In this document: in pieces, positions 1-64,000 of the stretch
Layout of the letters: every line of letters starts with the position of its first letter
Numbering within the stretch: position 1 is the first letter of the stretch
NCBI GenBank assembly: GCA_000155695.1
Contig: DS990592.1
Location: 5,112,538-5,176,537 of the forward strand
Direction of reading: 5' to 3'
From: Verrucomicrobiia bacterium DG1235
Lineage (GTDB): Bacteria > Verrucomicrobiota > Verrucomicrobiia > Opitutales > Opitutaceae
Length of the DNA stretch: 64,000 bases
Made by a program: the position numbers and the translations under genes
The notes under the pieces: model-generated
Databases searched by the model: none
What the model was told of the DNA's origin: nothing
Seen by the model: only the letters and a program-made list of their open reading frames with translations

Positions 1-148
1 GGGACAGGATGATTTGCTGGCGTTCTGGAGCTAACATTGGGCGTGTTACAGGTTTGTGTATATCTGTGTATAGGCAAGAAATATGTTGACTTTATTTGGG
101 AAAATGTGGGTTTTGTCGATTAAACCAACAAAAGCCAACATTGATTAA
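1..148 (+). promoter_or_regulatory. Upstream region of the microcompartment operon
   Basis: No gene begins here. The stretch just before pduL is AT-rich and holds a -35-like TTGACT at 86-91 without a convincing -10 at the right distance. The tract CCAACAAAAGCCAACA at 124-139 repeats CCAACA twice at a 10-base step, which could be a regulator site. PVM-type microcompartment loci usually have a DeoR-family regulator nearby; none lies inside this window. Promoter and operator positions are inference. Confidence 0.3.
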
Positions 149-808
149 ATGAATAGTACCCTCAGTAGAGCTCAAGTAGAACAGTTGGTTCGCGCTAGTC
201 TCAGTCGTCAGTTAGGTGTTGCGGCGACTGCTGCGCCGAGTCCGTTGGTGGTGAATTCCAGCGCTCGCCATTGCCACTTGTCGCCGGAAGCGGTGGAGAC
301 CCTTTTTGGAAAGGGGCATACGCTTACGCCGATGAAATCGCTCTATATGGATGGGCAATTCGCCGCCAAGGAATCGGTGACCTTGATCGGCCCCCGCAGT
401 CGCGTGATCTCGAATCTCCGCATTCTCGGGCCGTGTCGAAATCTTAACCAAGTGGAGCTCGCCTTTACGGATTCGATTTCCTTGGGCTTTAAGATTCCGG
501 TTCGCAACTCCGGCGATATCGCTGGGACGCCCGGCTGCATGTTGATGGGGCCGGCGGGATTTCTTGAAATGGATGAAGGCGTGATTCGGGCTGCTCCGCA
601 CGTGCACATGCATCCGAAGGACGCGGAGCACTACGGCGTCGAAAACAAGAGCTACATGAAGCTGCGAGTAGGCGGTCCGTTAGGGGTGACCTTTGATCGG
701 ATATTTGTCCGCGTAGACCCGGCCTTTAAGCTCGAGGTTCACATCGATACTGACGAAGCCAACGCGTGCGGGCTCGGGCCTGACGTGGAGTGCGAGTTGA
801 TCAAGTAA
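149..808 (+). CDS. pduL: PduL-type phosphate acyltransferase of the microcompartment
   Basis: This 219-residue protein matches the PduL (PTAC_domain) phosphotransacylase family, which moves the acyl group from CoA to phosphate and regenerates CoA in the shell lumen. Histidines typical of the metal sites are visible: H41 and H43 in SSARHCHLS, and H151, H153 and H155 in APHVHMHPKD. Residues 1-23 form a short amphipathic helix (LSRAQVEQLVRASLSRQLG), the usual form of an encapsulation peptide, followed by an Ala/Pro linker. It is first in the operon and 70 bases upstream of the first shell gene. Its product, an acyl phosphate, would feed the acetate kinase at 1500-2681. No clear ribosome-binding site precedes the ATG. 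Family assignment is firm; lactyl or propionyl as the natural acyl group is inference. Confidence 0.95.
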   Translation: MNSTLSRAQVEQLVRASLSRQLGVAATAAPSPLVVNSSARHCHLSPEAVETLFGKGHTLTPMKSLYMDGQFAAKESVTLIGPRSRVISNLRILGPCRNLNQVELAFTDSISLGFKIPVRNSGDIAGTPGCMLMGPAGFLEMDEGVIRAAPHVHMHPKDAEHYGVENKSYMKLRVGGPLGVTFDRIFVRVDPAFKLEVHIDTDEANACGLGPDVECELIK

Positions 809-878
809 CAATTTTTCGGATACGAAAATTTAGAATTCTGAAACGTTTAAAAAGAGAAACCCAAAAACCAAATAAGCA

Positions 879-1148
879 ATGAGTGAATCCATCGGATTGA
901 TCGAAACCAAGGGCCTGACTGGCTCAATCGAGGCGAGTGACGCCATGGCCAAGGCCGCGGCGGTGACCCTCGTAAAGCAAATCTCTATCGGCGGCGGCTT
1001 TTTGACCGTTCTCGTCAAGGGAGACGTCGGCAGCGTGAAGGCGGCTGTCGAAGCAGGCGCGGAAGCGGCAAACCGTGTAGGCGAACTCGTTGGCTCCAAC
1101 GTAATCGCTCGTCCGCACGAAGAGCTTCTCAAGTATTTCGGCGCGTAA
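879..1148 (+). CDS. BMC-H hexameric shell protein 1
   Basis: This is an 89-residue single-domain BMC shell protein (PF00936). It opens with the typical SIGLIETKGLTGSIEASDAM strand-helix and holds the usual [15 protein letters not shown] helix and ARPHEEL near the C-terminus. Such proteins form hexamers that tile the facets of the shell, with the central pore lined by the loop after the second strand. Here that loop reads SIGGG, different from the loops of the two paralogs at 1173 and 2743. It lies between pduL and BMC-H 2. A small dyad (TTTTCG/CGAAAA, about 814-828) sits in the gap after pduL and may tune expression of the abundant shell genes. Confidence 0.95.
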   Translation: MSESIGLIETKGLTGSIEASDAMAKAAAVTLVKQISIGGGFLTVLVKGDVGSVKAAVEAGAEAANRVGELVGSNVIARPHEELLKYFGA

Positions 1149-1172
1149 CCAATATCTGGAGACATAAATAAA

Positions 1173-1451
1173 ATGGCTAAACAAGCAATTGGAATGATCG
1201 AATGTAAGGGGCTGATTAGCCTCATGGAAGCCGCAGACGCAGCTCTCAAATCAGCGGACGTCACGATGACAGGCTGGGAGAAGATCGGCTCTGGGCTCGT
1301 AACCGGATTTTTCACCGGCGACGTAGCGGCTGTGAAGGCAGCTGTAGAAGCAGGCTCGGAAGCCGCTTCGCAAGTGGGCGAAGTCGTAGCCGTGCAGGTA
1401 ATTCCACGTCCGCACGACGACCTCAGTAAGCTCGGAAGCTGGATCGGATAA
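1173..1451 (+). CDS. BMC-H hexameric shell protein 2
   Basis: This 92-residue BMC-H shell protein (PF00936) starts [20 protein letters not shown] and carries the pore loop [10 protein letters not shown], the form closest to canonical hexamers such as PduA. It ends with a short [15 protein letters not shown] tail. It follows BMC-H 1 by 24 bases, and GGAGA about 12 bases before the ATG is a plausible ribosome-binding site. It is clearly related to, but distinct from, the neighbouring shell proteins, which suggests mixed hexamer types with different pore chemistry. The function is certain at family level; the metabolite passing its pore is unknown. Confidence 0.95.
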
Positions 1452-1499
1452 TCGGCTTTTCTAGAACCCTGACATCCAGCCAAGGACCCAGCCAATATC

Positions 1500-2681
1500 G
1501 TGAAAATCCTCATCGCCAACCTCGGATCGACCTCCTTCAAGTATCGTCTCTACGATATGGATGGAGCGGCTTCTTCGATGCTCGCCCAAGGCGGTTTCGA
1601 GCGGGTCTCCGAATACACGCCGTGCATCGAGAAGATGTTGGAGGATTTGATTTCGGAAGGTCATTTGGCATCGGGCTCTGAGCTCGACGCGGTCGGTTTC
1701 AAGACTGTGCTGGGCAAGGATCTCAGCGGCTGCGTGGACGCGGATGATCGCGTCCTCGCCGCCCTGGAAGGCTTCAAGGAAGTCGCTCCCGCTCATAACC
1801 CCGCCTATGCGGAAGGCATTCGCTGCTTCGAACGGCTCCTGCCGGACGTGCGTCGGGTCGCGCTTTTCGAGACGGCGTTTTACCAATGGATGGAGCCCGC
1901 AGCTTATAGCTACGCCATCCCGCAGGCTTGGCGAGACCTTGGCATCCGTCGCTACGGATTTCATGGAGCCAGCCACAAATTTATCGCCGAACGCACGGCA
2001 GAATTGCTCGGCCGCGAAGACGTGGCTCAACGCGTTCGCCAGCTCTACGTTTCCGGTGCCGGTTCATTCGAAGGCGCTCCTTTGCGCGTGCTGTCCTGCC
2101 ATCTTGGAGGCAGTAGTTCGGTAACCGGGATTCGTGACGGATTGGCGATCGGCAGCAGCATGGGCTTTAGCCCGCAGAGCGGTTTGCCGCAAAACAATCG
2201 CGTGGGCGATCTGGATTCGATGGCGATTCCTTACGCCTGCAAGATGCTTGGGATCACGGTCGAAGAGGCGGAGCGTCAGCTTAACAAAGAGAGTGGCTTG
2301 CTCGGACTTTCCGGAGTCAGCAATGACGCTCGTGACGTACGAGAGGCTGCTGCGTCCGGCAATGCTGACGCGAAGCTGGCGACCGACGCCCTTGTCGACA
2401 GCATTCGCCATTGGGCAGGTTCCTTCTTTTTCAAGATGGGAGGGGCGGAGGTGATCTCCTTCACTGCTGGCATCGGCGAAAACGACGTGGAGCTTCGCGC
2501 GGCAGTTTGCGCAGGGCTCGAAGGACTCGGGGTAAAAATCGATCCTGAAGCCAATGCGTCAACCATCCGCGGCAAGGAAGGCGTCATTAGCGCTTCCGAC
2601 TCTAAAATAAAAGTCGTGGTCATTCCCGCGAATGAAGAACTCGTCATCGCTCGGGAAGTTTACCGACAAGTATCCAAATAA
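1500..2681 (+). CDS. ackA: Acetate/propionate family kinase
   Basis: This 393-residue member of the acetate kinase family makes ATP from an acyl phosphate and ADP. Seen in the sequence are the N-terminal phosphate-binding NLGSTSFKY, the HNPAY motif, FETAFYQWMEP, the FHGASH motif, the nucleotide-binding CHLGGSSSV and TAGIGEN. The start is GTG, preceded by AAGGA about 14 bases upstream; MKILIANLGS is the expected N-terminus. The phosphate loop is NLGSTS rather than the usual NxGSSS, a variant also known in microcompartment-linked kinases. There is no obvious encapsulation peptide, so it probably acts in the cytosol on acyl phosphate leaving the shell. The gene sits between shell genes 2 and 3. 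Confidence 0.93.
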   Translation: MKILIANLGSTSFKYRLYDMDGAASSMLAQGGFERVSEYTPCIEKMLEDLISEGHLASGSELDAVGFKTVLGKDLSGCVDADDRVLAALEGFKEVAPAHNPAYAEGIRCFERLLPDVRRVALFETAFYQWMEPAAYSYAIPQAWRDLGIRRYGFHGASHKFIAERTAELLGREDVAQRVRQLYVSGAGSFEGAPLRVLSCHLGGSSSVTGIRDGLAIGSSMGFSPQSGLPQNNRVGDLDSMAIPYACKMLGITVEEAERQLNKESGLLGLSGVSNDARDVREAAASGNADAKLATDALVDSIRHWAGSFFFKMGGAEVISFTAGIGENDVELRAAVCAGLEGLGVKIDPEANASTIRGKEGVISASDSKIKVVVIPANEELVIAREVYRQVSK

Positions 2682-2742
2682 TAATTACTTTTCAGAATAT
2701 TAACCAAATGGCTCTAGCGAGCCGAAAACCCAAAGAATCAAA

Positions 2743-3060
2743 ATGGCAACACAAGCAATCGGAATCCTCGAAACCAAAGGCCTCATCGCTCTCGTGCAAG
2801 GCACGGACGCGATGCTCAAATCTGCGAACGTGGAAGTCGCCGGTCCAATGACTGGCGTCGGCAGCGCTCTCGTAAGCGTCACCATCCGCGGCGACGTAGC
2901 AGCTGTGAAGGCGGCTATCGAAACGGGAGCAGACTCCGCTAGCCAGCATGGCGAAGTGGTCAGCGCTCACGTCATCGCTCGTCCTCACGAGGACACGGAG
3001 ACGATCATTCCACATTCCCAAGCAGCAGCTAAGCCAGCCGCGAAACGCTCAGCCAAGTAA
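2743..3060 (+). CDS. BMC-H shell protein 3 with basic C-terminal tail
   Basis: This 105-residue BMC-H protein (PF00936) has the core ATQAIGILETKGLIALVQG and pore loop MTGVGSALVS. It differs from its two paralogs by a tail of roughly 15-20 residues ending AAAKPAAKRSAK, rich in Ala and Lys. A disordered basic tail could reach across the shell or bind cargo; that is inference. A small hairpin (GGCTC/GAGCC, 2710-2723) stands in the 61-base gap after the kinase gene. The BMC-P gene begins four bases after its stop, so the two are surely co-translated. Confidence 0.94.
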   Translation: MATQAIGILETKGLIALVQGTDAMLKSANVEVAGPMTGVGSALVSVTIRGDVAAVKAAIETGADSASQHGEVVSAHVIARPHEDTETIIPHSQAAAKPAAKRSAK

Positions 3061-3064
3061 GGCC

Positions 3065-3379
3065 ATGTACCTGGCGAAAGTAATAGGTTCGGTCGTCTCG
3101 ACCAAGAAGGACGAAAGCATGCGCGGCCGTAAGCTGCTCATGGTTCGTCCCATGTTGATCGACCCTGAAAATCCGAGCCAGTTCAAGGAAGGAAGCAACA
3201 CGATCGTAGCGATCGATACGCTTGGAGCCGGAGAGGGTGAGCTCGTGATGCTCGCCCAAGGAAGCTCGGCTCGCCAAGCGGATGGACTCAAGGAATTGCC
3301 CGTGGACGCCGCTATCGTCGGCCTTGTCGATACGGTCAATGTTTTGGGCCAAAAAACATACGCCGCCAAAGACAGCTGA
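3065..3379 (+). CDS. BMC-P pentameric vertex protein 1 (EutN/CcmL family)
   Basis: This is a 104-residue EutN/CcmL (PF03319) protein forming the pentamers that cap shell vertices. It starts MYLAKVIGSVVSTKKDESM, the classic N-terminus of the family, and contains GRKLLMVRPM, the VAIDTLGAGEGELVMLAQG strand-loop and the AAIVGLVDTV strand. An in-frame start exists 117 bases upstream, but it would overlap BMC-H 3 and lengthen the protein beyond family size, so the ATG at 3065 is preferred. It is the first of three divergent BMC-P genes in the operon. Confidence 0.93.
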   Translation: MYLAKVIGSVVSTKKDESMRGRKLLMVRPMLIDPENPSQFKEGSNTIVAIDTLGAGEGELVMLAQGSSARQADGLKELPVDAAIVGLVDTVNVLGQKTYAAKDS

Positions 3380-3401
3380 ACCGCAGTCAAAGGAATAGAA
3401 A

Positions 3402-4835
3402 ATGAGTCAATTTAGCGAAGTAGCAATTAGGAACGTGGTGGCGGAAGTCATCGCCCAGATGCAGTTGGCCCAGCCACCTGCAGTCGTCTCACGTCCCGGA
3501 CGCCATGGCGTTTTCGACGACGCGAAATCGGCTGCGAAGGCGGCTCGAGGCGGTTTCGAGCAACTCTCCCGCAAGGGCTGGGCAGCTCGGGCCAAAGTGA
3601 TTGAGATCGTCAAGACTATGTGCGCCGATCAGGCGGACCGTTGGGGCACGATCGAATTCGAGGAGACTAAGATAGGTCGACTCGATCACAAGATCGCCAA
3701 GCTTCACGGCATTAAGAACGTGCTCGGCACAGAGTACCTTGCTCCGACAGGCATGAGTGGCGATGCGGGGATCACCATGGACGAAGCCGCGCCTTGGGGC
3801 GTTGTTGGCGGGATCTTGCCGGTGACTCACTCCGTGCCGACGATGGCGGGAAACATGGTAAACATGGTCGCTGCCGGAAATGCCGCGGTGTTTAATCCGC
3901 ATCCAGGCGGAGCGGCAGTCGCGGCCCTCGCGGTTCATGAGATCAACGAGGCGATCAAAGCCGAGCTCGGTATCAGTAATCTTTTTTGTACGGTCGAAAA
4001 GCCGTCGCTCGAATCATTCAACGAGCTCTGCGCTTCGGAAGATGTCGATCTGCTCTGCATCACTGGCGGACCCGCTGTAGTGGATGCGGCGATGAAGACC
4101 GGTAAGCGCGCGATCTGTGCCGGTCCGGGAAATCCTCCCGTAGTCATTGACGACTGCAGCGCTCTTGATTTCGACAAGGTCGCCCGCGATATCGTTTTCG
4201 GCGGCGGGTTCGACAACAATCTCCTCTGTATCGGCGAGAAACAGGTCTTCGCAGTAGGCGACGCCTATCAGAAGTCGCTTGCCGCCTTCCAGCGTCAGGG
4301 AGCTCTACTTCTTAATAGCCAGCAAGTCGAAGCCATTAAAAAGGAAGTATTCACTTACCGCCCCGGTGACGGTGGTTGTTCCCATGCTGTATTGAATCGT
4401 GAATACGTTGGAGCATCGCCTGCTAAGCTCGCGGCGATCGCTGGACTGACCATCGATCCCAAGATCGAGATGCTCATCGCGGAAACGGCAGCCGACGACT
4501 TGCTCGTCATCGAAGAGCAGATGATGCCGCTCCTGCCAATTGTTCGCTCTAGCAATTTCGCTGAAGCCGTGACTGCGGCAAAAGTATCAGAACATGGATA
4601 CAAGCACTCTGCCATGGTCCACACGATGAACGTAGCGAATATGACTCATATGGCTCGCTCTATGGATACGACTCTCTTCGTCAAGAACGGTCCCTGTGTG
4701 GCGGGTCTTGGCATGGGTGGCGAAGGCTACATCAGCTTCTCGATCGCGACGACGACAGGCGAGGGGATCACCACGCCACGCACGTTCACACGCTTCCGCC
4801 GCTGCACTTTGGTGGATAACCTCAATATCGTTTAG
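3402..4835 (+). CDS. CoA-acylating aldehyde dehydrogenase of the microcompartment
   Basis: This 477-residue PduP/EutE-type enzyme oxidises an aldehyde, probably L-lactaldehyde, to acyl-CoA with NAD. The catalytic cysteine is C276 in DNNLLCIGEK. The nucleotide-binding region includes PWGVVGGILPVTHS and FNPHPG, and the C-terminus has GEGITTPRTF, typical of the family. Residues 1-22 (SEVAIRNVVAEVIAQMQL) form an amphipathic helix followed by a Pro/Ala linker, the pattern of an encapsulation peptide. With PduL it would form the lumenal core that makes and recycles CoA. The family is certain; the substrate is inferred from the adjacent aldolase and from work on PVM-type compartments. Confidence 0.95.
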   Translation: MSQFSEVAIRNVVAEVIAQMQLAQPPAVVSRPGRHGVFDDAKSAAKAARGGFEQLSRKGWAARAKVIEIVKTMCADQADRWGTIEFEETKIGRLDHKIAKLHGIKNVLGTEYLAPTGMSGDAGITMDEAAPWGVVGGILPVTHSVPTMAGNMVNMVAAGNAAVFNPHPGGAAVAALAVHEINEAIKAELGISNLFCTVEKPSLESFNELCASEDVDLLCITGGPAVVDAAMKTGKRAICAGPGNPPVVIDDCSALDFDKVARDIVFGGGFDNNLLCIGEKQVFAVGDAYQKSLAAFQRQGALLLNSQQVEAIKKEVFTYRPGDGGCSHAVLNREYVGASPAKLAAIAGLTIDPKIEMLIAETAADDLLVIEEQMMPLLPIVRSSNFAEAVTAAKVSEHGYKHSAMVHTMNVANMTHMARSMDTTLFVKNGPCVAGLGMGGEGYISFSIATTTGEGITTPRTFTRFRRCTLVDNLNIV

Positions 4836-4860
4836 TTCTGAAGCCTGTAGGCATTTACGC

Positions 4861-5121
4861 ATGATTCTCGCTCGAATAGACGGCCACGCGACCTCCAGCT
4901 TTTGCGACGCAAGTCTCAAAGGTCAGACGATCGTGCTGTGCACGCCGGTTGACGAGAACGGTGAGGATGCAGGCTTTCCGTTCGCAGCGCTCGATCCTTT
5001 GGGAGCCGGGCGGCATGCGATCGTTTTTATCACCACGGATGGTTCTTGGTCGCAGAAAACGACCGGGCATGACGACTCGCCCATTCGCAACCAAGTCATC
5101 GGACTTGTAGACCCGTCATGA
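4861..5121 (+). CDS. BMC-P pentameric vertex protein 2
   Basis: This 86-residue EutN/CcmL-family protein begins MILARIDGHATSSFCDASL and keeps the ALDPLGAGRHAIVFITTDG loop and the C-terminal IRNQVIGLVDPS. It is shorter than the other two BMC-P proteins and has a longer polar loop before its last strand. A longer in-frame reading from 4696 would lie inside the dehydrogenase gene and is rejected. It overlaps the next BMC-P gene by four bases (ATGA at 5118-5121), which implies translational coupling. Confidence 0.9.
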   Translation: MILARIDGHATSSFCDASLKGQTIVLCTPVDENGEDAGFPFAALDPLGAGRHAIVFITTDGSWSQKTTGHDDSPIRNQVIGLVDPS

Positions 5122-5408
5122 AAATCGGCACCGTTATCGGCACAGTTACTTTCAGTCACCTCGCTCCGCAGTTTCGTGGAGGGAAGTGGGTGATGGTGAG
5201 CCCCATGGGTTCCGAGGAGCTCACCGGAAAACGGACGTACAGTCAGGCGTCGACTCCGGTCGTATACGATAAGCTCGGAGCCGGAGTAGGGGATCAGATT
5301 CTCTACGTGGAAGGAGCCGAGGCGACGCAACCTTTTCCGTATCCAATTCCCTTGGACGCTATATCTGTCGCATTGCTCGACAGTTTCCAGTTTTCGCCGC
5401 CGGCCTAG
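5118..5408 (+). CDS. BMC-P pentameric vertex protein 3
   Basis: This is a 96-residue EutN/CcmL-family vertex protein. It starts MKIGTVIGTVTFSHLAPQF and contains KWVMVSPMG, the DKLGAGVGDQILYVEG loop and the PLDAISVALLDSF strand. It is translationally coupled to BMC-P 2 through the ATGA overlap. Three different BMC-P genes in one operon is the known state in PVM-type compartments, where at most one would be needed geometrically, so the copies may form vertices with different partners. Confidence 0.92.
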   Translation: MKIGTVIGTVTFSHLAPQFRGGKWVMVSPMGSEELTGKRTYSQASTPVVYDKLGAGVGDQILYVEGAEATQPFPYPIPLDAISVALLDSFQFSPPA

Positions 5409-5457
5409 GTCGGCTTAGCCACATATTTTAATTTAATAAAAACCAAACACTCGACAC

Positions 5458-6561
5458 ATGAGTAAGCTCTATACCGCAAAGGATCTCGAACAATTGATAA
5501 AGCAAGGCCAGTCGCTCTGCAGCGTACCCGCTGACGCGAAGCTGACGCCGATGGCGCGTGACATAATGCGAAAGCACAAGCGTAGCGCTCCTGCTGGTAC
5601 AGCAGTTTCCGCAGCCCCGGCAGCAGCTCCGGCGGCGAGTGGCTCTTCTCCCCGTATTCACGAGCCCGTGCTTCCGCGAGCTGAATACAATTGGAAGCCT
5701 GGCGCGGACCCAAAGACCGCCGCTGAGCTCGAGCGCTTTTTCTTCTCTCCAGAGATTCAAGCTCTTAAGGAGCGGATCTGCCATATCGGAAAGCGCATCT
5801 GGAGCAAAGGTTATGTGGATGGAAATGGTGGTAACATCACGGTTCGCGTGGGTGACAATCTTGTACTTTGTACGCCGACATTGATTTCAAAGGGCTTCAT
5901 GGTTCCGGATGATATCTGCATGGTCGATCTCGACGGCAACCAAGTAGCCGGTACGCGTCCACGTACTTCAGAAGTGAATACGCACCTCGGCATCATGAAG
6001 GCCGAGCCTAAGGCCAAGTCTTGTGTGCACGCTCATCCAGTTTACGCTACTGCTTTCGCGGTGGCTGGCGTAACGCCTCCATCTTGCCTGATTCCCGAGC
6101 CGGAAGTGTTTCTCGGCGAAATCGGTTTTGCCAGCTACCAGACTCCTGGTACGCCGGAGAACGCTCGCGAGGTTGGAGCATTGGCGAAGCGTCACCAGTC
6201 CATTCTGATGCAGAATCACGGTGTGATCTGCTGGGGTACTGACGTTGAGGACGCGTATTGGAAGATGGAGAACACGGATGCGTTTTGCCAGACGGTTTCG
6301 ATTTCCATGCAGATCGGCGGGCCGAAGGCCTACGGTCCTGACAAGCTCAAGGATCTTATCCTTCTTCGCAAGAAGCTCGGCATGCCGGATCATCGACTCG
6401 ATGAGCTCAAGGAGTGCGAGCTTTGTGATGCGGGTGAAGTAACGGTAAATACTCAAGCTGCTGGCTCGGCTTGTTCTTGCGCCGCTCCTGCGGCTGGAAC
6501 TTCGGTAGATGAAGCGCTCGTGAAGAAGATCACCGATCAAATCATGGCGAAACTTGGGTAG
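5458..6561 (+). CDS. Class II (Zn) sugar-phosphate aldolase with targeting tails
   Basis: This 367-residue class II aldolase/adducin family enzyme is most like L-fuculose/L-rhamnulose 1-phosphate aldolases, which give DHAP and L-lactaldehyde. The Zn ligands are H191 and H193 (VHAHPVYA) and H254 (MQNHGVICWG), and E172 in RTSEVNTH is the likely catalytic acid. The core aldolase starts near residue 90. Before it are a helix (LYTAKDLEQLIKQGQSL) and an Ala/Pro linker; after it is a Cys/Ala-rich linker and a second amphipathic helix (VDEALVKKITDQIMAKLG). Both ends look like encapsulation peptides, which is unusual. The sequence cannot decide between fuculose and rhamnulose phosphate. Confidence 0.92.
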   Translation: MSKLYTAKDLEQLIKQGQSLCSVPADAKLTPMARDIMRKHKRSAPAGTAVSAAPAAAPAASGSSPRIHEPVLPRAEYNWKPGADPKTAAELERFFFSPEIQALKERICHIGKRIWSKGYVDGNGGNITVRVGDNLVLCTPTLISKGFMVPDDICMVDLDGNQVAGTRPRTSEVNTHLGIMKAEPKAKSCVHAHPVYATAFAVAGVTPPSCLIPEPEVFLGEIGFASYQTPGTPENAREVGALAKRHQSILMQNHGVICWGTDVEDAYWKMENTDAFCQTVSISMQIGGPKAYGPDKLKDLILLRKKLGMPDHRLDELKECELCDAGEVTVNTQAAGSACSCAAPAAGTSVDEALVKKITDQIMAKLG

Positions 6562-6621
6562 AGTAAAGAGATCGCGGCACTAGGCCGCTTCCTATACGAA
6601 AATTCTACTAGGCACCAAATT

Positions 6622-7632
6622 ATGAATACATTTTCCTCCAAGAAAGCTCCTATTCGCGTTGCGGTAACAGGCGCGGCTGGGAACATCGGCTACGCTCTCC
6701 TGTTTCGAATCGCTTCTGGGGCAATGTTCGGACCGAACCAGCCGGTTGCATTGAATTTGATTGAGATTCCGCCGGGCATGAAGGCTTTGGAGGGAGTGGC
6801 GATGGAGCTAGACGATTGCGCGTTTCCGCTCGTGACGGAGATCGTGCAGACGGACGATTTGAGCGTTGGCTTCAAGGATGTCGACTGGGCGTTGCTTGTC
6901 GGTTCCGTGCCGCGCAGGCAGGGAATGGAGCGAGCGGATTTGCTCAGCGTGAACGGCAAGGTTTTTGTGGGACAGGGCAAGGCGATCAACGATTTTGCGA
7001 AGCCAAACGTGCGGGTTCTCGTTGTCGGGAATCCGTGCAATACCAATGCGCTGATTGCCATGACGAGCGCTACGAATATCCCGAACGAGCAATTCTTCGC
7101 TATGACGCGTCTCGACGAGAATCGCGCCAAGACCCAGATTGCCCAGAAGGCGGGCGTGCCGGTGCGCGAGGTCTCCGAACTTTGCGTTTGGGGGAATCAT
7201 AGTCCGACAATGTATCCAGATTTTGAAAACGCTAAAATTGGTCGCGGCAAGGCGACCGACGTGATCCTTGATCAAGCGTGGTTTCGCGACACTTTTGTTC
7301 CGACTGTTGGGCAGCGCGGCAAGGCGGTTATCGAGGCGCGCGGCTCATCTTCCGCTGCTTCCGCGGCGAACGCGGTGGTGGATACGGTGCGTGATCTGTC
7401 GACTCCGACTCGCGGGGATATTCATAGCGTTTGTGTGATTTCGCGTGGCGAGTATGGTACGCCTGCAGGCATCATCACCTCGCTTCCGATTCGCGTCGAC
7501 GGAGCTGGCAAGTGGCGTGTGGTGGAGGGTGTAAAGCTTTCTGAATACGCGAAGCAGAAGATCGCGGCGTCGAATGCGGAGCTGCTCGAGGAGCGAAGCG
7601 TTGCGTTTGGTCAGCTTGGGTTGAGCGTGTAA
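6622..7632 (+). CDS. Malate/lactate dehydrogenase family enzyme
   Basis: This 336-residue NAD-dependent 2-hydroxyacid dehydrogenase has the Rossmann motif GAAGNIG (17-23), VPRRQGMER with the substrate-binding R98/R99 region, [19 protein letters not shown] and the catalytic H193 in [11 protein letters not shown]. All of these are of the cytosolic malate dehydrogenase type rather than the lactate type. It is the last gene of the microcompartment operon, where a dehydrogenase of this superfamily is usually taken to re-oxidise the NADH made by the aldehyde dehydrogenase. There is no clear encapsulation helix. It may instead be the housekeeping mdh of the organism; the sequence does not settle whether it works inside the shell. 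Confidence 0.85.
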
Positions 7633-7676
7633 GGCTTGGCTAAGGAAACTTTGTGGATAGGGCGGGTTTGCGAGGG

Positions 7677-7706
7677 CCTGTGGCCGCTGGGACAGCGGCC
7701 GCTACC
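7677..7706 (+). terminator. Hairpin after the microcompartment operon
   Basis: GGCCGCTG (7682-7689) pairs with CAGCGGCC (7693-7700) across a 3-base loop, followed by GCTACCTTTT. It stands between the converging dehydrogenase and CorA genes. The T tract is short and not immediately adjacent, so it may be a REP-like repeat that also acts as a terminator. Confidence 0.5.
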
Positions 7707-7714
7707 TTTTAGTG

Positions 7715-8890
7715 CTATTTTCCGATCCAGCCTTTGCGTTTGAAGAACCAAAGGAGTCCGATGGTGCTGGTAACACACACGCCTAGGAAAATTGGATACG
7801 AGTACTTCCAGCCGAGTTCGGGGATGTATTCGAAGTTCATTCCATAGAGGCCGGCGAAGAAAGTGATGGGCATGAAGAGACTGGCCATGATGGTCAGGGC
7901 TTTCATGACTTCGTTCATGCGGTTCGATACGACGGAGATGTAGAAGTCTTGCAGGCTGTTACACATTTCCCGCGAGCTTTCGATCAGTTCGATAATCTGT
8001 AGGGAGTGGTCGTGTACGTCGCGAAGGTAGACGCGTACTTTTTTGTCAACCGGTGAGGCCTCGTCGAAGCAGAGCTTGCTGGTGAGCTCGCGGACTGGCC
8101 AGAAGGAGCGGCGCAGGCTGTAGAGCTCGCGCTTGATGAGGTAGATGTGCTGTTGGATGCTAGGCTTAGGATCGATCATGGCCTGCTCTTCGAGGTCGTT
8201 GAGTACGTCGCCGTAGCGTTCGATGATCGGGTAGACATTGTCGACGATAGCGTCAGTGAGGGCGTATGCGAGGTACCAGATAGAGTAGCGGCGAAAGCGT
8301 GACTCCGGATTTTCGATACGAGCTCGTACGGGGTCCCAGACATCGCCAGTTGATTCCTGAAAAGTGATAAGGGTGTCCTTGCCGACGATGAAGCTGACCT
8401 GTTCTCTATTGAGGGTCTCGTTTTTGAGCCGAACCATATCGAGGATTATGAGGGAATGGTCATCGTATAATTCGAGTTTGGGCCGCTGCGGGGTGTGAAG
8501 CACGTCTTCTGCCGCGAGGGTGTGGAAATCGTGGCTCTTCCGAAGTTCGTTAATGATGAATGGGTGTAGACCTTCGATATTGATCCAGCGGTGACCTCCC
8601 CATTCGGGGCGCGGGTGAACGAGCAGATCTTGTATATTGGCGAAGGATTTTTTCTCGAAGCCGCCTTTGCCGAAATCGATGCATTGGATCGGGATGCTGT
8701 TATCCTCTGGCGGAGTATCGACGCCTTTAGCGTATTCGATGCCAGGGGATGACGCTATCTTGCGGGCGACGGTTGGTTTGGGAGGCTTTACGAGATGTAT
8801 AGGGAAGGAGACCAGCTTGCCGAGGCTGCTCACTGCGTCGCTAAGGTGAGATTGGAGAGAGGACTTTTTTTCAGGTGGAATTGAGGACAT
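7715..8890 (-). CDS. corA: CorA-type divalent cation transporter
   Basis: This is an inner-membrane magnesium/cobalt channel of the CorA (PF01544) family. The signature GMN lies in FFAGLYGMNFEYIPELGW between two C-terminal transmembrane helices (MASLFMPITFFAGLYGM and YPIFLGVCVTSTIGLLWFF), followed by the basic end KRKGWIGK. The large N-terminal part is the cytosolic funnel domain. I chose the ATG at 8890 (MSSIPPEKK), giving 391 residues; a TTG at 9022 would add 44 polar residues not usual for the family. It converges with the microcompartment operon and has its own upstream region toward the GH2 gene. Confidence 0.88.
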   Translation of the reverse strand: MSSIPPEKKSSLQSHLSDAVSSLGKLVSFPIHLVKPPKPTVARKIASSPGIEYAKGVDTPPEDNSIPIQCIDFGKGGFEKKSFANIQDLLVHPRPEWGGHRWINIEGLHPFIINELRKSHDFHTLAAEDVLHTPQRPKLELYDDHSLIILDMVRLKNETLNREQVSFIVGKDTLITFQESTGDVWDPVRARIENPESRFRRYSIWYLAYALTDAIVDNVYPIIERYGDVLNDLEEQAMIDPKPSIQQHIYLIKRELYSLRRSFWPVRELTSKLCFDEASPVDKKVRVYLRDVHDHSLQIIELIESSREMCNSLQDFYISVVSNRMNEVMKALTIMASLFMPITFFAGLYGMNFEYIPELGWKYSYPIFLGVCVTSTIGLLWFFKRKGWIGK

Positions 8891-9108
8891 GGAAATGGGG
8901 GCTTTTGTCTGTTTTGCGGTGAGTTTAATGCGTTGCGCTGATTTTGCTAGTTCAATGTGGGTTTCGTAGGTGGCGGCTTGATACGGAGCTTGGCGTTGCT
9001 TAGGGTTTTGATTGTTCGCCAAATCGAATCGTTTGGAGACGTTTTGTTAGAGATTGAAATTCGAGTTCTGCTGTAAGGCGGATTGTACCCCTAAAACCCC
9101 TGTTAAGT

Positions 9109-11886
9109 ATGAAGTTTTATAGAATTGGTCTCACTGCAATAGCTGCTGCTATTGTCGGTTTTTCGACGGGTGTGTCTCGTGAGAGCGAAATAACCCTTCT
9201 TTCCGGTAGTGGAAGCGATGATACAGTGGATTGGGAGTTTAAGGTGAATGGGGGAAGGAATAGTGGAGAGTGGTCTACGATTCCGGTGCCTTCGAATTGG
9301 GAGATGCAGGGCTATGGGACTTACCATTATTGGAAGGATTGGGGCGAGGAACGTGAGGCTCCCGACTCGCTGGGTCAGTACCGCTATCGTTTTGATGTGC
9401 CCGCGGAATGGAAAGGGCAGAGCGTCGATATCGTGTTTGGCGGGGCGATGACCGATACGGAAGTGCGGGTAAACGGGAAGCCCGCTGGCCCTGCGCATCA
9501 AGGGGGATTCTATCAATTTCGCTATGAGATCAGCTCTTTGCTCGAATATGGTGATAGCAATCTCCTGGAAGTGGACGTTCGAAAATTCTCGAGCAACGAA
9601 TCGGTGAACCTTGCCGAACGGGAGGCGGACTACTGGCTTTTTGGCGGAATCTATCGTCCCGTTTGGCTCGAGACGCGCCCTGTAAGGCATATCGAACGGA
9701 TTGCGGTGGATGCTCGGCATGACGGCGGCTTTTCGGTGGACGTTTTTGTGGATGGAGTTGAATCGCCCGCCACCGCTCGGGCTACGATCAAGGATCTGGA
9801 TGGACGCGTTCTTGGGCGTTCGAAAACGGTATCGATTTCTCAAGGACAAGAAGAAACTCAATTGGTCGGAACGGCTCGCGGAGTGAAGCCCTGGTCGGCC
9901 GAGTGGCCAAATCTATACCGGTTGGAAGTCGAGCTGAAGGGGAAGGGCAAGCTGTTGCACTCGGTTGTGGAGACGATCGGGTTTAGAACGCTGGAGCTTC
10001 GAGCGGAGGACGGGTTTTACGTTAACGGGCGGAAGGTTGTTCTTAAGGGATCGAATCGACATACTTTCTGGCCGGATACCGGACGCACTACGAATGCGAC
10101 GCTCAGCGAGAATGACGTTCTTCTGATGAAGGAGATGAATATGAACGCGGTACGCATGAGTCATTATCCACCGGATCCTCATTTTCTCGAGGCTTGTGAC
10201 CGGCTTGGTCTTTATGTCTTGGACGAGCTTGGCGGTTGGCAGAAAAGTTATGATTCCGAAGTCGGCGCGAAGCTTGTTCGCGAGACCGTGACTCGCGATG
10301 TGAATCATCCATCGATCGTTTTTTGGGCTAATGGAAACGAAGGTGGATGGAATACGGACTTGGATGACGATTACGCTCTCTACGATCCTCAAAGCCGAAC
10401 CGTTCTTCATCCGTGGAACAATTTCAATGGCGTGAATACGAGTCACTACGAGAACTATAACTCCGGTACGAATTGGCTCTTCAACGGGAGCGATCTTATT
10501 ATGCCTACCGAATTTTTGCATGGTCTGTACGATGGCGGACATGGAGCGGGGCTCGATGACTGGTGGAAGCTGATTCAAGGTCATCCGCTTGGGTTGGGCG
10601 GTTTTCTGTGGGCGTTCGCGGACGAGGGGATTGTGCGTGATGATCAGGATGGTCGAATCGATGTGGAGGGAAATCGAGCTCCGGATGGCATCGTTGGGCC
10701 GTATCGCGAGAAGGAGGGCAGCTTTTATACGATAAAGGAAATCTGGGCGCCTATTTGTTTGCCCCGTGCGGAGTTGGATACGTTGCCGGCAAGCTTTGAT
10801 GGGACGCTCCGTATTGAGAACCGGTATTCGTTTACGAATGTCGATCAGCTGCGGTTCGAGTGGCGGCTCGTTCGCTTCGAGGGGAGTACGATAGATGAGC
10901 TATCGCGTACGGTGACTGAAAGTGGGATGGCGCGTTCGCCTGCGATCGCTCCGTCGCTTGTGGGGGATCTGAAGCTAGACCTTCCTGTGGGGTGGGCGGC
11001 TAATGACGCTGTGGAGTTGGCGGTTTTTGATCCGAGTGATCGTGAAATCTATACTTGGAGTTGGATGATCCGAAATCCGGATACGCTTGCGAAGGACCTT
11101 GTTGGCTATGGTGAAGGAGAGGCAGAGGCAAGTGAGACTGCTGCGGCGATAACGCTTTCAGGAGGAGATGTGGAAATCGTGATAGATAAGGAAACGGGTC
11201 GGCTCGTCTCGGCAAGGAATGGAGATGTTGTCTCGCCGCTTAATAATGGTCCGATTGTTTTAGCTGAGCAAGGGGAGCTTTCTGAAATCAACATAGTCGA
11301 TGGTGTTGTTCGCGTTAGTTACGACGGGGCTTTGCGCTCGCTGAGTTGGGAACTTCTCCCGTCTGGTTGGTTGAAGATGGATTACGAGTACTATTATCGG
11401 TACGAAGTGCCTTATGACTATTTCGGGGTGAGCTTCGACTTTGACGAGTCCGACGTTGAGGGAGTGCGTTGGCTAGGCAAGGGGCCATACCGCGTTTGGA
11501 AAAACCGGAGGAAGGGTGTCGAGTTTGGCGTTTGGGAAAAGGAATACAATGATACGGTGACTGGCGATCAGTGGGTGTATCCAGAATTCAAGGGATTTCA
11601 CGATGACGTTTACGCCGCAAAGTTGCAGAGCGAGGTTTCGCCGCTTAGCATCGTGATTGCGTCACCCGATATAAATCTTCGACTTTTCACGCCGACTGAA
11701 TCGGCGGAGCCTCGTGATACTCATGTGGAGTTTCCGGAGGGCGACCTTTCGTTTTTGCATGGGATTGCGGCGATCGGCACTAAGTTCAAGACTGCCGACA
11801 AGCATGGTCCGGCGAGCCAGAAAAACTGGCCTCATCGTGGAGGTCAGAGTTTTTCGGGGACAGTGTATTTTAAGTTCGGCGAGTAG
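9109..11886 (+). CDS. Secreted GH2 family glycoside hydrolase
   Basis: This 925-residue exported enzyme of glycoside hydrolase family 2 is related to beta-galactosidases and beta-glucuronidases. It has a signal peptide (residues 1-22, hydrophobic AIAAAIVGFS), an N-terminal jelly-roll domain (VPSNWEMQGYGTYHYWKDWG), an immunoglobulin-like domain, then the TIM barrel. The acid/base E411 is in FWANGNEGG and the likely nucleophile E468 in MPTEFLHG. A C-terminal beta-sandwich with WLGKGPYRVWKNR resembles the small-chain domain of LacZ-type enzymes. Its polysaccharide target is not evident. It is single, flanked by the CorA gene upstream and a converging RluA gene whose stop is 8 bases away. Confidence 0.88.
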   Translation: MKFYRIGLTAIAAAIVGFSTGVSRESEITLLSGSGSDDTVDWEFKVNGGRNSGEWSTIPVPSNWEMQGYGTYHYWKDWGEEREAPDSLGQYRYRFDVPAEWKGQSVDIVFGGAMTDTEVRVNGKPAGPAHQGGFYQFRYEISSLLEYGDSNLLEVDVRKFSSNESVNLAEREADYWLFGGIYRPVWLETRPVRHIERIAVDARHDGGFSVDVFVDGVESPATARATIKDLDGRVLGRSKTVSISQGQEETQLVGTARGVKPWSAEWPNLYRLEVELKGKGKLLHSVVETIGFRTLELRAEDGFYVNGRKVVLKGSNRHTFWPDTGRTTNATLSENDVLLMKEMNMNAVRMSHYPPDPHFLEACDRLGLYVLDELGGWQKSYDSEVGAKLVRETVTRDVNHPSIVFWANGNEGGWNTDLDDDYALYDPQSRTVLHPWNNFNGVNTSHYENYNSGTNWLFNGSDLIMPTEFLHGLYDGGHGAGLDDWWKLIQGHPLGLGGFLWAFADEGIVRDDQDGRIDVEGNRAPDGIVGPYREKEGSFYTIKEIWAPICLPRAELDTLPASFDGTLRIENRYSFTNVDQLRFEWRLVRFEGSTIDELSRTVTESGMARSPAIAPSLVGDLKLDLPVGWAANDAVELAVFDPSDREIYTWSWMIRNPDTLAKDLVGYGEGEAEASETAAAITLSGGDVEIVIDKETGRLVSARNGDVVSPLNNGPIVLAEQGELSEINIVDGVVRVSYDGALRSLSWELLPSGWLKMDYEYYYRYEVPYDYFGVSFDFDESDVEGVRWLGKGPYRVWKNRRKGVEFGVWEKEYNDTVTGDQWVYPEFKGFHDDVYAAKLQSEVSPLSIVIASPDINLRLFTPTESAEPRDTHVEFPEGDLSFLHGIAAIGTKFKTADKHGPASQKNWPHRGGQSFSGTVYFKFGE

Positions 11887-11894
11887 GTTTTGAA

Positions 11895-12569
11895 TTAGAA
11901 CGGGCAGGGGCATTCCGCCTCTATCCGTTTACCGCTAGTCGGGTGATCGAATGATAGGGAAGTGGCGTGGAGCATTAGCCTGTTTGCTTTTTCTTCGATC
12001 GCTTTTGAGGCGTAGAGGTCGCAGCCTAGTATTGAGTGGCCGAAGGCCTGGCTGTGGATGCGAAGCTGGTGGGTTCGGCCGGTAAGCGGTGTGAAGAGGA
12101 CGCGGGAAACGTCGTTTCCCGCGTCATAGTCTAGGACTTGGTATTCGCTCTGCGCGGGTTTTCCTGTTTTGTAACAGGTTTTCTGATACGGAAAATTTTC
12201 CTTATCCTTGATGATGGGAATGTCGATGGTGCCTATCGTTTCGGCAAGTCGGCCGTTGAGCAGGGCTGTGTAGGTTTTGGCGACGCTTCTGTTCTTGAAT
12301 TGAAGGCAGAGGTTCGCGTTCGCTGTTTTGCTGAGAGCGAGAACCATGATGCCAGAGGTGCCAAGATCGAGGCGGTGGATCATCAGGGCGCCAGAATAGC
12401 TTTGGACGAGTCGATAGTGTACCGAGTCGAGATTGGCTGGGTTTTTCCCAGACAGGCTGAGGAGTCCGCTGGGTTTGTTGATCAGCAGAATCGCGTCATC
12501 CCGATACAGGATTTCTATCTCCTCATGGCATGGGGGAGCGATGAAATCAGTTCCGTCGGTTGTAGGCAT
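11895..12569 (-). CDS. RluA-family pseudouridine synthase
   Basis: This 224-residue RNA pseudouridine synthase of the RluA/RsuA-like family has the catalytic motif HRLDLGTSGIMVLALSK, in which the Asp attacks the uridine. It also shows IEILYRDDAILLINKPSGLLS at the N-terminus and the GRTHQLRIHSQAFGHSILG motif near the C-terminus. There is no S4 domain, and the length fits the small RluA/RluE-type or TruC-like enzymes. The RNA position modified cannot be told from the sequence. It lies 64 bases downstream of trpB on the same strand and may share its transcript. Confidence 0.88.
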   Translation of the reverse strand: MPTTDGTDFIAPPCHEEIEILYRDDAILLINKPSGLLSLSGKNPANLDSVHYRLVQSYSGALMIHRLDLGTSGIMVLALSKTANANLCLQFKNRSVAKTYTALLNGRLAETIGTIDIPIIKDKENFPYQKTCYKTGKPAQSEYQVLDYDAGNDVSRVLFTPLTGRTHQLRIHSQAFGHSILGCDLYASKAIEEKANRLMLHATSLSFDHPTSGKRIEAECPCPF

Positions 12570-12633
12570 TGGGTCGAACTTGCGAGATTGGGTTCTCCCT
12601 TGTCGATGTTTAATGCCTAGCCGGGGACTGAGT

Positions 12634-13839
12634 CTAGGCGTCCTCTGGAAGTCCGAAATTATCTACGACGAAGTCGATGTCCTTATCGCCGCGACCGCTG
12701 AGGTTGACGAGGATAGACTGGCGTGGGTTTTCCTTGGCCAGTTTCATGGCGTAGGCGACGGCGTGGGCGCTTTCGAGGGCGGGGATGATGCCTTCGAGGC
12801 GGCTGAGCTTGTAGAAGGCGTCGATGGTTTCCTTGTCGTTGGCATCGACGTAGTTCACGCGCTCCTTGCCTTTGAGCATGCAGTGCTCTGGGCCAACTCC
12901 TGGGTAGTCGAGTCCGCTGGCGACCGAGTAGACGGGAGAGGGTTCGCCCTTTTCATCCTGCAGCAGCAGGCACTTGAAGCCGTGGATGATGCCTGGCGTA
13001 CCGAAGTGCATGGTACAGGCGTGGTCGCCTGTCTCGTAGGAGCGACCGGCTGGCTCGACTCCGTAGAGGGCGGTTTCGCTGTCGCCGAGAAAGGCGGAGA
13101 AAATGCCCATGGCGTTGCTGCCGCCGCCGACACAGGCGAGGACGTTATCGGGCAGCTCGCCTGTCATTTCGTGGAATTGCTCGCGTGCTTCGATGCCGAC
13201 GACGCGCTGAAAGTCGCGTACCATCATGGGGAAGGGGTGGGGTCCGACGACGGAGCCGATGCAGTAGATGGTGTTGACCGGGTCCTTGAGGTAGGACTGG
13301 AATGCGGAGTCGACGGCTTCCTTGAGTGTGCGAAGTCCGTGACCGACCGGGACGACTTCCGCGCCGAGGATTTTCATGCGTACGACGTTTGGGTGCTCCT
13401 TTTCGATATCGACCTCGCCCATATGGATTTCGCACTCGAGGCCGAAGTAGGCGGCTGCGGTAGCGAGGGCGACTCCGTGCTGGCCGGCTCCGGTTTCGGC
13501 GATGAGACGCTTCTTGCCCATGTGTTTGGCGAGAAGGGCTTCGCCCATGCAATGGTTGAGCTTGTGGGCGCCGGTGTGGTTCAGGTCTTCGCGCTTGAGG
13601 TAGATGCGTCCGCCGTAGGTTTCGGAAAGGCGCTGGCAATAGTAGACCGGGGTGGGGCGTCCTTGGAAGTGTTTGCGGATGCTGCGCAGCTCGGAGATGA
13701 AGGCGTGCGATTTGCTGATGTTGTAGTAGGCATCGGTGATCCGATCCATTTCGACTTGGAGGTCGGGAGGAATGAAGCTGCCTCCGAATTCGCCGAACTG
13801 GCCTGCTGCATCTGGGGTGGTTTTAAAATAGTCGCTCAT
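12634..13839 (-). CDS. trpB: Tryptophan synthase beta chain
   Basis: This 401-residue PLP enzyme joins indole and serine to make tryptophan. The PLP lysine is K93 in [10 protein letters not shown], the phosphate-binding loop is [10 protein letters not shown], and the C-terminal SGRGDKD is the usual TrpB1 motif. The length and the N-terminal [12 protein letters not shown] match TrpB1, which normally pairs with TrpA. No trpA or other trp gene is in the window, so the pathway genes are scattered in this genome. A 473-residue open frame on the opposite strand is only a codon-bias shadow. Confidence 0.96.
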
Positions 13840-14030
13840 AGTTTTTTTAGTTAGGGGGTTTGATATCTACTGAACCGTAGAAGCGTGGGTTTGACCAAGT
13901 TAGAAACGGATATCTTGGAGGGTATTAGTTTAATTGAAAATCGTTAGAAGTGGTCGCGATCTCTGCGCAGGAAAGTTCTTTAGGTATTCGTTGGCCAAAC
14001 TGGAAATTACTCCCTTATCAATAGCTTAGC

Positions 14031-14447
14031 ATGACACATCCTTGCAGCCCTTTCGACGCCCTCGGCGGTCTCATTTACTTTCCACGCATGTTGGACAAGA
14101 TCCGACTAAAGCAGCGGGGTGAACTTGCGGAGTCGTATTTGCCTCTGCTAGGGAAGGGGTTTGACGGCCGTCTTTGCGGCTATCTTGGGATTTCCTATGG
14201 GGAGGTAGTTGAGAAGGTGGAAGCGGGAGCGACGGATGACGAAATCCTGGATTGGACGCGTAGCGAGGGCGTGCCCTTGAATGAGACTCATGTGTTGATT
14301 TGGAATGGTTTTTCCGTGAAGCGCGGATGGGACGATGACGGAACGCCGGTCTTGGATGGCTTCAAGAAGGAGCTAGGCATCGAAGATCGTGACGATGTGC
14401 GCAGCTTCCTCGACTATATCGAGGTGGAAGAGGGTCGTCGCCCGTAG
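14031..14447 (+). CDS. DUF5069 domain protein
   Basis: This 138-residue protein matches the DUF5069 family common in Verrucomicrobia. It starts with CSPFDALGGLIYFPRMLDKIR and includes FDGRLCGYLGISYGEVVEKV and EDRDDVRSFLDYIEVEEGR. It is acidic, with no signal peptide or membrane segment, so cytosolic. The family has no established function. About 190 bases separate it from the divergent trpB, and I see no recognisable leader or attenuator there. Confidence 0.75.
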   Translation: MTHPCSPFDALGGLIYFPRMLDKIRLKQRGELAESYLPLLGKGFDGRLCGYLGISYGEVVEKVEAGATDDEILDWTRSEGVPLNETHVLIWNGFSVKRGWDDDGTPVLDGFKKELGIEDRDDVRSFLDYIEVEEGRRP

Positions 14448-14513
14448 GATAAACTTTCTTGAAGGAAAGGCGGATCTGGAAGCGTACGCTTTGGTAGAAT
14501 GCGCCCCTGTTTA

Positions 14514-15437
14514 ATGAGAGTTATCTCGATTCAGTTCGTTGCGGTCTTGGTCATGTTAGCGATAGGCCAAGGCGCTCTATCAAGAGACTCGTATCAGGAA
14601 AGCGTGACAGTTGGGGGCTTGTCTGGGCTTAAGTACACGCTGCTGCAATCGACGGACTTAGTGGATTGGAGCGAGGCGGAGGCGCCGCGAATCGGCGAAG
14701 GAGAGGAGATCTCTTTTGGGGTGGAGACCGCCTTGGATTCGATTTTCTTCAAGGTGCGTGTGGAGGTGCATGATTCGATAACATCGGAGCTAACTACGAT
14801 CGAGTATCCAATACATGTATACGTCCCGGAAGGATATGGAGAATCGACGCAGACGTATCCAGTAATCTATGCCACGGATGGGCAATGGATATCTGAAGGA
14901 TTCTCATCGGCGATCGCGGAGAAGGAGAAGCAGGTGATTCTAGTGACGGTAGAGCAGGGGCCGGGCGATAGGCGGGCGACTGATTATTTGCTTCCGGGGG
15001 CGACGACCTATTTCGAGTTTTTCACCGAGGAGCTTATGCCTGCGATCGAGACGGTGTATCGAGTGGACGCGAGCGAGCGGACGATTTGCGGGACGTCTTA
15101 CGGAGGTTTGCTGGTGGGTCTGGTTTTGCTGATGGACGATGCAGAGGCTCCGCACTTTACAAACTACCTCTCCTTTGACGGGAGTTTTTGGACGCATCGA
15201 ACTGCGACGAACGCCTTGGAGCAGACGAGGTTTGAGGCTGGGAACGAGATGGATGTGACGCTCTATTTGACGAGCGCGACCGGGACGCAGAACAACGATA
15301 CTTGGGTGACGAACTTCAAAAATAAGATAGAATCGCGGGGCTACAGTGGTTTGACGGTGATTCGGAAGTCGTACCCGGTGGAGCATAACGACGTGGCCCA
15401 GCCTTCGTTTGAGGAGGCGCTTGACGAGTTGTTCTGA
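14514..15437 (+). CDS. Secreted alpha/beta-hydrolase of the esterase D type
   Basis: This exported protein (307 residues from the ATG at 14514; an in-frame ATG at 14499 adds five) has a signal peptide MRVISIQFVAVLVMLAIGQG. A module of about 65 residues containing YTLLQSTDLVDWSEAEAP follows, a pattern frequent in verrucomicrobial extracellular proteins. The catalytic region is esterase D/enterochelin-esterase like: YPVIYATDGQWI, a nucleophile elbow GTSYGG, and a late His in YPVEHNDVAQPSF. It probably cleaves an ester on a polysaccharide or siderophore; the substrate is unknown. It stands alone, 51 bases or more after the DUF5069 gene. Confidence 0.72.
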   Translation: MRVISIQFVAVLVMLAIGQGALSRDSYQESVTVGGLSGLKYTLLQSTDLVDWSEAEAPRIGEGEEISFGVETALDSIFFKVRVEVHDSITSELTTIEYPIHVYVPEGYGESTQTYPVIYATDGQWISEGFSSAIAEKEKQVILVTVEQGPGDRRATDYLLPGATTYFEFFTEELMPAIETVYRVDASERTICGTSYGGLLVGLVLLMDDAEAPHFTNYLSFDGSFWTHRTATNALEQTRFEAGNEMDVTLYLTSATGTQNNDTWVTNFKNKIESRGYSGLTVIRKSYPVEHNDVAQPSFEEALDELF

Positions 15438-15503
15438 AGTGGCGGATTCTGTTTTTGAGATTTGACGCAACCGGTTGGCCGGCGCTTGCTGTGCGGCTAG
15501 ATT

Positions 15504-15743
15504 ATGGCGACACCGAGCGAGAAAAATTTCGAGGACTACAAGCGAGCCGAGAAGAAGGCGATGGAGATATTGGCGGAGATGAAGGGCGTCTCGGCGAAGA
15601 AGAACGATATCGAGCTCGCCTTGCTGGTGGCGATTTTCGAGCTGCACAAGCGGGAGCTGGCTCCCGGGCATATCGCTAAGATAATCGAGGGACACCTCAA
15701 CGAGCTAGTGCCGTTTTATTCGCGCGAGCCAGAGGGGAACTAG
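15504..15743 (+). CDS. Small conserved hypothetical protein (79 aa)
   Basis: This is a soluble, helix-rich, charged protein of 79 residues containing KRAEKKAMEILAEMKGVS and LALLVAIFELHKRELAPG. It has no signal peptide, cysteine or catalytic motif. I do not recognise a named family. It begins 66 bases after the esterase gene and has a coherent start and codon use, so it is likely real. The gene at 15791-16462 converges with it. Confidence 0.55.
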   Translation: MATPSEKNFEDYKRAEKKAMEILAEMKGVSAKKNDIELALLVAIFELHKRELAPGHIAKIIEGHLNELVPFYSREPEGN

Positions 15744-15790
15744 GTGAGACGATTCGGTAGTTGAATTTAAACTACTTATTGGTAGATCGA

Positions 15791-16462
15791 CTAATATTGA
15801 GGTGATCGTTCGTTCATTTCGACAGCTTGCTCGAAGAAGCTCTTGTGAGCGGGGTTTGGCCGGTTCTGTACTTTCGATGTGAGGATGGCTTTGAGTTCCG
15901 TGGTAGCGTTTTCGCTGAGCTCGCATGAGAGGGTGGGGAGACTTCCGGTGAATTGAACTTCGCTGCAGCTGAAGCAGATGAAAACGTGGATGGGGCGAGC
16001 TTCGAATTGATCGAAGCGCAAGGCGTAGTCTGCGTGAAAAGGGCCGCAGGCTTTGGCGGACGCGTTGAGGGCGATGGAGTGGCTGTTGGTAATGATGTTG
16101 GTGAGTTGCATCGCCTCCAAGTCGCCGAGTGGTAGGGGGGTGGTGTAGAGGTTGAGGGCATCGCTTTCGTAGTGGCCGCGGAAGCTGGAGATGTCAGGGC
16201 GGAGCGATTCTACGAGATAGAGATCTGCTTCGCTAGCGGGGTGGGGGAGGCCTTCGAGAAGGATGGGAGGGCTGGATCGCTCGATTTGGTCTTTGAAAGC
16301 GTTGTATTCATTGAGTGAATCTTCCGCGTAGGATGCGGCGATGTCTCTTGCGTAGTATTTGATGAAAAGCAGAGCAGCGAGAGAGGCGAGGACGCCTAGG
16401 ACGGCGAGAGTGGTGGAGATGCTTCTGCTGCGGGGGACGGATGATTTGTAGGGAGTGACCAT
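15791..16462 (-). CDS. Membrane-anchored hypothetical protein
   Basis: This 223-residue protein has one N-terminal transmembrane helix (about 20-36, LAVLGVLASLAALLFIKYY) and a periplasmic part. That part includes CGPFHADYALRFDQFEARP and a CxxC in HVFICFSCSEVQF, which could form a disulfide or bind metal. No family name is evident to me. It is followed on the opposite side by a small DUF2164 gene 40 bases upstream on the same strand, which may be co-transcribed. Confidence 0.6.
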   Translation of the reverse strand: MVTPYKSSVPRSRSISTTLAVLGVLASLAALLFIKYYARDIAASYAEDSLNEYNAFKDQIERSSPPILLEGLPHPASEADLYLVESLRPDISSFRGHYESDALNLYTTPLPLGDLEAMQLTNIITNSHSIALNASAKACGPFHADYALRFDQFEARPIHVFICFSCSEVQFTGSLPTLSCELSENATTELKAILTSKVQNRPNPAHKSFFEQAVEMNERSPQY

Positions 16463-16502
16463 TTTTTTGGGTTTTTAGAAGCGAGCCTGCGGGATGTATT
16501 GT

Positions 16503-16760
16503 CTATCGTTTCCTTTTTGTCCAGTAGGTGAGGGGGTGCTCATGGCAGGAGCCCTTGAGGTCGTCGGCTTTTTGGCGGAAGTAGGATTCGGCGTCGTTTA
16601 CGCCCTGGTTGTAGGCAAACGGAGCAATTTCGGTAAGAAAGAAGTCGAGCAGGAGTTTGGCTTTGAGTTCGCCGATCTCGGTATCGAATTCCTCTTCGAT
16701 GTATTGCTGGATGGAGGGGATGGCTTCGGCTGTTTCCTCTTTGGTGAGCTTGATGGGCAT
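16503..16760 (-). CDS. DUF2164 family protein
   Basis: This 85-residue protein reads MPIKLTKEETAEAIPSIQQ at the start and contains LLLDFFLTEIAPFAYNQGVN, the hallmark of DUF2164 proteins. It is cytosolic and small, with no catalytic motif. The family is widespread and uncharacterised. It lies upstream of the membrane-anchored hypothetical gene on the same strand. The roughly 210 bases between it and iorA hold the promoters of two divergent units; a short dyad GTCTC/GAGAC occurs near 16892-16905. Confidence 0.7.
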   Translation of the reverse strand: MPIKLTKEETAEAIPSIQQYIEEEFDTEIGELKAKLLLDFFLTEIAPFAYNQGVNDAESYFRQKADDLKGSCHEHPLTYWTKRKR

Positions 16761-16973
16761 TTAAATAAAAGGGATGTTATTGGAAATTGGATACAGAATG
16801 GTTTCTAATCGGCTCTATTTGACGGAGTTTTTTCGTTCGCTTGGGGTGGATTGCAAGCCTGTTGAGAACTGATTGCTCTTTCCATTTTGGGCTGGTCTCG
16901 ATATAGAGACGAGTCGGCTATTGGCGCAAGTGTATGCGCTTACGTTTTACCCTAATTCCAAACGGATGTAGCA

Positions 16974-17450
16974 ATGAGTCAGATAACATTGAATGTTAAC
17001 GGAGCCTCTCATGCAATCGACGTTCCATCGGATATGCCGTTGCTTTGGGCTCTTCGGGACAAGCTCAATTTGGTGGGAACTAAATACAGTTGTGGTATCG
17101 GGGTTTGCGGGGCCTGCACGGTCTTGATCGACGGAAGGCCTGAGCATTCGTGTATGACGACGGCGATGAGCGAGCAGGGGGCTGAGATCACTACGATCGA
17201 AGGCTTGGATCCGGATGGGAAGCATCCGACTCAGGTGGCTTGGGACGAGGTCGACGTGTCTCAATGCGGATATTGTCAGGGTGGGCAACTGTTGACGGCA
17301 GTCTCGCTTTTGGAAGGCAATCCGGATCCTAGCGATGCGGATATCGATATGGCGATGTCTGGCGTGTTGTGTCGCTGCGGCACGTATCAGCGAATTCGGA
17401 AGGCGATCAAGCTAGCGGCAAAGTATGGGCAGGAAGGAGTGGTGTCATGA
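16974..17450 (+). CDS. iorA: (2Fe-2S) subunit of an IorAB-type molybdenum hydroxylase
   Basis: This 158-residue electron-transfer subunit of the xanthine dehydrogenase superfamily resembles isoquinoline 1-oxidoreductase alpha. The plant-type 2Fe-2S cluster is held by C40, C45, C48 and C60 (CGIGVCGAC). The second cluster is held by C98, C101, C133 and C135 (CGYCQGGQ, LCRCGTYQRIRKAI). It overlaps the large subunit gene by four bases (ATGA). No FAD subunit is present, as in the two-component IorAB group, which often passes electrons to a cytochrome. Substrate unknown. Confidence 0.9.
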   Translation: MSQITLNVNGASHAIDVPSDMPLLWALRDKLNLVGTKYSCGIGVCGACTVLIDGRPEHSCMTTAMSEQGAEITTIEGLDPDGKHPTQVAWDEVDVSQCGYCQGGQLLTAVSLLEGNPDPSDADIDMAMSGVLCRCGTYQRIRKAIKLAAKYGQEGVVS

Positions 17451-19624
17451 CGGTTGAAGCGAGTTTGAATTCAGTTCTGCCAAGGCGATCGTTTTTGAAG
17501 ACGACGCTTCTCGCATCGGGAGCTTTTTTGGTGGGTGTCGCGTACCGCAGGGAGCTTTGGGCTGGCGGCTCTGCTGATGAGGCTGATTGGTCGCCGAACC
17601 TTTATCTTCGTATCGATCCTGACAATACGGTTTTCATCCTGAGCAAGAATCCGGAATGCGGGCAAGGAGTGAAAACGGCGCTGCCGATGATTGTAGCTGA
17701 ATGCCTTGAGGTAGATTGGGAGCAGGTTCGCGTGGATCAGGCGGGCTTGGATGACAGGCTGGGGCGGCAGGCGGCGGCTGGAAGCGGATCTACACCGGAC
17801 GCTTGGAATGACCTAAGGGTCGCTGGAACGGGGGCTCGCGTCATGCTCGTAGCGGCGGCTGCGGAAAAGTGGAGTGTGGCTCCTTCGGAGTGCGTGGCTC
17901 GCGAGGGACGGGTTTTGTGTGAAGCCAAGGGGTTGAGCGCGAGGTACGGGGATTTGTTGAAGTTGGCGGCGAAGCAAGCCGCGCCTAATCTCGAGGCGCT
18001 TTCGTTGGTTTCCAAACCTAAGGATTTCAAGCTTTTGGGGCGTCGCATAGCTGGTGTCGACAATGCGAAGATCCACACGGGCAAGGCTTTATTTGGGTGT
18101 GATACGCGTTTGGAGGGAATGCTTTATGCGGTTTATGTGAAGTGTCCGTCGTTTGGCGGTCGCGTGAACAAGGCGAATGTGGAGCAGGTTCTCGAGATGC
18201 CCGGCGTGACGCATGCGTTTGTGGTGGAAGGTGGAGCGGATCCGACTGGTTTGGCTCCAGGCGTAGCGATCGTGGCGGAAACGTGGTGGGAGGCGAATGC
18301 GGCCCGGCGGTACTTGAGGGTGGACTGGGAAACAGCGCAGTCTGACTCCAGCTATGACTACGAGCGGCAGGCGGATGCATTGAGGAAGGAGGCGGGTGAG
18401 ACGCTTCGGGAAGATGGTCAGGTAGAGGAGGCGTTCGGAATGGCGGAGCGAATTGTAGAGGGGAGCTATTATTATCCTTTCGTTTCGCACGCCCCGATGG
18501 AGCCGCAGAATTGCACGGCCTTGTATCATGATTCTGGAAGGATAGAACTGTGGGCTCCGACTCAGCTGCCCGGTAGCGCTCGTGATGCTGTATCCAGAAC
18601 CTTGGGACTTAAGAACGAAAGTATTCAAATTCATATGACGCGAATGGGTGGCGGCTTTGGGCGTCGGCTCGTGAACGAGTTTGCGGCGGAAGTGGCGTGG
18701 ATCGCACGCGAGGTGAGGCGTCCGGTTCAGCTGCAGTGGACGCGCGAGGATGATATGAGCCATGACTTCTATCGTCCCGCGGGTTGGCATGACTTTAAGG
18801 CAGGCCTGGACGAGGGAGGTCGGATGGTCGCGTGGGATCACCATTTCGTCACCTTTGGAAATGAAGGTAGATCCGTGTCTGGCGCTGGTATTTCGAGATC
18901 TCACTATCCGGCGGGTCTTGTTGAGAATTTTCGCCTGCGTCAGTCGATGATTCCTTGTCATGTGCCTACGGGGCCTTGGCGTTCGCCGGGGCATTCCGCG
19001 TTTTGCTGGGCGTTTCAGAGCTTCTTCGACGACGTTTGTGATGCGAGCGGGCGCGACCCTTTGGAGTTTCGAATGGAGCTGCTTTCAAGGTCGTTTGGCG
19101 AACCGCCGCTTGATTTGGCGCGGACAAGGGCGACGCTTAAGCTTGCGGCGGAAAAGGCTGGCTGGGGGCGGGAGCTTGGCGAGAAGCGAGGCATGGGGCT
19201 AGCGTTTCACTTTGATCATGGAGGATTCGCCACTCATATTGCTGAGGTGAGCGTCGGCTCAGGCGGTCGATACAAGGTGGATCGTGTCGTGTCGGCGATC
19301 GATGTTGGCCCAGTGCTCAATCGAAGCGGAGCGGAGAATCAGGTCGAAGGCTGTGTCGTGGATGCTTTGAGCACGTGTTCGCAGCTTGAGATCGAATTCA
19401 TCGCGGGAACGGCGAAGCAGAGCAATTTTAGGGACTATCCGTTGTTGCGTATTGATCAAACACCTACAATCGAATGTCATTTCATCGAAAGTGACAATCC
19501 GCCAAGTGGCTTAGGCGAGCCGCCTTTCGCTCCGGTTGCTCCCGCAATCGCGAACGCGCTTTTTGCGGCGACAGGCAGACGCGTGAGGGAGATGCCTTTT
19601 GTGCGAGCGGGCTTCTCGATATGA
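17447..19624 (+). CDS. iorB: Molybdopterin subunit of an IorAB-type hydroxylase, Tat-exported
   Basis: This 725-residue large subunit binds the molybdopterin cofactor and substrate. A twin-arginine signal PRRSFLKTTLLASGAFLVG lies at residues 13-31, so the holoenzyme is probably exported to the periplasm with its partner. Cofactor motifs include GGGFGRR and the late GLGEPPFAPVAPAIANA, whose Glu matches the catalytic base of the family. The start is the ATG inside the ATGA overlap with iorA; a longer frame from 17369 is a shadow of iorA. No cofactor-maturation (XdhC) gene is adjacent. Oxidised substrate is unknown, probably an aldehyde or N-heterocycle. Confidence 0.88.
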   Translation: MTVEASLNSVLPRRSFLKTTLLASGAFLVGVAYRRELWAGGSADEADWSPNLYLRIDPDNTVFILSKNPECGQGVKTALPMIVAECLEVDWEQVRVDQAGLDDRLGRQAAAGSGSTPDAWNDLRVAGTGARVMLVAAAAEKWSVAPSECVAREGRVLCEAKGLSARYGDLLKLAAKQAAPNLEALSLVSKPKDFKLLGRRIAGVDNAKIHTGKALFGCDTRLEGMLYAVYVKCPSFGGRVNKANVEQVLEMPGVTHAFVVEGGADPTGLAPGVAIVAETWWEANAARRYLRVDWETAQSDSSYDYERQADALRKEAGETLREDGQVEEAFGMAERIVEGSYYYPFVSHAPMEPQNCTALYHDSGRIELWAPTQLPGSARDAVSRTLGLKNESIQIHMTRMGGGFGRRLVNEFAAEVAWIAREVRRPVQLQWTREDDMSHDFYRPAGWHDFKAGLDEGGRMVAWDHHFVTFGNEGRSVSGAGISRSHYPAGLVENFRLRQSMIPCHVPTGPWRSPGHSAFCWAFQSFFDDVCDASGRDPLEFRMELLSRSFGEPPLDLARTRATLKLAAEKAGWGRELGEKRGMGLAFHFDHGGFATHIAEVSVGSGGRYKVDRVVSAIDVGPVLNRSGAENQVEGCVVDALSTCSQLEIEFIAGTAKQSNFRDYPLLRIDQTPTIECHFIESDNPPSGLGEPPFAPVAPAIANALFAATGRRVREMPFVRAGFSI

Positions 19625-19645
19625 GGTAGGGGCGAGGCTTTTCTC

Positions 19646-21094
19646 CTAGACGATTTCCGGTACGACGTAGCCTTTGCGGTAGTTTCGGCGGAGTTGGGCG
19701 TTGGCTTGCTTGTGGCCGGGACCTCCGTTGAAGCGCTCGGTGGCAGGGTCGAATTCGAGGGCGCTGCCGACGACCCAGCGCTCGCTTTCGAGGTCGATTT
19801 TCCACTTGTCGAGGTGCTGGGCGAAGCGTTGGTAGGTTGCGGCGAGATTGGTGTCGTCGGCTACGTAGTTTTCTACTCGTTTCTGGGGAAGTGATTTTCC
19901 CGTCTGGTAGGAAAGGTTGCAGAGCTGGCTGAGAGCGGTGGATTTGAAGGATTGTTCGAGAGGGGCGGCGAGGTCGGACTGCTGGCGACTGTTGATTGCT
20001 CTGATGAAACTAGGGAAATGGTCATAGCCTCCGTCGCCTTTGAAGCGTTCGCGCTTTTTGTTGTTTTCGTCGTAGACGATGCCTCCGCCGCGGCCGCCGC
20101 GGAATTCGCCTCCTTCGCAGGTGACGATCACTCCTATACGGTGTCCTTTGTAGTGCGAGGCGGCGTCGGTTTCCGGGTTCATCCAGAGGTTGTTCACTTC
20201 GAAGATGACGTCGCGATCAGGCCAGTGGAGTTTGCAGATTTGCATGTTGGGGGTTTGTCCGGCGTCGTGCCAGGCGAAGCGTCTTCCCATGCTAGAAACG
20301 GCAGTGGGGTGGTCCGGCTCGCCGAGAACCCAGCGAACGAGGTCGAGCTCGTGTACGCCTTGATTGCCAAGGTCGCCGTTTCCGGTGTTCCAGTCCCAGT
20401 GCCAGTCGTAGTGGATTCTCTCGCGAAAGAGCGGCTGATCTGCGGCGGGGCCGAGCCAAAGGTCATAGTTGAGGCTAGAGGGGGGAGTAAGTGGCGTGGA
20501 CCGTTTGCCGATGCTAGCTCGGTTTTTGTAGCAGAGGCCGCGGACTTGTTTGATGGCTCCGAGGTTCCCTTCTTGAATGTAGGCGAATGCTTCCTTGAGG
20601 CCGATGTCGGAGCGATTCTGTAAGCCGGCTTGTACGATTTTGTTGTATTTGCTGGCAGCCCTAATGATTTGGCGGCCTTCCCAAAGGGTGTGGCAAACGG
20701 GCTTTTCGAGGTAGACGTCTTTGCCTGCTTGCAGGGCCCAGATGGCTTGCAGGGCGTGCCAGTGATTAGGCGTCGCGATGGCTACGGCATCGATGTCGGG
20801 GCGTTCGAGGAGGGTGCGAAACTCGGATACTTGGGCAACAGTGATGCCGTGCTTGGATTTGACCTCTGCGGCGGCTTTGGTGAGTTCGGCCGAATCGACA
20901 TCGCAGAGGGCGACGAGTCTAGCGCCTTTGGTGCGCATGACGTCCTCGATGAGTTGTCCGCCTCGCCAGTGGAGGCCGACGACGGCGATTCGGATTTCGC
21001 TGTTAAGATCGGTGCCGAAGCTTCGGTGGGTGGCGTAGGCGCCGACTAGGAGAGCGGAGCCTTTGATGAAGTGTCGGCGGGAGAGATGGGGCAT
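19646..21094 (-). CDS. Tat-exported Gfo/Idh/MocA family oxidoreductase
   Basis: This 482-residue member of the Gfo/Idh/MocA family has the twin-arginine signal SRRHFIKGSALLVGAYA. The NAD-binding strand RIAVVGLHWRGGQLIEDV carries a GxxxxG-type loop, and the family motif EKPVCHTLWEG contains the usual Lys. The C-terminal half, with RIHYDWHWDWNTGNGDLGNQ, is typical of large verrucomicrobial and planctomycetal exported members. Such proteins usually act on sugars or sugar acids in the periplasm with tightly bound cofactor. It converges with iorB. Confidence 0.85.
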   Translation of the reverse strand: MPHLSRRHFIKGSALLVGAYATHRSFGTDLNSEIRIAVVGLHWRGGQLIEDVMRTKGARLVALCDVDSAELTKAAAEVKSKHGITVAQVSEFRTLLERPDIDAVAIATPNHWHALQAIWALQAGKDVYLEKPVCHTLWEGRQIIRAASKYNKIVQAGLQNRSDIGLKEAFAYIQEGNLGAIKQVRGLCYKNRASIGKRSTPLTPPSSLNYDLWLGPAADQPLFRERIHYDWHWDWNTGNGDLGNQGVHELDLVRWVLGEPDHPTAVSSMGRRFAWHDAGQTPNMQICKLHWPDRDVIFEVNNLWMNPETDAASHYKGHRIGVIVTCEGGEFRGGRGGGIVYDENNKKRERFKGDGGYDHFPSFIRAINSRQQSDLAAPLEQSFKSTALSQLCNLSYQTGKSLPQKRVENYVADDTNLAATYQRFAQHLDKWKIDLESERWVVGSALEFDPATERFNGGPGHKQANAQLRRNYRKGYVVPEIV

Positions 21095-21230
21095 GGGGCA
21101 GGTGTGAGGTTGTTTTGGTGCTAGTATTATCGAGGGGGTTGAGAGAGGTCGAAGCCTTTCATGGCGCTATCTAATGGATTAGGGGTTCTCCGATTAGATA
21201 TGCTCGAAACTAATTGTGGACTATTGTAAA

Positions 21231-21264
21231 AAGCGAAAGTCCGCTACCTGAAGGATAGCGGACT
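21231..21264 (-). terminator. Terminator of the first VPDSG-CTERM gene
   Basis: On the minus strand AGTCCGCTATCC and GGTAGCGGACT pair across a short loop, with one bulge, and are followed by TTCGCTTTTT. It lies 29 bases downstream of the stop at 21293, the expected place for a rho-independent terminator. Confidence 0.7.
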
Positions 21265-21292
21265 GTCTGAAGAACGGTAGTTGAGCTAGTTG

Positions 21293-22018
21293 CTAGGGTC
21301 TGAGGCGTCGTGCGCCTGCGAGTGCAAGTAGACCGAGGCTAGTCAAAAGGACCGTGGTTCCTGAGTCGGGTACTTTCGCGCCACGTGAGCATTCAGTGAG
21401 CACTCTGACATAGTCTCCCGGGGAGCTGGAGTTCCAGTTAACTTTTAGTTGCTTGGGGTTAAGCGGATCGATTTCAGCGATGTTCGGAGGAGTTTCGAGT
21501 CCGCGCAGCTCGGGGTTGAGATAGGTCACGCCAGTATTGGCAAGGTAGTCAGTATCGAACAGAGGATCTGTTTGTGTGAAGATCGCGAGTATGTTTGCGT
21601 CGAAGAGAACAGAGCCGCAAATGTGGAAGGCTCGATTGGGATCAAGGCTTAAGGTAATAGGATCCCAAAAGACGTAGTGACTAGCGACGGTAGTGCCCAT
21701 TGGTAGAAGTCCAATTCCTACATCGGGCGTGTGGTCATGAGTCGTCATAACGTTTTGATCTTCGTCGAAGCCGTAGAAATTAAAGTCGTCGAAGTTATTT
21801 TGGCCGACTGTATAGTCTGGGTCAGACTCGGTGAATGGGACGGTAAGCTTGACGAATGTAGCAGCTGCGATGTCTGCTTCCATGGCTGGCGTTACATCCG
21901 GATCTGTCGCATACTTAGGTTGGATGTGTTCGATGTTTCCGCTGAGAATAATGGCATGAGCTAGCTGACTTGCTAGGGCGAAGGCTAGGAGACTGACTAC
22001 TAACTTTAGGAGCTTCAT
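21293..22018 (-). CDS. VPDSG-CTERM sorted surface protein A
   Basis: This 241-residue exported protein has a signal peptide (LVVSLLAFALASQLAHA) and ends in VPDSGTTVLLTSLGLLALAGARRLRP: the VPDSG motif, a transmembrane helix and a basic tail. That is the VPDSG-CTERM signal processed by exosortase-type enzymes in Verrucomicrobia. The middle contains a FDDFNFYGFDEDQNV segment and a DYVRVLTECSRGAKVPDS junction shared with the protein at 22442-23173, so the two are paralogs. Its role at the surface is unknown. A long AT-rich leader lies upstream. Confidence 0.82.
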   Translation of the reverse strand: MKLLKLVVSLLAFALASQLAHAIILSGNIEHIQPKYATDPDVTPAMEADIAAATFVKLTVPFTESDPDYTVGQNNFDDFNFYGFDEDQNVMTTHDHTPDVGIGLLPMGTTVASHYVFWDPITLSLDPNRAFHICGSVLFDANILAIFTQTDPLFDTDYLANTGVTYLNPELRGLETPPNIAEIDPLNPKQLKVNWNSSSPGDYVRVLTECSRGAKVPDSGTTVLLTSLGLLALAGARRLRP

Positions 22019-22380
22019 TTTAGAGTTGGCTGGGTTTTTGTTATTAGGCTTCTTTTTTGTTTATATCATGATCGATTATACAGAAATTTAGAGGTTTGGT
22101 TTTATGTATTAAGATTTGGTAGCTATTGATTGTGCAGGTGTTAGTCGGTGTCGTTTGCTGGTGCGGGATTTGGATTCTTTTAGTTTATGTTATTTAATAT
22201 TCGTGTCGATGAGACTGCCGCTTTCTGGGGTATTTATATAAAGTGGTTATATTGATATTAGCTGGTTGCTTGTGGGTATTCCTAGGTTGTTTTGTATACG
22301 TTCCGCATGTGGAGCCTTGGGAGTGTTTTGAGGATGCCGACTGATGAGTCCGCAGATAGAAGCGACATTGCTTTTTGGGC
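22019..22380. other. AT-rich intergenic region between the VPDSG-CTERM genes
   Basis: These roughly 360 bases are clearly poorer in G+C than the surroundings and should carry the promoter of the gene ending at 21293. A 62-codon frame on the minus strand here has a low-complexity product and no start signal, and is not believed. I see no RNA motif that I can name. Confidence 0.5.
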
Positions 22381-22382
22381 AC

Positions 22383-22415
22383 AAAAAAGCCCGCAGGCTT
22401 AAGGGCCTGCGGGCT
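22383..22415 (-). terminator. Terminator of the second VPDSG-CTERM gene
   Basis: A perfect 11-bp stem, AGCCCGCAGGC (22388-22398) with GCCTGCGGGCT (22405-22415) and a 6-base loop, is followed on the minus strand by TTTTTT. It starts 27 bases after the stop of the gene at 22442-23173. This is a textbook rho-independent terminator. Confidence 0.9.
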
Positions 22416-22441
22416 GGAAAGAATGTAGAGTTTTCTGCTCG

Positions 22442-23173
22442 TTAGTTGCGTTTGATACGGCGAATGCCGAGGAGGATGGCGATGCCGAACGCGAGGAGAG
22501 CGGAGGTGGTGCCGGTGTCGGGGACAGAAGGTGGCGGCACACTCGGAGATTTTTCGGTCAGAACGCGAAGGTAGTCTCCAGGGCTGCTTGCTATAAGAAC
22601 CAGATCGAGCTGTTTCGGGTCAGCACCGTTGATCGTTGCAGTGTTGCCGGGCTCGAGTCCAAGCAGAGGAGGGGTCACGTAAGTGACATCGGGACTGTTA
22701 AGGTAGTTTAGTGCGATGAGAGAGTCTGTCTTACTGAATACTGCCAGTATGTTTGAATCGAACGTAACACTGGCGTTGATCAGTTTGTAGGCTCCGTCTG
22801 CTCCACCGGGATCGATTGTTGGGGGATCGAAGAAGATAAAGTGACTAGCGACAATAAGACCTTCTACCAGCGTTGCAGTTAATCCTTGAGCCGCAATTTC
22901 AGCGATCAGAGTGGCGTCGGTCGGATTTTGAAAGGCGATGTTTTGACTCTCGTCAAATCCGTAAAAGTTATCCCGATCATCGAAGTGATTTTGCCCAACC
23001 ACTGAATTCCCATTTTTGTTGGCAAATGGAGTTGGTAGTTTGATAAACTCTTCTGTGATGCCTCCTCCGCCGGGAGCTATGTTATCGATAGAGCCGCCGA
23101 TTATAGTGCCGTGGGCTAGGTGGCTAGTCAGCGATACCGCTAGACTTAGCGCTAATAGTTTGGTCGTTTTCAT
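22442..23173 (-). CDS. VPDSG-CTERM sorted surface protein B
   Basis: This is a 243-residue paralog of the protein at 21293-22018. The start at 23173 gives the signal peptide KTTKLLALSLAVSLTSHLAHG; the frame continues 30 codons upstream without a signal, so that start is rejected. Shared segments are VGQNHFDDRDNFYGFDESQN and SSPGDYLRVLTEKS. The C-terminus has VPDTGTTSALLAFGIAILLGIRRIK, a VPDTG variant of the VPDSG-CTERM signal. It probably is anchored or secreted by the same exosortase-like enzyme, which is not in this window. Confidence 0.82.
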   Translation of the reverse strand: MKTTKLLALSLAVSLTSHLAHGTIIGGSIDNIAPGGGGITEEFIKLPTPFANKNGNSVVGQNHFDDRDNFYGFDESQNIAFQNPTDATLIAEIAAQGLTATLVEGLIVASHFIFFDPPTIDPGGADGAYKLINASVTFDSNILAVFSKTDSLIALNYLNSPDVTYVTPPLLGLEPGNTATINGADPKQLDLVLIASSPGDYLRVLTEKSPSVPPPSVPDTGTTSALLAFGIAILLGIRRIKRN

Positions 23174-23758
23174 ATCTGAGTGGATTTGTGTGAATTTGAA
23201 GCGTGTGTGGTAATGGGAGTTCGTTGGTTTTTGTTCGCCTTGTCGTTGCGTTTTTAGGCGCACTTCGGAGAGCGTTCTCTGGAGCTACTGGTTTTTTTGG
23301 TCGCTGCCGGAGAATGGAATTTTGAATCTAGACGAGATTCAACTGCGTCGAGGAGGAGAATTTCGTGTAATTAGGTTCGGTCTTAACATGTAAACTTTTT
23401 GTAATGCTTGTCAATTAGTCACAAGACTTGAGGCAACCTTTGGAAGAAAACCCGATGTGTCAGTGGGGGCTAACTTACTCTCCTAGGAGAAGCTACTTAG
23501 CTATCCCATGGAGAAAACTGTAAATTTTTTGTAATCTATGTCAACTGAACACCGCGTTTGAGCCCGTTTTAGGTAATAGCCTGATGTTATATTTCTCTCT
23601 TCCTTAGAGTAATTTTACAATTCGGGTGATTTTCTAAGGATTAAGGCTTCCATAGTGATTGAATTAGGGCCTTTGGGGACTCTTCTTTGGCGACAATCCT
23701 AAATTTCGGTCAATCCGAAGCCCGTTCGGCTGTGAGTCCATACTCTGCTCGTGCGACC
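23174..23758. other. Long non-coding leader with a 130-bp-spaced direct repeat
   Basis: This region between ComM and the VPDSG-CTERM gene has no believable gene. It contains two related segments of about 26 bases, at 23389-23414 and 23519-23544. Read on the minus strand both start TTGACA and share ATTACAAAAA and TTTACA. They may be tandem promoters or regulator sites for the gene starting at 23173. Their distance from that gene (over 200 bases) would imply a long 5' leader RNA. Confidence 0.5.
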
Positions 23759-25288
23759 TTACGTATTCGAGCGATCTAGTGAGCGAAATTGAATGGCTTC
23801 GAGGAGGTGAGGGGCTTGGATGTTCTCAGAATCCGCGAGGTCTGCGATGGTGCGGCTGACTTTTAGGATACGATCGTAGGCTCGGGCCGAGAGAGATAGG
23901 CGCTCCATAGCGGTTTGTAGGAGATCGCCGAGCTCGGGGGCAATTTGGCAATGGCGTCGGATGGAATTGTGGCCCATGTCAGCATTTGAACGTATTTGGG
24001 AATCGGAATAGCGAGAACGCTGAAGGCTTCTGGCGGTTTCGACGCGCTGGCGGACGTGTTCGGACTTTTCGCCGCGTTTTGCTTCGCGGAGTTGAGCGAT
24101 GGTGAGGGCTGGGGCTTCGACGTGCAGATCGATACGATCGAGTAGAGGGCCGCTGATGCGCTGGCGGTATTTTTGCACTTGGTGCGGTGAGCAGGAGCAT
24201 TCCTTTTGTTGGGAGCCGAGGTAGCCGCAGGGGCAGGGGTTCATGGCGGCAACCAGCATGAAGTTGCAGGGGAGGGTGACTTTGCCGGCGGAGCGTGAGA
24301 TGGTAACCTGGCCGTCTTCGAGGGGCTGGCGCATGACTTCGAGGGCGGAGCGTTTGAACTCTGGTAGCTCGTCCATGAAGAGGACTCCGTTGTGGGCGAG
24401 AGAGATTTCGCCCGGTCCGGGGATGGAGCCGCCGCCGAGTAGACCTACGTCAGAGATGGTATGGTGGGGGGAGCGAAAGGGGCGGTGTTTGGTGATTCTG
24501 GAGCTTCGCGTGATGCCGGCGGCGGATTCTATTTGCAGGATTTCGAGGAATTCGTCGAGGGTCGGCTCTGGCATGACTGAGGGAATGCGCTTGGCTATCA
24601 TGGACTTGCCGGAGCCGGGCGGGCCAATCATGAGAATATTGTGTCCGCCGGCTACGGCGATTTCGACGGCGCGTTTTACGGTGGCTTGGCCTTTGACTTC
24701 GGCGAAATCGAGATCGGAGGAGTGGGCGTTGGGGTCGAAGACGGTTTTGCCTGATAGGTTTGGCAATTCGAGATCACCTTCGATGAAGCGTTTGGCTTGG
24801 GTGAGGGATTCGACTCCGTAGACTTCGATTCCCGCGACGAGGGAGGCTTCTCGGGCGGAAGCGAGGGGTAGGATGACGCCGCGTTTCTGGGCGGCTCGGG
24901 CTTGCAGGGCGAAGGCGAGTCCGCCGCGAATGGGGCGGGTAGCTCCAGAAAGGGAGAGTTCGCCGCCGATGAGAAAGTCGCGCAGGCGTTGCTCGCCGGA
25001 TAGTTGGTTGGTGGCGGCGAGAATGCCGAGGGCGATGGGAAGATCGTACATGGGACCTTCCTTGCGGAGGTCGCCCGGAGCGAGATTGATGGTGGTGCGG
25101 GTTTGCGGCTTGCGGTAGCCGGAGTTGGCGAGAGCGGAGAAGACGCGGTCGTCGGATTCTTTGACGGCGGCGTCCGGGAGGCCGACCATGATGAGTCGCG
25201 GATCGCCGGATTCGCCGGAGTTGACTTCGACGAGGACGGGCACGGCCTGGATTCCTTGCAGGGCCGCGCTAGATACGATTGCTAGCAT
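23759..25288 (-). CDS. ComM/YifB-like Mg-chelatase type AAA+ ATPase
   Basis: This 509-residue ATPase of the YifB/ComM family is known in naturally transformable bacteria as a hexameric helicase that promotes branch migration of incoming DNA. It has the N-terminal ChlI-like domain ([20 protein letters not shown]), Walker [14 protein letters not shown], Walker [10 protein letters not shown], and the Zn-like cysteines in [19 protein letters not shown] before the C-terminal Mg-chelatase domain. Together with pilB and pilT in the same window it makes type IV pilus-mediated DNA uptake possible, which is inference. Start ATG at 25288. Confidence 0.9.
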
Positions 25289-25452
25289 TTGAGGGGATGG
25301 GTGAGGAGTTTGTGGGTAAGGAGTTGGGTAACAGGAGGTAAGAGGAGTCTTTGTATCGATGGGGTCGAGGCAAGGGTTTTTGGTCTGGTGAGAAGTGCTG
25401 GCGGCGGTTTTGGGCTAGACGACTGGAGCGATAGGACTAGGGATTGTGGGAA

Positions 25453-26034
25453 GTGAAGATTGGGCTGACAGGGGGAATTGGGTGCGGGAAGTCGACGGTG
25501 GCGAAGTTGTTTCGCGAACGCGGTTTTTCGACGATGGATACGGATGCGGTGGTGCATGCGCTATTGTCCGATGACGCTGATACGATCGCGGCCGTTGTGG
25601 GACTATTTGGGGAGTCCGTGCGATTGGCTGCGGGAGGCATAGACAGGGCGGCAGTAGGCAAGCTGGTGTTCGAGGATGGTGAGCAGTTGGCGAAGCTGGA
25701 AGCGATTTTGCATCCTCGGGTACGCGCGGCCTGGGAATCGGCGACGGCGGACGGAGAAGACTGGGTGATCGAGATCCCCTTGTTGTTCGAAAAAAACCTT
25801 CAGAAAAACGTTGATCTTACGATATGCGTGTTCTCTGATCCGCAATCGCAGGTCGAGCGTCTTGAGCAGAAAGGTATGATTCGAACTCAAGCCCTGGCCC
25901 GTATGAAACGGCAGATGCCATTGTCTGAAAAAGCCGAGCTAGCAGACATCGTATTGCTGAATGATGGCAGCCTTGAATTCCTCACTAAGCAGGTTGATCG
26001 TCTGATCTCCAAAATCAAAACCCTCTATAACTAA
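25453..26034 (+). CDS. coaE: Dephospho-CoA kinase
   Basis: This enzyme catalyses the last step of coenzyme A synthesis, phosphorylating dephospho-CoA. The Walker A is GLTGGIGCGKSTVAKLF at the very N-terminus, followed by the family motif DTDAVVHALL and the lid region EIPLLFEKNLQKNVD. I prefer the GTG at 25453 (MKIGLTGGIG, 193 residues), the usual family start; a TTG three codons earlier is possible. The gene stops 86 bases before rho and probably shares its promoter region. ComM is divergent upstream. Confidence 0.93.
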   Translation: MKIGLTGGIGCGKSTVAKLFRERGFSTMDTDAVVHALLSDDADTIAAVVGLFGESVRLAAGGIDRAAVGKLVFEDGEQLAKLEAILHPRVRAAWESATADGEDWVIEIPLLFEKNLQKNVDLTICVFSDPQSQVERLEQKGMIRTQALARMKRQMPLSEKAELADIVLLNDGSLEFLTKQVDRLISKIKTLYN

Positions 26035-26120
26035 AAGCGTCTTAACTTTTGAACGCGTGGCCGACGTGGCCAGTGTTCTGGGAACAGATCCGTTCCCGGC
26101 CCTTCTAGAAACATTTCGAT

Positions 26121-28169
26121 ATGTCTAGCGATTCTGAAGAAAACAATGGTGGCGGACTGCCACTTGACTACGGCTTTGATAACTTGCCGCGAAAAGCTGC
26201 TAAAAAGGCGGCTAAGAAGACTGCCAAGAAAGCGGCTAAGAAAGTAGCTAAAAAGGCTGCCAAGAAAGTGGCTCGAAAGACCGCCAAGGTGGTGGAGGAT
26301 TCTCCAGCTCCGGCAGAAGCGCCCGCTGTGAAGGAAAAGCCGGCGCCTGCTGAAAAGGAAAAGCCGGCTGCCGCTGCGAAAGCTGCAAGCGATGACAATG
26401 AATTTCGCCCCGCCGATTTTAAGGGACGTGGATCGCACCTGGACGGAAAGGAGCGCGTAGAAGTCGTCCCTGACGTTGCGGAGACTCCGGTCGAGCGGAA
26501 GCGCGTCACTCCTGAAGATACGGTCAAGTCCGGTGAAGATTCTGGCGAGAAAGATCAGAAGCCGAAGGATCGCGAGGGGCAGTCTGGCGATCGCCAGAAA
26601 AATCATCGCGATGGAGGAAATCGTTCGCAGCACGGAGACCGCCAGCAGCACCAGGGAAAAGGAAAATTCAACAAGAACAAGAAGGGGAACCGCCGTGGTG
26701 ACCAGCAAGGCGGAAACGCTCAAGGCGGGAAGCAGGCATGGGGCAAGGGCGGTCGCGGCCAGAAGGGCGGCAAGCAGCAGGGCGGCTGGCGCCAGCCACC
26801 ACCGCCGTCCGAGCGCGATTTTATCGAAGGCGAACTTCCCGCGTCCTCTCGCTTCTCGAACAAGGAAGCCTGCGAGGCGCTCTTCACGGAGCTCGATGGG
26901 GCTGAGCCGATTGATTTGACGTCGCTGTACGAGTTGAAGGTCGAGCCCATGGCAGCAGCGGTTCGAGAGCTCGGAGCGGAATTGGAGGAAAAGTGCAGCC
27001 GCAAGCAAGCGATTGAAGCCCTTTACAAGGTTTCCCGCGAGGGGAAGAAGGTTCTCAAGGATACGGGATTTTTAGATACGAGCGATGATGGGCACGGTTA
27101 TATTGTTCACTCGGCGAGCAATTATCAGCTCAAGCCCGAGAGCGTGTATGTGCCGGCCTCGCTGATTCGCGAGTATGGGTTGCAGCGCGGGCACGAGCTC
27201 GAAGTTTTGGCAATCGCTCCGGAAGAGGGCGAACGTTGCCCGGCGGCTTTGCGAATCGTTTCGGCGATGGGCGGAGCTCCCGAGGACCTTGCCAAGGTGA
27301 CTCCCTTCGAAGATTTGATCCCTTATTATCCGACGGAGCGTTTGGTTCTCGAGAGGCCGGATCCCGGGACGAACAAGAAGGATGTGTCGATGCGGGCCTT
27401 TGATCTGCTTACGCCGATAGGCTTTGGCCAGCGTGGGCTGATCGTAGCTCCACCTCGCACGGGCAAGACGATTCTTTTGCAGGGCTTGGCCCACTCGATT
27501 CAGGAGAATTGGAAGGATACGCACTTGATCGTGCTGCTCATCGACGAGCGGCCGGAGGAAGTGACGGATTTTCGGCGTCAAGTGAAGGGCGAGGTGGTGA
27601 GCTCCACTTTTGACGAGACGCCGACGAGTCACGTGCATTGCGCGGAGATGGTTTGCGAGAAGGCGCGTCGCATGGTGGAGCAGGGAAAGAATGTTGTCAT
27701 CCTGCTCGATTCGATCACTCGTTTGGCTCGCGCCTACAATGCTCTGGCTAGCAATAGCGGCAAGATCATGTCTGGCGGTATCGAGGCGACGGCGATGCAG
27801 AAGCCTAAGCGTTTCTTTGGCTCCGCCCGAAACATCGAAGGCGGCGGCAGCTTGACCATTATGGGCAGCGCCTTGGTGGATACGGGCAGCAAGATGGACG
27901 AGGTGATTTTCGAGGAGTTCAAGGGCACCGGTAACATGGAGATCCACCTTGATCGTGACTTGATCAACAAGCGCGTTTTCCCGGCTATCAATTTCGAACG
28001 TAGCGGCACCCGCAAGGAGGAGCTACTCTATCATCCGCAGGAGATGGAGAAGGTTTACGGATTGCGTCGTGTGATGCAGGGCGTGCCCGGCGTGGAGGCG
28101 ATGGAGATGCTTATCAAGCGTCTGAAAGTTACGAAGAACAATATCGAGTTCTTGATGTCGCTGAAGTAG
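26121..28169 (+). CDS. rho: Transcription termination factor Rho with long N-terminal extension
   Basis: This 682-residue Rho is much longer than the about 420-residue E. coli protein. The C-terminal part is standard: a cold-shock-like RNA-binding domain, Walker [14 protein letters not shown] (about 443-455), [12 protein letters not shown], and [21 protein letters not shown]. Residues 25-60 are histone H1-like repeats of KKAAKK, followed by a Pro/Ala/Glu stretch and a Gly/Gln/Lys/Arg-rich disordered region to about residue 230 before the Rho N-terminal domain. Such inserts occur in Rho of several phyla and are linked to extra RNA binding or phase separation. The upstream gap has a GGGAAC/GTTCCC dyad near 26078-26097. 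Confidence 0.96.
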
Positions 28170-28193
28170 CCTAACTTAGTCTTAATGATGAGG

Positions 28194-28226
28194 CCGACGC
28201 TCCTTGGTTGGGGGCGTCGGTTTTTT
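28194..28226 (+). terminator. Terminator of rho
   Basis: CCGACGC (28194-28200) pairs with GCGTCGG (28214-28220) and is followed directly by six T. It lies 25 bases after the rho stop codon. Confidence 0.88.
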
Positions 28227-28323
28227 GTGGCTGAGTTCGAGAGGCTTTTAGGAGGGGCGTCATCGGGGAGCTGGTGGAATTGTCTGGCAGGATTGGAGGG
28301 GTTTGGTTTGAGTGAACTGATCA

Positions 28324-30039
28324 ATGGCTGACGCGTCGCTTATTCTCCAAGTTGTTGAAAATCGTGGACTTGTATCCGACGAGCAGCTTCGCGTCGTGAG
28401 GCAGTCCTTGCCGAAAGCGGGCGACGATGAGGTGTTGGAAGCTCTTTTTTCGAAGGGCTATGCGGACCGAAAGGCGGTTGTTCGGGAAGTCGCTGACGAG
28501 TTCGCCATCGATTCGGTCAATCTTTCGGAGGCTCCGTGGCCGAACAATGCCCGAGAGTTGCTTGAAGAAAGTCTCGCTCGCCGTTTTCAGGCTTTTCCGC
28601 TGTCTGGCAGTCGGGATCGTCTGCGGGTGGCGATTGCGGATCCTTTGCAGGAGCTTGATACGCTTTCGCATTTGCTCGGCAAGCAAGTGGAGCCGGTGCT
28701 TGCTCTAGAGGAGGATGTGGAGATCGCTATCGACGCTTCTTACATCAATCAAAGCGAGACCGCCTCGGCGCGTTTAAGCAAGGAGGAGAGCAAGCTGGCC
28801 GATGAAGTGTCGGTTGCGGAGAGCGGGGTGGAGATATCGACTGCTATGACGGGCGAGGACGATGCTCCGATCATCCGGCTCGTGCAGGTGATCATCTCTG
28901 AGGCGATCAGGCTGCGGGCGTCCGATATTCACTTCGAGCCCTTGGAAGCGCGTTTTCGGGTGCGTTTTCGGGTGGATGGCAAACTTCAGGAGGTTCCGAA
29001 TCCGCCGCCGCAGCGTTTGCAGTTGCCGGTTATCTCACGAATTAAAGTGATGGCGAAGATGAGCATTGCCGAGAAGCGTCTGCCTCAGGACGGCCGTATT
29101 CAGGTAAGAGTCGAGGGGGTCGAATATGATTTGCGCGTTTCGTCGCTTCCTACGGCCTATGGCGAAAGCGTGGTGATGCGTGTTCTGGACAAGTCGAGTC
29201 TGATGCTGGGCTTGCCGGAATTGGGTTTTCTGCCGGATGACCAGGAAACCTACGAGCGGATGATTGCGATGCCGGACGGGATGCTTTTGGTCACTGGACC
29301 GACGGGCTCGGGCAAGACCACGACGCTCTACAGTTGTCTGCACTTTCTCAACAAGCCCGACCGGAAAATCATAACGGTCGAAGATCCGATCGAGTACCAG
29401 ATGCCGGGCATCAATCAGGTACCGGTGAAGAAGGAGATTGGGATGAGCTTCGCGGCTGCCTTGAAGGCGATTCTACGTCAGGCGCCCAACATCATCATGG
29501 TCGGCGAGATACGCGATCTGGAGACGGCGGACATTGCGATCAATGCTTCGCTAACCGGTCACATGGTCTTCAGTACTTTGCATACCAATGACGCTCCCTC
29601 CGCGGTGACGCGCCTGGTGGATATCGGCGTGAAGCCGTATCTGGTGGCGACCTCGCTGAGGGCCGCTTTGGCCCAGCGTTTGGTGCGCAAGATTTGTCCG
29701 GCCTGCCGCGAGCGCTACGAGCCGAGTCTGAGGGAGATGCATGCGATCGGCTTGGATGCGGCCGGGGGGCGTTCGGTTAGTTTCATGAGGGGAGCGGGCT
29801 GTGACGAGTGTCATGGACAGGGCTTCAAGGGACGAATCGGAGTGTTTGAGCTTTTCAAGGTCAACGAGGAGGTCGAGCGCCTGATTTATTCGAACGGGAC
29901 ATCTGCTCAGCTGCGGTCGTTAGCGCGGCAGCTCGGCATGCGGTCGATGCGGGAGGACGGGGTTCGCAAGGTCATGGCCGGAATGACGACGGTGGAGGAA
30001 GTGCTCTCCGTGACGGTGGACGAGCCGGTGCTCATCTAG
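28324..30039 (+). CDS. pilB: Type IV pilus assembly ATPase (PilB/GspE family)
   Basis: This 571-residue secretion ATPase powers pilus extension. The N-terminal MshEN-like domain covers about residues 1-140. Walker A is GPTGSGKTTTLYS (about 324), the Asp box ITVEDPIEYQ, Walker B ILRQAPNIIMVGEIRD and the His box GHMVFSTLHTNDAP. A tetracysteine Zn site (ICPAC near 457 and CDECH some 35 residues later) is typical of PilB and GspE. A longer distance and a terminator separate it from rho. pilT follows 104 bases later, which favours a pilus rather than a type II secretion role. Confidence 0.92.
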   Translation: MADASLILQVVENRGLVSDEQLRVVRQSLPKAGDDEVLEALFSKGYADRKAVVREVADEFAIDSVNLSEAPWPNNARELLEESLARRFQAFPLSGSRDRLRVAIADPLQELDTLSHLLGKQVEPVLALEEDVEIAIDASYINQSETASARLSKEESKLADEVSVAESGVEISTAMTGEDDAPIIRLVQVIISEAIRLRASDIHFEPLEARFRVRFRVDGKLQEVPNPPPQRLQLPVISRIKVMAKMSIAEKRLPQDGRIQVRVEGVEYDLRVSSLPTAYGESVVMRVLDKSSLMLGLPELGFLPDDQETYERMIAMPDGMLLVTGPTGSGKTTTLYSCLHFLNKPDRKIITVEDPIEYQMPGINQVPVKKEIGMSFAAALKAILRQAPNIIMVGEIRDLETADIAINASLTGHMVFSTLHTNDAPSAVTRLVDIGVKPYLVATSLRAALAQRLVRKICPACRERYEPSLREMHAIGLDAAGGRSVSFMRGAGCDECHGQGFKGRIGVFELFKVNEEVERLIYSNGTSAQLRSLARQLGMRSMREDGVRKVMAGMTTVEEVLSVTVDEPVLI

Positions 30040-30143
30040 GGAGGCAGTGACTCGGCGGGGTGCGCCCAGGGGTGCTTGCGTAGGGGAGATTCGTTGGGTT
30101 GCGGAGCTCAGGTGCGGAGCTATTTTGACGATACTTCTGCTAT

Positions 30144-31226
30144 ATGAGTTACGAGATGAACGAATTGCTGGAGCTGGTCTTCGACGAGGGAGCCTCCGAC
30201 CTGCATCTTCAGGTGGGGCGTCCGCCTACGATCCGCTTGAGCGGCGAGATGGTTTCGGTCGATGGGCCGGACTTGACGCCTTCGGACACGGAGAAACTCA
30301 TGCAGTCGATCACACCTGACACTTATATTCAGGCGGTGAAGACGACGGGGGGCGCGGACTTTGGTTTTGCCTATCTCGACAGGGCTCGTTTTCGCGTGAG
30401 CGTGATGCGGGCGAAGGGGACTTACGGGCTGGTGCTTCGTATGATCCCGGCGGATTTCATACCGCTCGATAAGATTGGGATTCCGGACAAGATTCGCGAT
30501 TTGCTGTATCGGCCGCGTGGCTTGATATTGGTGACGGGTCCGACGGGCTCGGGTAAGAGTACTACTTTGGCCTCGATGGTGAACTACATCAACGAGCGCC
30601 GGAGCGGACACATCATCACGATCGAAGATCCGATCGAGTATTTTCACGACCACAAGAAATGCATCGTAACGCAGCGCGAAGTCGGCGTGGATGTGGAGAG
30701 CTTTTCCGGGGCGATTCGCAGCGCCCTGCGTCAGGATCCGGATGTTATTCTTGTGGGTGAAATGCGCGACTTGGAGACGATCGAGGCGGCGATCAGCGCG
30801 GCTGAGACGGGCCACTTGGTCTTTGGAACTTTGCATACGAATAGCGCGGCGAAGACGATAGACCGTATCGTGGACGCGTTTCCGGCGAACATGAAGGAGA
30901 TGATCCGCACGCAGCTTGCCTCGTCGATCGTGGGCGTGATTTCTCAGGTGCTTTGCAAGAAGATCGGCGGCGGTCGCGTGGCTGGTCTCGAGATTATGGT
31001 TACGACGACTTCGATCAGCGCCTTGATTCGAGACAACAAGACTTACCGCGTGAACTCGGATATTCAGACTGGAGCGGCTCTCGGTATGATAACTATGGAT
31101 ACGCACCTGCTCAGCTTGTACAATCAGGGCAAGATCACGGCGCGCGAGGCCTTCGAGAAAGCTCAGTCGCCGGAGGATATGCTTAAGCGACTTGAGGAGT
31201 TGGGGGCGACGGTTGAGGAGTCCTAG
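30144..31226 (+). CDS. pilT: Twitching motility ATPase PilT
   Basis: This 360-residue hexameric ATPase drives retraction of type IV pili. It carries the invariant [16 protein letters not shown]-terminus, Walker [14 protein letters not shown] (about 131), the Asp box TIEDPIEY, the Walker [14 protein letters not shown] and the His box [13 protein letters not shown]. The PilT-specific [11 protein letters not shown] and DRIVDAFP are present. It ends 12 bases before the converging glnD. Core pilus genes (pilC, pilM-Q, pilins) are not in the window. Confidence 0.95.
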
Positions 31227-31238
31227 CGGAGCCTTCGC

Positions 31239-34046
31239 CTAGTCTTGCGAGCTGTTCTCCGATAGCGTTTTCGTGAGGGTGTCGCGCAGCTCCATGAGTT
31301 TTTCGCCATTGGATTCCTCTTCCGGATCGATTTCGCTGAGGTAGAGGGTGTCGATGGCGATGCCGCGCTCTGTGTTGATGCGGGCGAAGGTGATGTCGAA
31401 GCCGTGTTTGGAGATTTGGTGGGAGATTTGGTAGAGCAGGCCGAGGTGGTCGGGAGCTTGCACTTCGAGGATGGTCCGTTGGAGGGATAGCTCGTGATAG
31501 ACGTCGACCTGTGGCTCGAAGGATTCGGCGAGGGGGTTGTCGTCGTTTTTGACGAAGATGTCCGCGGCCTCCTTGCGAACGATTTCGAGGATGCGCGGGT
31601 AGAGATCCTGGTTGGAGACGAGGGCGTCTCGTACGGCGTTGGCGAAGGCTTCCTTGGCTTTCTCTGGATCGGAGGGGCCGCGCCCGCTTTCGGTCACGTA
31701 GAAGGTGTCGATGGCGATGTGGTCGTCTCGGGAGATGGCCTTGGCGGAGAGGATGGAGTAGCCGGCGATATTGAGCGCTCCGGCGAGCTTGTGGAAGAGT
31801 CCGGCTCGATCCCAGGTGACGATATTGACCACGGTGAGGGAGCGGTTGATGTCGTGTTTCCAGTCGATGACTGGCTTGAGGGCGCCGAGCGAGTTCGCGT
31901 TGGCGATTTCCTTGATGAGTTGGTTGATCATTCGGATGTGCTGAATGATCTCGTCCTGAGAGGTATTGATGAAGTAGCGGTCGGGAAGGAGTTTGAAGTG
32001 AGCGTCGATTTCTTCCGTTCCGACTCCTTCTATGTCGATGGAGAGGAGTTCTCGCTGGGTCATCTTTTTCTGCTCCTCGAATTTTTCATCAAGCTTCCCC
32101 TCTGCCTTGAAGACGTCAACGGTGCGGCGGTAGAGAGTGCGGTGCAAGGTGTCCTTGTACTGGTTCCAGAGACCGGCTGCGGTGCCCTTGGCGTCGCAGA
32201 ATGTGTGCACGTAGAGGAGTCGTAGGTATTCGGGCGACTCGACTTGTTCGGCAAACGCTTTTGCGGTGTCTGGATCATCAATATCGAACCTCTGCCAAAA
32301 TCGCGCCATCTGCAGATGATTCTTAATAATAAAGCGAACTGAGGCTCGATTTTCTTCATCTATCTGAAGTCGATCGAGGATGGGCTCTGCGATTTCGACG
32401 CCTGATTCGGCGTGGTTGCGAATGCCGCGGGCCTTGCCGATGTCGTGGAGCAGCAGGATGAGGTAGATTAGATTTGGCAGGCGAAGCTCGTGGAGGGCTT
32501 CTCGATAGGGTTTGTAGAGGGTGTCCGGATTTGAAAATATTTCATCGAGCTCTCTAATTGTATGAAGGGTATGAACATCTGCGGTATAGCGATGATAGTA
32601 TTCATGTTGGACGAGGCAGGTGAGCTTTCCCCATTCCGGGATGAAGGCGCCAAGGACTCCGAGCTCGTGCATTTCGTTGAGAGTCGGGTAGACGTTTCCG
32701 GTTTCCTGCATGATGGTCCGGAGGCTGAGGTTGGCTTCCGGGGAGACGCGTATGCTGTCGTCGATCAGGTCGAGGGATGATCGAATTAGTGCATTGAGCT
32801 CAAAATCTATCTCGACGTTGTTTTGCTGGCAGTGTCGGAAGATGCGGATGAGCCGGTTGGGCTCTTCGGTGAAGACGGACTTGTCCGCGAAGGTGATTTC
32901 TTGTCCGCGAATGAGGAAGCCGTCGATGTTTTTGACGCGTTCCTTTCTCCGGGCGAGGAGGAAGTTTTTGACGGATTGGAGGGGGCTCTTAGTGGTGTCC
33001 GCGGCGTTGAGGGCGAGTCGCTTCTCGATGTTTTTGGATACGCGGAAAATGGTTTGGGCGCGTTTGTAGTAGTCGCGCATGAAGCTTTCGACGCGCTCGA
33101 GGATGTCGCGCTGCTTGTAGCCGAGGCGGTAGGCGACTTTGGGCTGAAGCTCGAGGGAGAGCAGGTCGGTCGGGCGCTTGAGGCGGAAGTGGAGCTCGTT
33201 GCGGACCCGGATGAGAAATTCGTAGGCTTCCTTGATGTCTTTGAGCTCTTGCTTGCTGAGGTAGTTGAGCGGGACGAGGCCTTCCATGTTGTGGAGGTTG
33301 AGGCGTACCTGAGCCATCCAAAGGGTGTTGTGGTAGTCGCGCAGGCCGCCGACCCCGCTTTTGATATCGGGCTCCTGCATGTAGATGCTGCCGCCGAATT
33401 TGGCTCGTCTGCTTCGTTGGTCGTCGAGGCGGAGCTTGATGTAGCCCTTTGGGTCTTCTTTGCGATAGAAGAGGTGGTAGGAGGTTTGGAAGCCTTCGAA
33501 GAGCGGGGTGGACCCGCAGATGAGTCGGGCTTCTAGTAGGGCGGTCTTGGTCTGGATATCCGCCTTCGCTTCCTTGAAGGCCTCTTCCACGGAGCGGGTG
33601 GAGTGGCCGACTTTGAGCCCGGCGTCCCAGAGCGGGTAGAGGACGTGGTTTACGAGAATGTCTTGGGCTTTTTCGAGGAGGCGAGCGTCGGTATCCGATG
33701 GATACAGGAACATGATGTCGATATCGCTGAGCGGGCAGAGCTCTTCGCGTCCGTAGCCTCCGAGGGCGACGACGCTGATGGCGAGGTCTGCGGTGTCGGG
33801 GCTGGATTGGACGGTTGCGATCGCGGGCTCGGCGAGGCGGGAGATGAGGGTGTCGATCATCTCGGAGCGGGCCTTGGCTATTTCGAGTCCGGGGGCGCCG
33901 TTGCGATGTTCCGCTTTGATGTATTCGGTTTCTGATTTCAGAAAGCCTTTGAGCGCGGCGAGTTTTTCCGCCGGAGTTGTTTCCTCGGTAAAGGCCAGCT
34001 GGCTGGCGGCTTCGTTCTTCAGTCGTTTTGCAAAGGCTTGAATCAT
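31239..34046 (-). CDS. glnD: PII uridylyltransferase / uridylyl-removing enzyme
   Basis: This 935-residue GlnD-family sensor of glutamine adds or removes UMP on PII proteins and so links nitrogen status to glutamine synthetase control. The nucleotidyltransferase motif is GGYGREELCPLSDIDIMFLY (about 92-112). The HD domain, responsible for removal, has LLHDIGKARG near the middle, and two ACT domains lie at the C-terminus (VVNIVTWDRAGLFHKLAG and LEVQAPDHLGLLYQISHQ). All catalytic residues appear intact. Neither glnB nor glnA is nearby. Confidence 0.94.
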   Translation of the reverse strand: MIQAFAKRLKNEAASQLAFTEETTPAEKLAALKGFLKSETEYIKAEHRNGAPGLEIAKARSEMIDTLISRLAEPAIATVQSSPDTADLAISVVALGGYGREELCPLSDIDIMFLYPSDTDARLLEKAQDILVNHVLYPLWDAGLKVGHSTRSVEEAFKEAKADIQTKTALLEARLICGSTPLFEGFQTSYHLFYRKEDPKGYIKLRLDDQRSRRAKFGGSIYMQEPDIKSGVGGLRDYHNTLWMAQVRLNLHNMEGLVPLNYLSKQELKDIKEAYEFLIRVRNELHFRLKRPTDLLSLELQPKVAYRLGYKQRDILERVESFMRDYYKRAQTIFRVSKNIEKRLALNAADTTKSPLQSVKNFLLARRKERVKNIDGFLIRGQEITFADKSVFTEEPNRLIRIFRHCQQNNVEIDFELNALIRSSLDLIDDSIRVSPEANLSLRTIMQETGNVYPTLNEMHELGVLGAFIPEWGKLTCLVQHEYYHRYTADVHTLHTIRELDEIFSNPDTLYKPYREALHELRLPNLIYLILLLHDIGKARGIRNHAESGVEIAEPILDRLQIDEENRASVRFIIKNHLQMARFWQRFDIDDPDTAKAFAEQVESPEYLRLLYVHTFCDAKGTAAGLWNQYKDTLHRTLYRRTVDVFKAEGKLDEKFEEQKKMTQRELLSIDIEGVGTEEIDAHFKLLPDRYFINTSQDEIIQHIRMINQLIKEIANANSLGALKPVIDWKHDINRSLTVVNIVTWDRAGLFHKLAGALNIAGYSILSAKAISRDDHIAIDTFYVTESGRGPSDPEKAKEAFANAVRDALVSNQDLYPRILEIVRKEAADIFVKNDDNPLAESFEPQVDVYHELSLQRTILEVQAPDHLGLLYQISHQISKHGFDITFARINTERGIAIDTLYLSEIDPEEESNGEKLMELRDTLTKTLSENSSQD

Positions 34047-34266
34047 CGCATGGATCGATTGGGAGCTGCGGGCGCGGCTCGGCGTCGATTTGCAGAAAGG
34101 CCTATGAGGTTCTGCGGGTCAACAGCAAGCTACAGGAAGCGTGGCTCGGCAGGGGCCTGAGTGGAATCCTGGCGTCAGGGCTAGCGCTGCCATTTTCTCG
34201 ATACCGTGAGGATGCCCGCAATAGGCATCCTTTTGGCGGAGGCGCTTGGCTCTTCGTTTTGCCGAA

Positions 34267-34836
34267 CTAGGACAGCCAGGCTTTGCCCAGGGGCAAGATG
34301 GGGCGTCCGAAGACTTGGGCGTAGATGGCGGCAGCCATCATGTAGAGGGCGCAGAGGGCGCAGGCCATGAGTTCGAATCCAGCGACTTTGGTTAGCTGCG
34401 GATAGCCGAAATGGGCGAGAACGAGCAGGATGAATCCAATGGCGAGCAGGAGAAAGGTGAGTGCCATCATGCCGCTTACTCTCATGGCGGCGACGAGCAT
34501 GATGAGGGTGTAGATTCCGAATCCGACGAGGAACCAGCCGACGTCGGTGGCGCTTGAGGCGTAGATCTCGTATTTGTTGGAGAGGAGAATGAGGGCGAAG
34601 GCGATCCAGAAGGAGCCATAGGCGGTGAAGGCGCTGTAGCCGAAATTGTTACCGCATTTGAATTCCTGAAATCCGGCGACGAGTTGGGCGAGGCCACCGA
34701 AAACGATGGCGAGGGCCAGTACGGGGCCGATTTCGCACCAGCCGACGTTGTGAAACTGCAGTAGCAGTGTGGTGATTCCAAACCCGGCCAATCCGACGAC
34801 GGCTGGGTTTCCTTGTGTATTCGATCTTTCTGACAT
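34267..34836 (-). CDS. satP: Acetate/succinate transporter (GPR1/FUN34/YaaH family)
   Basis: This 189-residue inner-membrane protein has about six transmembrane helices and the family signature NPAVVGLAGFGITT at the N-terminus. FGGLAQLVAGFQEFKCGNNFG, the conserved second motif, follows. Family members move acetate or succinate with protons. It could carry acetate or a related acid made by the microcompartment kinase, but it is far from that operon and the link is only a guess. Between its stop and the glnD start lie 220 bases that hold a GGATGCC/GGCATCC hairpin near 34208-34231. Confidence 0.88.
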   Translation of the reverse strand: MSERSNTQGNPAVVGLAGFGITTLLLQFHNVGWCEIGPVLALAIVFGGLAQLVAGFQEFKCGNNFGYSAFTAYGSFWIAFALILLSNKYEIYASSATDVGWFLVGFGIYTLIMLVAAMRVSGMMALTFLLLAIGFILLVLAHFGYPQLTKVAGFELMACALCALYMMAAAIYAQVFGRPILPLGKAWLS

Positions 34837-35000
34837 TTTCGTTGCGCTCGGGTTTTGAGTTTAGCGAAGCGAGGTGGGTGGATCGGATGGGAATAGCCGT
34901 CAATGGAAGAGGCCTAAAGGGGCTCAGGCAGAAGCGCAGCAAATGGGGGATGTAATTTTCTAGAATAGCGAATGGAGTGAAGTCCCTAGAAAAAGAGAAA

Positions 35001-35022
35001 GGCGCCCCTCTTATGGGGCGCC
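35001..35022 (-). terminator. Terminator of the PVC-type heme protein gene
   Basis: GGCGCCCC (35001-35008) pairs with GGGGCGCC (35015-35022) over a 6-base loop. On the minus strand it is followed by TTTCTCTTTTT, 36 bases after the stop of the gene at 35058. Confidence 0.85.
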
Positions 35023-35057
35023 TTTCGCGGTGAAGTGTTTGAGTATTCGGATTTTGG

Positions 35058-38000
35058 CTACTCGCCGTGGCTGATGCGGGCGTTGGGGTCCTCCGTGCGG
35101 TTGGCGAGGAATTCGACGACGTCGCGCAGGTCTTCGCGGGAGAGCATGGAGGCGAAGATGGCTGGCATGCTGGAGGGCATGGAGCTGCGCTGGGCGATGC
35201 TTGACTTGGTGACGCTTTCGTTTTCGCCGCTGGGGAGCGTGATGGTAATCGAACTGTCGTTCTCCGCATGAACGACGCCGAATTTGGAGCTGCCGTCCTT
35301 GAGGGTGAGGATTACGTTTTCGAATCCGTCTGCGATGGTGGCGTTTGGAGCGACAATCCCTTCGAGGAGTTGTTTGCGGTCGAGGCGGAGACCGATGTCG
35401 GTGAGGTTTGGTCCGGCCGCGTCGCCGGGGCCTGTCACCACGTGGCAGCGCACGCAGGCCATGGTTTGGTTGTAGGTGAAGACGCGGAATCCGGGCCAAT
35501 TGTTGCCGCCTTCGAGCGCGAAGCGGTAGGGGGCGATCGGATCTGGATCCGCGGCGACCACTGCTTGGTAGGCGGCGTAGGCGGCTTTGACGGCAGGGTT
35601 GGCGTGGTTTTCGGTGGCGGCGATGAGCTCGAGCTGGGCGGCGATGGGCACTGCGTTTTTCGCGAGGCGCTTGAGGGCGTCGGCGAGAAGTTGGGCGGCG
35701 TAGGGATCGCCGGTTTTGGCGAGCGTTTCGTAGGCGGCGCGCTGTTCTTCGACGCTGCCATTGACCATGAGTGAGAGCGATTTCTCAGCTTGGGCCGGGG
35801 AGCGTTTGGCGATAGTCGGCAAGGTGGCTAGTCGCAGCTCGGAGGAGCTGGACTGGCTGGCGGCGACGACGAGCTCGTCGAGGCGAGGGTCGTTGGCGTC
35901 GTTGAGAGAGTTGTAGGCGGCGACGCGGGCGGTTCCGTCTTTGGTTTCGTCTAGCACGAGGGCGTAGAACAGGTCGGACAGGCCTCCGATTTCGAGTTTG
36001 TTGATGGCGTCGATGAGCTCTGCCTGGACTGCGCCGGAGTCGGATTGGAAGATCTTTTCCGTGACGGATGCGATGGCGTCGATGGCGGGTTTCGGGTCGC
36101 GATTCGCAAGCGGGCGGTAGACGCCGATGATGCGGTCGCGCTGGAAGGGTTCGGCCCACGAGGCGAGCTGGGTGATGGCTTCGACGCGAAGTTCCTCGCT
36201 GCGCTTGTTGTTGGCTGCGAATTTGGCGAGGGTTTTGGCCTGCTGTTCGCCGCCGAGGCGGAAGATGGCGTTGAGGGCGCGGTTGGCGAGTATGGGATCG
36301 TCGGCGAAGGGGCTGTCGATGGCGGCTGCGAGGGCTGGAAATGCGGCTTCGATTGGCTGGTCGTTGATGGCTCGGGCGGCTGCGAATACGATTTCCTTGT
36401 CCGCGTCTTCGAGGAAGTGGGCGACCTTGGCGTCTCCAAGTCTTCGATACGCGAGTAGGGCGGCGAAGCGGACGGCCTTGGATTTGTCGGTCACGGCGGC
36501 TTCGAGAACTTTGGCGTTATTTGAGCCGACGAGGCCCATGACGATGGCGTGTTCGAGGTAGGCGTCTTCGCTGTCGTTGGCGCGGGCTGCTTCGACGAGG
36601 GCTGCGGCGGCTGCGGGATTGCCGAGCTTGCCGAGGCTTTGGGCGGCGAAGTAGCGGACGCGAGCTGACTCGTCCTTTAAGTAGGAGACGAGCAGATCGT
36701 GGTTGCCAGAGATGGCGTGGTCGCCGATGAGCTTGGAGGCTTGGGCCCGGACTTCGCTGGTTGAAGTTTGAGCGAGGGCGCTGATCTCGCTGGCGGCTTT
36801 TTTCGAGCCGCGTTCGGCGAGGATGCCGAGGCCCCACGTCGCGTGGAGGCGCGGGTAGAGCTCAGCCGACTTGTCGCTGGCGATTGTAGTGAAAGTTTTG
36901 ATACTTTTCGGACCGCGGTCGGCGAGTTCGAGTTGGGCCTCGAGGCGGATGTTCCAGTTCGGGTGGGCGAGGAGCTCGCCGAGCTCGTTTGTCGAGCGGT
37001 CGCTCATGCCTTCGCCGATGATGACTTTGGTTTGGGCGACGATATCGCTGGACTGGTGCTCGGGATTCGAGAGGGCGTAGACGCGGCCTTTGTTGGATTT
37101 TGGCCAGCCGTTTACCCAGTCGAGCACGTAGAATTTTCCGTCTGGCGCGAAGGTGACGTCGGTTGGGAGGACGCCTTTGAGGAACTGCTTTTTCTCGTCG
37201 AGTTCGAAGGACGTGCCTTGGGGCTTCATGGTGTAGGTGTAGACGCCGCTGGTGGCGATGGCGCCTTTGAAGTGGGTGATGAAAAGGTGTCCTGCATAGT
37301 CGGGCGAAAGTCCTGTGCCTGGATAGTAGGCTATTCCGGAGGGACCGTCTTCGATGTAGGAGATTGGGGGAAGGGCGAATTTGGCGCGTCCTTCGAAGCG
37401 CGTTTTCCACCAGCCTTCTGACATCCAGACGCCTGCTCCTCCGAGTGGAGCGTGCTGGTGGCCGATGCGCCAGCCAGAGTCGCCCCCTTCGGCGATTTGG
37501 ACGAGGCGTTCGAAGTCGCCGTTGTCGCAGTCGTTGTCGCCGGTGAAGAGGTTGCCCAGTTCGTCGAAGGCGAGCTCCTGCGGATTGCGCAGTCCATAGT
37601 GGACGATTTCGAGGTCGGTGCCGTCGAGGTTGGAGCGGTAGACGGCTCCCATGTCCGGGTAGGATACGACTCCGCCTTCTTTGGTTTCGACGTGGGTGCC
37701 ACGATCGCCGATGGAGAAGTAGAGTTTTCCGTCGGGTCCGACGGCGAGTCCGTGGAAATCGTGGCCGGTATAGCCGAAGTGGACGCCGAAGCCACGGAGG
37801 ACCTCTTCGCGCGACTTGGCTTTTCCGTCGGCGTCGATGCCTTCCATCTTCCAGAGGCTGGGGATGTTAGTGAAGTAGACGTCTCCCTTGCGGGCGAGGA
37901 CGCCGGAAGCGATGCCGTCGAGGGAGGAGTTGAATCCGTCTGCGTAGGCGGAGGAGAAATCCGCTACGCCGTCGCCGTCGCGGTCTTCGACGAGGCGTAC

Positions 38001-38408
38001 GACTTCGGACTCGATTTCGAAGTCGCGGGCGGCGTCTCCGAAGAGGTCTTCAATGCCTTGGGCTCTGTCGTCGACGGTGCGAAATGCCATGTCTTCCTCG
38101 AGCATCTCGATGTAGTGGCGGATGTCCAAGGTGCTGGTGCGGTAGCGGTAGGTTTCGGAGACGAAGAGTCGCCCTTGCTCGTCGAAGGCGAAGGCGACGG
38201 GATTGGCCAGCATAGGCTCGGCGGCCCAGAGGGATGCTTCGATGCCTGCGGGCAGTTGGAGCTGTTGGACAGCGAGTGCGGTTTCGGAGCTGGCTTCGTC
38301 GATGATCGGTGTTGGACGTCGATCTTCCTCCTCCAGTTGCATCTTGGGAGCGGCAATGGATGAGGCGGCGAATCCCGCTATCGTTAGGGTGGCGACAAGG
38401 GATCTCAT
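35058..38408 (-). CDS. PVC-type membrane-bound dehydrogenase with HEAT repeats and cytochrome c domain
   Basis: This 1116-residue exported protein has a signal peptide (LVATLTIAGFAASSIAA). An N-terminal beta-propeller resembles glucose/sorbosone dehydrogenases (VAFAFDEQGRLFVSETYRYR, GDRGTHVETKEGGVVSYPDM). A long array of HEAT-like repeats follows (VRYFAAQSLGKLGNPAAAAA and similar units), then a C-terminal c-type cytochrome with the heme site CVRCH. This architecture is the large family described in Planctomycetes and Verrucomicrobia. It probably oxidises a sugar-like substrate in the periplasm and passes electrons through the heme; the substrate is unknown. The gene is monocistronic. Confidence 0.9.
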   Translation of the reverse strand: MRSLVATLTIAGFAASSIAAPKMQLEEEDRRPTPIIDEASSETALAVQQLQLPAGIEASLWAAEPMLANPVAFAFDEQGRLFVSETYRYRTSTLDIRHYIEMLEEDMAFRTVDDRAQGIEDLFGDAARDFEIESEVVRLVEDRDGDGVADFSSAYADGFNSSLDGIASGVLARKGDVYFTNIPSLWKMEGIDADGKAKSREEVLRGFGVHFGYTGHDFHGLAVGPDGKLYFSIGDRGTHVETKEGGVVSYPDMGAVYRSNLDGTDLEIVHYGLRNPQELAFDELGNLFTGDNDCDNGDFERLVQIAEGGDSGWRIGHQHAPLGGAGVWMSEGWWKTRFEGRAKFALPPISYIEDGPSGIAYYPGTGLSPDYAGHLFITHFKGAIATSGVYTYTMKPQGTSFELDEKKQFLKGVLPTDVTFAPDGKFYVLDWVNGWPKSNKGRVYALSNPEHQSSDIVAQTKVIIGEGMSDRSTNELGELLAHPNWNIRLEAQLELADRGPKSIKTFTTIASDKSAELYPRLHATWGLGILAERGSKKAASEISALAQTSTSEVRAQASKLIGDHAISGNHDLLVSYLKDESARVRYFAAQSLGKLGNPAAAAALVEAARANDSEDAYLEHAIVMGLVGSNNAKVLEAAVTDKSKAVRFAALLAYRRLGDAKVAHFLEDADKEIVFAAARAINDQPIEAAFPALAAAIDSPFADDPILANRALNAIFRLGGEQQAKTLAKFAANNKRSEELRVEAITQLASWAEPFQRDRIIGVYRPLANRDPKPAIDAIASVTEKIFQSDSGAVQAELIDAINKLEIGGLSDLFYALVLDETKDGTARVAAYNSLNDANDPRLDELVVAASQSSSSELRLATLPTIAKRSPAQAEKSLSLMVNGSVEEQRAAYETLAKTGDPYAAQLLADALKRLAKNAVPIAAQLELIAATENHANPAVKAAYAAYQAVVAADPDPIAPYRFALEGGNNWPGFRVFTYNQTMACVRCHVVTGPGDAAGPNLTDIGLRLDRKQLLEGIVAPNATIADGFENVILTLKDGSSKFGVVHAENDSSITITLPSGENESVTKSSIAQRSSMPSSMPAIFASMLSREDLRDVVEFLANRTEDPNARISHGE

Positions 38409-38569
38409 ATTCTGTAGGAAATGTGATGTGAAAGTGGGCGATTGCTATACGCAAAGGCGCTTGGACTCTTATGTATTGGCAAGCGTGATGTTGGATGGCA
38501 GTTTTCGAGAGTCAGTCTTTGACTGAAGCTAAGGCAACAGATTTTAACCCCAAATTACTACCCGGATAA

Positions 38570-39493
38570 ATGGATACACGTAGACATTTCTTGAAAGGAG
38601 CCGTCGGGCTCGCAGCAGCCTCGATTTTCGCACGTTCGGGCCTTGCGGCCGATAGCGCTAAGAAGGAACGCCTCGACGGCACTTGGTTTGATATCTCTCT
38701 GGCTCAGTGGTCGATCAACAAGGCGTTTTGGAGTGGAGAGAAGGACAAGATGCGTTTTGCCCAGATCGCGAAGAACGAGTTTGGGGTGAATGCGGTGGAG
38801 TACGTTAATCAGTTCTACCAAGAAGGATTCTCGCAATCGGTAGTGGACGAGTTGGTACGCGTCTCTCATGGGGAGGGTGTGAAGAACGTGCTGATCATGT
38901 GCGATCGCGAGGGACGTCTTGGCGATCCGGACGAGGCGAAGCGTACGGAGGCCATCGAGAACCATGTGAAGTGGTTGGAAGCGGCGCGGGCTCTTGGCTG
39001 TCATGCGATTCGCGTGAACGCGGCTTCGGAGGGTAAGTTTGACGATCAGCTTAAGCTAGCGGCGGACGGACTGCGGCGTTTGTGCGAAATCGGCGACACC
39101 TATGGCCTCAACGTGATCGTGGAGAACCATGGCGGGCTTTCGAGCAATGGGGCTTGGCTGGCGGCGGTGATGCGGCTGGTGGACCACCCGCGTTGCGGGA
39201 CTTTGCCGGACTTTGGAAATTTCGTGATCGATCGCGAGACGGGCGAGAACTACGACATGTACTTGGGTGTGCAGCAGCTAATGCCGTTTGCCAAGGGCGT
39301 GAGCGGGAAGACCTTTAACTTCAATCCGGAGGGGATGGAGCGCGACATGGATTATCCTCGTCTTTTCGAAATCATTAAGAAGTCAGGATTCCGTGGATAC
39401 GTCGATATCGAGTGGGAAGGACGCTCGCTTGACGAGCCTACTGGGATTTTGATGACGAAGAAGTTGCTCGAGAAGATGGGTGGACGGGCTTAG
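38570..39493 (+). CDS. Tat-exported sugar phosphate isomerase/epimerase-like protein 1
   Basis: This 307-residue TIM-barrel protein is of the xylose isomerase-like / AP endonuclease 2 superfamily, close to hydroxypyruvate isomerase-type sequences. The twin-arginine signal is TRRHFLKGAVGLAAASIFA. Metal-site motifs include VIVENHGG and the C-terminal GYVDIEWEG. Exported members are frequent in Verrucomicrobia and Planctomycetes, often beside Gfo/Idh/MocA proteins, and may act on sugars in the periplasm. It is a single gene, closed by a strong terminator. Confidence 0.82.
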   Translation: MDTRRHFLKGAVGLAAASIFARSGLAADSAKKERLDGTWFDISLAQWSINKAFWSGEKDKMRFAQIAKNEFGVNAVEYVNQFYQEGFSQSVVDELVRVSHGEGVKNVLIMCDREGRLGDPDEAKRTEAIENHVKWLEAARALGCHAIRVNAASEGKFDDQLKLAADGLRRLCEIGDTYGLNVIVENHGGLSSNGAWLAAVMRLVDHPRCGTLPDFGNFVIDRETGENYDMYLGVQQLMPFAKGVSGKTFNFNPEGMERDMDYPRLFEIIKKSGFRGYVDIEWEGRSLDEPTGILMTKKLLEKMGGRA

Positions 39494-39530
39494 GCTCGGA
39501 AGCGAAGAGTAAGATTTTGGATACAAAAGG

Positions 39531-39558
39531 GCCGACCTCTAGCGAGGTCGGCCTTTTT
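39531..39558. terminator. Bidirectional terminator between the two isomerase-like genes
   Basis: GGCCGACCT and AGGTCGGCC form a 9-bp stem (39530-39553 including a short loop), with a T run on the plus side and a shorter one (CCCTTTTG) on the minus side. It separates converging genes. Confidence 0.85.
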
Positions 39559-39613
39559 GCTTAAACGAAGTGGCGAGGTAGAATCGCGTGACAAGCGCGC
39601 TCCCACCTACTGT

Positions 39614-40516
39614 CTACACGTCGCAGATGCGGATCGCGGCGGCGAGGGCGGCGATGGGGTCGTCCCAGGTGGGGACGAATTCCTGGGCGACGTAGCCGTC
39701 GTAGCCGGTTTCCAGAATCGCTTTCATGATGGCTGGATAGTAGAGCTCTTGGGTTTCGTTGATCTCGTTTCGGCCGGGGACGCCGCCTGTGTGGTAGTGG
39801 CCGAAGTACTGATGGTAGTCGCGGATGGTGGCGATGACGTCGCCGTCCATGATTTGCATGTGATAGATATCGTAGAGCAGCTTGAAGTTCTCCGAGCTGA
39901 CTTGCTTAGCGAGCTCGACGCCCCAGAGAGTGTGGTCGCACTGGTAGTCCGGATGGGAGCGTTTGGAGTTGAGCAGCTCCATGACGACTTGGATCTTGTG
40001 CTTTTCGACGATGGGCATGATGCGGTCGAGGCCGATCTTGCAGTTTTCTAGGCCCTGCTCGTCGTCGAGCCCGTCGCGATTGCCTGAGAAAACGATGATT
40101 CGTTTCATGCCTTCGGCGGCTACCTTTGGCGTGACGTCTTCGAAATAGGCTACGATTTCGTCATGGTTTTCGAGACGATTGAGCCCTTGCACGATGCCTC
40201 CCGGCACACCCCAGACGAGGGAAGCGGCGAGGCCGTGTTTCTTGAGGGTGGGGATCTCGTCGACGTTTACCAAGTCGATGGCTTCGAGGCCTGCTTCCTT
40301 GCCGCGGCGGCAAAGCTCGTCGAGCTCGATGCTGTTGTAGCACCAGCGGCAGGCGGAGTGGCGGATGTTGCGAAGAAGGGGTGTATTGTGTTCGGATGGC
40401 ATCGCTTTTTTGGCAGCTTTCTCATGGTGACTCGAGAAGGCCTTGGTGGAGGCAATGGCTGCGGCGCCAACGGCGACTTTTTTGATGAGCTCTCGGCGAG
40501 GTAGTGGTTGGTCCAT
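39614..40516 (-). CDS. Tat-exported hydroxypyruvate isomerase-like protein 2
   Basis: This 300-residue TIM-barrel protein is of the hydroxypyruvate isomerase-like group. The ATG at 40516 gives MDQPLPRRELIKKVAVGAAA, a twin-arginine signal; an ATG six codons earlier is also open. Conserved features are VVMELLNSKRSHPDYQCD with the catalytic Glu and GRNEINETQELYY near the C-terminus, then GYDGYVAQEFVP. The sequence is a different subfamily from the protein at 38570-39493, despite the shared fold and export. Substrate is unknown. Confidence 0.82.
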   Translation of the reverse strand: MDQPLPRRELIKKVAVGAAAIASTKAFSSHHEKAAKKAMPSEHNTPLLRNIRHSACRWCYNSIELDELCRRGKEAGLEAIDLVNVDEIPTLKKHGLAASLVWGVPGGIVQGLNRLENHDEIVAYFEDVTPKVAAEGMKRIIVFSGNRDGLDDEQGLENCKIGLDRIMPIVEKHKIQVVMELLNSKRSHPDYQCDHTLWGVELAKQVSSENFKLLYDIYHMQIMDGDVIATIRDYHQYFGHYHTGGVPGRNEINETQELYYPAIMKAILETGYDGYVAQEFVPTWDDPIAALAAAIRICDV

Positions 40517-40753
40517 AAACAGGGGGTTAGGCATCGATTGGATTGAGTGGCGCTTTCCCGGTGCAGGCTGCGCTCATTAGGGGTGAGGGAGCTAGGATGC
40601 TGCTGTCGATGGCGGGCTCAATCCTATTTTGGGAGGGTGATCGCCTAATGGTCTCGGCTTACGTTCGCCATTTCAGCTTTTAAGCAATGGTAAAAAAGGC
40701 CTCCATCGGAGAAGTTCGTAGACGATATCTAATAGATATGAGTCGTTGTTCTT

Positions 40754-43120
40754 ATGAGTAGTCGGTCCTACTTTTCTCATTTTTGCCTGATGTTTTGCGC
40801 TCCCATTCAGTTGTTTAGAGGATTCGGTCTTTTTCTCGTTTTGCTAGTACTCTGTAGTTCCCTTGTCGGAGCGGGCGATCTGGAGGAGATGACTCTGGGA
40901 GAACTACTAAAGCAGCATCCGGAATTGTATCGAGACTCTGATACGGCTTCGGGCGTCAGCGAAGCTCTCCGTGATGCTCCGGCCTCGATGGTGGTCCTAC
41001 GGCAGAAGGATTTTCGCCGTCGCGGCTACGATAGTTTGGACGACCTGCTTTTTGGATTGCCCGGATTTGATGTCATTAGAACGGGCGGTACGATGGAAAC
41101 GGTGGCCTACCAGCGTGGCTACCGGACGCCTTGGACGCAGCGGACTCTCTTGCTCGTCAACGGTAAGCCGGACAACAACCTTTGGAATCACGGAGCTCAA
41201 ATTTCGCGTCAGTATCCGATAGGGGCGATCGACAGGGTCGAGACGTTGTATGGCCCGGCAGGCGCTGTCTATGGCCCGAACGCATTTTTGGGGGTGATCA
41301 ATATCATCACTCGCGACGCTTCAGAACTTGAGGATGGGGAAACCTACTTCGAAATAAGTGGGGCGCTTGGCAGTTACGATACCCAGAATCTTGATACGGC
41401 ATTTGGTGGAAGGTGGGGCGAGGTGTCTTTTGACATTGGCTTCAATTATTTCAACAGCGACGAAGCTGGGATCGAGGATTACTCTGACTGGGGTTACACG
41501 GACCCAAGCTTGTTGTCGAATCCAGCCGCTTGGGGTGCGGGGATCGGGGCGGGGGCGGATCCGGCTACGGGCAGATTTAGCCCGGCAGGAGACTTGGATG
41601 TGGATGGATTCGTAGAAGAAGACGAGTTGGTGCGTGGGTCCCCAATCGGTGAATACGCGGATCCGACGGAGGACTACGGATTCATTGGTGAGCTTCGTTT
41701 TTCCGGTACGACTTTTGGAGCGATCGTCTGGGAAACGAATGAAGGGTATGGGCCGTATTATTCGTTTCTAGATGGTCAGCCGAATTCGCTTTGGACGCAT
41801 TCTTCTCGGCAGTATTATATAGAGCGTGAGGACTGGTTGATAGACGAGGCTGTGAGGGTCGAGAGTGAGTTGGTGTATCGCGAGAGTCGAGTCGGAGGAG
41901 AGGAATGGGCCGAGTCCTTTGGTGGATTTGTAAGTCTTTCGGATTGGAATTCTTTTAACAAGGCCTGGCGACTCGAACAGCGATTTACTTTTAGCAAAAC
42001 TGATGATCTTCAGTTCAATGGCGGTTGGAAGTACGAGTTCAAGCGACTTAATCGAGCTTATATACTGAGCAATTATTGGGATGGTCTTGGCGTAGCGGTT
42101 GGTGAATCAAGCGTACAGGCTGCGGCCGATGTGTCTTCCGAAAGCCCTATGCGCTTATCGGAGGATATAGATGATCGGTATGCTCCTGATTTTAATGCCA
42201 GCGATACCGATGATATTGGGATCTACGCCCAGATGATATATGATAGGGGAGATTTGCGCTTCAATGGAAGTCTTCGTTGGGACGAGAATAGCGCTTATGG
42301 TTCGGACTACAGTCCTCGAGGCGCTTTGATCTATCATAAGGATGCTGAGACCACTTTTAAGCTAGTGTATGGCGAGGCGTTTCAGGAGCCCTCTCCAAAA
42401 GATCTTTACGGGGCTTATGCGGGGCGAACGAGTAATTCCGCTCTGAGGCCGGAGAAAGTGTATACAACGGAATTTGTCGCAATTCTCCAACATGAGCGAT
42501 TCCAGCACGATTTTTCAGTTTATCATTCCGAATTTCAAAATGCGATCGCTACAGGGCAAAACGTAGGAGGGCGTGATGTAGTAGGATTTGAATACAAAAA
42601 TTCCTTTCGTGTGGAGAATCCGATCTCTGGTTCGGCGGCGATTAGTGGTAATCTTTTCTATACGTATACCCGATCAGTGAGCGATCAGCAGTACGAAAAT
42701 GCTACTGGAACTTGGGTGGATCAACGTGCCGCGCAAGGTGATGTCGCTCCGCACAAGGTGAACCTGAACCTGAATATTCCGATCGGGAAGAAGCTCAATG
42801 CCAACTTCTCCGGGCTTTGGGTGGGGGAGCGGAAATTGTTTTCAGAAAATCCACTTCGAGCGGATTCGAACTCTGAGCGTAGCTTGGATCGGAAAGCGGA
42901 GGCCTACTCTCTTGTAGATTTGAACTTACTCTATTCGTTTGGAGACTATAGTGTCTCCTTCAAGGTCGAGAATCTGTTTGAAGAAGACTACCTCGTTCCG
43001 GGGGTGGAGAGTGCAGCTTCCGGGGACGACTTTACGGTGGATCGCGATGGTTTTCAGAATTCGCTCATCCCGCAGGTGAAAGAAAGAAAATATACCTTGA
43101 GGGTAAGTTTTGATTTATAG
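40754..43120 (+). CDS. TonB-dependent outer-membrane receptor
   Basis: This 788-residue receptor has a signal peptide (GLFLVLLVLCSSLVGAGD). The plug domain has the typical QRTLLLVNGKPDNN, VETLYGPAGAVYGPNAFLGV and NIITRDA. A 22-strand-type barrel covers the rest, ending KYTLRVSFDL. No clear TonB box is seen; EMTLGELLK takes its place near the mature N-terminus. It is closest to the ironless 'vitamin/colicin I type' receptors that are encoded with a YfiR-like protein and a hybrid kinase, and that arrangement is present here: the next gene starts two bases after its stop. The ligand is unknown. Confidence 0.9.
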   Translation: MSSRSYFSHFCLMFCAPIQLFRGFGLFLVLLVLCSSLVGAGDLEEMTLGELLKQHPELYRDSDTASGVSEALRDAPASMVVLRQKDFRRRGYDSLDDLLFGLPGFDVIRTGGTMETVAYQRGYRTPWTQRTLLLVNGKPDNNLWNHGAQISRQYPIGAIDRVETLYGPAGAVYGPNAFLGVINIITRDASELEDGETYFEISGALGSYDTQNLDTAFGGRWGEVSFDIGFNYFNSDEAGIEDYSDWGYTDPSLLSNPAAWGAGIGAGADPATGRFSPAGDLDVDGFVEEDELVRGSPIGEYADPTEDYGFIGELRFSGTTFGAIVWETNEGYGPYYSFLDGQPNSLWTHSSRQYYIEREDWLIDEAVRVESELVYRESRVGGEEWAESFGGFVSLSDWNSFNKAWRLEQRFTFSKTDDLQFNGGWKYEFKRLNRAYILSNYWDGLGVAVGESSVQAAADVSSESPMRLSEDIDDRYAPDFNASDTDDIGIYAQMIYDRGDLRFNGSLRWDENSAYGSDYSPRGALIYHKDAETTFKLVYGEAFQEPSPKDLYGAYAGRTSNSALRPEKVYTTEFVAILQHERFQHDFSVYHSEFQNAIATGQNVGGRDVVGFEYKNSFRVENPISGSAAISGNLFYTYTRSVSDQQYENATGTWVDQRAAQGDVAPHKVNLNLNIPIGKKLNANFSGLWVGERKLFSENPLRADSNSERSLDRKAEAYSLVDLNLLYSFGDYSVSFKVENLFEEDYLVPGVESAASGDDFTVDRDGFQNSLIPQVKERKYTLRVSFDL

Positions 43121-43121
43121 A

Positions 43122-43649
43122 ATGAAATCGAAGCTGAAGGTTATTCGCCTCTTGGGCCTATTCGCGATAGCGCTTTTCGCTTTTGTTAGGCTGGGAGTGT
43201 CCAGAGGTGAAGTGTTGCCGGACTCTTTGGCGGCAGCCATTATCACAAAGGTTCTAGCGTTTGAGACGAGTGAGGGAAGGTCGGAGGCCGTTCGTATCCA
43301 TGTCATGGATCAAGAGAGTCTGGCCAAGCAGTTTTTGACTAAGAAGGGAATGATGATTGGGAACCGTAGGGTGGAGAGTGTGACATGGGGCGAGGGTATT
43401 CCTCGAGGCGGAGTTGATGTAATTGTCGCGTCGAATGAAAAGTCGGTATTAGCGGCAATTGAATACGCTCGGAAGAATCGAGCGATTACAGTATCGAATA
43501 ATCCTGAGATGGCTCCTCTAGGTGTATCACTTATTGTATATAATGACGAAGGTATGCCAGGCATTCTGTTAAGCCGAAGAGCGGCCCAGCGAGAGGGTCT
43601 CTATTGGGAGCCGCAAATTCTGGAGATAGCGGAAATTATAGAAAACTGA
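43122..43649 (+). CDS. YfiR-like (DUF4154) periplasmic protein
   Basis: This 175-residue secreted protein has the signal peptide LLGLFAIALFAFVRLGVSRG. DSLAAAIITKVLAFE takes the place of the AAxxYxFAxFxEWP helix of YfiR/DUF4154 proteins. VDVIVASNEKSV, ITVSNNPEMAPLGVSLIVYN and RAAQREGLYWEPQILEIAEI fit the rest of that fold. In Pseudomonas, YfiR is a periplasmic repressor of a membrane diguanylate cyclase. Here the partner would be the kinase encoded directly downstream, whose ATG overlaps this stop (TGATG). The family call is by pattern and only moderately sure. Confidence 0.65.
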   Translation: MKSKLKVIRLLGLFAIALFAFVRLGVSRGEVLPDSLAAAIITKVLAFETSEGRSEAVRIHVMDQESLAKQFLTKKGMMIGNRRVESVTWGEGIPRGGVDVIVASNEKSVLAAIEYARKNRAITVSNNPEMAPLGVSLIVYNDEGMPGILLSRRAAQREGLYWEPQILEIAEIIEN

Positions 43650-46600
43650 TGGAGCGCGAATTTTTACAGGTAAAATCGAAAGAAGAGGGGCGTCTCTCCT
43701 TTGACGGTTCGGTGATTGGGCGAAAACTCGCGATGACAACCGCGGTGTTGCTGCTCCCTCTGATCTATTTCGCCTATCTTCGAGTAGAGGAGATGAACAC
43801 TCGCGTCCAACGAGTCGCGGAGAATAGGGATAGGCTAGAAGTTGTCGGAGCTATCGACGAGGCAGTCTATGCGCTGCTTACCGATAGATTTTCTTCGGCA
43901 GATGGACGAGAGGAACTGAACGTTGAGGTTTTCGAAAGACTAGACGTAGGAAATGACTATTTCGAGCGGGATTCAAATTCGGGAGACGTATTGCATGTAG
44001 CTTGGCTTGGAGCCGCGCAAACTTTGCGAGACGGTATGCAAGGCGATTGGCAGAGGTTATTGCGTGGGCTTGAGGAGCTGGTTGAGGTGCGAGTGGCTTT
44101 GGCAAAGGAGAAGGATGCTCCGGCGGTTTTCGCCCAGGATTTGCCACGGGCGCAGTTGAAATTGTTTGCGCTTGGGATGGCCTTGGACGGGGCGATTCAA
44201 TCAAGTTCAGGGGATGAGGCATCGCGACTCATCGAAGGGGCTGAGAATCTCTTTGTTCAAGTCGAAGCGGATTTAGGGCGGGTCAGGAGGCTTCGAGGAT
44301 TTGAGCTTATTAACGGAGTGGTTTCGGGCCTTGATACGCGTATCCTCTATGCTTTAGGGGAATATGAGATCCTTAGGCCGCGATTGATGAAGCGGCTTGA
44401 AGCGAAGCGGCGACTGTCCTTTCTCGGAATCTTAGGTCAGTCCGAATCGATTCTTGGTGATTCAGCTAATCTCGAATTGCCGAGTCGTGACTTGCTGGTT
44501 CTGGCGGATTCTTTTGGTAGAGCGATCAAGGATATTCGTGACTCCCTTGAGCAGACACTGTCTGACGAAGAGGTAGCGACGAAATGGGCGCGGATCTGGA
44601 CGATAGGCTTGGTGGCGTTTTCGGCGTTTGCGACTTATATGTTAGGTTATCTTCTCGTGAAGAATCTTCGCATGGCTCACGAATCGATCAGCGCCTACAA
44701 TCAGACTTTGGAGCGTCAAGTGGAGGAGGGGGTCGCCCAAGCCAACAAGTCTCGGATGGAGACAGAGAATTTGAATCGTGATCTGAGGTTGCAAACCGAA
44801 CGGGCGAGTGAAATGGCGGAGAAGGCGATTTTAGCTGAACGCCTCAAAAGCGAGTTTCTTGCGAACATGAGTCATGAAATCAGGACGCCAATGAACGGTG
44901 TCATTGGCATGACGCATCTATTGCAGGATACTGAGCTGAATGAAACCCAGCAAGAGTACGTCGAGACGATGCTTAACAGCACCGAGTCTCTGCTTGTTCT
45001 TATCAATGACATACTCGATCTCTCGAAAATCGAAGCTGGGAAGATGACGATTGAACAGATGGATGTCGATGTGATGGACCTGCAGGCGCAGGTGAGCTCA
45101 CTTTTTGCATCGAATGCTCAAGCGAAGGGAGTCGAGTTGGTTTCCGTGTATCCATTGGATTGTTACAAGACTTTTGTCACTGATCCCTACCGTTTGAAGC
45201 AGGTGCTTGCGAATTTGCTGAGCAATGCGATTAAGTTCACGGAGAAGGGCGATGTGACTCTAAGGATTGAGATCGAGGAGCCTCGGGAAGATGGAGCTCG
45301 GATACGGTTTGAGGTTGTCGATACGGGGATTGGGATCGCCCCCGAAGTGGTTGACACGCTCTTCAAGTCGTTCTCTCAGGCAGATGCTTCGACTACCCGT
45401 AGGTTCGGGGGGACGGGGCTCGGGCTAGCTATATCGCAGCGCCTTGTGCAGTATTTGGGTGGTCGACTTCAAGTCGAAAGTGAATTAGGAGTTGGGACCA
45501 CGTTCACGTTCGCATTGGAAATGAAATATGGAGATTCAACTCCTCGGTTTTGTGTAGGCGAATCTAGCAAAGGTGCCGAAAGCATGGATACGATGCTGTG
45601 CATGATGCCGGGTCTGGTCCGCTCTGAGATTGCCCGAACTTTGTCGTTCGCTGGTTTTGCTTGTCGCGAGGTTGATGATGTTTCGCAGTTTGTGGTCGCG
45701 GCGAGGGGACGCGAGTTCGATGCTCTCTATTTAGATTCTAGGATGTGCAGCCGCTCGATCTTGAAGACGACTCTCTCTGCCTTGAAAGCGAGCAAGGTGG
45801 TACTTATTCATGAACCTAACGACGATGTAGCGGTAGAATTGGCGCGAACTGTAGATGGTGTTCACTCTCTTCAATTGCCGGTGGCGCCAGAGTCCTTGCT
45901 TCGTGTATTCAGTGGACCGTTACAGACAGAGCATACGGTTTCTGCGAAAGAGACTGAGGGCGCGCAATTAGGCGACTACAGCGACGTGAAGGTTTTGGTC
46001 GTCGACGACAATGAGACCAATCGGATGGTTGCTCAGAAGCTGCTCCTGAAATTTGGAGTTGATTCTGAAGTGCGAAAAGATGGGGAGGAGGCGGTGGCGG
46101 CTGCCGTGGAAAAACGTTATGACCTGATTTTCATGGATTGCATGATGCCGAATATGGATGGATACGAAGCGACTCAATTGATACGTGGCGACTCTGAGGG
46201 AAGTCAAAATCGAGACACTCCGATAGTGGCGCTCACGGCGAACGCGATGGAAGGCGATCGGGAAAAGTGCATACGCGTCGGCATGAGCGACTACATCGCC
46301 AAGCCGATTCGGCCGGCGGAATTGCGAAGAGTGGTCAAGCAGTGGATTGGGGAAGGTGTTTCGATTAAGGAGTTTGTATCTTCTGTAAGGCAGGAAAATT
46401 CATCGGAAAAGGAACTGGTGGATCTGCGGGGGATTCGGAGCATTTTTGGCGATGATAGCAGCGATTTGCGTCCTGTGCTGGTCGCTTTCGTGGAGAGTCT
46501 GAGCGAGCAGCTTTTGGAGATAAGGGAGCTGGATTCGCCGCCCTTGGATCTGGAGGTCATTCGTCGCTACTGTCACACGATTAAGGGTTCGAGTTCGAAC

Positions 46601-46747
46601 TATGGAGCGGAACCGCTAGAGCGAGTGGCTAAGCAAATCGAGACCGCCTGTCTTGAGGGGGATTCGGCGAAGGTTGAGGAATTGTTGCCTAAGTTCGAGA
46701 ATCTCGTTGAGCGAACGGTTGAAGCGGTGAGCAAAGCGATTGATTAG
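43649..46747 (+). CDS. Hybrid sensor histidine kinase
   Basis: This 1032-residue inner-membrane sensor has one transmembrane helix near residues 28-46, a periplasmic domain of about 265 residues and a second helix near 313-336. Next come a coiled coil, the HisKA domain with H409 (ANMSHEIRTPMNG) and an HATPase with GTGLGLAIS. A degenerate receiver lacking the usual Asp pair follows, then a full receiver (VLVVDDNETN, acceptor D830 in FMDCMMPNMDG) and an HPt domain with H976 (RRYCHTIKGSS). All phosphorelay steps are thus in one chain; the final response regulator is not encoded here. The start overlaps the stop of the YfiR-like gene. Confidence 0.92.
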   Translation: MEREFLQVKSKEEGRLSFDGSVIGRKLAMTTAVLLLPLIYFAYLRVEEMNTRVQRVAENRDRLEVVGAIDEAVYALLTDRFSSADGREELNVEVFERLDVGNDYFERDSNSGDVLHVAWLGAAQTLRDGMQGDWQRLLRGLEELVEVRVALAKEKDAPAVFAQDLPRAQLKLFALGMALDGAIQSSSGDEASRLIEGAENLFVQVEADLGRVRRLRGFELINGVVSGLDTRILYALGEYEILRPRLMKRLEAKRRLSFLGILGQSESILGDSANLELPSRDLLVLADSFGRAIKDIRDSLEQTLSDEEVATKWARIWTIGLVAFSAFATYMLGYLLVKNLRMAHESISAYNQTLERQVEEGVAQANKSRMETENLNRDLRLQTERASEMAEKAILAERLKSEFLANMSHEIRTPMNGVIGMTHLLQDTELNETQQEYVETMLNSTESLLVLINDILDLSKIEAGKMTIEQMDVDVMDLQAQVSSLFASNAQAKGVELVSVYPLDCYKTFVTDPYRLKQVLANLLSNAIKFTEKGDVTLRIEIEEPREDGARIRFEVVDTGIGIAPEVVDTLFKSFSQADASTTRRFGGTGLGLAISQRLVQYLGGRLQVESELGVGTTFTFALEMKYGDSTPRFCVGESSKGAESMDTMLCMMPGLVRSEIARTLSFAGFACREVDDVSQFVVAARGREFDALYLDSRMCSRSILKTTLSALKASKVVLIHEPNDDVAVELARTVDGVHSLQLPVAPESLLRVFSGPLQTEHTVSAKETEGAQLGDYSDVKVLVVDDNETNRMVAQKLLLKFGVDSEVRKDGEEAVAAAVEKRYDLIFMDCMMPNMDGYEATQLIRGDSEGSQNRDTPIVALTANAMEGDREKCIRVGMSDYIAKPIRPAELRRVVKQWIGEGVSIKEFVSSVRQENSSEKELVDLRGIRSIFGDDSSDLRPVLVAFVESLSEQLLEIRELDSPPLDLEVIRRYCHTIKGSSSNYGAEPLERVAKQIETACLEGDSAKVEELLPKFENLVERTVEAVSKAID

Positions 46748-46870
46748 GGAATTTTGCGAGCGGAGCCATTGCGTCAACTCGTAGAAAACGAGGCGAGTGG
46801 AACGGGCTTGCCCTCCCTCTTAGGGCTGCTTATCGCTAGGCCCTTTTTTTCGAAAAACCGCGTAAAGCTC

Positions 46871-49603
46871 ATGGCAAAGGAAATCAATCAAGGCTACGAT
46901 CCGAAGGAAGTTGAGACCAAGTGGTACGCCGCTTGGGAAAAAAGCGGCTGCTTCGAAGGCGAAGTGCAGGAAGGCAAAGAGCCTTATAGCATCATGATCC
47001 CGCCGCCGAACGTCACGGGCATCCTGCACATGGGACACGTCCTGGACAATACTTTGCAGGATATCTTCATCCGCCGGGCCCGTCTCGAAGGTAAGAGTAC
47101 GCTCTGGTTTCCCGGAACGGATCACGCGTCTATCGCCACGCAGACCAAGGTCGAGCAGGCTCTCAGAGCCGAGGGCACGAGTCGTCGCGAGGTCGGCCGT
47201 GAAAAGTTTCTCGAACGCGCCTGGCAGTGGAGCGACGATCACGGCGGCAAGATTCTAAATCAGCTGAAGAAGCTCGGGGCGTCCTGCGATTGGCGGCGCA
47301 CGACGTTCACGATGGACGAGAGCTACGAGCGCAGCGTTCGGGCGGCCTTCGTAAAGCTCTACGACCGCGGTTACATCTACCGTGGCAAGCGCCTCGTCAA
47401 CTGGTGCCCAAGTTCGCAGACAGCTCTTTCCAACGAGGAAGTCATCATGAAGCCCCAGAAGGGGAAGTTCTGGAAGATGCGCTACGAGCTCGTCGAGGAA
47501 CCGGGCCGTTTCATCGAGATTTCCACCACGCGTCCGGAAACGATCATGGGCGATACGGCGGTTGCGGTTCATCCCGACGACGAGCGTTATGCTGATATCG
47601 TAGGCAAGAAGGTTTGGCGTCCTTTCCCACGCGAGGCGATTCCAGTCGTCGCGGACCGCGCGGTCGAGAAGGACTTCGGAACGGGAGCCCTCAAGGTCAC
47701 TCCGGCCCACGACCAGGTCGACTTCGACATCGGCAAGCGCCACAACCTGCCGCTCATCGACATCATGAATCCTGACGGCACGCTTAGCGACGCGGCAGGC
47801 GAAGAGTTCGCGGGCATGGAGCGATTCGCCGCCCGAAAGTACGCAGCCAAGAAGCTCGAAGAGCTCGGACTGCTCGTCGACACGGAAGACTACGAAAACA
47901 ACGTTGGCTTCTCCGAACGAGCGGACGTGCCTATCGAACCACGCCTTTCTGAGCAGTGGTACCTCAAATACCCGAAGGTAGAGGAAGCCAAAGCGGCGGT
48001 CGAAAAGGGGATCATCAAGTTTCACCCGAAGCGCTGGGAAAAGGTTTACCTGCATTGGCTCAACAACATTCAGGACTGGTGCATCAGCCGCCAGCTCTGG
48101 TGGGGACAGCGCATTCCGGTTTGGTACAAGAAGGGCGAGGATCGCTTGGACTCGGCGAATTGGCATGTTTCGGTCGACGGTCCGTCTGACCCGGAGAACT
48201 GGGAGCAGGACGAGGACGCTTTGGACACGTGGGCGTCTTCCTATCTCTGGCCCTTTGCCACGCTTGGTTGGCCGAATACGGATGAGAAGACCCTCAAGGA
48301 GCTCGAGCACTTTTATCCCACCAGCACTTTGGTAACCGGCTTCGACATCATCTTCTTCTGGGTGGCTCGCATGATCATGGCGGGGCTTGAGCTCTACGGA
48401 GACGATAAGAAGGAGCTGACTGATGACGAAATCGCGGCTCGTATCCCATTTAAGGATATCTTCATCCACGGCCTCATTCGCGACGAAAAGGGTCGCAAGA
48501 TGTCTAAGACGCTTGGCAACTCTCCCGACCCGCTCGATCTCATCGAGAAGTTCGGGGCGGACGGATTGCGCTTTGGCATTATCAACATTGCTCCAAGCGG
48601 TTCCGATATTCTCTTCTCGGAAGACCGCATCGAAATCGGGCGTAACTTTAGCAACAAGCTCTGGAACGCCTGCCGCTTCCGTCAGATGAATGGCCCGGCC
48701 GACGCTAACGCTACGCTTGATGGGATTCTTGATCGCTTACAGACGTCGCCGCTCGATGGATACAGCAATTGGATTCTATCCCGCATGCTCGAAACCATGC
48801 GTGAAATCGAGGGCCAGTTCGCGAAGTTCGAGATGCAGCAGCTGACGAGCACGCTTTATAATTTCGTCTGGGGTGATTTTTGCGATTGGTACGTCGAGGC
48901 GGCAAAGGCTTTGCTTCAGAAGAAGGAAGATCCGCGTCACAATATGGCTTTGGCTGTATCCGACCTCGTGATACGACAGGCCTTGCAACTTCTCCATCCG
49001 GTCATGCCGCATATTACAGAAGAGCTTTGGCACGCCATGGGCTTTTGCGAGGAGGGCGCGTTTATTCAGGATACGGTTTTGATTAAGGCGGACGAGCTGT
49101 CTGAGAAGCTGGCGGCTGCGGGCGTGACGGTTGATGCGGCGGGAGCCGCTAATGTCGAGCACGTTAAGGAGCTCATCACGAAGGCTCGCGCGGTTAAGGC
49201 GGAGTACAATGTCGCCTCCAAGCGTGACGTGACGCTCTTCGTAACTCCGACGGATGCTGCGAGTTCGACAATCGTGTCCGAAAACCTGGATACGATTAAG
49301 AAGCTAGCCGGAGCAGCGACGATAGAGCTCAAGGACAGCGTAGACGGCTGCCCAGGTTCGGTTGGGGCGCTTGGCACGGTTTATCTCGACCTATCCAGCG
49401 CGATCGACGTGGAGGCCGAAAAGGAGCGTCTCGGCAAAGAGCTCGCGAAGCTCGACGGGGCGATCAAGGCCGGCAGCGGCAAGCTAAATAGTCCGAATTT
49501 CGTAAACAAGGCTCCGGCAGCTGTTGTAGAAGGAGCGCGTAAGCAGCTTGCGGATACGCAAGCCAAGCGCGACGAGATCGCGAGATTGCTGGCGAGTCTG
49601 TAG
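46871..49603 (+). CDS. valS: Valyl-tRNA synthetase
   Basis: This 910-residue class I synthetase charges tRNA-Val. The HIGH-type motif is HMGH (residues 53-56, in ILHMGHVLDN), and the KMSKT motif lies near residue 542 in GRKMSKTLGN. The editing domain includes FIEISTTRPETIMGDTAVAV. The C-terminal coiled coil that holds the tRNA (EAEKERLGKELAKLDGAI) is complete. The ATG at 46871 (MAKEINQGYDPKEVE) is the family start; an open frame from 46754 runs back almost to the kinase gene and is not needed. Confidence 0.96.
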   Translation: MAKEINQGYDPKEVETKWYAAWEKSGCFEGEVQEGKEPYSIMIPPPNVTGILHMGHVLDNTLQDIFIRRARLEGKSTLWFPGTDHASIATQTKVEQALRAEGTSRREVGREKFLERAWQWSDDHGGKILNQLKKLGASCDWRRTTFTMDESYERSVRAAFVKLYDRGYIYRGKRLVNWCPSSQTALSNEEVIMKPQKGKFWKMRYELVEEPGRFIEISTTRPETIMGDTAVAVHPDDERYADIVGKKVWRPFPREAIPVVADRAVEKDFGTGALKVTPAHDQVDFDIGKRHNLPLIDIMNPDGTLSDAAGEEFAGMERFAARKYAAKKLEELGLLVDTEDYENNVGFSERADVPIEPRLSEQWYLKYPKVEEAKAAVEKGIIKFHPKRWEKVYLHWLNNIQDWCISRQLWWGQRIPVWYKKGEDRLDSANWHVSVDGPSDPENWEQDEDALDTWASSYLWPFATLGWPNTDEKTLKELEHFYPTSTLVTGFDIIFFWVARMIMAGLELYGDDKKELTDDEIAARIPFKDIFIHGLIRDEKGRKMSKTLGNSPDPLDLIEKFGADGLRFGIINIAPSGSDILFSEDRIEIGRNFSNKLWNACRFRQMNGPADANATLDGILDRLQTSPLDGYSNWILSRMLETMREIEGQFAKFEMQQLTSTLYNFVWGDFCDWYVEAAKALLQKKEDPRHNMALAVSDLVIRQALQLLHPVMPHITEELWHAMGFCEEGAFIQDTVLIKADELSEKLAAAGVTVDAAGAANVEHVKELITKARAVKAEYNVASKRDVTLFVTPTDAASSTIVSENLDTIKKLAGAATIELKDSVDGCPGSVGALGTVYLDLSSAIDVEAEKERLGKELAKLDGAIKAGSGKLNSPNFVNKAPAAVVEGARKQLADTQAKRDEIARLLASL

Positions 49604-49611
49604 CGTTTTTT

Positions 49612-49643
49612 GCCCACGAATCGCACGAATGGGCGCGAATTGA
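49612..49643. repeat. CACGAAT-type intergenic repeat, copy 1
   Basis: Directly after the valS stop, GCCCACGAATCGCACGAAT is followed by GGGCGCGAATT, with ACGAAT-like units at a step of about 10 bases; GCCCA and TGGGC can pair. The same style of repeat stands at 50171-50230. Such degenerate ACGAAT arrays are found between genes in many environmental bacteria. Confidence 0.5.
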
Positions 49644-49654
49644 CTTCAGGAATG

Positions 49655-49684
49655 GAGCGGATCTGATCGATCCGCTCTTTTTTG
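49655..49684 (+). terminator. Terminator of valS
   Basis: GAGCGGATC (49655-49663) and GATCCGCTC (49669-49677) form a perfect 9-bp stem with a 5-base loop, followed by seven T. It is a strong rho-independent terminator about 50 bases after the valS stop. Confidence 0.92.
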
Positions 49685-49748
49685 TGTGGGGTATTGTTGC
49701 GGGGAGGCGAGAGAGTGGAGCACGATAGGCTGATCGCGGCTGATTTTG

Positions 49749-50162
49749 TTAGCTCTCGTGAAGAGCGTCGACGCGTTCCAGTAAGTCGTTAATCGTGTGT
49801 ATCGATTGGATACGGTGGTGGGGGAGTGGGGTTGCCAGGAGGGATTGGAAGGGGGCGAAGTCGAGGAGATCGTGCGTCTTTTGTTCGCCGTTTTCCACTA
49901 GGGTGACGCGGTAGGCGAATTCTCCGTCTTTGAGGCGTCGAATTTTAGGCGGGCCTTTTTTCTTGGGGAGCTTCTTCGCTTTGGCGCGTTTTCGCTTGGT
50001 GGCGGAGGGCAGTGCCGCCTGGGGTGTGGCGAAGGGGTAGGGTTGCCCAAGGATGCCCGAGATGCTGGTCTCGATGTGGTTGAGGTCGGCGAGGGTAGTC
50101 TCCCGCTCGATGAGGAGGGAGTTGACCGCGACGAGCTCGTCTATGGACATGTTATCTGACAT
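49749..50162 (-). CDS. Small coiled-coil protein with basic centre (137 aa)
   Basis: I do not recognise a named family. The N-terminal half is a predicted helix (VAVNSLLIERETTLADLNHI), then GQPYPFATPQ, then a strongly basic stretch (KRKRAKAKKLPKKKGPPK), and a C-terminal domain with FAYRVTLVENGEQKTHDLL. The N-terminal module resembles that of the protein at 50246-50602: both have LLxERE, a spaced Glu helix, and a PF..P segment. It is the last gene of a minus-strand cluster that starts with the FtsK-like gene. No signal peptide is seen, so it is likely cytosolic, and the basic region could bind nucleic acid. Confidence 0.55.
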   Translation of the reverse strand: MSDNMSIDELVAVNSLLIERETTLADLNHIETSISGILGQPYPFATPQAALPSATKRKRAKAKKLPKKKGPPKIRRLKDGEFAYRVTLVENGEQKTHDLLDFAPFQSLLATPLPHHRIQSIHTINDLLERVDALHES

Positions 50163-50170
50163 TGCGTTTT

Positions 50171-50230
50171 TCGCCCACGAATTGCTCGAATCGTCACGAA
50201 CGATATGATTCGTGTGGATTCGTGATATTC
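50171..50230. repeat. CACGAAT-type intergenic repeat, copy 2, with long hairpin
   Basis: Between the two small coiled-coil genes stands GCCCACGAATTGCTCGAATC and, further on, inverted ATTCGTG units. GAATCGTCACGAA pairs with TTCGTGTGGATTC over an 8-base loop (11 of 13 pairs), so the RNA would fold into a long hairpin. It shares its first ten bases with the copy after valS. Confidence 0.55.
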
Positions 50231-50245
50231 GGGGAAGAAGAATTA

Positions 50246-50602
50246 CTATTCTTCTTCTTCGGCTGGAGTTTCCTTTTTGTCGGATTCCTTTTCGGCTGTC
50301 TGCTCTTTGTCTTCAGCTGACTTGGCCACGGCTTTCTTGGCGGCTTTTTTGGGAGCGGTAGGTGTTGGGAAAGCGGATACAGGGGCGGGGGGCTCGGGGA
50401 AGGGGAAGACGCCTTCTTCGCCGACGATGGATTCTACCTGACCTTCGAGTTCGCTGATGCGCTGGTAGGCAGCTTCGCGCTCTTCGAGAAGGGTATCGAT
50501 CTGGGTGCGGGCTTCGAGGGCTTGGCGAATTGTTTCGCTGTCGCCGCGTAGGACGATCTCCGTGAAGGAGATGGGTTCGAGTTTTTGCTGTTTTTTGGCC
50601 AT
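50246..50602 (-). CDS. Small coiled-coil protein with charged tail (118 aa)
   Basis: This 118-residue protein of no known family has a helical N-terminus (EARTQIDTLLEEREAAYQ, ISELEGQVESIVG), then FPFPEPPAPVSAFP, then an Ala/Lys region (KKAAKKAVAK) and a very acidic, disordered end. The helical part and the following PF..P segment resemble the 137-residue protein at 49749. It starts four bases after the stop of the LRV-repeat gene, so the two are surely co-translated. The KKAAKK stretch recalls the extension of this organism's Rho. Cytosolic by lack of a signal. Confidence 0.55.
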   Translation of the reverse strand: MAKKQQKLEPISFTEIVLRGDSETIRQALEARTQIDTLLEEREAAYQRISELEGQVESIVGEEGVFPFPEPPAPVSAFPTPTAPKKAAKKAVAKSAEDKEQTAEKESDKKETPAEEEE

Positions 50603-50606
50603 GTCT

Positions 50607-52109
50607 CTATTCTTTGAAAAAGGTTAATATGTTTTTGAGAATGTTTCGGTGCGAGCTGGTTGAGTGACTGGTGGCTCTTGCGGATTGAAGGGGTTCGGCG
50701 TCTGTCGAGCTTGAGGGCGTATTCAAGATCTGGTTGCGGCGGGCGATGGCTTTTTCGGCGGCGTTGGCGATGTCTTGGCTGGGGTCGTAGCAGAGCGCTT
50801 TGAGCTGGGCTTCGGGCAGCTTGTCGTTGTTGACCACGGATTCGCGCACTTTCTCGCAAGGGTCTTGGCTGAGAGTGACGAGGGTCTGAGTGGAAAGGCT
50901 GAGGGCGTTGGCGGCGAAGGCTCGCAGGGATGGGTTCGCGCTGGCGGCGAAGCGTTCGGCGGCGGCTTCTTCGATGTGCGGGTAGTCGATGGCTTGGAAG
51001 GCGATGTGTTCGGCTACTTCGTCGTCTTGGCGTTGGTTGATGAGGCGATCCCAATGTGTGTCGTTTAGGTCTTCGCGGTAGGCGACGAGTTTGGCGACTT
51101 GTGGATTCGGGTGGAGGCAGAGTTCGCCGATAAGTTCGGGGCTGGCGCTTGGATTTTTTGCGAGGGCGCAGCATGCTTGCAGGTCGTGGGAAGCGGCGAT
51201 GCGCTCGGCGATGTCTTGCTGGAGATTGGCGCTGGCGGCGAGGTAGCGGCGGGCTTTTTCGGATGTATCCTGAGCGAGGATACGTTGGATAGCGGCGGGC
51301 AAGTCTGGTTGTTGGGCTAGGTAGACGCGGTCGTCGGTGTAGTCGGACTCGGCGAGCCAGAGCATTTCCGGAAGTGAGATCGCTGTACGGTCGAGAGCGG
51401 GGAAGCGGACGCTCGGGTGGGTGGAGTAGCGCAGGGAGGTCTGGACGGTGGGGGAGAGGGGAGTGGTTTGGCGGAGTAGGAGGGATTGCAGGGACTCGTC
51501 GTCGAGGTCGGCCCACATTTGGAGGAGCTCGGGCTCGAGAGCGGAGTTTTGCAGGAGGGCGGTTTTGACGAGAATGCTCGGGTCGCGGCTTAGGTGGTGG
51601 GCGACGTCGGTGTCGAGGTTTTCGCGGTCGGCGAGGGAGATCTTGACGGCAGGCTCCGCGTCGCCGGCGAGGATGAATTGGAGGTAGGTCGGCAGGGCGG
51701 GGTTTTCGGCTATGGCGGCGCGGACGAAGGCGGCTTCGTCTTCAGCGAGGTTTTGGCACTCCTTAGGGCTGACGTTTGGGTTGCGGGCGACGGCGACGCG
51801 TACGCTCGCGTTTTTGTGAGCTGCCAGTTGGTTGAGCGTCTGCTGAGAGGAACGGGGGTTTGCGGCGAGGGCTGCTGCTATTTCTATCTGCTTGGGTTTT
51901 AGCTCGGTGGCAATGGTTTGGGCTAGTTCCGATGGGATGAGCGGGTACTGGGCAAGAAAGAGGACATGCTTCGAGTTGTCTGAATAATCTGAATACAGGC
52001 TGCGAAGGGCGAAGCTGGAGATGGGGCGCTTGCGGGTGCCTTTGATCACTTTCTCGCTGCCGTGCTCTTCGAGGGCGTCGAGCAGATCGTTTATGGATAG
52101 GATGTCCAT
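50607..52109 (-). CDS. LRV (leucine-rich repeat variant) solenoid protein
   Basis: This 500-residue soluble protein is built of about 24-residue helical units such as VRVAVARNPNVSPKECQNLA and VRAAIAENPALPTYLQFILA. That is the pattern of leucine-rich repeat variant (LRV) proteins, an alpha-solenoid related to HEAT repeats. The repeats run nearly the whole length, with degenerate ones in the centre and clear ones again toward the C-terminus (VRESVVNNDKLPEAQLKALC). Only the first 60 residues and a Ser-rich tail are non-repetitive. Solenoids of this type bind partner proteins. It lies between the FtsK-like gene and the small coiled-coil gene on the same strand. Confidence 0.75.
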   Translation of the reverse strand: MDILSINDLLDALEEHGSEKVIKGTRKRPISSFALRSLYSDYSDNSKHVLFLAQYPLIPSELAQTIATELKPKQIEIAAALAANPRSSQQTLNQLAAHKNASVRVAVARNPNVSPKECQNLAEDEAAFVRAAIAENPALPTYLQFILAGDAEPAVKISLADRENLDTDVAHHLSRDPSILVKTALLQNSALEPELLQMWADLDDESLQSLLLRQTTPLSPTVQTSLRYSTHPSVRFPALDRTAISLPEMLWLAESDYTDDRVYLAQQPDLPAAIQRILAQDTSEKARRYLAASANLQQDIAERIAASHDLQACCALAKNPSASPELIGELCLHPNPQVAKLVAYREDLNDTHWDRLINQRQDDEVAEHIAFQAIDYPHIEEAAAERFAASANPSLRAFAANALSLSTQTLVTLSQDPCEKVRESVVNNDKLPEAQLKALCYDPSQDIANAAEKAIARRNQILNTPSSSTDAEPLQSARATSHSTSSHRNILKNILTFFKE

Positions 52110-52169
52110 TTAGTAGCTGCGCTCCTGAGTGGTGAGTAGTGAAGAGTGAGTTGTGAAAAGGGAGAGGGA

Positions 52170-52262
52170 TCCTGCAGCGCGGGACGTGCAGTAAAGCCCG
52201 TGCCCTAAGGCTGGGGTTGTGGGGGCGCTTGCAGTGCGGCGTGGCGCGAGCGCCAGCCCTAC
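52170..52262. repeat. GC-rich REP-like hairpins between the ftsK-like and LRV genes
   Basis: This spacer contains TGGCGC/GCGCCA (52242-52255) inside a longer dyad, with GGCTGG near 52210 matching CCAGCC near 52254. It resembles REP-type intergenic repeats and may also terminate or stabilise the transcript 3' of the FtsK-like gene. Confidence 0.4.
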
Positions 52263-52276
52263 GTCGGTTGCGGTGC

Positions 52277-54145
52277 TCATCGTCCGAGGTCCTCCGATGT
52301 TACGAAAACTTCGCGGGGGGTGGAGCCGTTTTGCGGGCCGATGTGGAAGCGGTCTTCCATTTCCTCGATGAGGGTGGCGGCTCGGTTGTAACCGATGCGG
52401 AGGCGGCGCTGGAGATAGCTGGTGCTGGCTTTTTGAGTTTCGGCTACGATAGCGAGGGCCTCGAGGTAGAGGTCGTCGGCCCCTTCTGCGAGGGTGCCGT
52501 CGGCTGCGGGAGTGATGGTGGCGAGGTCGACGCGGTTGCGGTCGGGTTGCTCAGCGGAAACGTGGGTTACGACGCGGGTGAGTTCCTCGTCTTGTACCAT
52601 GGGACTTTGGATACGTACGAGTCGGGCGAAGCCAGGAGGATTGAAAAGCATGTCGCCTTGGCCGAGGAGGGATTCGGCTCCTTTGCAATCGAGGATGGTG
52701 CGGGAGTCGACGATGGAGGATACTTGAAAGGCGATGCGGGTCGGGTAGTTGGCCTTGATGACGCCGGTGATGACGTTCACCGAGGGGCGCTGGGTGGCGA
52801 TGATGGTATGGATGCCGACGGCGCGGGAGAGCTGGGCGATGCGGGCGAGGGAGGCTTCGGCCTCGCCTTTGGAGGTCATCATGAGATCGGCCAGCTCGTC
52901 GATGATGACGACCATGAAGGGCATTTTCTCGAAGCCTTGGGCTTCGGCCTTGGCGTTGTAGCCGGCGATGTTGCGGACCTGTTTTTCCGCGAGGGTTTCG
53001 TAGCGGTCCTCCATTTCCTTGACGACCCATTTGAGGAGGAGGACGGCGGTTTTAGGGTCGCCGACGACGGGGTGGATGAGGTGGGGGACGTCTTTAAAGA
53101 GTCCGAATTCGACACGTTTCGGGTCGATGAGAACGAGCTCGAGCTCTTGCGGGGAAAATTTGTAGAGGAGGCTGACGATGAGGTTGCTCATGCAGACGGA
53201 CTTGCCGCTGCCGGTGGCGCCTGCTATAAGGAGGTGGGGAGCTTTGGCGAGGTCGGCCACGATGATCTTGCCTTGGATATCCATGCCGATGGCGAGCGGG
53301 ATGGACTCGGAGCCGTGTTGCCAAGCCTTTGATTCGAAGACGGAGCGAAGGCGGATGGGCAGTGTGTTGCCGTTGCTCACTTCGACGCCGACGAAGGGTT
53401 CGCCTGGGATGGGGGCTTGGATGCGGACGTTGGTCTGGGCGAGGTTGAGCGAAATGTTTTTCTGCAGAGCGCTGATTTTCTCGACGCGTACGCCGATGCC
53501 TGGGCGAACGCGGAACTGGGTGACGCGGGGGCCGACGACGGCGTCATAGACGAGGGCGTCTACGGCGAAGTTGTCGAGGGTGCCTTGGAGGGCGCGTTCC
53601 TGGGTCTCGAGGGCATCGGGCGAGACGAGAGTTGTAGAGTCGAGTTGGGAGGCTTCCAGAAGCTCGATGGTGGGAGCTGCGTAGGGAATGCTCGTCGACG
53701 AGCTCAGGATCTCCGCTTCGCGGCGAGGAGGTTCTGCTTCTGTTTCCGCTTCCTCTTCGACGGGAGTTTCGATGGGAGGGCGGCCTGCGAGCTGGGCGTG
53801 GGCGCTTTCGAGCATGAGGGCGAAACGGGTTTCGCGCTCGGCGGCGAGGTCGCTGAAATAGGTCTGACGTTCTTCGCGGTCCTTGAGGATGGCGTCGAGC
53901 TCGGTACGCCATTTGGCGATTTGGCGTTGCTCGGCTTCGAGGATGGAGGTTTCGAGCTGGGCGGCGCGGACGAGGTCGTCGGGGAGGTTTTTCGTGTCCG
54001 GATCGGCTTGCGACGGGATCACTTGAGTCTCTTGGTCGTGGTCTTGCTCGTCGTCCCGCTCGCCCGCCATGTTTTCGAGGAATCGGCGGACGCCGTCTTT
54101 GACGCGGCGAATGGATTTGGTGTTGAGAGAAGATGGACGAGGCAT
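52277..54145 (-). CDS. Soluble FtsK/SpoIIIE-type DNA translocase
   Basis: This 622-residue motor has the FtsK alpha/beta core: VRPGIGVRVEKISALQKNIS, Walker A AGATGSGKSVCMSN (about 305-318), Walker B LVLIDPKRVEFGLF, and RPSVNVITGVIKANYPTRIA. The C-terminal winged-helix gamma domain that reads orienting sequences is present (SYLQRRLRIGYNRAATLIEE). The N-terminus is a charged, mostly helical region of about 200 residues with no transmembrane segment, unlike classic FtsK, so it resembles soluble SftA of Bacillus. The start at 54145 (MPRPSSLNTKS) is preferred over one 27 codons upstream. It heads a minus-strand cluster. Confidence 0.87.
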   Translation of the reverse strand: MPRPSSLNTKSIRRVKDGVRRFLENMAGERDDEQDHDQETQVIPSQADPDTKNLPDDLVRAAQLETSILEAEQRQIAKWRTELDAILKDREERQTYFSDLAAERETRFALMLESAHAQLAGRPPIETPVEEEAETEAEPPRREAEILSSSTSIPYAAPTIELLEASQLDSTTLVSPDALETQERALQGTLDNFAVDALVYDAVVGPRVTQFRVRPGIGVRVEKISALQKNISLNLAQTNVRIQAPIPGEPFVGVEVSNGNTLPIRLRSVFESKAWQHGSESIPLAIGMDIQGKIIVADLAKAPHLLIAGATGSGKSVCMSNLIVSLLYKFSPQELELVLIDPKRVEFGLFKDVPHLIHPVVGDPKTAVLLLKWVVKEMEDRYETLAEKQVRNIAGYNAKAEAQGFEKMPFMVVIIDELADLMMTSKGEAEASLARIAQLSRAVGIHTIIATQRPSVNVITGVIKANYPTRIAFQVSSIVDSRTILDCKGAESLLGQGDMLFNPPGFARLVRIQSPMVQDEELTRVVTHVSAEQPDRNRVDLATITPAADGTLAEGADDLYLEALAIVAETQKASTSYLQRRLRIGYNRAATLIEEMEDRFHIGPQNGSTPREVFVTSEDLGR

Positions 54146-54324
54146 GAATGGGCGCGACGCGATGGAGATATTGACGGTCTCGATTCGAGAATCAGAGGAC
54201 GCTGTCGATGCCCGGCTAGTGTTCAAGGATTTTTGGGGAGAATCGTGTGTCCCCGAGGGGGAGCTTTGGCATGCGGAAGGTTTAGCCGTTGCTGAAAAGG
54301 GAAGATGCCGCTAGGAACGCTGAA

Positions 54325-55104
54325 ATGGAAGCGTGGACGATAGCGCAACCGTCTGAGAGGTGGACCTCCTCAGTCGAATATTTCTGGCTGGTAGAGGAAT
54401 CTGCGAGTGGGGTGTTCGAAGTGGTGCCGGATGGGCGATTCGATTTTGGAATATCGCTTTCGAGAGGGAGTCCGCGGTTCATTCTTTACGGTGTGGCGAC
54501 GAAGCGGCGGCAATTGATTATGGAGAAAGGGACGCGGTACGCGGGCGCTCGGTTGAGGCCGGGGGTTGCGCTCTCGAGAGGTTTGGTTGATCGGAGGCCC
54601 TTGTGTGACGAAGAAGTGGAGCGAGAGGAGTTTGGAGGGATTGCTGCTCGCGAGATTCGGAATATGTTTGAAGAAGGGGCTGAGGTTTCGGTGGTGGAGG
54701 GAATTCTATCGCCGATTCTTGAGAAGGTCGTCGGGATAGATGATGCGGACTCGCGGTGGGTGAGACGCGCTACGGATAGCATCATAGCAAGCAAGGGAAG
54801 TGGGCGTATCGATGCTTTGGCGACGGAGTTGGGGGTGAGTCGTCGTTTTTTGGAATTGGTTTTCAAGCGGACGCTGGGGATTTCTCCAAAGCGATTCGCT
54901 CAGATAACGCGACTGGGAGCGGTCGCGAACCTGATAAGGGATCGCGAGGCGGATTGGGCGGGATTGGCTGCTGAATTTGAATTTTCCGATCAGGCTCACA
55001 TGAGTCGAGACGTGTCGCGAATGACTGGATACACGCCGAGGCATTTTAAGGAAAGAGTCCGGGAGATGCCTGAAGGTTGGGCTGGGACTGTCGAGGAGGA
55101 CTAG
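54325..55104 (+). CDS. AraC-family transcriptional regulator
   Basis: This 259-residue regulator has an N-terminal DUF6597-like domain (FEVVPDGRFDFGISLSRG) and a C-terminal AraC HTH (ATELGVSRRFLELVFKRTLG, then EFEFSDQAHMSRDVSRMTGY and PRHFKE). The ATG at 54325 has AGGA eight bases upstream; a TTG 12 codons earlier is less likely. It is followed by the aldo/keto reductase gene 54 bases downstream in the same direction and may control it. The effector is unknown. Confidence 0.85.
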   Translation: MEAWTIAQPSERWTSSVEYFWLVEESASGVFEVVPDGRFDFGISLSRGSPRFILYGVATKRRQLIMEKGTRYAGARLRPGVALSRGLVDRRPLCDEEVEREEFGGIAAREIRNMFEEGAEVSVVEGILSPILEKVVGIDDADSRWVRRATDSIIASKGSGRIDALATELGVSRRFLELVFKRTLGISPKRFAQITRLGAVANLIRDREADWAGLAAEFEFSDQAHMSRDVSRMTGYTPRHFKERVREMPEGWAGTVEED

Positions 55105-55158
55105 TTCGTTCGCATTTTTTCAATACGCGGTCGGTCGTTTGGGCTAGAGTACTGCTCT

Positions 55159-56193
55159 ATGAAAACGATAGAGAAGACGATTGAATTGAAAAAGGTAGAG
55201 TTGGCTCAGACGGGCGAACGGGTGAGTGAGATTTGCCTTGGCTGTATGTTGATGGGCTCGACGACGAGCAGAGAGGAATCGTTTCGAGTGATGGATGATT
55301 TCTTGGCGGCTGGTGGGGATTTTCTGGATACGGCGAATTGCTATGCTTGGTGGGTGGGCGACGGAGCGTTTGTGGGGGACGAGAGCGAGTTGGTTGTAGG
55401 CGAGTGGATGAAGCTTCGAGGGGCGCGGGATAAGGTGTTTCTTGCGACAAAAGTTGGCGGCCGATTGCAGGATGTCGCGAGTATGCGGGGAGCGGATGGG
55501 ATGATTGACTGGAGTAGACTGCCAAATGAATATGAGCTGCAGACGGCGGGGACGATAGAGCGCGAGATTGATGAGAGCTTACGACGATTGCAGACCGATC
55601 ATGTGGATCTGTATTATGCGCATATCATGGATCCTCGGGTGCCTCTGGAAGAGACGCTTGAAGCTCTTAATAGTATAGTGATGGCGGGGAAGGCCCGCTA
55701 TCTCGGCTGCAGTAATTTTACGACTGAACGGCTTCGAGAGGCGAGGGAGATTTGTCGTAGAGAAGGCTGGGCGGAACCGGTGGCGATTCAGCAGCAGTAC
55801 TCTTATCTCTGGCCGAATTCTAATGCGAATTTCGGGGTGATGCGAAATGTGGATACAGAGTTGATTGACTATTTGAAGGAGAATCCGGAGGTGGCGCTTC
55901 TAGGGTATTCGCCGCTGCTGAAAGGTCTTTATGACAGTGAGGAAAAGCGAAAGGCTTACTATGCTTGGGACCAGTTTGAGAGCGAGGATTCGCGGGTTCG
56001 CTTGACGCGGATACGGGAGCTTGCGGGAGAGTTGGGCGTATTGCCGAGTCAGCTCGTTTACGCTTGGTTGCTACACCAGCGGCCGCGTGTGATTCCGCTG
56101 CTTGGGTTTAGCCGATTCGAGCAATACCGGAGCAATTTGGAGTCGGTGGAAATCGAACTAGATGAAGGGATGATGGAGCGATTGGGAGGCTGA
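55159..56193 (+). CDS. Aldo/keto reductase
   Basis: This 344-residue NADPH-dependent reductase of the aldo/keto reductase family has a TIM barrel with GGDFLDTANCYAWWVGDG (catalytic Asp and Tyr), the Lys in FLATKVGG and the His of DLYYAHIMDP. The nucleotide-binding end has VIPLLGFSRFEQY. Family members reduce aldehydes and ketones or act on sugars; the substrate is not evident. It follows the AraC regulator and is followed by a perfect 20-bp palindrome (56250-56269) between converging genes. Confidence 0.9.
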   Translation: MKTIEKTIELKKVELAQTGERVSEICLGCMLMGSTTSREESFRVMDDFLAAGGDFLDTANCYAWWVGDGAFVGDESELVVGEWMKLRGARDKVFLATKVGGRLQDVASMRGADGMIDWSRLPNEYELQTAGTIEREIDESLRRLQTDHVDLYYAHIMDPRVPLEETLEALNSIVMAGKARYLGCSNFTTERLREAREICRREGWAEPVAIQQQYSYLWPNSNANFGVMRNVDTELIDYLKENPEVALLGYSPLLKGLYDSEEKRKAYYAWDQFESEDSRVRLTRIRELAGELGVLPSQLVYAWLLHQRPRVIPLLGFSRFEQYRSNLESVEIELDEGMMERLGG

Positions 56194-56249
56194 AGAGATT
56201 GGATGTTTTTTTTGGCCACAAAAAGGCGCGAAATTCAGTTCGATGAAGG

Positions 56250-56269
56250 GCCTTCCCTATAGGGAAGGC
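56250..56269. repeat. Perfect 20-bp palindrome between converging genes
   Basis: GCCTTCCCTATAGGGAAGGC is a perfect inverted repeat between the aldo/keto reductase and the GH17-like gene. It has no T run. It may be a weak bidirectional terminator or RNA-stabilising hairpin. Confidence 0.5.
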
Positions 56270-56286
56270 GGGGAGAAAGGAGGCGG

Positions 56287-57324
56287 CTATTGCGCTGCTG
56301 GCTTGGGCGTGCGGTCGATATTGTAAAGTCCCCAGTGTTTTTCGGCGCCGGCGGGGTTGTCGGGGTTGCCTTTCCAGTCTTCGTCGAATGCTTCGAACCA
56401 GAAGACGGCGATGTTGTTTTCTTTGCCGAATTCCATGAGCTCGCGGTAATGGCGGGTTTGGTTGGCCTCGGTGGCTCGGGGGCCGAATTCGGATGCGGTG
56501 GAAGCCCAGCCTGCCTCGGCGATGACCATGGGCTTGTCCGGCAGGACGGCGCGGATCTCGAGAAGGTTTTCGATGGAGAAGGGGAGTGCTTGGTCGATGG
56601 TCTTGCCTTCCCAGGCTGGGTAGGTGTGGACGGCTAGGAAGTCGAGGTGGTCGGCGAGCTCGTGTCCGTATTGGGCGAAGACTTTGTAGTTGTCGGCGGT
56701 TGTAATGGGTTGCTGGATACGGGAGCGAATGGTTTTGACGTAGGAGATCATGGACTCGAGGGAGACGAGGTGGTCGTTCCAGGTGACGAGGGCTTCGTTT
56801 CCGACATTTACTGCGGCGATGATATCTGGGTACTTGTTGGCGAGACGGATGCCGGCTTCGACTTCGAGGCGGTTTTTGGCGGCGTTTTGGGCGAGCTCGG
56901 CTTCGGGGGTTGGCTCGGTAATCCAAGCGCAGCCTTCGTGGTTGCTGATTTCTCCCTTGAGCCAGATGCCCAGCATGACCTTTAGCGGAATATCGTTGGC
57001 GCGAATGAGGCGGAGGACGTCCGATGAGTTTTCCTGGCTGTCGTAGAGGCGGATGAATTCGAAGCCCGCGTTTTGCAGAATGTGAAGGTCTTCGAGGATT
57101 TGAGCGTCGGTGGGCAGGACGGCTCCGTCTCCGCGATCCGGATGCTGGCCGTGGCGGAAGCCGGAGTAGGCGATGCCTTTTTGCAGGCCGGCGAGGAGGC
57201 TGGCCTCGCTCTGGGCGAGGCTGGGGGAGGCGGAGGTGGGAGAGGAGGCGTGGGACATTGTAGCGCAGATGAGGATGAGCGCGGCGGAGAGGAGTCGTGC
57301 GAGTCGTGAAGGGGTTTTAATCAT
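56287..57324 (-). CDS. Secreted GH17-like beta-1,3-glucanase family protein
   Basis: This 345-residue exported protein has a signal peptide (LARLLSAALILICATMSHA) and a TIM barrel of the GH17 type. It starts GIAYSGFRHGQHPDRG and carries the acid/base Glu in VNVGNEALVTW and the nucleophile Glu in VIAEAGWAST. IRLYDSQENSSDVLRLI and VHTYPAWEGK are also typical of bacterial exo-beta-1,3-glucanase-like members. The substrate is probably laminarin-type glucan, by family only. Regulation is suggested by the LacI-like palindrome 87 bases upstream (57411-57444). Confidence 0.85.
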   Translation of the reverse strand: MIKTPSRLARLLSAALILICATMSHASSPTSASPSLAQSEASLLAGLQKGIAYSGFRHGQHPDRGDGAVLPTDAQILEDLHILQNAGFEFIRLYDSQENSSDVLRLIRANDIPLKVMLGIWLKGEISNHEGCAWITEPTPEAELAQNAAKNRLEVEAGIRLANKYPDIIAAVNVGNEALVTWNDHLVSLESMISYVKTIRSRIQQPITTADNYKVFAQYGHELADHLDFLAVHTYPAWEGKTIDQALPFSIENLLEIRAVLPDKPMVIAEAGWASTASEFGPRATEANQTRHYRELMEFGKENNIAVFWFEAFDEDWKGNPDNPAGAEKHWGLYNIDRTPKPAAQ

Positions 57325-57410
57325 GGGAGGATTTGTGAGTTAAGATGCACATTAGTGCAATTAAAATGCGTTGGAAATTGGGGGATACTGGGTGGGTCTT
57401 TGGAGGAGGC

Positions 57411-57444
57411 GCAATCCAATGTCTAACGTTAGACATTGGATTGC
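57411..57444. promoter_or_regulatory. Perfect 34-bp palindrome, possible LacI-type operator
   Basis: The half-site GCAATCCAATGTCTAAC is followed directly by its exact reverse complement, without a spacer. The centre TAACGTTA has the AACGTT core typical of LacI/GalR-family operators. It lies 87-120 bases upstream of the GH17-like start. No T run flanks it, so a terminator is unlikely. The role as operator is inference. Confidence 0.55.
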
Positions 57445-57680
57445 ACAGAAGGGTTTGGGGTTGTGGGGGGATGGGTGGAATTGTTGGGGGTGGGCAGTGG
57501 GCGCTTTCTTTTTGGTTCATCGTCAAATCGAGTGGACGGGGAGGAACTGGTTTAACAGTGATCCGGCCTTTGGCCGTAACAGGGTGGCCTGCGGCCGGCA
57601 GGATTCGAGATGGCAAGAGTGACGCCATTCGGGGTGGATCTTGTTTCCACTGTGTTTGGTGATGAACCCTTGTAGGTTAC
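57445..57680. other. Non-coding stretch before the IS110 element
   Basis: No believable gene lies between the palindrome and the IS leader. The stretch has GC-rich hairpins such as CCTGC/GCAGG (57588-57602) and CGGCC/GGCCG nearby. The left end of the IS110 element may lie within or just after it. Confidence 0.4.
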
Positions 57681-57694
57681 TGGCCTATGAAGTC

Positions 57695-57990
57695 TTCGCT
57701 TTTCGAGTCCTTCCGAGCTACCGAGCCGCAGGCGACAGCGAAGCCATGGGTGGAAACCACTCGTCGGAGGAAGGACTCGATAAAGCCCTTCACAGCGCTA
57801 CTCTGTGAAGGAGCCGGGAACCGACGCGCCCTTGGCAGAGGACGCGCCGGGGTTGCGCGTGAGATCAAGATGAACCAAGAGCGAGGGAAGCCTGAGCTCA
57901 GAAAAAAGCGCCGGTCCCGCGCAGCCTCCTGGCTTAATCTCAAACAGTTGCAAGAACCTCGCGGCGCGCCGCGTGAGTTCACCTCTACAA
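57695..57990 (+). ncRNA. Candidate bridge RNA of the IS110 element
   Basis: The leader of the transposase gene folds well. TCGAGTCCTTCC (57703-57714) pairs perfectly with GGAAGGACTCGA (57769-57780) around a 54-base loop. CCTTCACAG (57787-57795) pairs with CTGTGAAGG (57803-57811). CGCGGCGCGCCGCG (57960-57973) is a palindrome. In IS110-group elements the region just upstream of the transposase encodes a bridge RNA whose internal loops pair with target and donor DNA. That this leader is such an RNA is inference from position and folding. Confidence 0.5.
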
Positions 57991-58004
57991 GTAGGAGTTA
58001 AGCC

Positions 58005-58940
58005 ATGGATACACAAGCCGTTTCATATATCGCCATCGATGTCTCCAAGAAGACCTTGGAGGTCCTTTCCGAGGATTGGAGCAAAAGCCGCAGCGTCGCC
58101 AACAGCGAGGCCGCGTTGGAGGGGCTGCTCAAGAAGCATGCCGGTTTCTCTCAGTCGCATTTCATCTGCGAGGCGACTGGAGGGTACGAACGCGCCCTGG
58201 TGGGCCTGCTGCATTCTCGCGGCATAGCGGTGAGCGTGGTGTCGCCGGCCAAGGTCCGCTACTTTGCCCAAAGCGAGGGCGTGAAGGCCAAGACCGATCC
58301 GATTGACGCGAAGATGCTTCTGCGTTTCGCGCGGGAAAAGCGTCCCCGGGCAACTCCTGCTCCAAGTCCGCAACGCAAGGCCTTGGCGGCGCTGATGGAT
58401 CGGCGGGAGCACTTGAGCGAGCAGCTCAAGCGAGAGAAGACCCGTCTGCAGAAGTGCGACGGATTGGTCGCGCAAAGCGTGGGACGCATGATCGACATAG
58501 TCGAACGCGAGATCGAGACAGTAGACGGGCAGATTCGCCGGCTGGTCGCCGGCTTCGCATCCTTCGCCAAAGTCTACGAAACACTTGTTTCGGTAGTGGG
58601 CATCGGGCCGGTTACGGCATGGACCCTGTTGGCCTACCTGCCCGAACTGGGTCGGCTCAGCCGCAACCAAGTGGTAGCGCTCGCCGGTCTGGCTCCCTAC
58701 AATCGGGACTCGGGGGACTCCAAGAAGATCCGGAAGATTTTCGGCGGGCGAGCAAAGGTTCGCCGCTGCCTTTATCTGGCCGCGGTGGCGGCCTACCGCC
58801 ACAACGATGTCATTAGAGCCTACACCCAACACTTTCTCGATGCCGGCCGGCCGTTCAAGTGGGCAGTTGTCGCTGCCATGAGGAAGCTACTTATCCACAC
58901 TCACTACTTAGTTAAAAAACTCGATGTCGCACTTGCCTGA
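58005..58940 (+). CDS. IS110-family transposase (DEDD recombinase)
   Basis: This 311-residue transposase has a RuvC-like DEDD domain, with D12 in YIAIDVSKKTLEV, E56 in CEATGGYE, and D98 and D101 in KTDPIDAK. A coiled coil follows, then the C-terminal Tnp domain (VVGIGPVTAWTLLAYLPELG). The candidate catalytic Ser is S236 in PYNRDSGDSKK. All active residues are intact, so the element may be mobile. It starts at the ATG at 58005, shortly after GTAGGAG, a good ribosome-binding site. Confidence 0.94.
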   Translation: MDTQAVSYIAIDVSKKTLEVLSEDWSKSRSVANSEAALEGLLKKHAGFSQSHFICEATGGYERALVGLLHSRGIAVSVVSPAKVRYFAQSEGVKAKTDPIDAKMLLRFAREKRPRATPAPSPQRKALAALMDRREHLSEQLKREKTRLQKCDGLVAQSVGRMIDIVEREIETVDGQIRRLVAGFASFAKVYETLVSVVGIGPVTAWTLLAYLPELGRLSRNQVVALAGLAPYNRDSGDSKKIRKIFGGRAKVRRCLYLAAVAAYRHNDVIRAYTQHFLDAGRPFKWAVVAAMRKLLIHTHYLVKKLDVALA

Positions 58941-59117
58941 GACACAGTTGCTTTTTTGGGGGGAGGTGCAGTGGCAGGTTTTTATTTTTTAGGGGTGGAA
59001 AAATATGGCTATGGGACTGAGGCAAGGTAGGGGGACAAAGTGCAATAGGTGGGGATGAGAGGGGCGGGTGAAGGTGGACGTTTTTTTTTGGGGGGCGGTT
59101 TGGGCAGAGGTCCAATC

Positions 59118-59591
59118 CTACGCATCGCTTGGTGCACTCTTGGGGGCCTGGGATCGGTTGGATACTTCTTCTTTGAGGGAAGCGTAGCTGCGGCTGGTTT
59201 CGATGAGGGCGGTGACGAGAGCGGCGGCGATAGTGAAGAGTCCGAGGAGGAAAGTTCCGATGACGAGGTGGGGGATGTTGAGGTCGGCGGCAGTTGCGAG
59301 GGTTAGCAGCATGGTGCTGAGGAGGAAGCAGCACATGGCGACGTAGAGGTCGGCGATGCTGTTGCGGAGGAGGTGGCTGCGCTGCTTGAGCCAGGCGATT
59401 TGCTTGGCGAGGGAATGGGTGTAGTCGATGTTGTCGCGTTTGCCTTCGGATACGAGGGAGCGGATGGCTTGGACGATGCGGCTGAAGCGGTTTTGCAGGG
59501 CCCAGACGAGGGTTGCGGAGGAGGTCATCATGACGAAGGGCGCGAGGATGGCCTTGTAGCTGGCGAGGTTTAAGTCGAGCAGGTCAGTCAT
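59118..59591 (-). CDS. DUF2721 membrane protein 2
   Basis: This 157-residue inner-membrane protein has three hydrophobic segments (SYKAILAPFVMMTSSATLVW; YVAMCCFLLSTMLLTLA; IGTFLLGLFTIAAALVTALI). The RFSRIVQAIRSL segment after the first helix is typical of DUF2721. The ATG at 59591 gives a start that overlaps its upstream neighbour by eight bases; a longer frame to 59678 is not needed. It is a paralog of the protein at 59584-60024. Function unknown. Confidence 0.75.
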   Translation of the reverse strand: MTDLLDLNLASYKAILAPFVMMTSSATLVWALQNRFSRIVQAIRSLVSEGKRDNIDYTHSLAKQIAWLKQRSHLLRNSIADLYVAMCCFLLSTMLLTLATAADLNIPHLVIGTFLLGLFTIAAALVTALIETSRSYASLKEEVSNRSQAPKSAPSDA

Positions 59592-60024
59592 CGCATGTCT
59601 CCAGTTGAACGATACGGTAGGAGAGGAGGGCTTCGCGGGTGGCGTGCCAGAGTCCGATGAAGAGGAACAGCAGGGCAATGCCGAAGAGGAGGAATACGAG
59701 CGCTGAGGAGTTGACGATTTGGAGCGAGCCGAGTCCGAGAGCGATGGAGGAGCAGATGACGAAGAAGACGGCGAAGTAGAAGCAGAAGATGGCGTTTCGG
59801 ATGAGTTTGGCTCGCTGCATGAGGGAGTCGATCTGGCCGCGTATGCGTCGGAGGGTGGGAGTCTCGCTGGGGGTGGATCGCTTCTCGCTGTTGAGCTGTC
59901 GAATGACGGCGGCGATGGTGCTGTACTTGGTCTGCAGGCCGGCTAGGAGGAGGCCGATGCCGGTGATGAGGACGGCGGGCGCGAGCGAGGCGTTGATGAA
60001 GTCGATGGCGTCTTGGAGCGTCAA
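59584..60024 (-). CDS. DUF2721 membrane protein 1
   Basis: This 146-residue DUF2721 protein has transmembrane helices at LAPAVLITGIGLLLAGLQ, FCFYFAVFFVICSSIALGLG and ALVFLLFGIALLFLFIG. The linker KYSTIAAVIRQLNSE follows the first, and a short cytosolic C-terminus (LSYRIVQLETCDD) ends it. It is translationally coupled to the second DUF2721 gene and begins 39 bases after the stop of the large glycosidase-like gene, so the three may form one transcript. No function is known for the family. Confidence 0.78.
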   Translation of the reverse strand: MTLQDAIDFINASLAPAVLITGIGLLLAGLQTKYSTIAAVIRQLNSEKRSTPSETPTLRRIRGQIDSLMQRAKLIRNAIFCFYFAVFFVICSSIALGLGSLQIVNSSALVFLLFGIALLFLFIGLWHATREALLSYRIVQLETCDD

Positions 60025-60063
60025 ATGCGGGTAGGGTGACGGAAAAGCGCGGTGGGAGGAAGT

Positions 60064-62667
60064 CTAGAGTTCGTTAGCGATCTGACTTGTTGGGAGGATA
60101 TTCAGGTGGTCGACGATGATCGATCGGTTGCCTTGGAGGCGGATGGTGTTTTCGCCTTTTTGTAATTTTACGTGGATACGATCGCAGGACCAGCTGATGG
60201 GGGACCCGGTGCGGTAGTATTGGAAGGTGTCGGATTGTACGCCGTTGATGGATACCGGCAGTTTAGTGAAGCCGCTCCACCATGTGGTGGCGTAGCGAAA
60301 TTCTAGGGTGTAGGTTCCGGCTGTCTTGGCCTGGTAGGTCCATTCGATGTAGGGACGCGATTCGCTGTAGGGGCGGGCGTAGCCCGAGCCGGTGAAGCCT
60401 GGATAGCGGGTGTCGACGGCGCAGGAGAAGTGCTCGGCGTCTTCGGCTTCGAGGATTGAGCCGCCGGGAGTGGGCGTCATGGGCGCGAGTTCGGAGTCGC
60501 TGCCGAGGTTTGTCAGTTCATGCAGGACGTCGTCTGTGGTTTCTCGCCAGTCCACGTAGCCGACGCGATTGAGCCAGATGGGGTTGTGGTAGTGGGTAAG
60601 GGCGGTGGAGGTGTAGTGTCTCCAGAATTCGGCGGAGCGCTTGGCGGCGAATTGGGCGGTGTGCAGGGAGTCGAGGTCGCCGCTGCGTCGGAATTGGTCG
60701 AGGTGGGTGGCGGCTCGGATCTTGGCGGCGTAGTACTTTCCTAGATACGAGATGATGCGGATATCTTCGAGGGTTTTGAAGAGTTCCGTGTCGTCAGTAA
60801 CGGCGAAGGTTTCGAAGGCGAGGAGGGCTTGGTCGGCGTGTTTGTCGATGGAGTCTGCGACTTGGAGAGGCGAGAGTTGATCGGGGTCGTGGGGTGCGGG
60901 GTTTGAGTTAAAGTCGGGGATGGAGGTGTAGTTGGTATCTGGATGCGGAGGGAGGTTGATGAAGCGATTGAGGTCGTGGAAGCCGTTGGGGGTTTGAGCG
61001 GGGCCGGGTCTGCTCTTTCCGCCTTCGATGTACCATTGGAAGTCGAGACGTCCCCAGTGAAAGCCAGTGACGAGCGGGTAGATCATGGAGGCGGATTGCC
61101 AGGCGTCGAAGAGTTGCGTGGCGTTTGCGGTAGGGAACTTGGTGGCGAGGATGCCTTTGAAGCGTTGGTTGGAGAGCTCGGGATTGTAGCTGAGGCGTCC
61201 CCAGAGGGCCCAGTGGTACCAGTGTTTGGAGAGCTCGAGCTGGCGGATGCCGTCGGGCTTGAGGGTGGGGTTTCGCTCGAGGAATTCGCGTCCCCAGACG
61301 TATTGATCGGATCCGAGGTACAGTCCTTGGCTGGACTCTTTGGGGATGTTTTTTATGAATTCTCGAACGAAGTCGGGGGCTCCCCAGCGGAAGTGGTAGA
61401 CGTCGTCATTGCGAAGGGTCCAGATGGTTTTGACGTCGCCGATTTGCTTTAAGAATCCTTGGTGGAAATTCTGATTGGTGGAGCTGTAGACGTGGGCTTG
61501 GGCGTATTTATAGCTGAAGATAAAATCGATGTTTGGATTCTCTAGCAGGCTTTTAAAGGTGGCGGCGATCGCTTCGGCACTGGCTTGGTGTTGGCGATGG
61601 ATGAAGCGGATTTTTCGGTCCGGCTGTTCCTTGGCGACATCGAGCACGCCTTGCCCGTAGGTTTTGAAGATCCAGTCTTCTTTTGCGTCGGAGGAGGCAC
61701 CGTGCATGTTTTCTCCTGTGGTGACGCCGATGCCTCGGAGATCGGGATAGGTGAGGAAGAGTTCTCGGACGCTTTTTCGGAAGTAATCGATTGTCGTGGG
61801 ATTTTCGATACTGTCGTCGATGCCGTATTTTCCGTCGGTGCCGTAGGTGAAGATGTTCCAGGTGATGATGTAGAAGTCGACGTTGCGACTTTTTCCGTAG
61901 GCCATGACGCGTCGCCAGAAATCGATCTTTTGGTCGATGCTTAGTTCGAGCAGGGTTTCGGTGTTGGCGAGGATTTTTGGCTGATCCATCTCGTGTCCGG
62001 TGGTTGGATACAGCTCGTCGAACTCGGCGTGGTTTCCGGTGGGGAAGCTGCCTCGGGAGAGGGTGGAGCGTTGGACGTCGTCGAGGGCGACATCGGGATA
62101 GTCGGGGACTTTAACGAGGGAGGGGAAAGGGTGGAGGTTCCAGAGCGAGACGTAGTTGTAGCGGTAGCGAGCGAGGGTGTCGATGTACTCTTGCCAAAAG
62201 GAGAAGTCCCACATGTGAGGCAGGTTGAGCTGAGCTGAGTCGCTCATGTCGCTGTAGCTCGGGGTGCGGACGTCCAGCGGGATGTTGAACTTAACTCCAC
62301 GCATTTGCATGTAGGGAGTCTGGGTGTCGTCGGCGATAGCATCCAATCCGCCAATACGGATGAGTTCGGCGACTTCCAGTCCGCCGTACATGAGGCCTGC
62401 TGGATCGGAGGCGGAAATGGAGATCGTTGATCCGTCAGTGGTGATTTGGAATGCTTCTGGTGCGAGATCGCCTTCTATGAGCTGTAGGATGATTTCTCCG
62501 TTTGTATCGGAATCCTCGCGAGATTGCAGGGCCTTCTCAATTTCCTCTGCGGCGAAGGCGGCCTGATGTAGTGAATGATCGAATACAACTGAAGGGTTGG
62601 CCGTAAGAAGTGGACAAACCTTGCTGGCGAAGGTGAGAAATAGAATGATCTTGTTTCGAAAGAGCAT
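60064..62667 (-). CDS. Large secreted putative glycosidase with C-terminal carbohydrate-binding module
   Basis: This 867-residue exported protein has a signal peptide and an N-terminal domain like those preceding alpha-glucuronidases and hexosaminidases (AGLMYGGLEVAELIR). The central catalytic-type region starts at MRGVKFNIPLDVRTPSYSD and includes RYNYVSLWNLHPFPSL and GIGVTTGENMHG. The C-terminal about 130 residues read as a CBM6/35-like beta-sandwich (ILEAEDAEHF, YTLEFRYATTWWSGF, IRLQGNRSIIVDHLNI). The family is not one I can name with certainty; catalytic residues were not pinned down. It is divergent from the MBL-fold gene. Confidence 0.7.
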   Translation of the reverse strand: MLFRNKIILFLTFASKVCPLLTANPSVVFDHSLHQAAFAAEEIEKALQSREDSDTNGEIILQLIEGDLAPEAFQITTDGSTISISASDPAGLMYGGLEVAELIRIGGLDAIADDTQTPYMQMRGVKFNIPLDVRTPSYSDMSDSAQLNLPHMWDFSFWQEYIDTLARYRYNYVSLWNLHPFPSLVKVPDYPDVALDDVQRSTLSRGSFPTGNHAEFDELYPTTGHEMDQPKILANTETLLELSIDQKIDFWRRVMAYGKSRNVDFYIITWNIFTYGTDGKYGIDDSIENPTTIDYFRKSVRELFLTYPDLRGIGVTTGENMHGASSDAKEDWIFKTYGQGVLDVAKEQPDRKIRFIHRQHQASAEAIAATFKSLLENPNIDFIFSYKYAQAHVYSSTNQNFHQGFLKQIGDVKTIWTLRNDDVYHFRWGAPDFVREFIKNIPKESSQGLYLGSDQYVWGREFLERNPTLKPDGIRQLELSKHWYHWALWGRLSYNPELSNQRFKGILATKFPTANATQLFDAWQSASMIYPLVTGFHWGRLDFQWYIEGGKSRPGPAQTPNGFHDLNRFINLPPHPDTNYTSIPDFNSNPAPHDPDQLSPLQVADSIDKHADQALLAFETFAVTDDTELFKTLEDIRIISYLGKYYAAKIRAATHLDQFRRSGDLDSLHTAQFAAKRSAEFWRHYTSTALTHYHNPIWLNRVGYVDWRETTDDVLHELTNLGSDSELAPMTPTPGGSILEAEDAEHFSCAVDTRYPGFTGSGYARPYSESRPYIEWTYQAKTAGTYTLEFRYATTWWSGFTKLPVSINGVQSDTFQYYRTGSPISWSCDRIHVKLQKGENTIRLQGNRSIIVDHLNILPTSQIANEL

Positions 62668-62831
62668 AGGAGACGGGGTTGTCGGATTGGGGCGGAGTGT
62701 GTCGATCCTTTCCGATTGGGACGCATAGGCAAGACAGAGTGCAGGCTCTGATTCGCTAATGTATAAGAGCTGGCGGTTTTTTGATTAGCTCCGGTTCTAA
62801 GATCGGATTGGCTTCGAAACGAAATTGCATA

Positions 62832-62851
62832 TTATGGGAATATTCTCATAA
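62832..62851. promoter_or_regulatory. Near-perfect palindrome upstream of the MBL-fold gene
   Basis: TTATGGGAATATTCTCATAA is symmetric in 9 of 10 pairs around AATATT and ends eight bases before the MBL start codon. A site so close to the start would suit a repressor of the MBL-DUF134 unit. The protein that binds it is unknown. Confidence 0.4.
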
Positions 62852-62858
62852 CTGAGGT

Positions 62859-63770
62859 ATGCAAAGAGGAGAGTTGCAGCGTTTGTCATCGGTTACGATT
62901 CGCCTGTTGTGCGAGAATACCGCGAGGGGAATAGGGGTGATTGGCGAACATGGTCTTTCGTGGTGGATCGAGGTGGAGGGGAAGCGTGTGCTTTTTGACC
63001 TAGGGCAAGGTTTGGGGCTTTTCAGCAATGCGGGTCGGCTAGGGATCGACATTGAGAGCGTGGATGCAATCGCGATCAGCCATGGGCACTACGATCATGT
63101 CGGGGCCTGGGCTCAAATGCCGGCCAAGGCGAAGGCAAGTGCGGTATATATTCATCCTGATGCAGTGCGGCCCAAGTATCATCGCGGCAATGGCGGAGCG
63201 ATTGAGTTGGTGAGTAACGAGCGATTTTCGAGGACACTGAGATCGGAAGCAGGCAGGGTGGTGGACGTGCGAAGTCCGACTGAGGTTGTGAAGGGATTGT
63301 GGATGACGGGAGAGATCCCTCGTATAACGGATTACGAGGATACGGGCGGGGCGTTTTTCAGCGACGCTGAGGGGAATTGCGAAGATGCTTTGCTCGATGA
63401 CCAGGCTTTGTTTTTCGATACGGAGCTTGGTGTGGTGGTTATTCTCGGCTGCGCGCATTCGGGGCTGATAAATACGCTGCGCTACGTGCGGGAACTAACA
63501 GGGCGGAGGATTCATGCAGTCGTTGGCGGGATGCATTTGCTGCACGCCAGTTCGGTTCGGCTGGAGCGAACGCTCGCGGACCTGGAGGCGATCGATCCAG
63601 ATTGGGTGGGAGGAAATCATTGTACAGGTGGCGTGGCTCAGGCTCGGTTGATGACAGCCTATGAAGGGCGCTATCTCGAATGCCATGCCGGGCAACGAAT
63701 TCGATTTCCGCGTTTTGTTCGCGGCGGCGCCAAGGTCAAGGAAGAGCCAAGCTATGCCACGACCACGTAA
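62859..63770 (+). CDS. MBL-fold metallohydrolase
   Basis: This 303-residue metallo-beta-lactamase-fold protein has the metal-binding signature ISHGHYDHVGAW. ARGIGVIGEHGLSWWIEV stands at the N-terminus, ILGCAHSGLINTLRYV in the middle and WVGGNHCTGGVAQARLM toward the end. That layout is of the group annotated as 7,8-dihydropterin-6-methyl-4-(beta-D-ribofuranosyl)aminobenzene-phosphate synthase-like, whose bacterial role is unclear. It overlaps the next gene (DUF134) by 17 bases, so the two are co-translated. Confidence 0.83.
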   Translation: MQRGELQRLSSVTIRLLCENTARGIGVIGEHGLSWWIEVEGKRVLFDLGQGLGLFSNAGRLGIDIESVDAIAISHGHYDHVGAWAQMPAKAKASAVYIHPDAVRPKYHRGNGGAIELVSNERFSRTLRSEAGRVVDVRSPTEVVKGLWMTGEIPRITDYEDTGGAFFSDAEGNCEDALLDDQALFFDTELGVVVILGCAHSGLINTLRYVRELTGRRIHAVVGGMHLLHASSVRLERTLADLEAIDPDWVGGNHCTGGVAQARLMTAYEGRYLECHAGQRIRFPRFVRGGAKVKEEPSYATTT

Positions 63771-64000
63771 GTCAAGAAAGCTGGAGAGGGCGGCAAAGGC
63801 AGTTCTTTACATGCCTCTTAATGGTGAAGCCGAACAGCCGCCGCCGTGTGAAGTAGCGATCGAGGATTTCGAAATCGTCCGGCTTGTCGATGGGCACGGC
63901 TATCACATTGAGGCTGCTGCCGATAAGGTAGGCGTATCGCGCAGCACGGCGGGGCGCATGCTTGACCGGGCGCGTCGGGCTCTCGCTCTCGGTATCGAGA
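63754..64000 (+). CDS. DUF134 family protein, cut by the window end
   Basis: The frame starts MPRPRKSRKLERAAKAVLY and runs past position 64000. It matches DUF134 proteins, which are small DNA-binding regulators with a sigma-factor-like helix-turn-helix. ISO-typical features seen are CEVAIEDFEIVRLVDGHGYH and AADKVGVSRSTAGRMLDRAR. It overlaps the MBL-fold gene by 17 bases. In other bacteria DUF134 genes stand near NifX/NifB-type and Mrp-type ATPase genes (Orp clusters), so more of that set may lie beyond the window. Confidence 0.82.
   Translation, partial: MPRPRKSRKLERAAKAVLYMPLNGEAEQPPPCEVAIEDFEIVRLVDGHGYHIEAAADKVGVSRSTAGRMLDRARRALALGIE

Follow-up and report, generated by a model that had tools for sequence, protein, structure and literature searches.

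The element and its transposase

The window, the 64,000-nucleotide stretch of contig C6 that we analysed from a host genome of 5.8 Mb, carries an IS110 element inserted between a GH17-like gene and two DUF2721 genes, directly behind a small MITE-like repeat (Table 1). The DUF2721 genes are adjacent and overlapping on the minus strand (59118-60024) and are possibly a tandem duplication. A short way upstream of the repeat lies a perfect 34-bp palindrome, GCAATCCAATGTCTAACGTTAGACATTGGATTGC (57411-57444), of which about 20 near-identical copies are found elsewhere in the genome. An Rfam match to the Na+ riboswitch at 58965-59004, outside the element, reaches 24.3 bits against a gathering score of 40.5 and is probably due to chance.

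The transposase reading frame matches the Pfam families DEDD_Tnp_IS110 (4.5e-24) and Transposase_20 (2.4e-17), and an earlier note made from the DNA letters had taken it to be intact, with all DEDD residues and a candidate catalytic serine. This description was borne out: D12, E56, D98, D101 and S236 are unchanged in nine related transposases and line up in sequence alignment with the catalytic residues named for IS621 (PMC11208158). When searched by sequence against solved structures, the protein matches only ISCro4 (5.9e-38) and IS621 (8.3e-37). Its AlphaFold2 model (mean pLDDT 82) likewise resembles the ISCro4 and IS621 RNA-protein-DNA complexes at E 5e-19, with TIGR-Tas proteins next. Judged by sequence and predicted fold, the element belongs to the IS110 group of the IS110 family, with a RuvC-like DEDD domain and a Tnp domain that would supply the catalytic serine.

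Table 1. Features of the IS110 locus (window coordinates)
Feature	Position	Strand	Basis
MITE-like repeat, internally deleted copy; GATGAACC (57661-57668), its terminal repeat on the 3' side, serves as left target	57514-57668	+	Dispersed copies
IS110 element, 1282 bp including one CT core	57669-58950	+	Junctions of two copies compared
Left CT core dinucleotide	57669-57670	+	Common to both junctions of both copies and to relatives
Right donor half TGTAGG (element left end)	57671-57676	+	Complementary to guide CTACAAG at 57985-57991
5' stem-loop of predicted bridge RNA: 12-bp pairing, 54-nt loop	57703-57780	+	Kept in 12/12 leaders
9-bp hairpin, structural, non-guide	57787-57811	+	Compensatory changes in relatives
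Target-binding loop (predicted); outer stem 57851-57859/57918-57926, apical stem 57879-57882/57896-57899	57851-57926	+	
Left target guide GATGAACC	57869-57876	+	8/8 to copy 1 left flank; among relatives this site changes along with the target
Right target guide AAAAAAG (reverse complement of CTTTTTT)	57902-57908	+	7/7 in copy 1
Donor-binding loop (predicted); outer stem 57931-57937/57998-58004, inner stem 57954-57957/57977-57980	57931-58004	+	
Left donor guide ACAGTTG	57944-57950	+	Same as element right end 58944-58950
Right donor guide CTACAAG	57985-57991	+	Reverse complement of element left end CTTGTAG
AGGAG, likely transposase ribosome-binding site, inside donor-loop stem	57993-57997	+	Sequence; putative function
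IS110 DEDD transposase (recombinase), 311 aa	58005-58940	+	Pfam, homologues, IS621/ISCro4 sequence and fold
Left donor half ACAGTTG (element right end)	58944-58950	+	Junction comparison
Right CT core dinucleotide	58951-58952	+	Junction comparison
Right target TTTTT	58953-58957	+	T-run 3' of CT in both copies, decayed L023 and L025

Ends, core and target

A second copy lies on the minus strand of the same chromosome (C6:928294-929654), and alignment of the two copies fixes the ends and the CT core. The left junction reads GATGAACC-CT-TGTAGG in the window copy (copy 1) and GATGAAC-CT-TGTAGG in copy 2, and the right junctions read ACAGTTG-CT-TTTTTGGGG and ACAGTTG-CT-TTTTTTTTGCG, respectively. The bounds first proposed for the element, 57681-58945, thus move outward to 57669 and 58950. 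Both copies have the short core and the same target, without long terminal inverted repeats, and the non-coding ends are unequal, with about 334 nt upstream of the transposase gene on the left and 10 nt on the right. Copy 1 carries one additional C at its left junction, which places its register one base off that of copy 2 and of the family alignment; the exchange may have been shifted, or the junction may have changed afterwards.

These two are the only full copies in the genome. Their transposase sequences are identical and their ends intact, while the MITE copies that host them differ. A decayed third right end, ACAGTTG-CT-TTTTTTGGCTC, is present on contig C5 (L023:587-663), where it is joined to a MITE fragment at the common word GGCAAG with GAGCCAAAAAAAGC on either side, an arrangement that fits an insertion at the MITE's other end followed by deletion. 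Within the genome collection, Pelagicoccus sp. SDUM812002 (Verrucomicrobiota, Opitutia) is the nearest named relative that carries the element; in its copy (L025:2182-3457) the transposase appears frameshifted and one base has been lost at the right end. A search of viral contigs for relatives of the element found none.

Both full copies lie at the 3' end of the MITE-like repeat, in a target reading ..GATGAAC(C)-CT-TTTTT... The repeat is about 225 bp long, has the ends GGTTCATC..GATGAACC, and occurs in about 15 copies dispersed through the genome. One of these (L016) is bracketed by the 8-bp duplication TATTTTAA, which would fit a MITE that generates a target duplication of this length. An ISL3 transposase was considered as its partner and rejected, as Pfam PF01610 is absent from the genome. 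The repeat exists in a full form and in a deleted form that has lost the part between GCAGGATTC direct repeats; the window copy of the IS110 element lies in the deleted form and copy 2 in the full-length form, and the two are therefore separate insertions. One exact target, GATGAACCTTTTTT, stands empty at C6:537383, and seven one-mismatch sites occur elsewhere in the genome, whereas the reversed control pattern found no site in the same search. With the terminal repeat of this small, dispersed MITE-like element as its target, the IS110 element lands between genes. In diverged relatives (L029, L036, L039, L097 and L105), the flanks carry CTCTGCGTC-CT-..GCGGTTAAA or a similar repeated sequence, which suggests that these relatives picked one common dispersed target repeatedly.

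A predicted bridge RNA upstream of the transposase gene

The earlier note had described the leader as folded and as a likely bridge RNA, and had emphasised two of its hairpins. Both hairpins are real: the 12-bp stem pairs 57703-57714 with 57769-57780 around its 54-base loop, which in the window copy has about 27 bases more than in other leaders, and the perfect 9-bp stem pairs 57787-57795 with 57803-57811. Folding of the leader is better than that of all 100 dinucleotide shuffles (z -3.65). The guides themselves, however, lie further 3', at 57869-57908 and 57944-57991; placement of guides within the 54-nt loop or the 9-bp hairpin was rejected because the matches to flanks and ends fall elsewhere; both hairpins are conserved structural elements. 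All four guides are found in two internal loops, with the left and right guide on opposite sides of each, so that one loop fits both sides of the target and the other both ends of the element. The earlier note had named, as an outcome that would speak against its reading, a leader in which no loop is complementary to the insertion flanks or element ends; the leader shows the opposite. In IS110-group bridge RNAs the left guide is like the top strand and the right guide is its reverse complement, core included (PMC11208160), and the window leader has the same guide order and polarity. It scores 15/15 for its own target, compared with 13 for the best of 1500 random CT sites in the window. In a consensus fold of five leaders the target guides are unpaired; of the 86 pairs predicted, 27 have changed on both sides. 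An Rfam search with the leader returned no curated family at E up to 1.

IS110 relatives in the host's bacterial family have other targets, and comparison of their leaders supports the bridge RNA prediction, the loops changing together with the target and the ends. Relative G007 (eight copies), for example, has CTCTGCGTC-CT-CAGCG as its target, and the corresponding places in its loop are occupied by TCTGCGTC and CGCTGAG. We scanned all usable alignment columns for such co-variation using eight elements, one for each distinct right target. For the right target guide, one column matches the elements' own flanks at 40/40 bases across these differing targets; the next best column reaches 48% and the mean is 27%, and 40/40 was attained in only 1 of 20000 target permutations. 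The left target guide is also the top column of its own scan, at 60% against a mean of 25%, the lower value being explained by one-base register shifts and by weaker fits in single-copy relatives, with only 5/8 in the distant L031 and L047-L049. The left donor guide agrees at 78 of 84 bases across relatives and tracks the right-end variants CAGTTG, CCGTTG and CCGCTG. For the right donor guide, a contiguous 7-mer scan of the mixed set did not single out the true column. The likely reason is that pairing at this place is discontiguous in the distant relatives, as has been described for IS621 (PMC11208160).

To extend the comparison, we built an RNA model on twelve of the leaders; it is mainly a sequence profile, since the family-wide RNAalifold structure kept only 9 donor-loop pairs. 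In the host genome the model finds just the two known copies and no orphan bridge RNAs lacking a transposase, and in the family it has matches in 45 of 252 genomes and 26 of 49 genera. The right end could be located in 12 of the 18 loci new to the model, in every case 8 to 11 bases past the stop codon. At these 12 loci, which have ten distinct right targets, 58 of 60 flank bases are correctly predicted by the right-target guide taken from the model column (shuffle control: mean 20.6, maximum 45 in 20000), a figure slightly biased towards the hypothesis because target and donor match were used jointly to place the right end. A right end was sought and not found in L097, L103, L106, L108, L110 and L113, which are likely broken or truncated copies.

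Discussion

Our analysis points to an intact IS110-group insertion sequence whose upstream non-coding region encodes a predicted bridge RNA guiding recombination at CT, a reading to which we assign a probability of roughly 0.94. It draws on the ends, core, repeated target, guide matches and co-variation that emerge from comparing the copies and their relatives. One could argue instead that the recombinase protein itself reads the end of the repeat, and that the leader's guide matches simply reflect shared repeat sequence or arose by chance. The target is after all a repeated sequence, and one of the guides is a low-complexity A-run. Nevertheless, relatives with other targets have a matching other guide in the same column, first in the scan and then again at the new loci, and the element's own target outscores all random sites, which makes recognition by protein alone very improbable. 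Still harder to credit is the view that the leader is merely a folded 5' untranslated region controlling translation of the transposase. The outer stem of the donor loop does stop at the ATG and enclose the AGGAG ribosome site, but such a role leaves the matches to target and ends, and their co-variation, unexplained. Translation control could be an additional role of the leader, not its sole one.

A more serious doubt is that the element may be anatomically right and yet inactive now. Full copies number just two in this genome, and the close relative in L025 appears frameshifted. On the other hand, the two copies share the same transposase sequence and intact ends while occupying different MITE copies, and every catalytic residue is present; we therefore think it unlikely that the element has lost activity.

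Taking the predicted bridge RNA as correct and IS621 as the guide, we infer transcription, RNP formation, circle formation and present activity by homology. The element would excise as a circle with its ends joined at CT, and a promoter spanning the joined ends would transcribe the bridge RNA; the candidate there, TTGCCT-16-TAGGTT, has 7 of 12 consensus bases and is weak on paper. The RNA would bind the recombinase and pair the circle junction ACAGTTG-CT-TGTAGG with the target GATGAAC(C)-CT-TTTTT, and the recombinase would exchange strands at CT. Given the position of the donor-loop stem at the ATG and around AGGAG, RNA and mRNA may compete, although this is conjecture. A tentative and rather doubtful extension is that the clade couples bridge RNA and transposase expression, each transcript being either folded as bridge RNA or translated as mRNA. 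Such coupling, if true, would amount to a built-in copy control.

In the proposal of a new RNA-guided recombinase, "new" can apply just to the individual element and not to the mechanism, because descriptions of RNA-guided IS110 recombination go back to 2024. RNA-guided IS110/IS1111 recombination, natural retargeting and terminal-repeat targeting are all known already, and the element is a further, well-supported case of a mechanism that came to light only recently. What it contributes is a bridge-RNA recombinase verified at the sequence level, its ends, core and guides placed exactly, from a Pelagicoccus-like bacterium (Verrucomicrobiota, Opitutia), together with a clade in which one RNA scaffold has been naturally retargeted many times. 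This clade should help in choosing orthologous recombinases and in learning which guide positions may vary. Aiming a bridge RNA at a MITE-like terminal repeat would direct insertion to a site that is repeated and probably does no harm; a search of the open-access literature, judged by the titles and abstract openings of the papers retrieved, gave no case of an IS110 element with a MITE as its target.

The element shares with IS621 and ISCro4 (PMC11208160, PMC11208158, PDB 8wt6, 9t56) a DEDD and serine recombinase, a CT core, a long left end with the bridge RNA upstream of the gene and the target loop ahead of the donor loop, and insertion in repeated sequences. It departs from them in its transposase (about 31-33% identity in structural alignment), in the additional hairpins that separate its 5' stem-loop from the target loop, and in its ends and its target, a MITE terminal repeat; its leader extends 334 nt before the ATG, compared with the 177-nt RNA of IS621. 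ISEc21/ISMch6, of the IS110 type, also have their guide RNA (seekRNA) upstream of the transposase gene and naturally retargeted relatives (PMC11187229), such retargeting being reported for both ISEc21/ISMch6 and ISEc11/ISXne4 in that work; here the element and target are others, and the RNA is a prediction. For an element that inserts into the terminal inverted repeat of a different mobile element, the closest parallel is IS4321/IS5075, which are described as entering the terminal repeats of the Tn21 family (Partridge and Hall 2003, as cited in PMC11187229). Those elements belong to the IS1111 group; their inverted repeats are sub-terminal and their RNA usually lies downstream of the transposase gene, whereas the long non-coding end of the element described here lies upstream of it.
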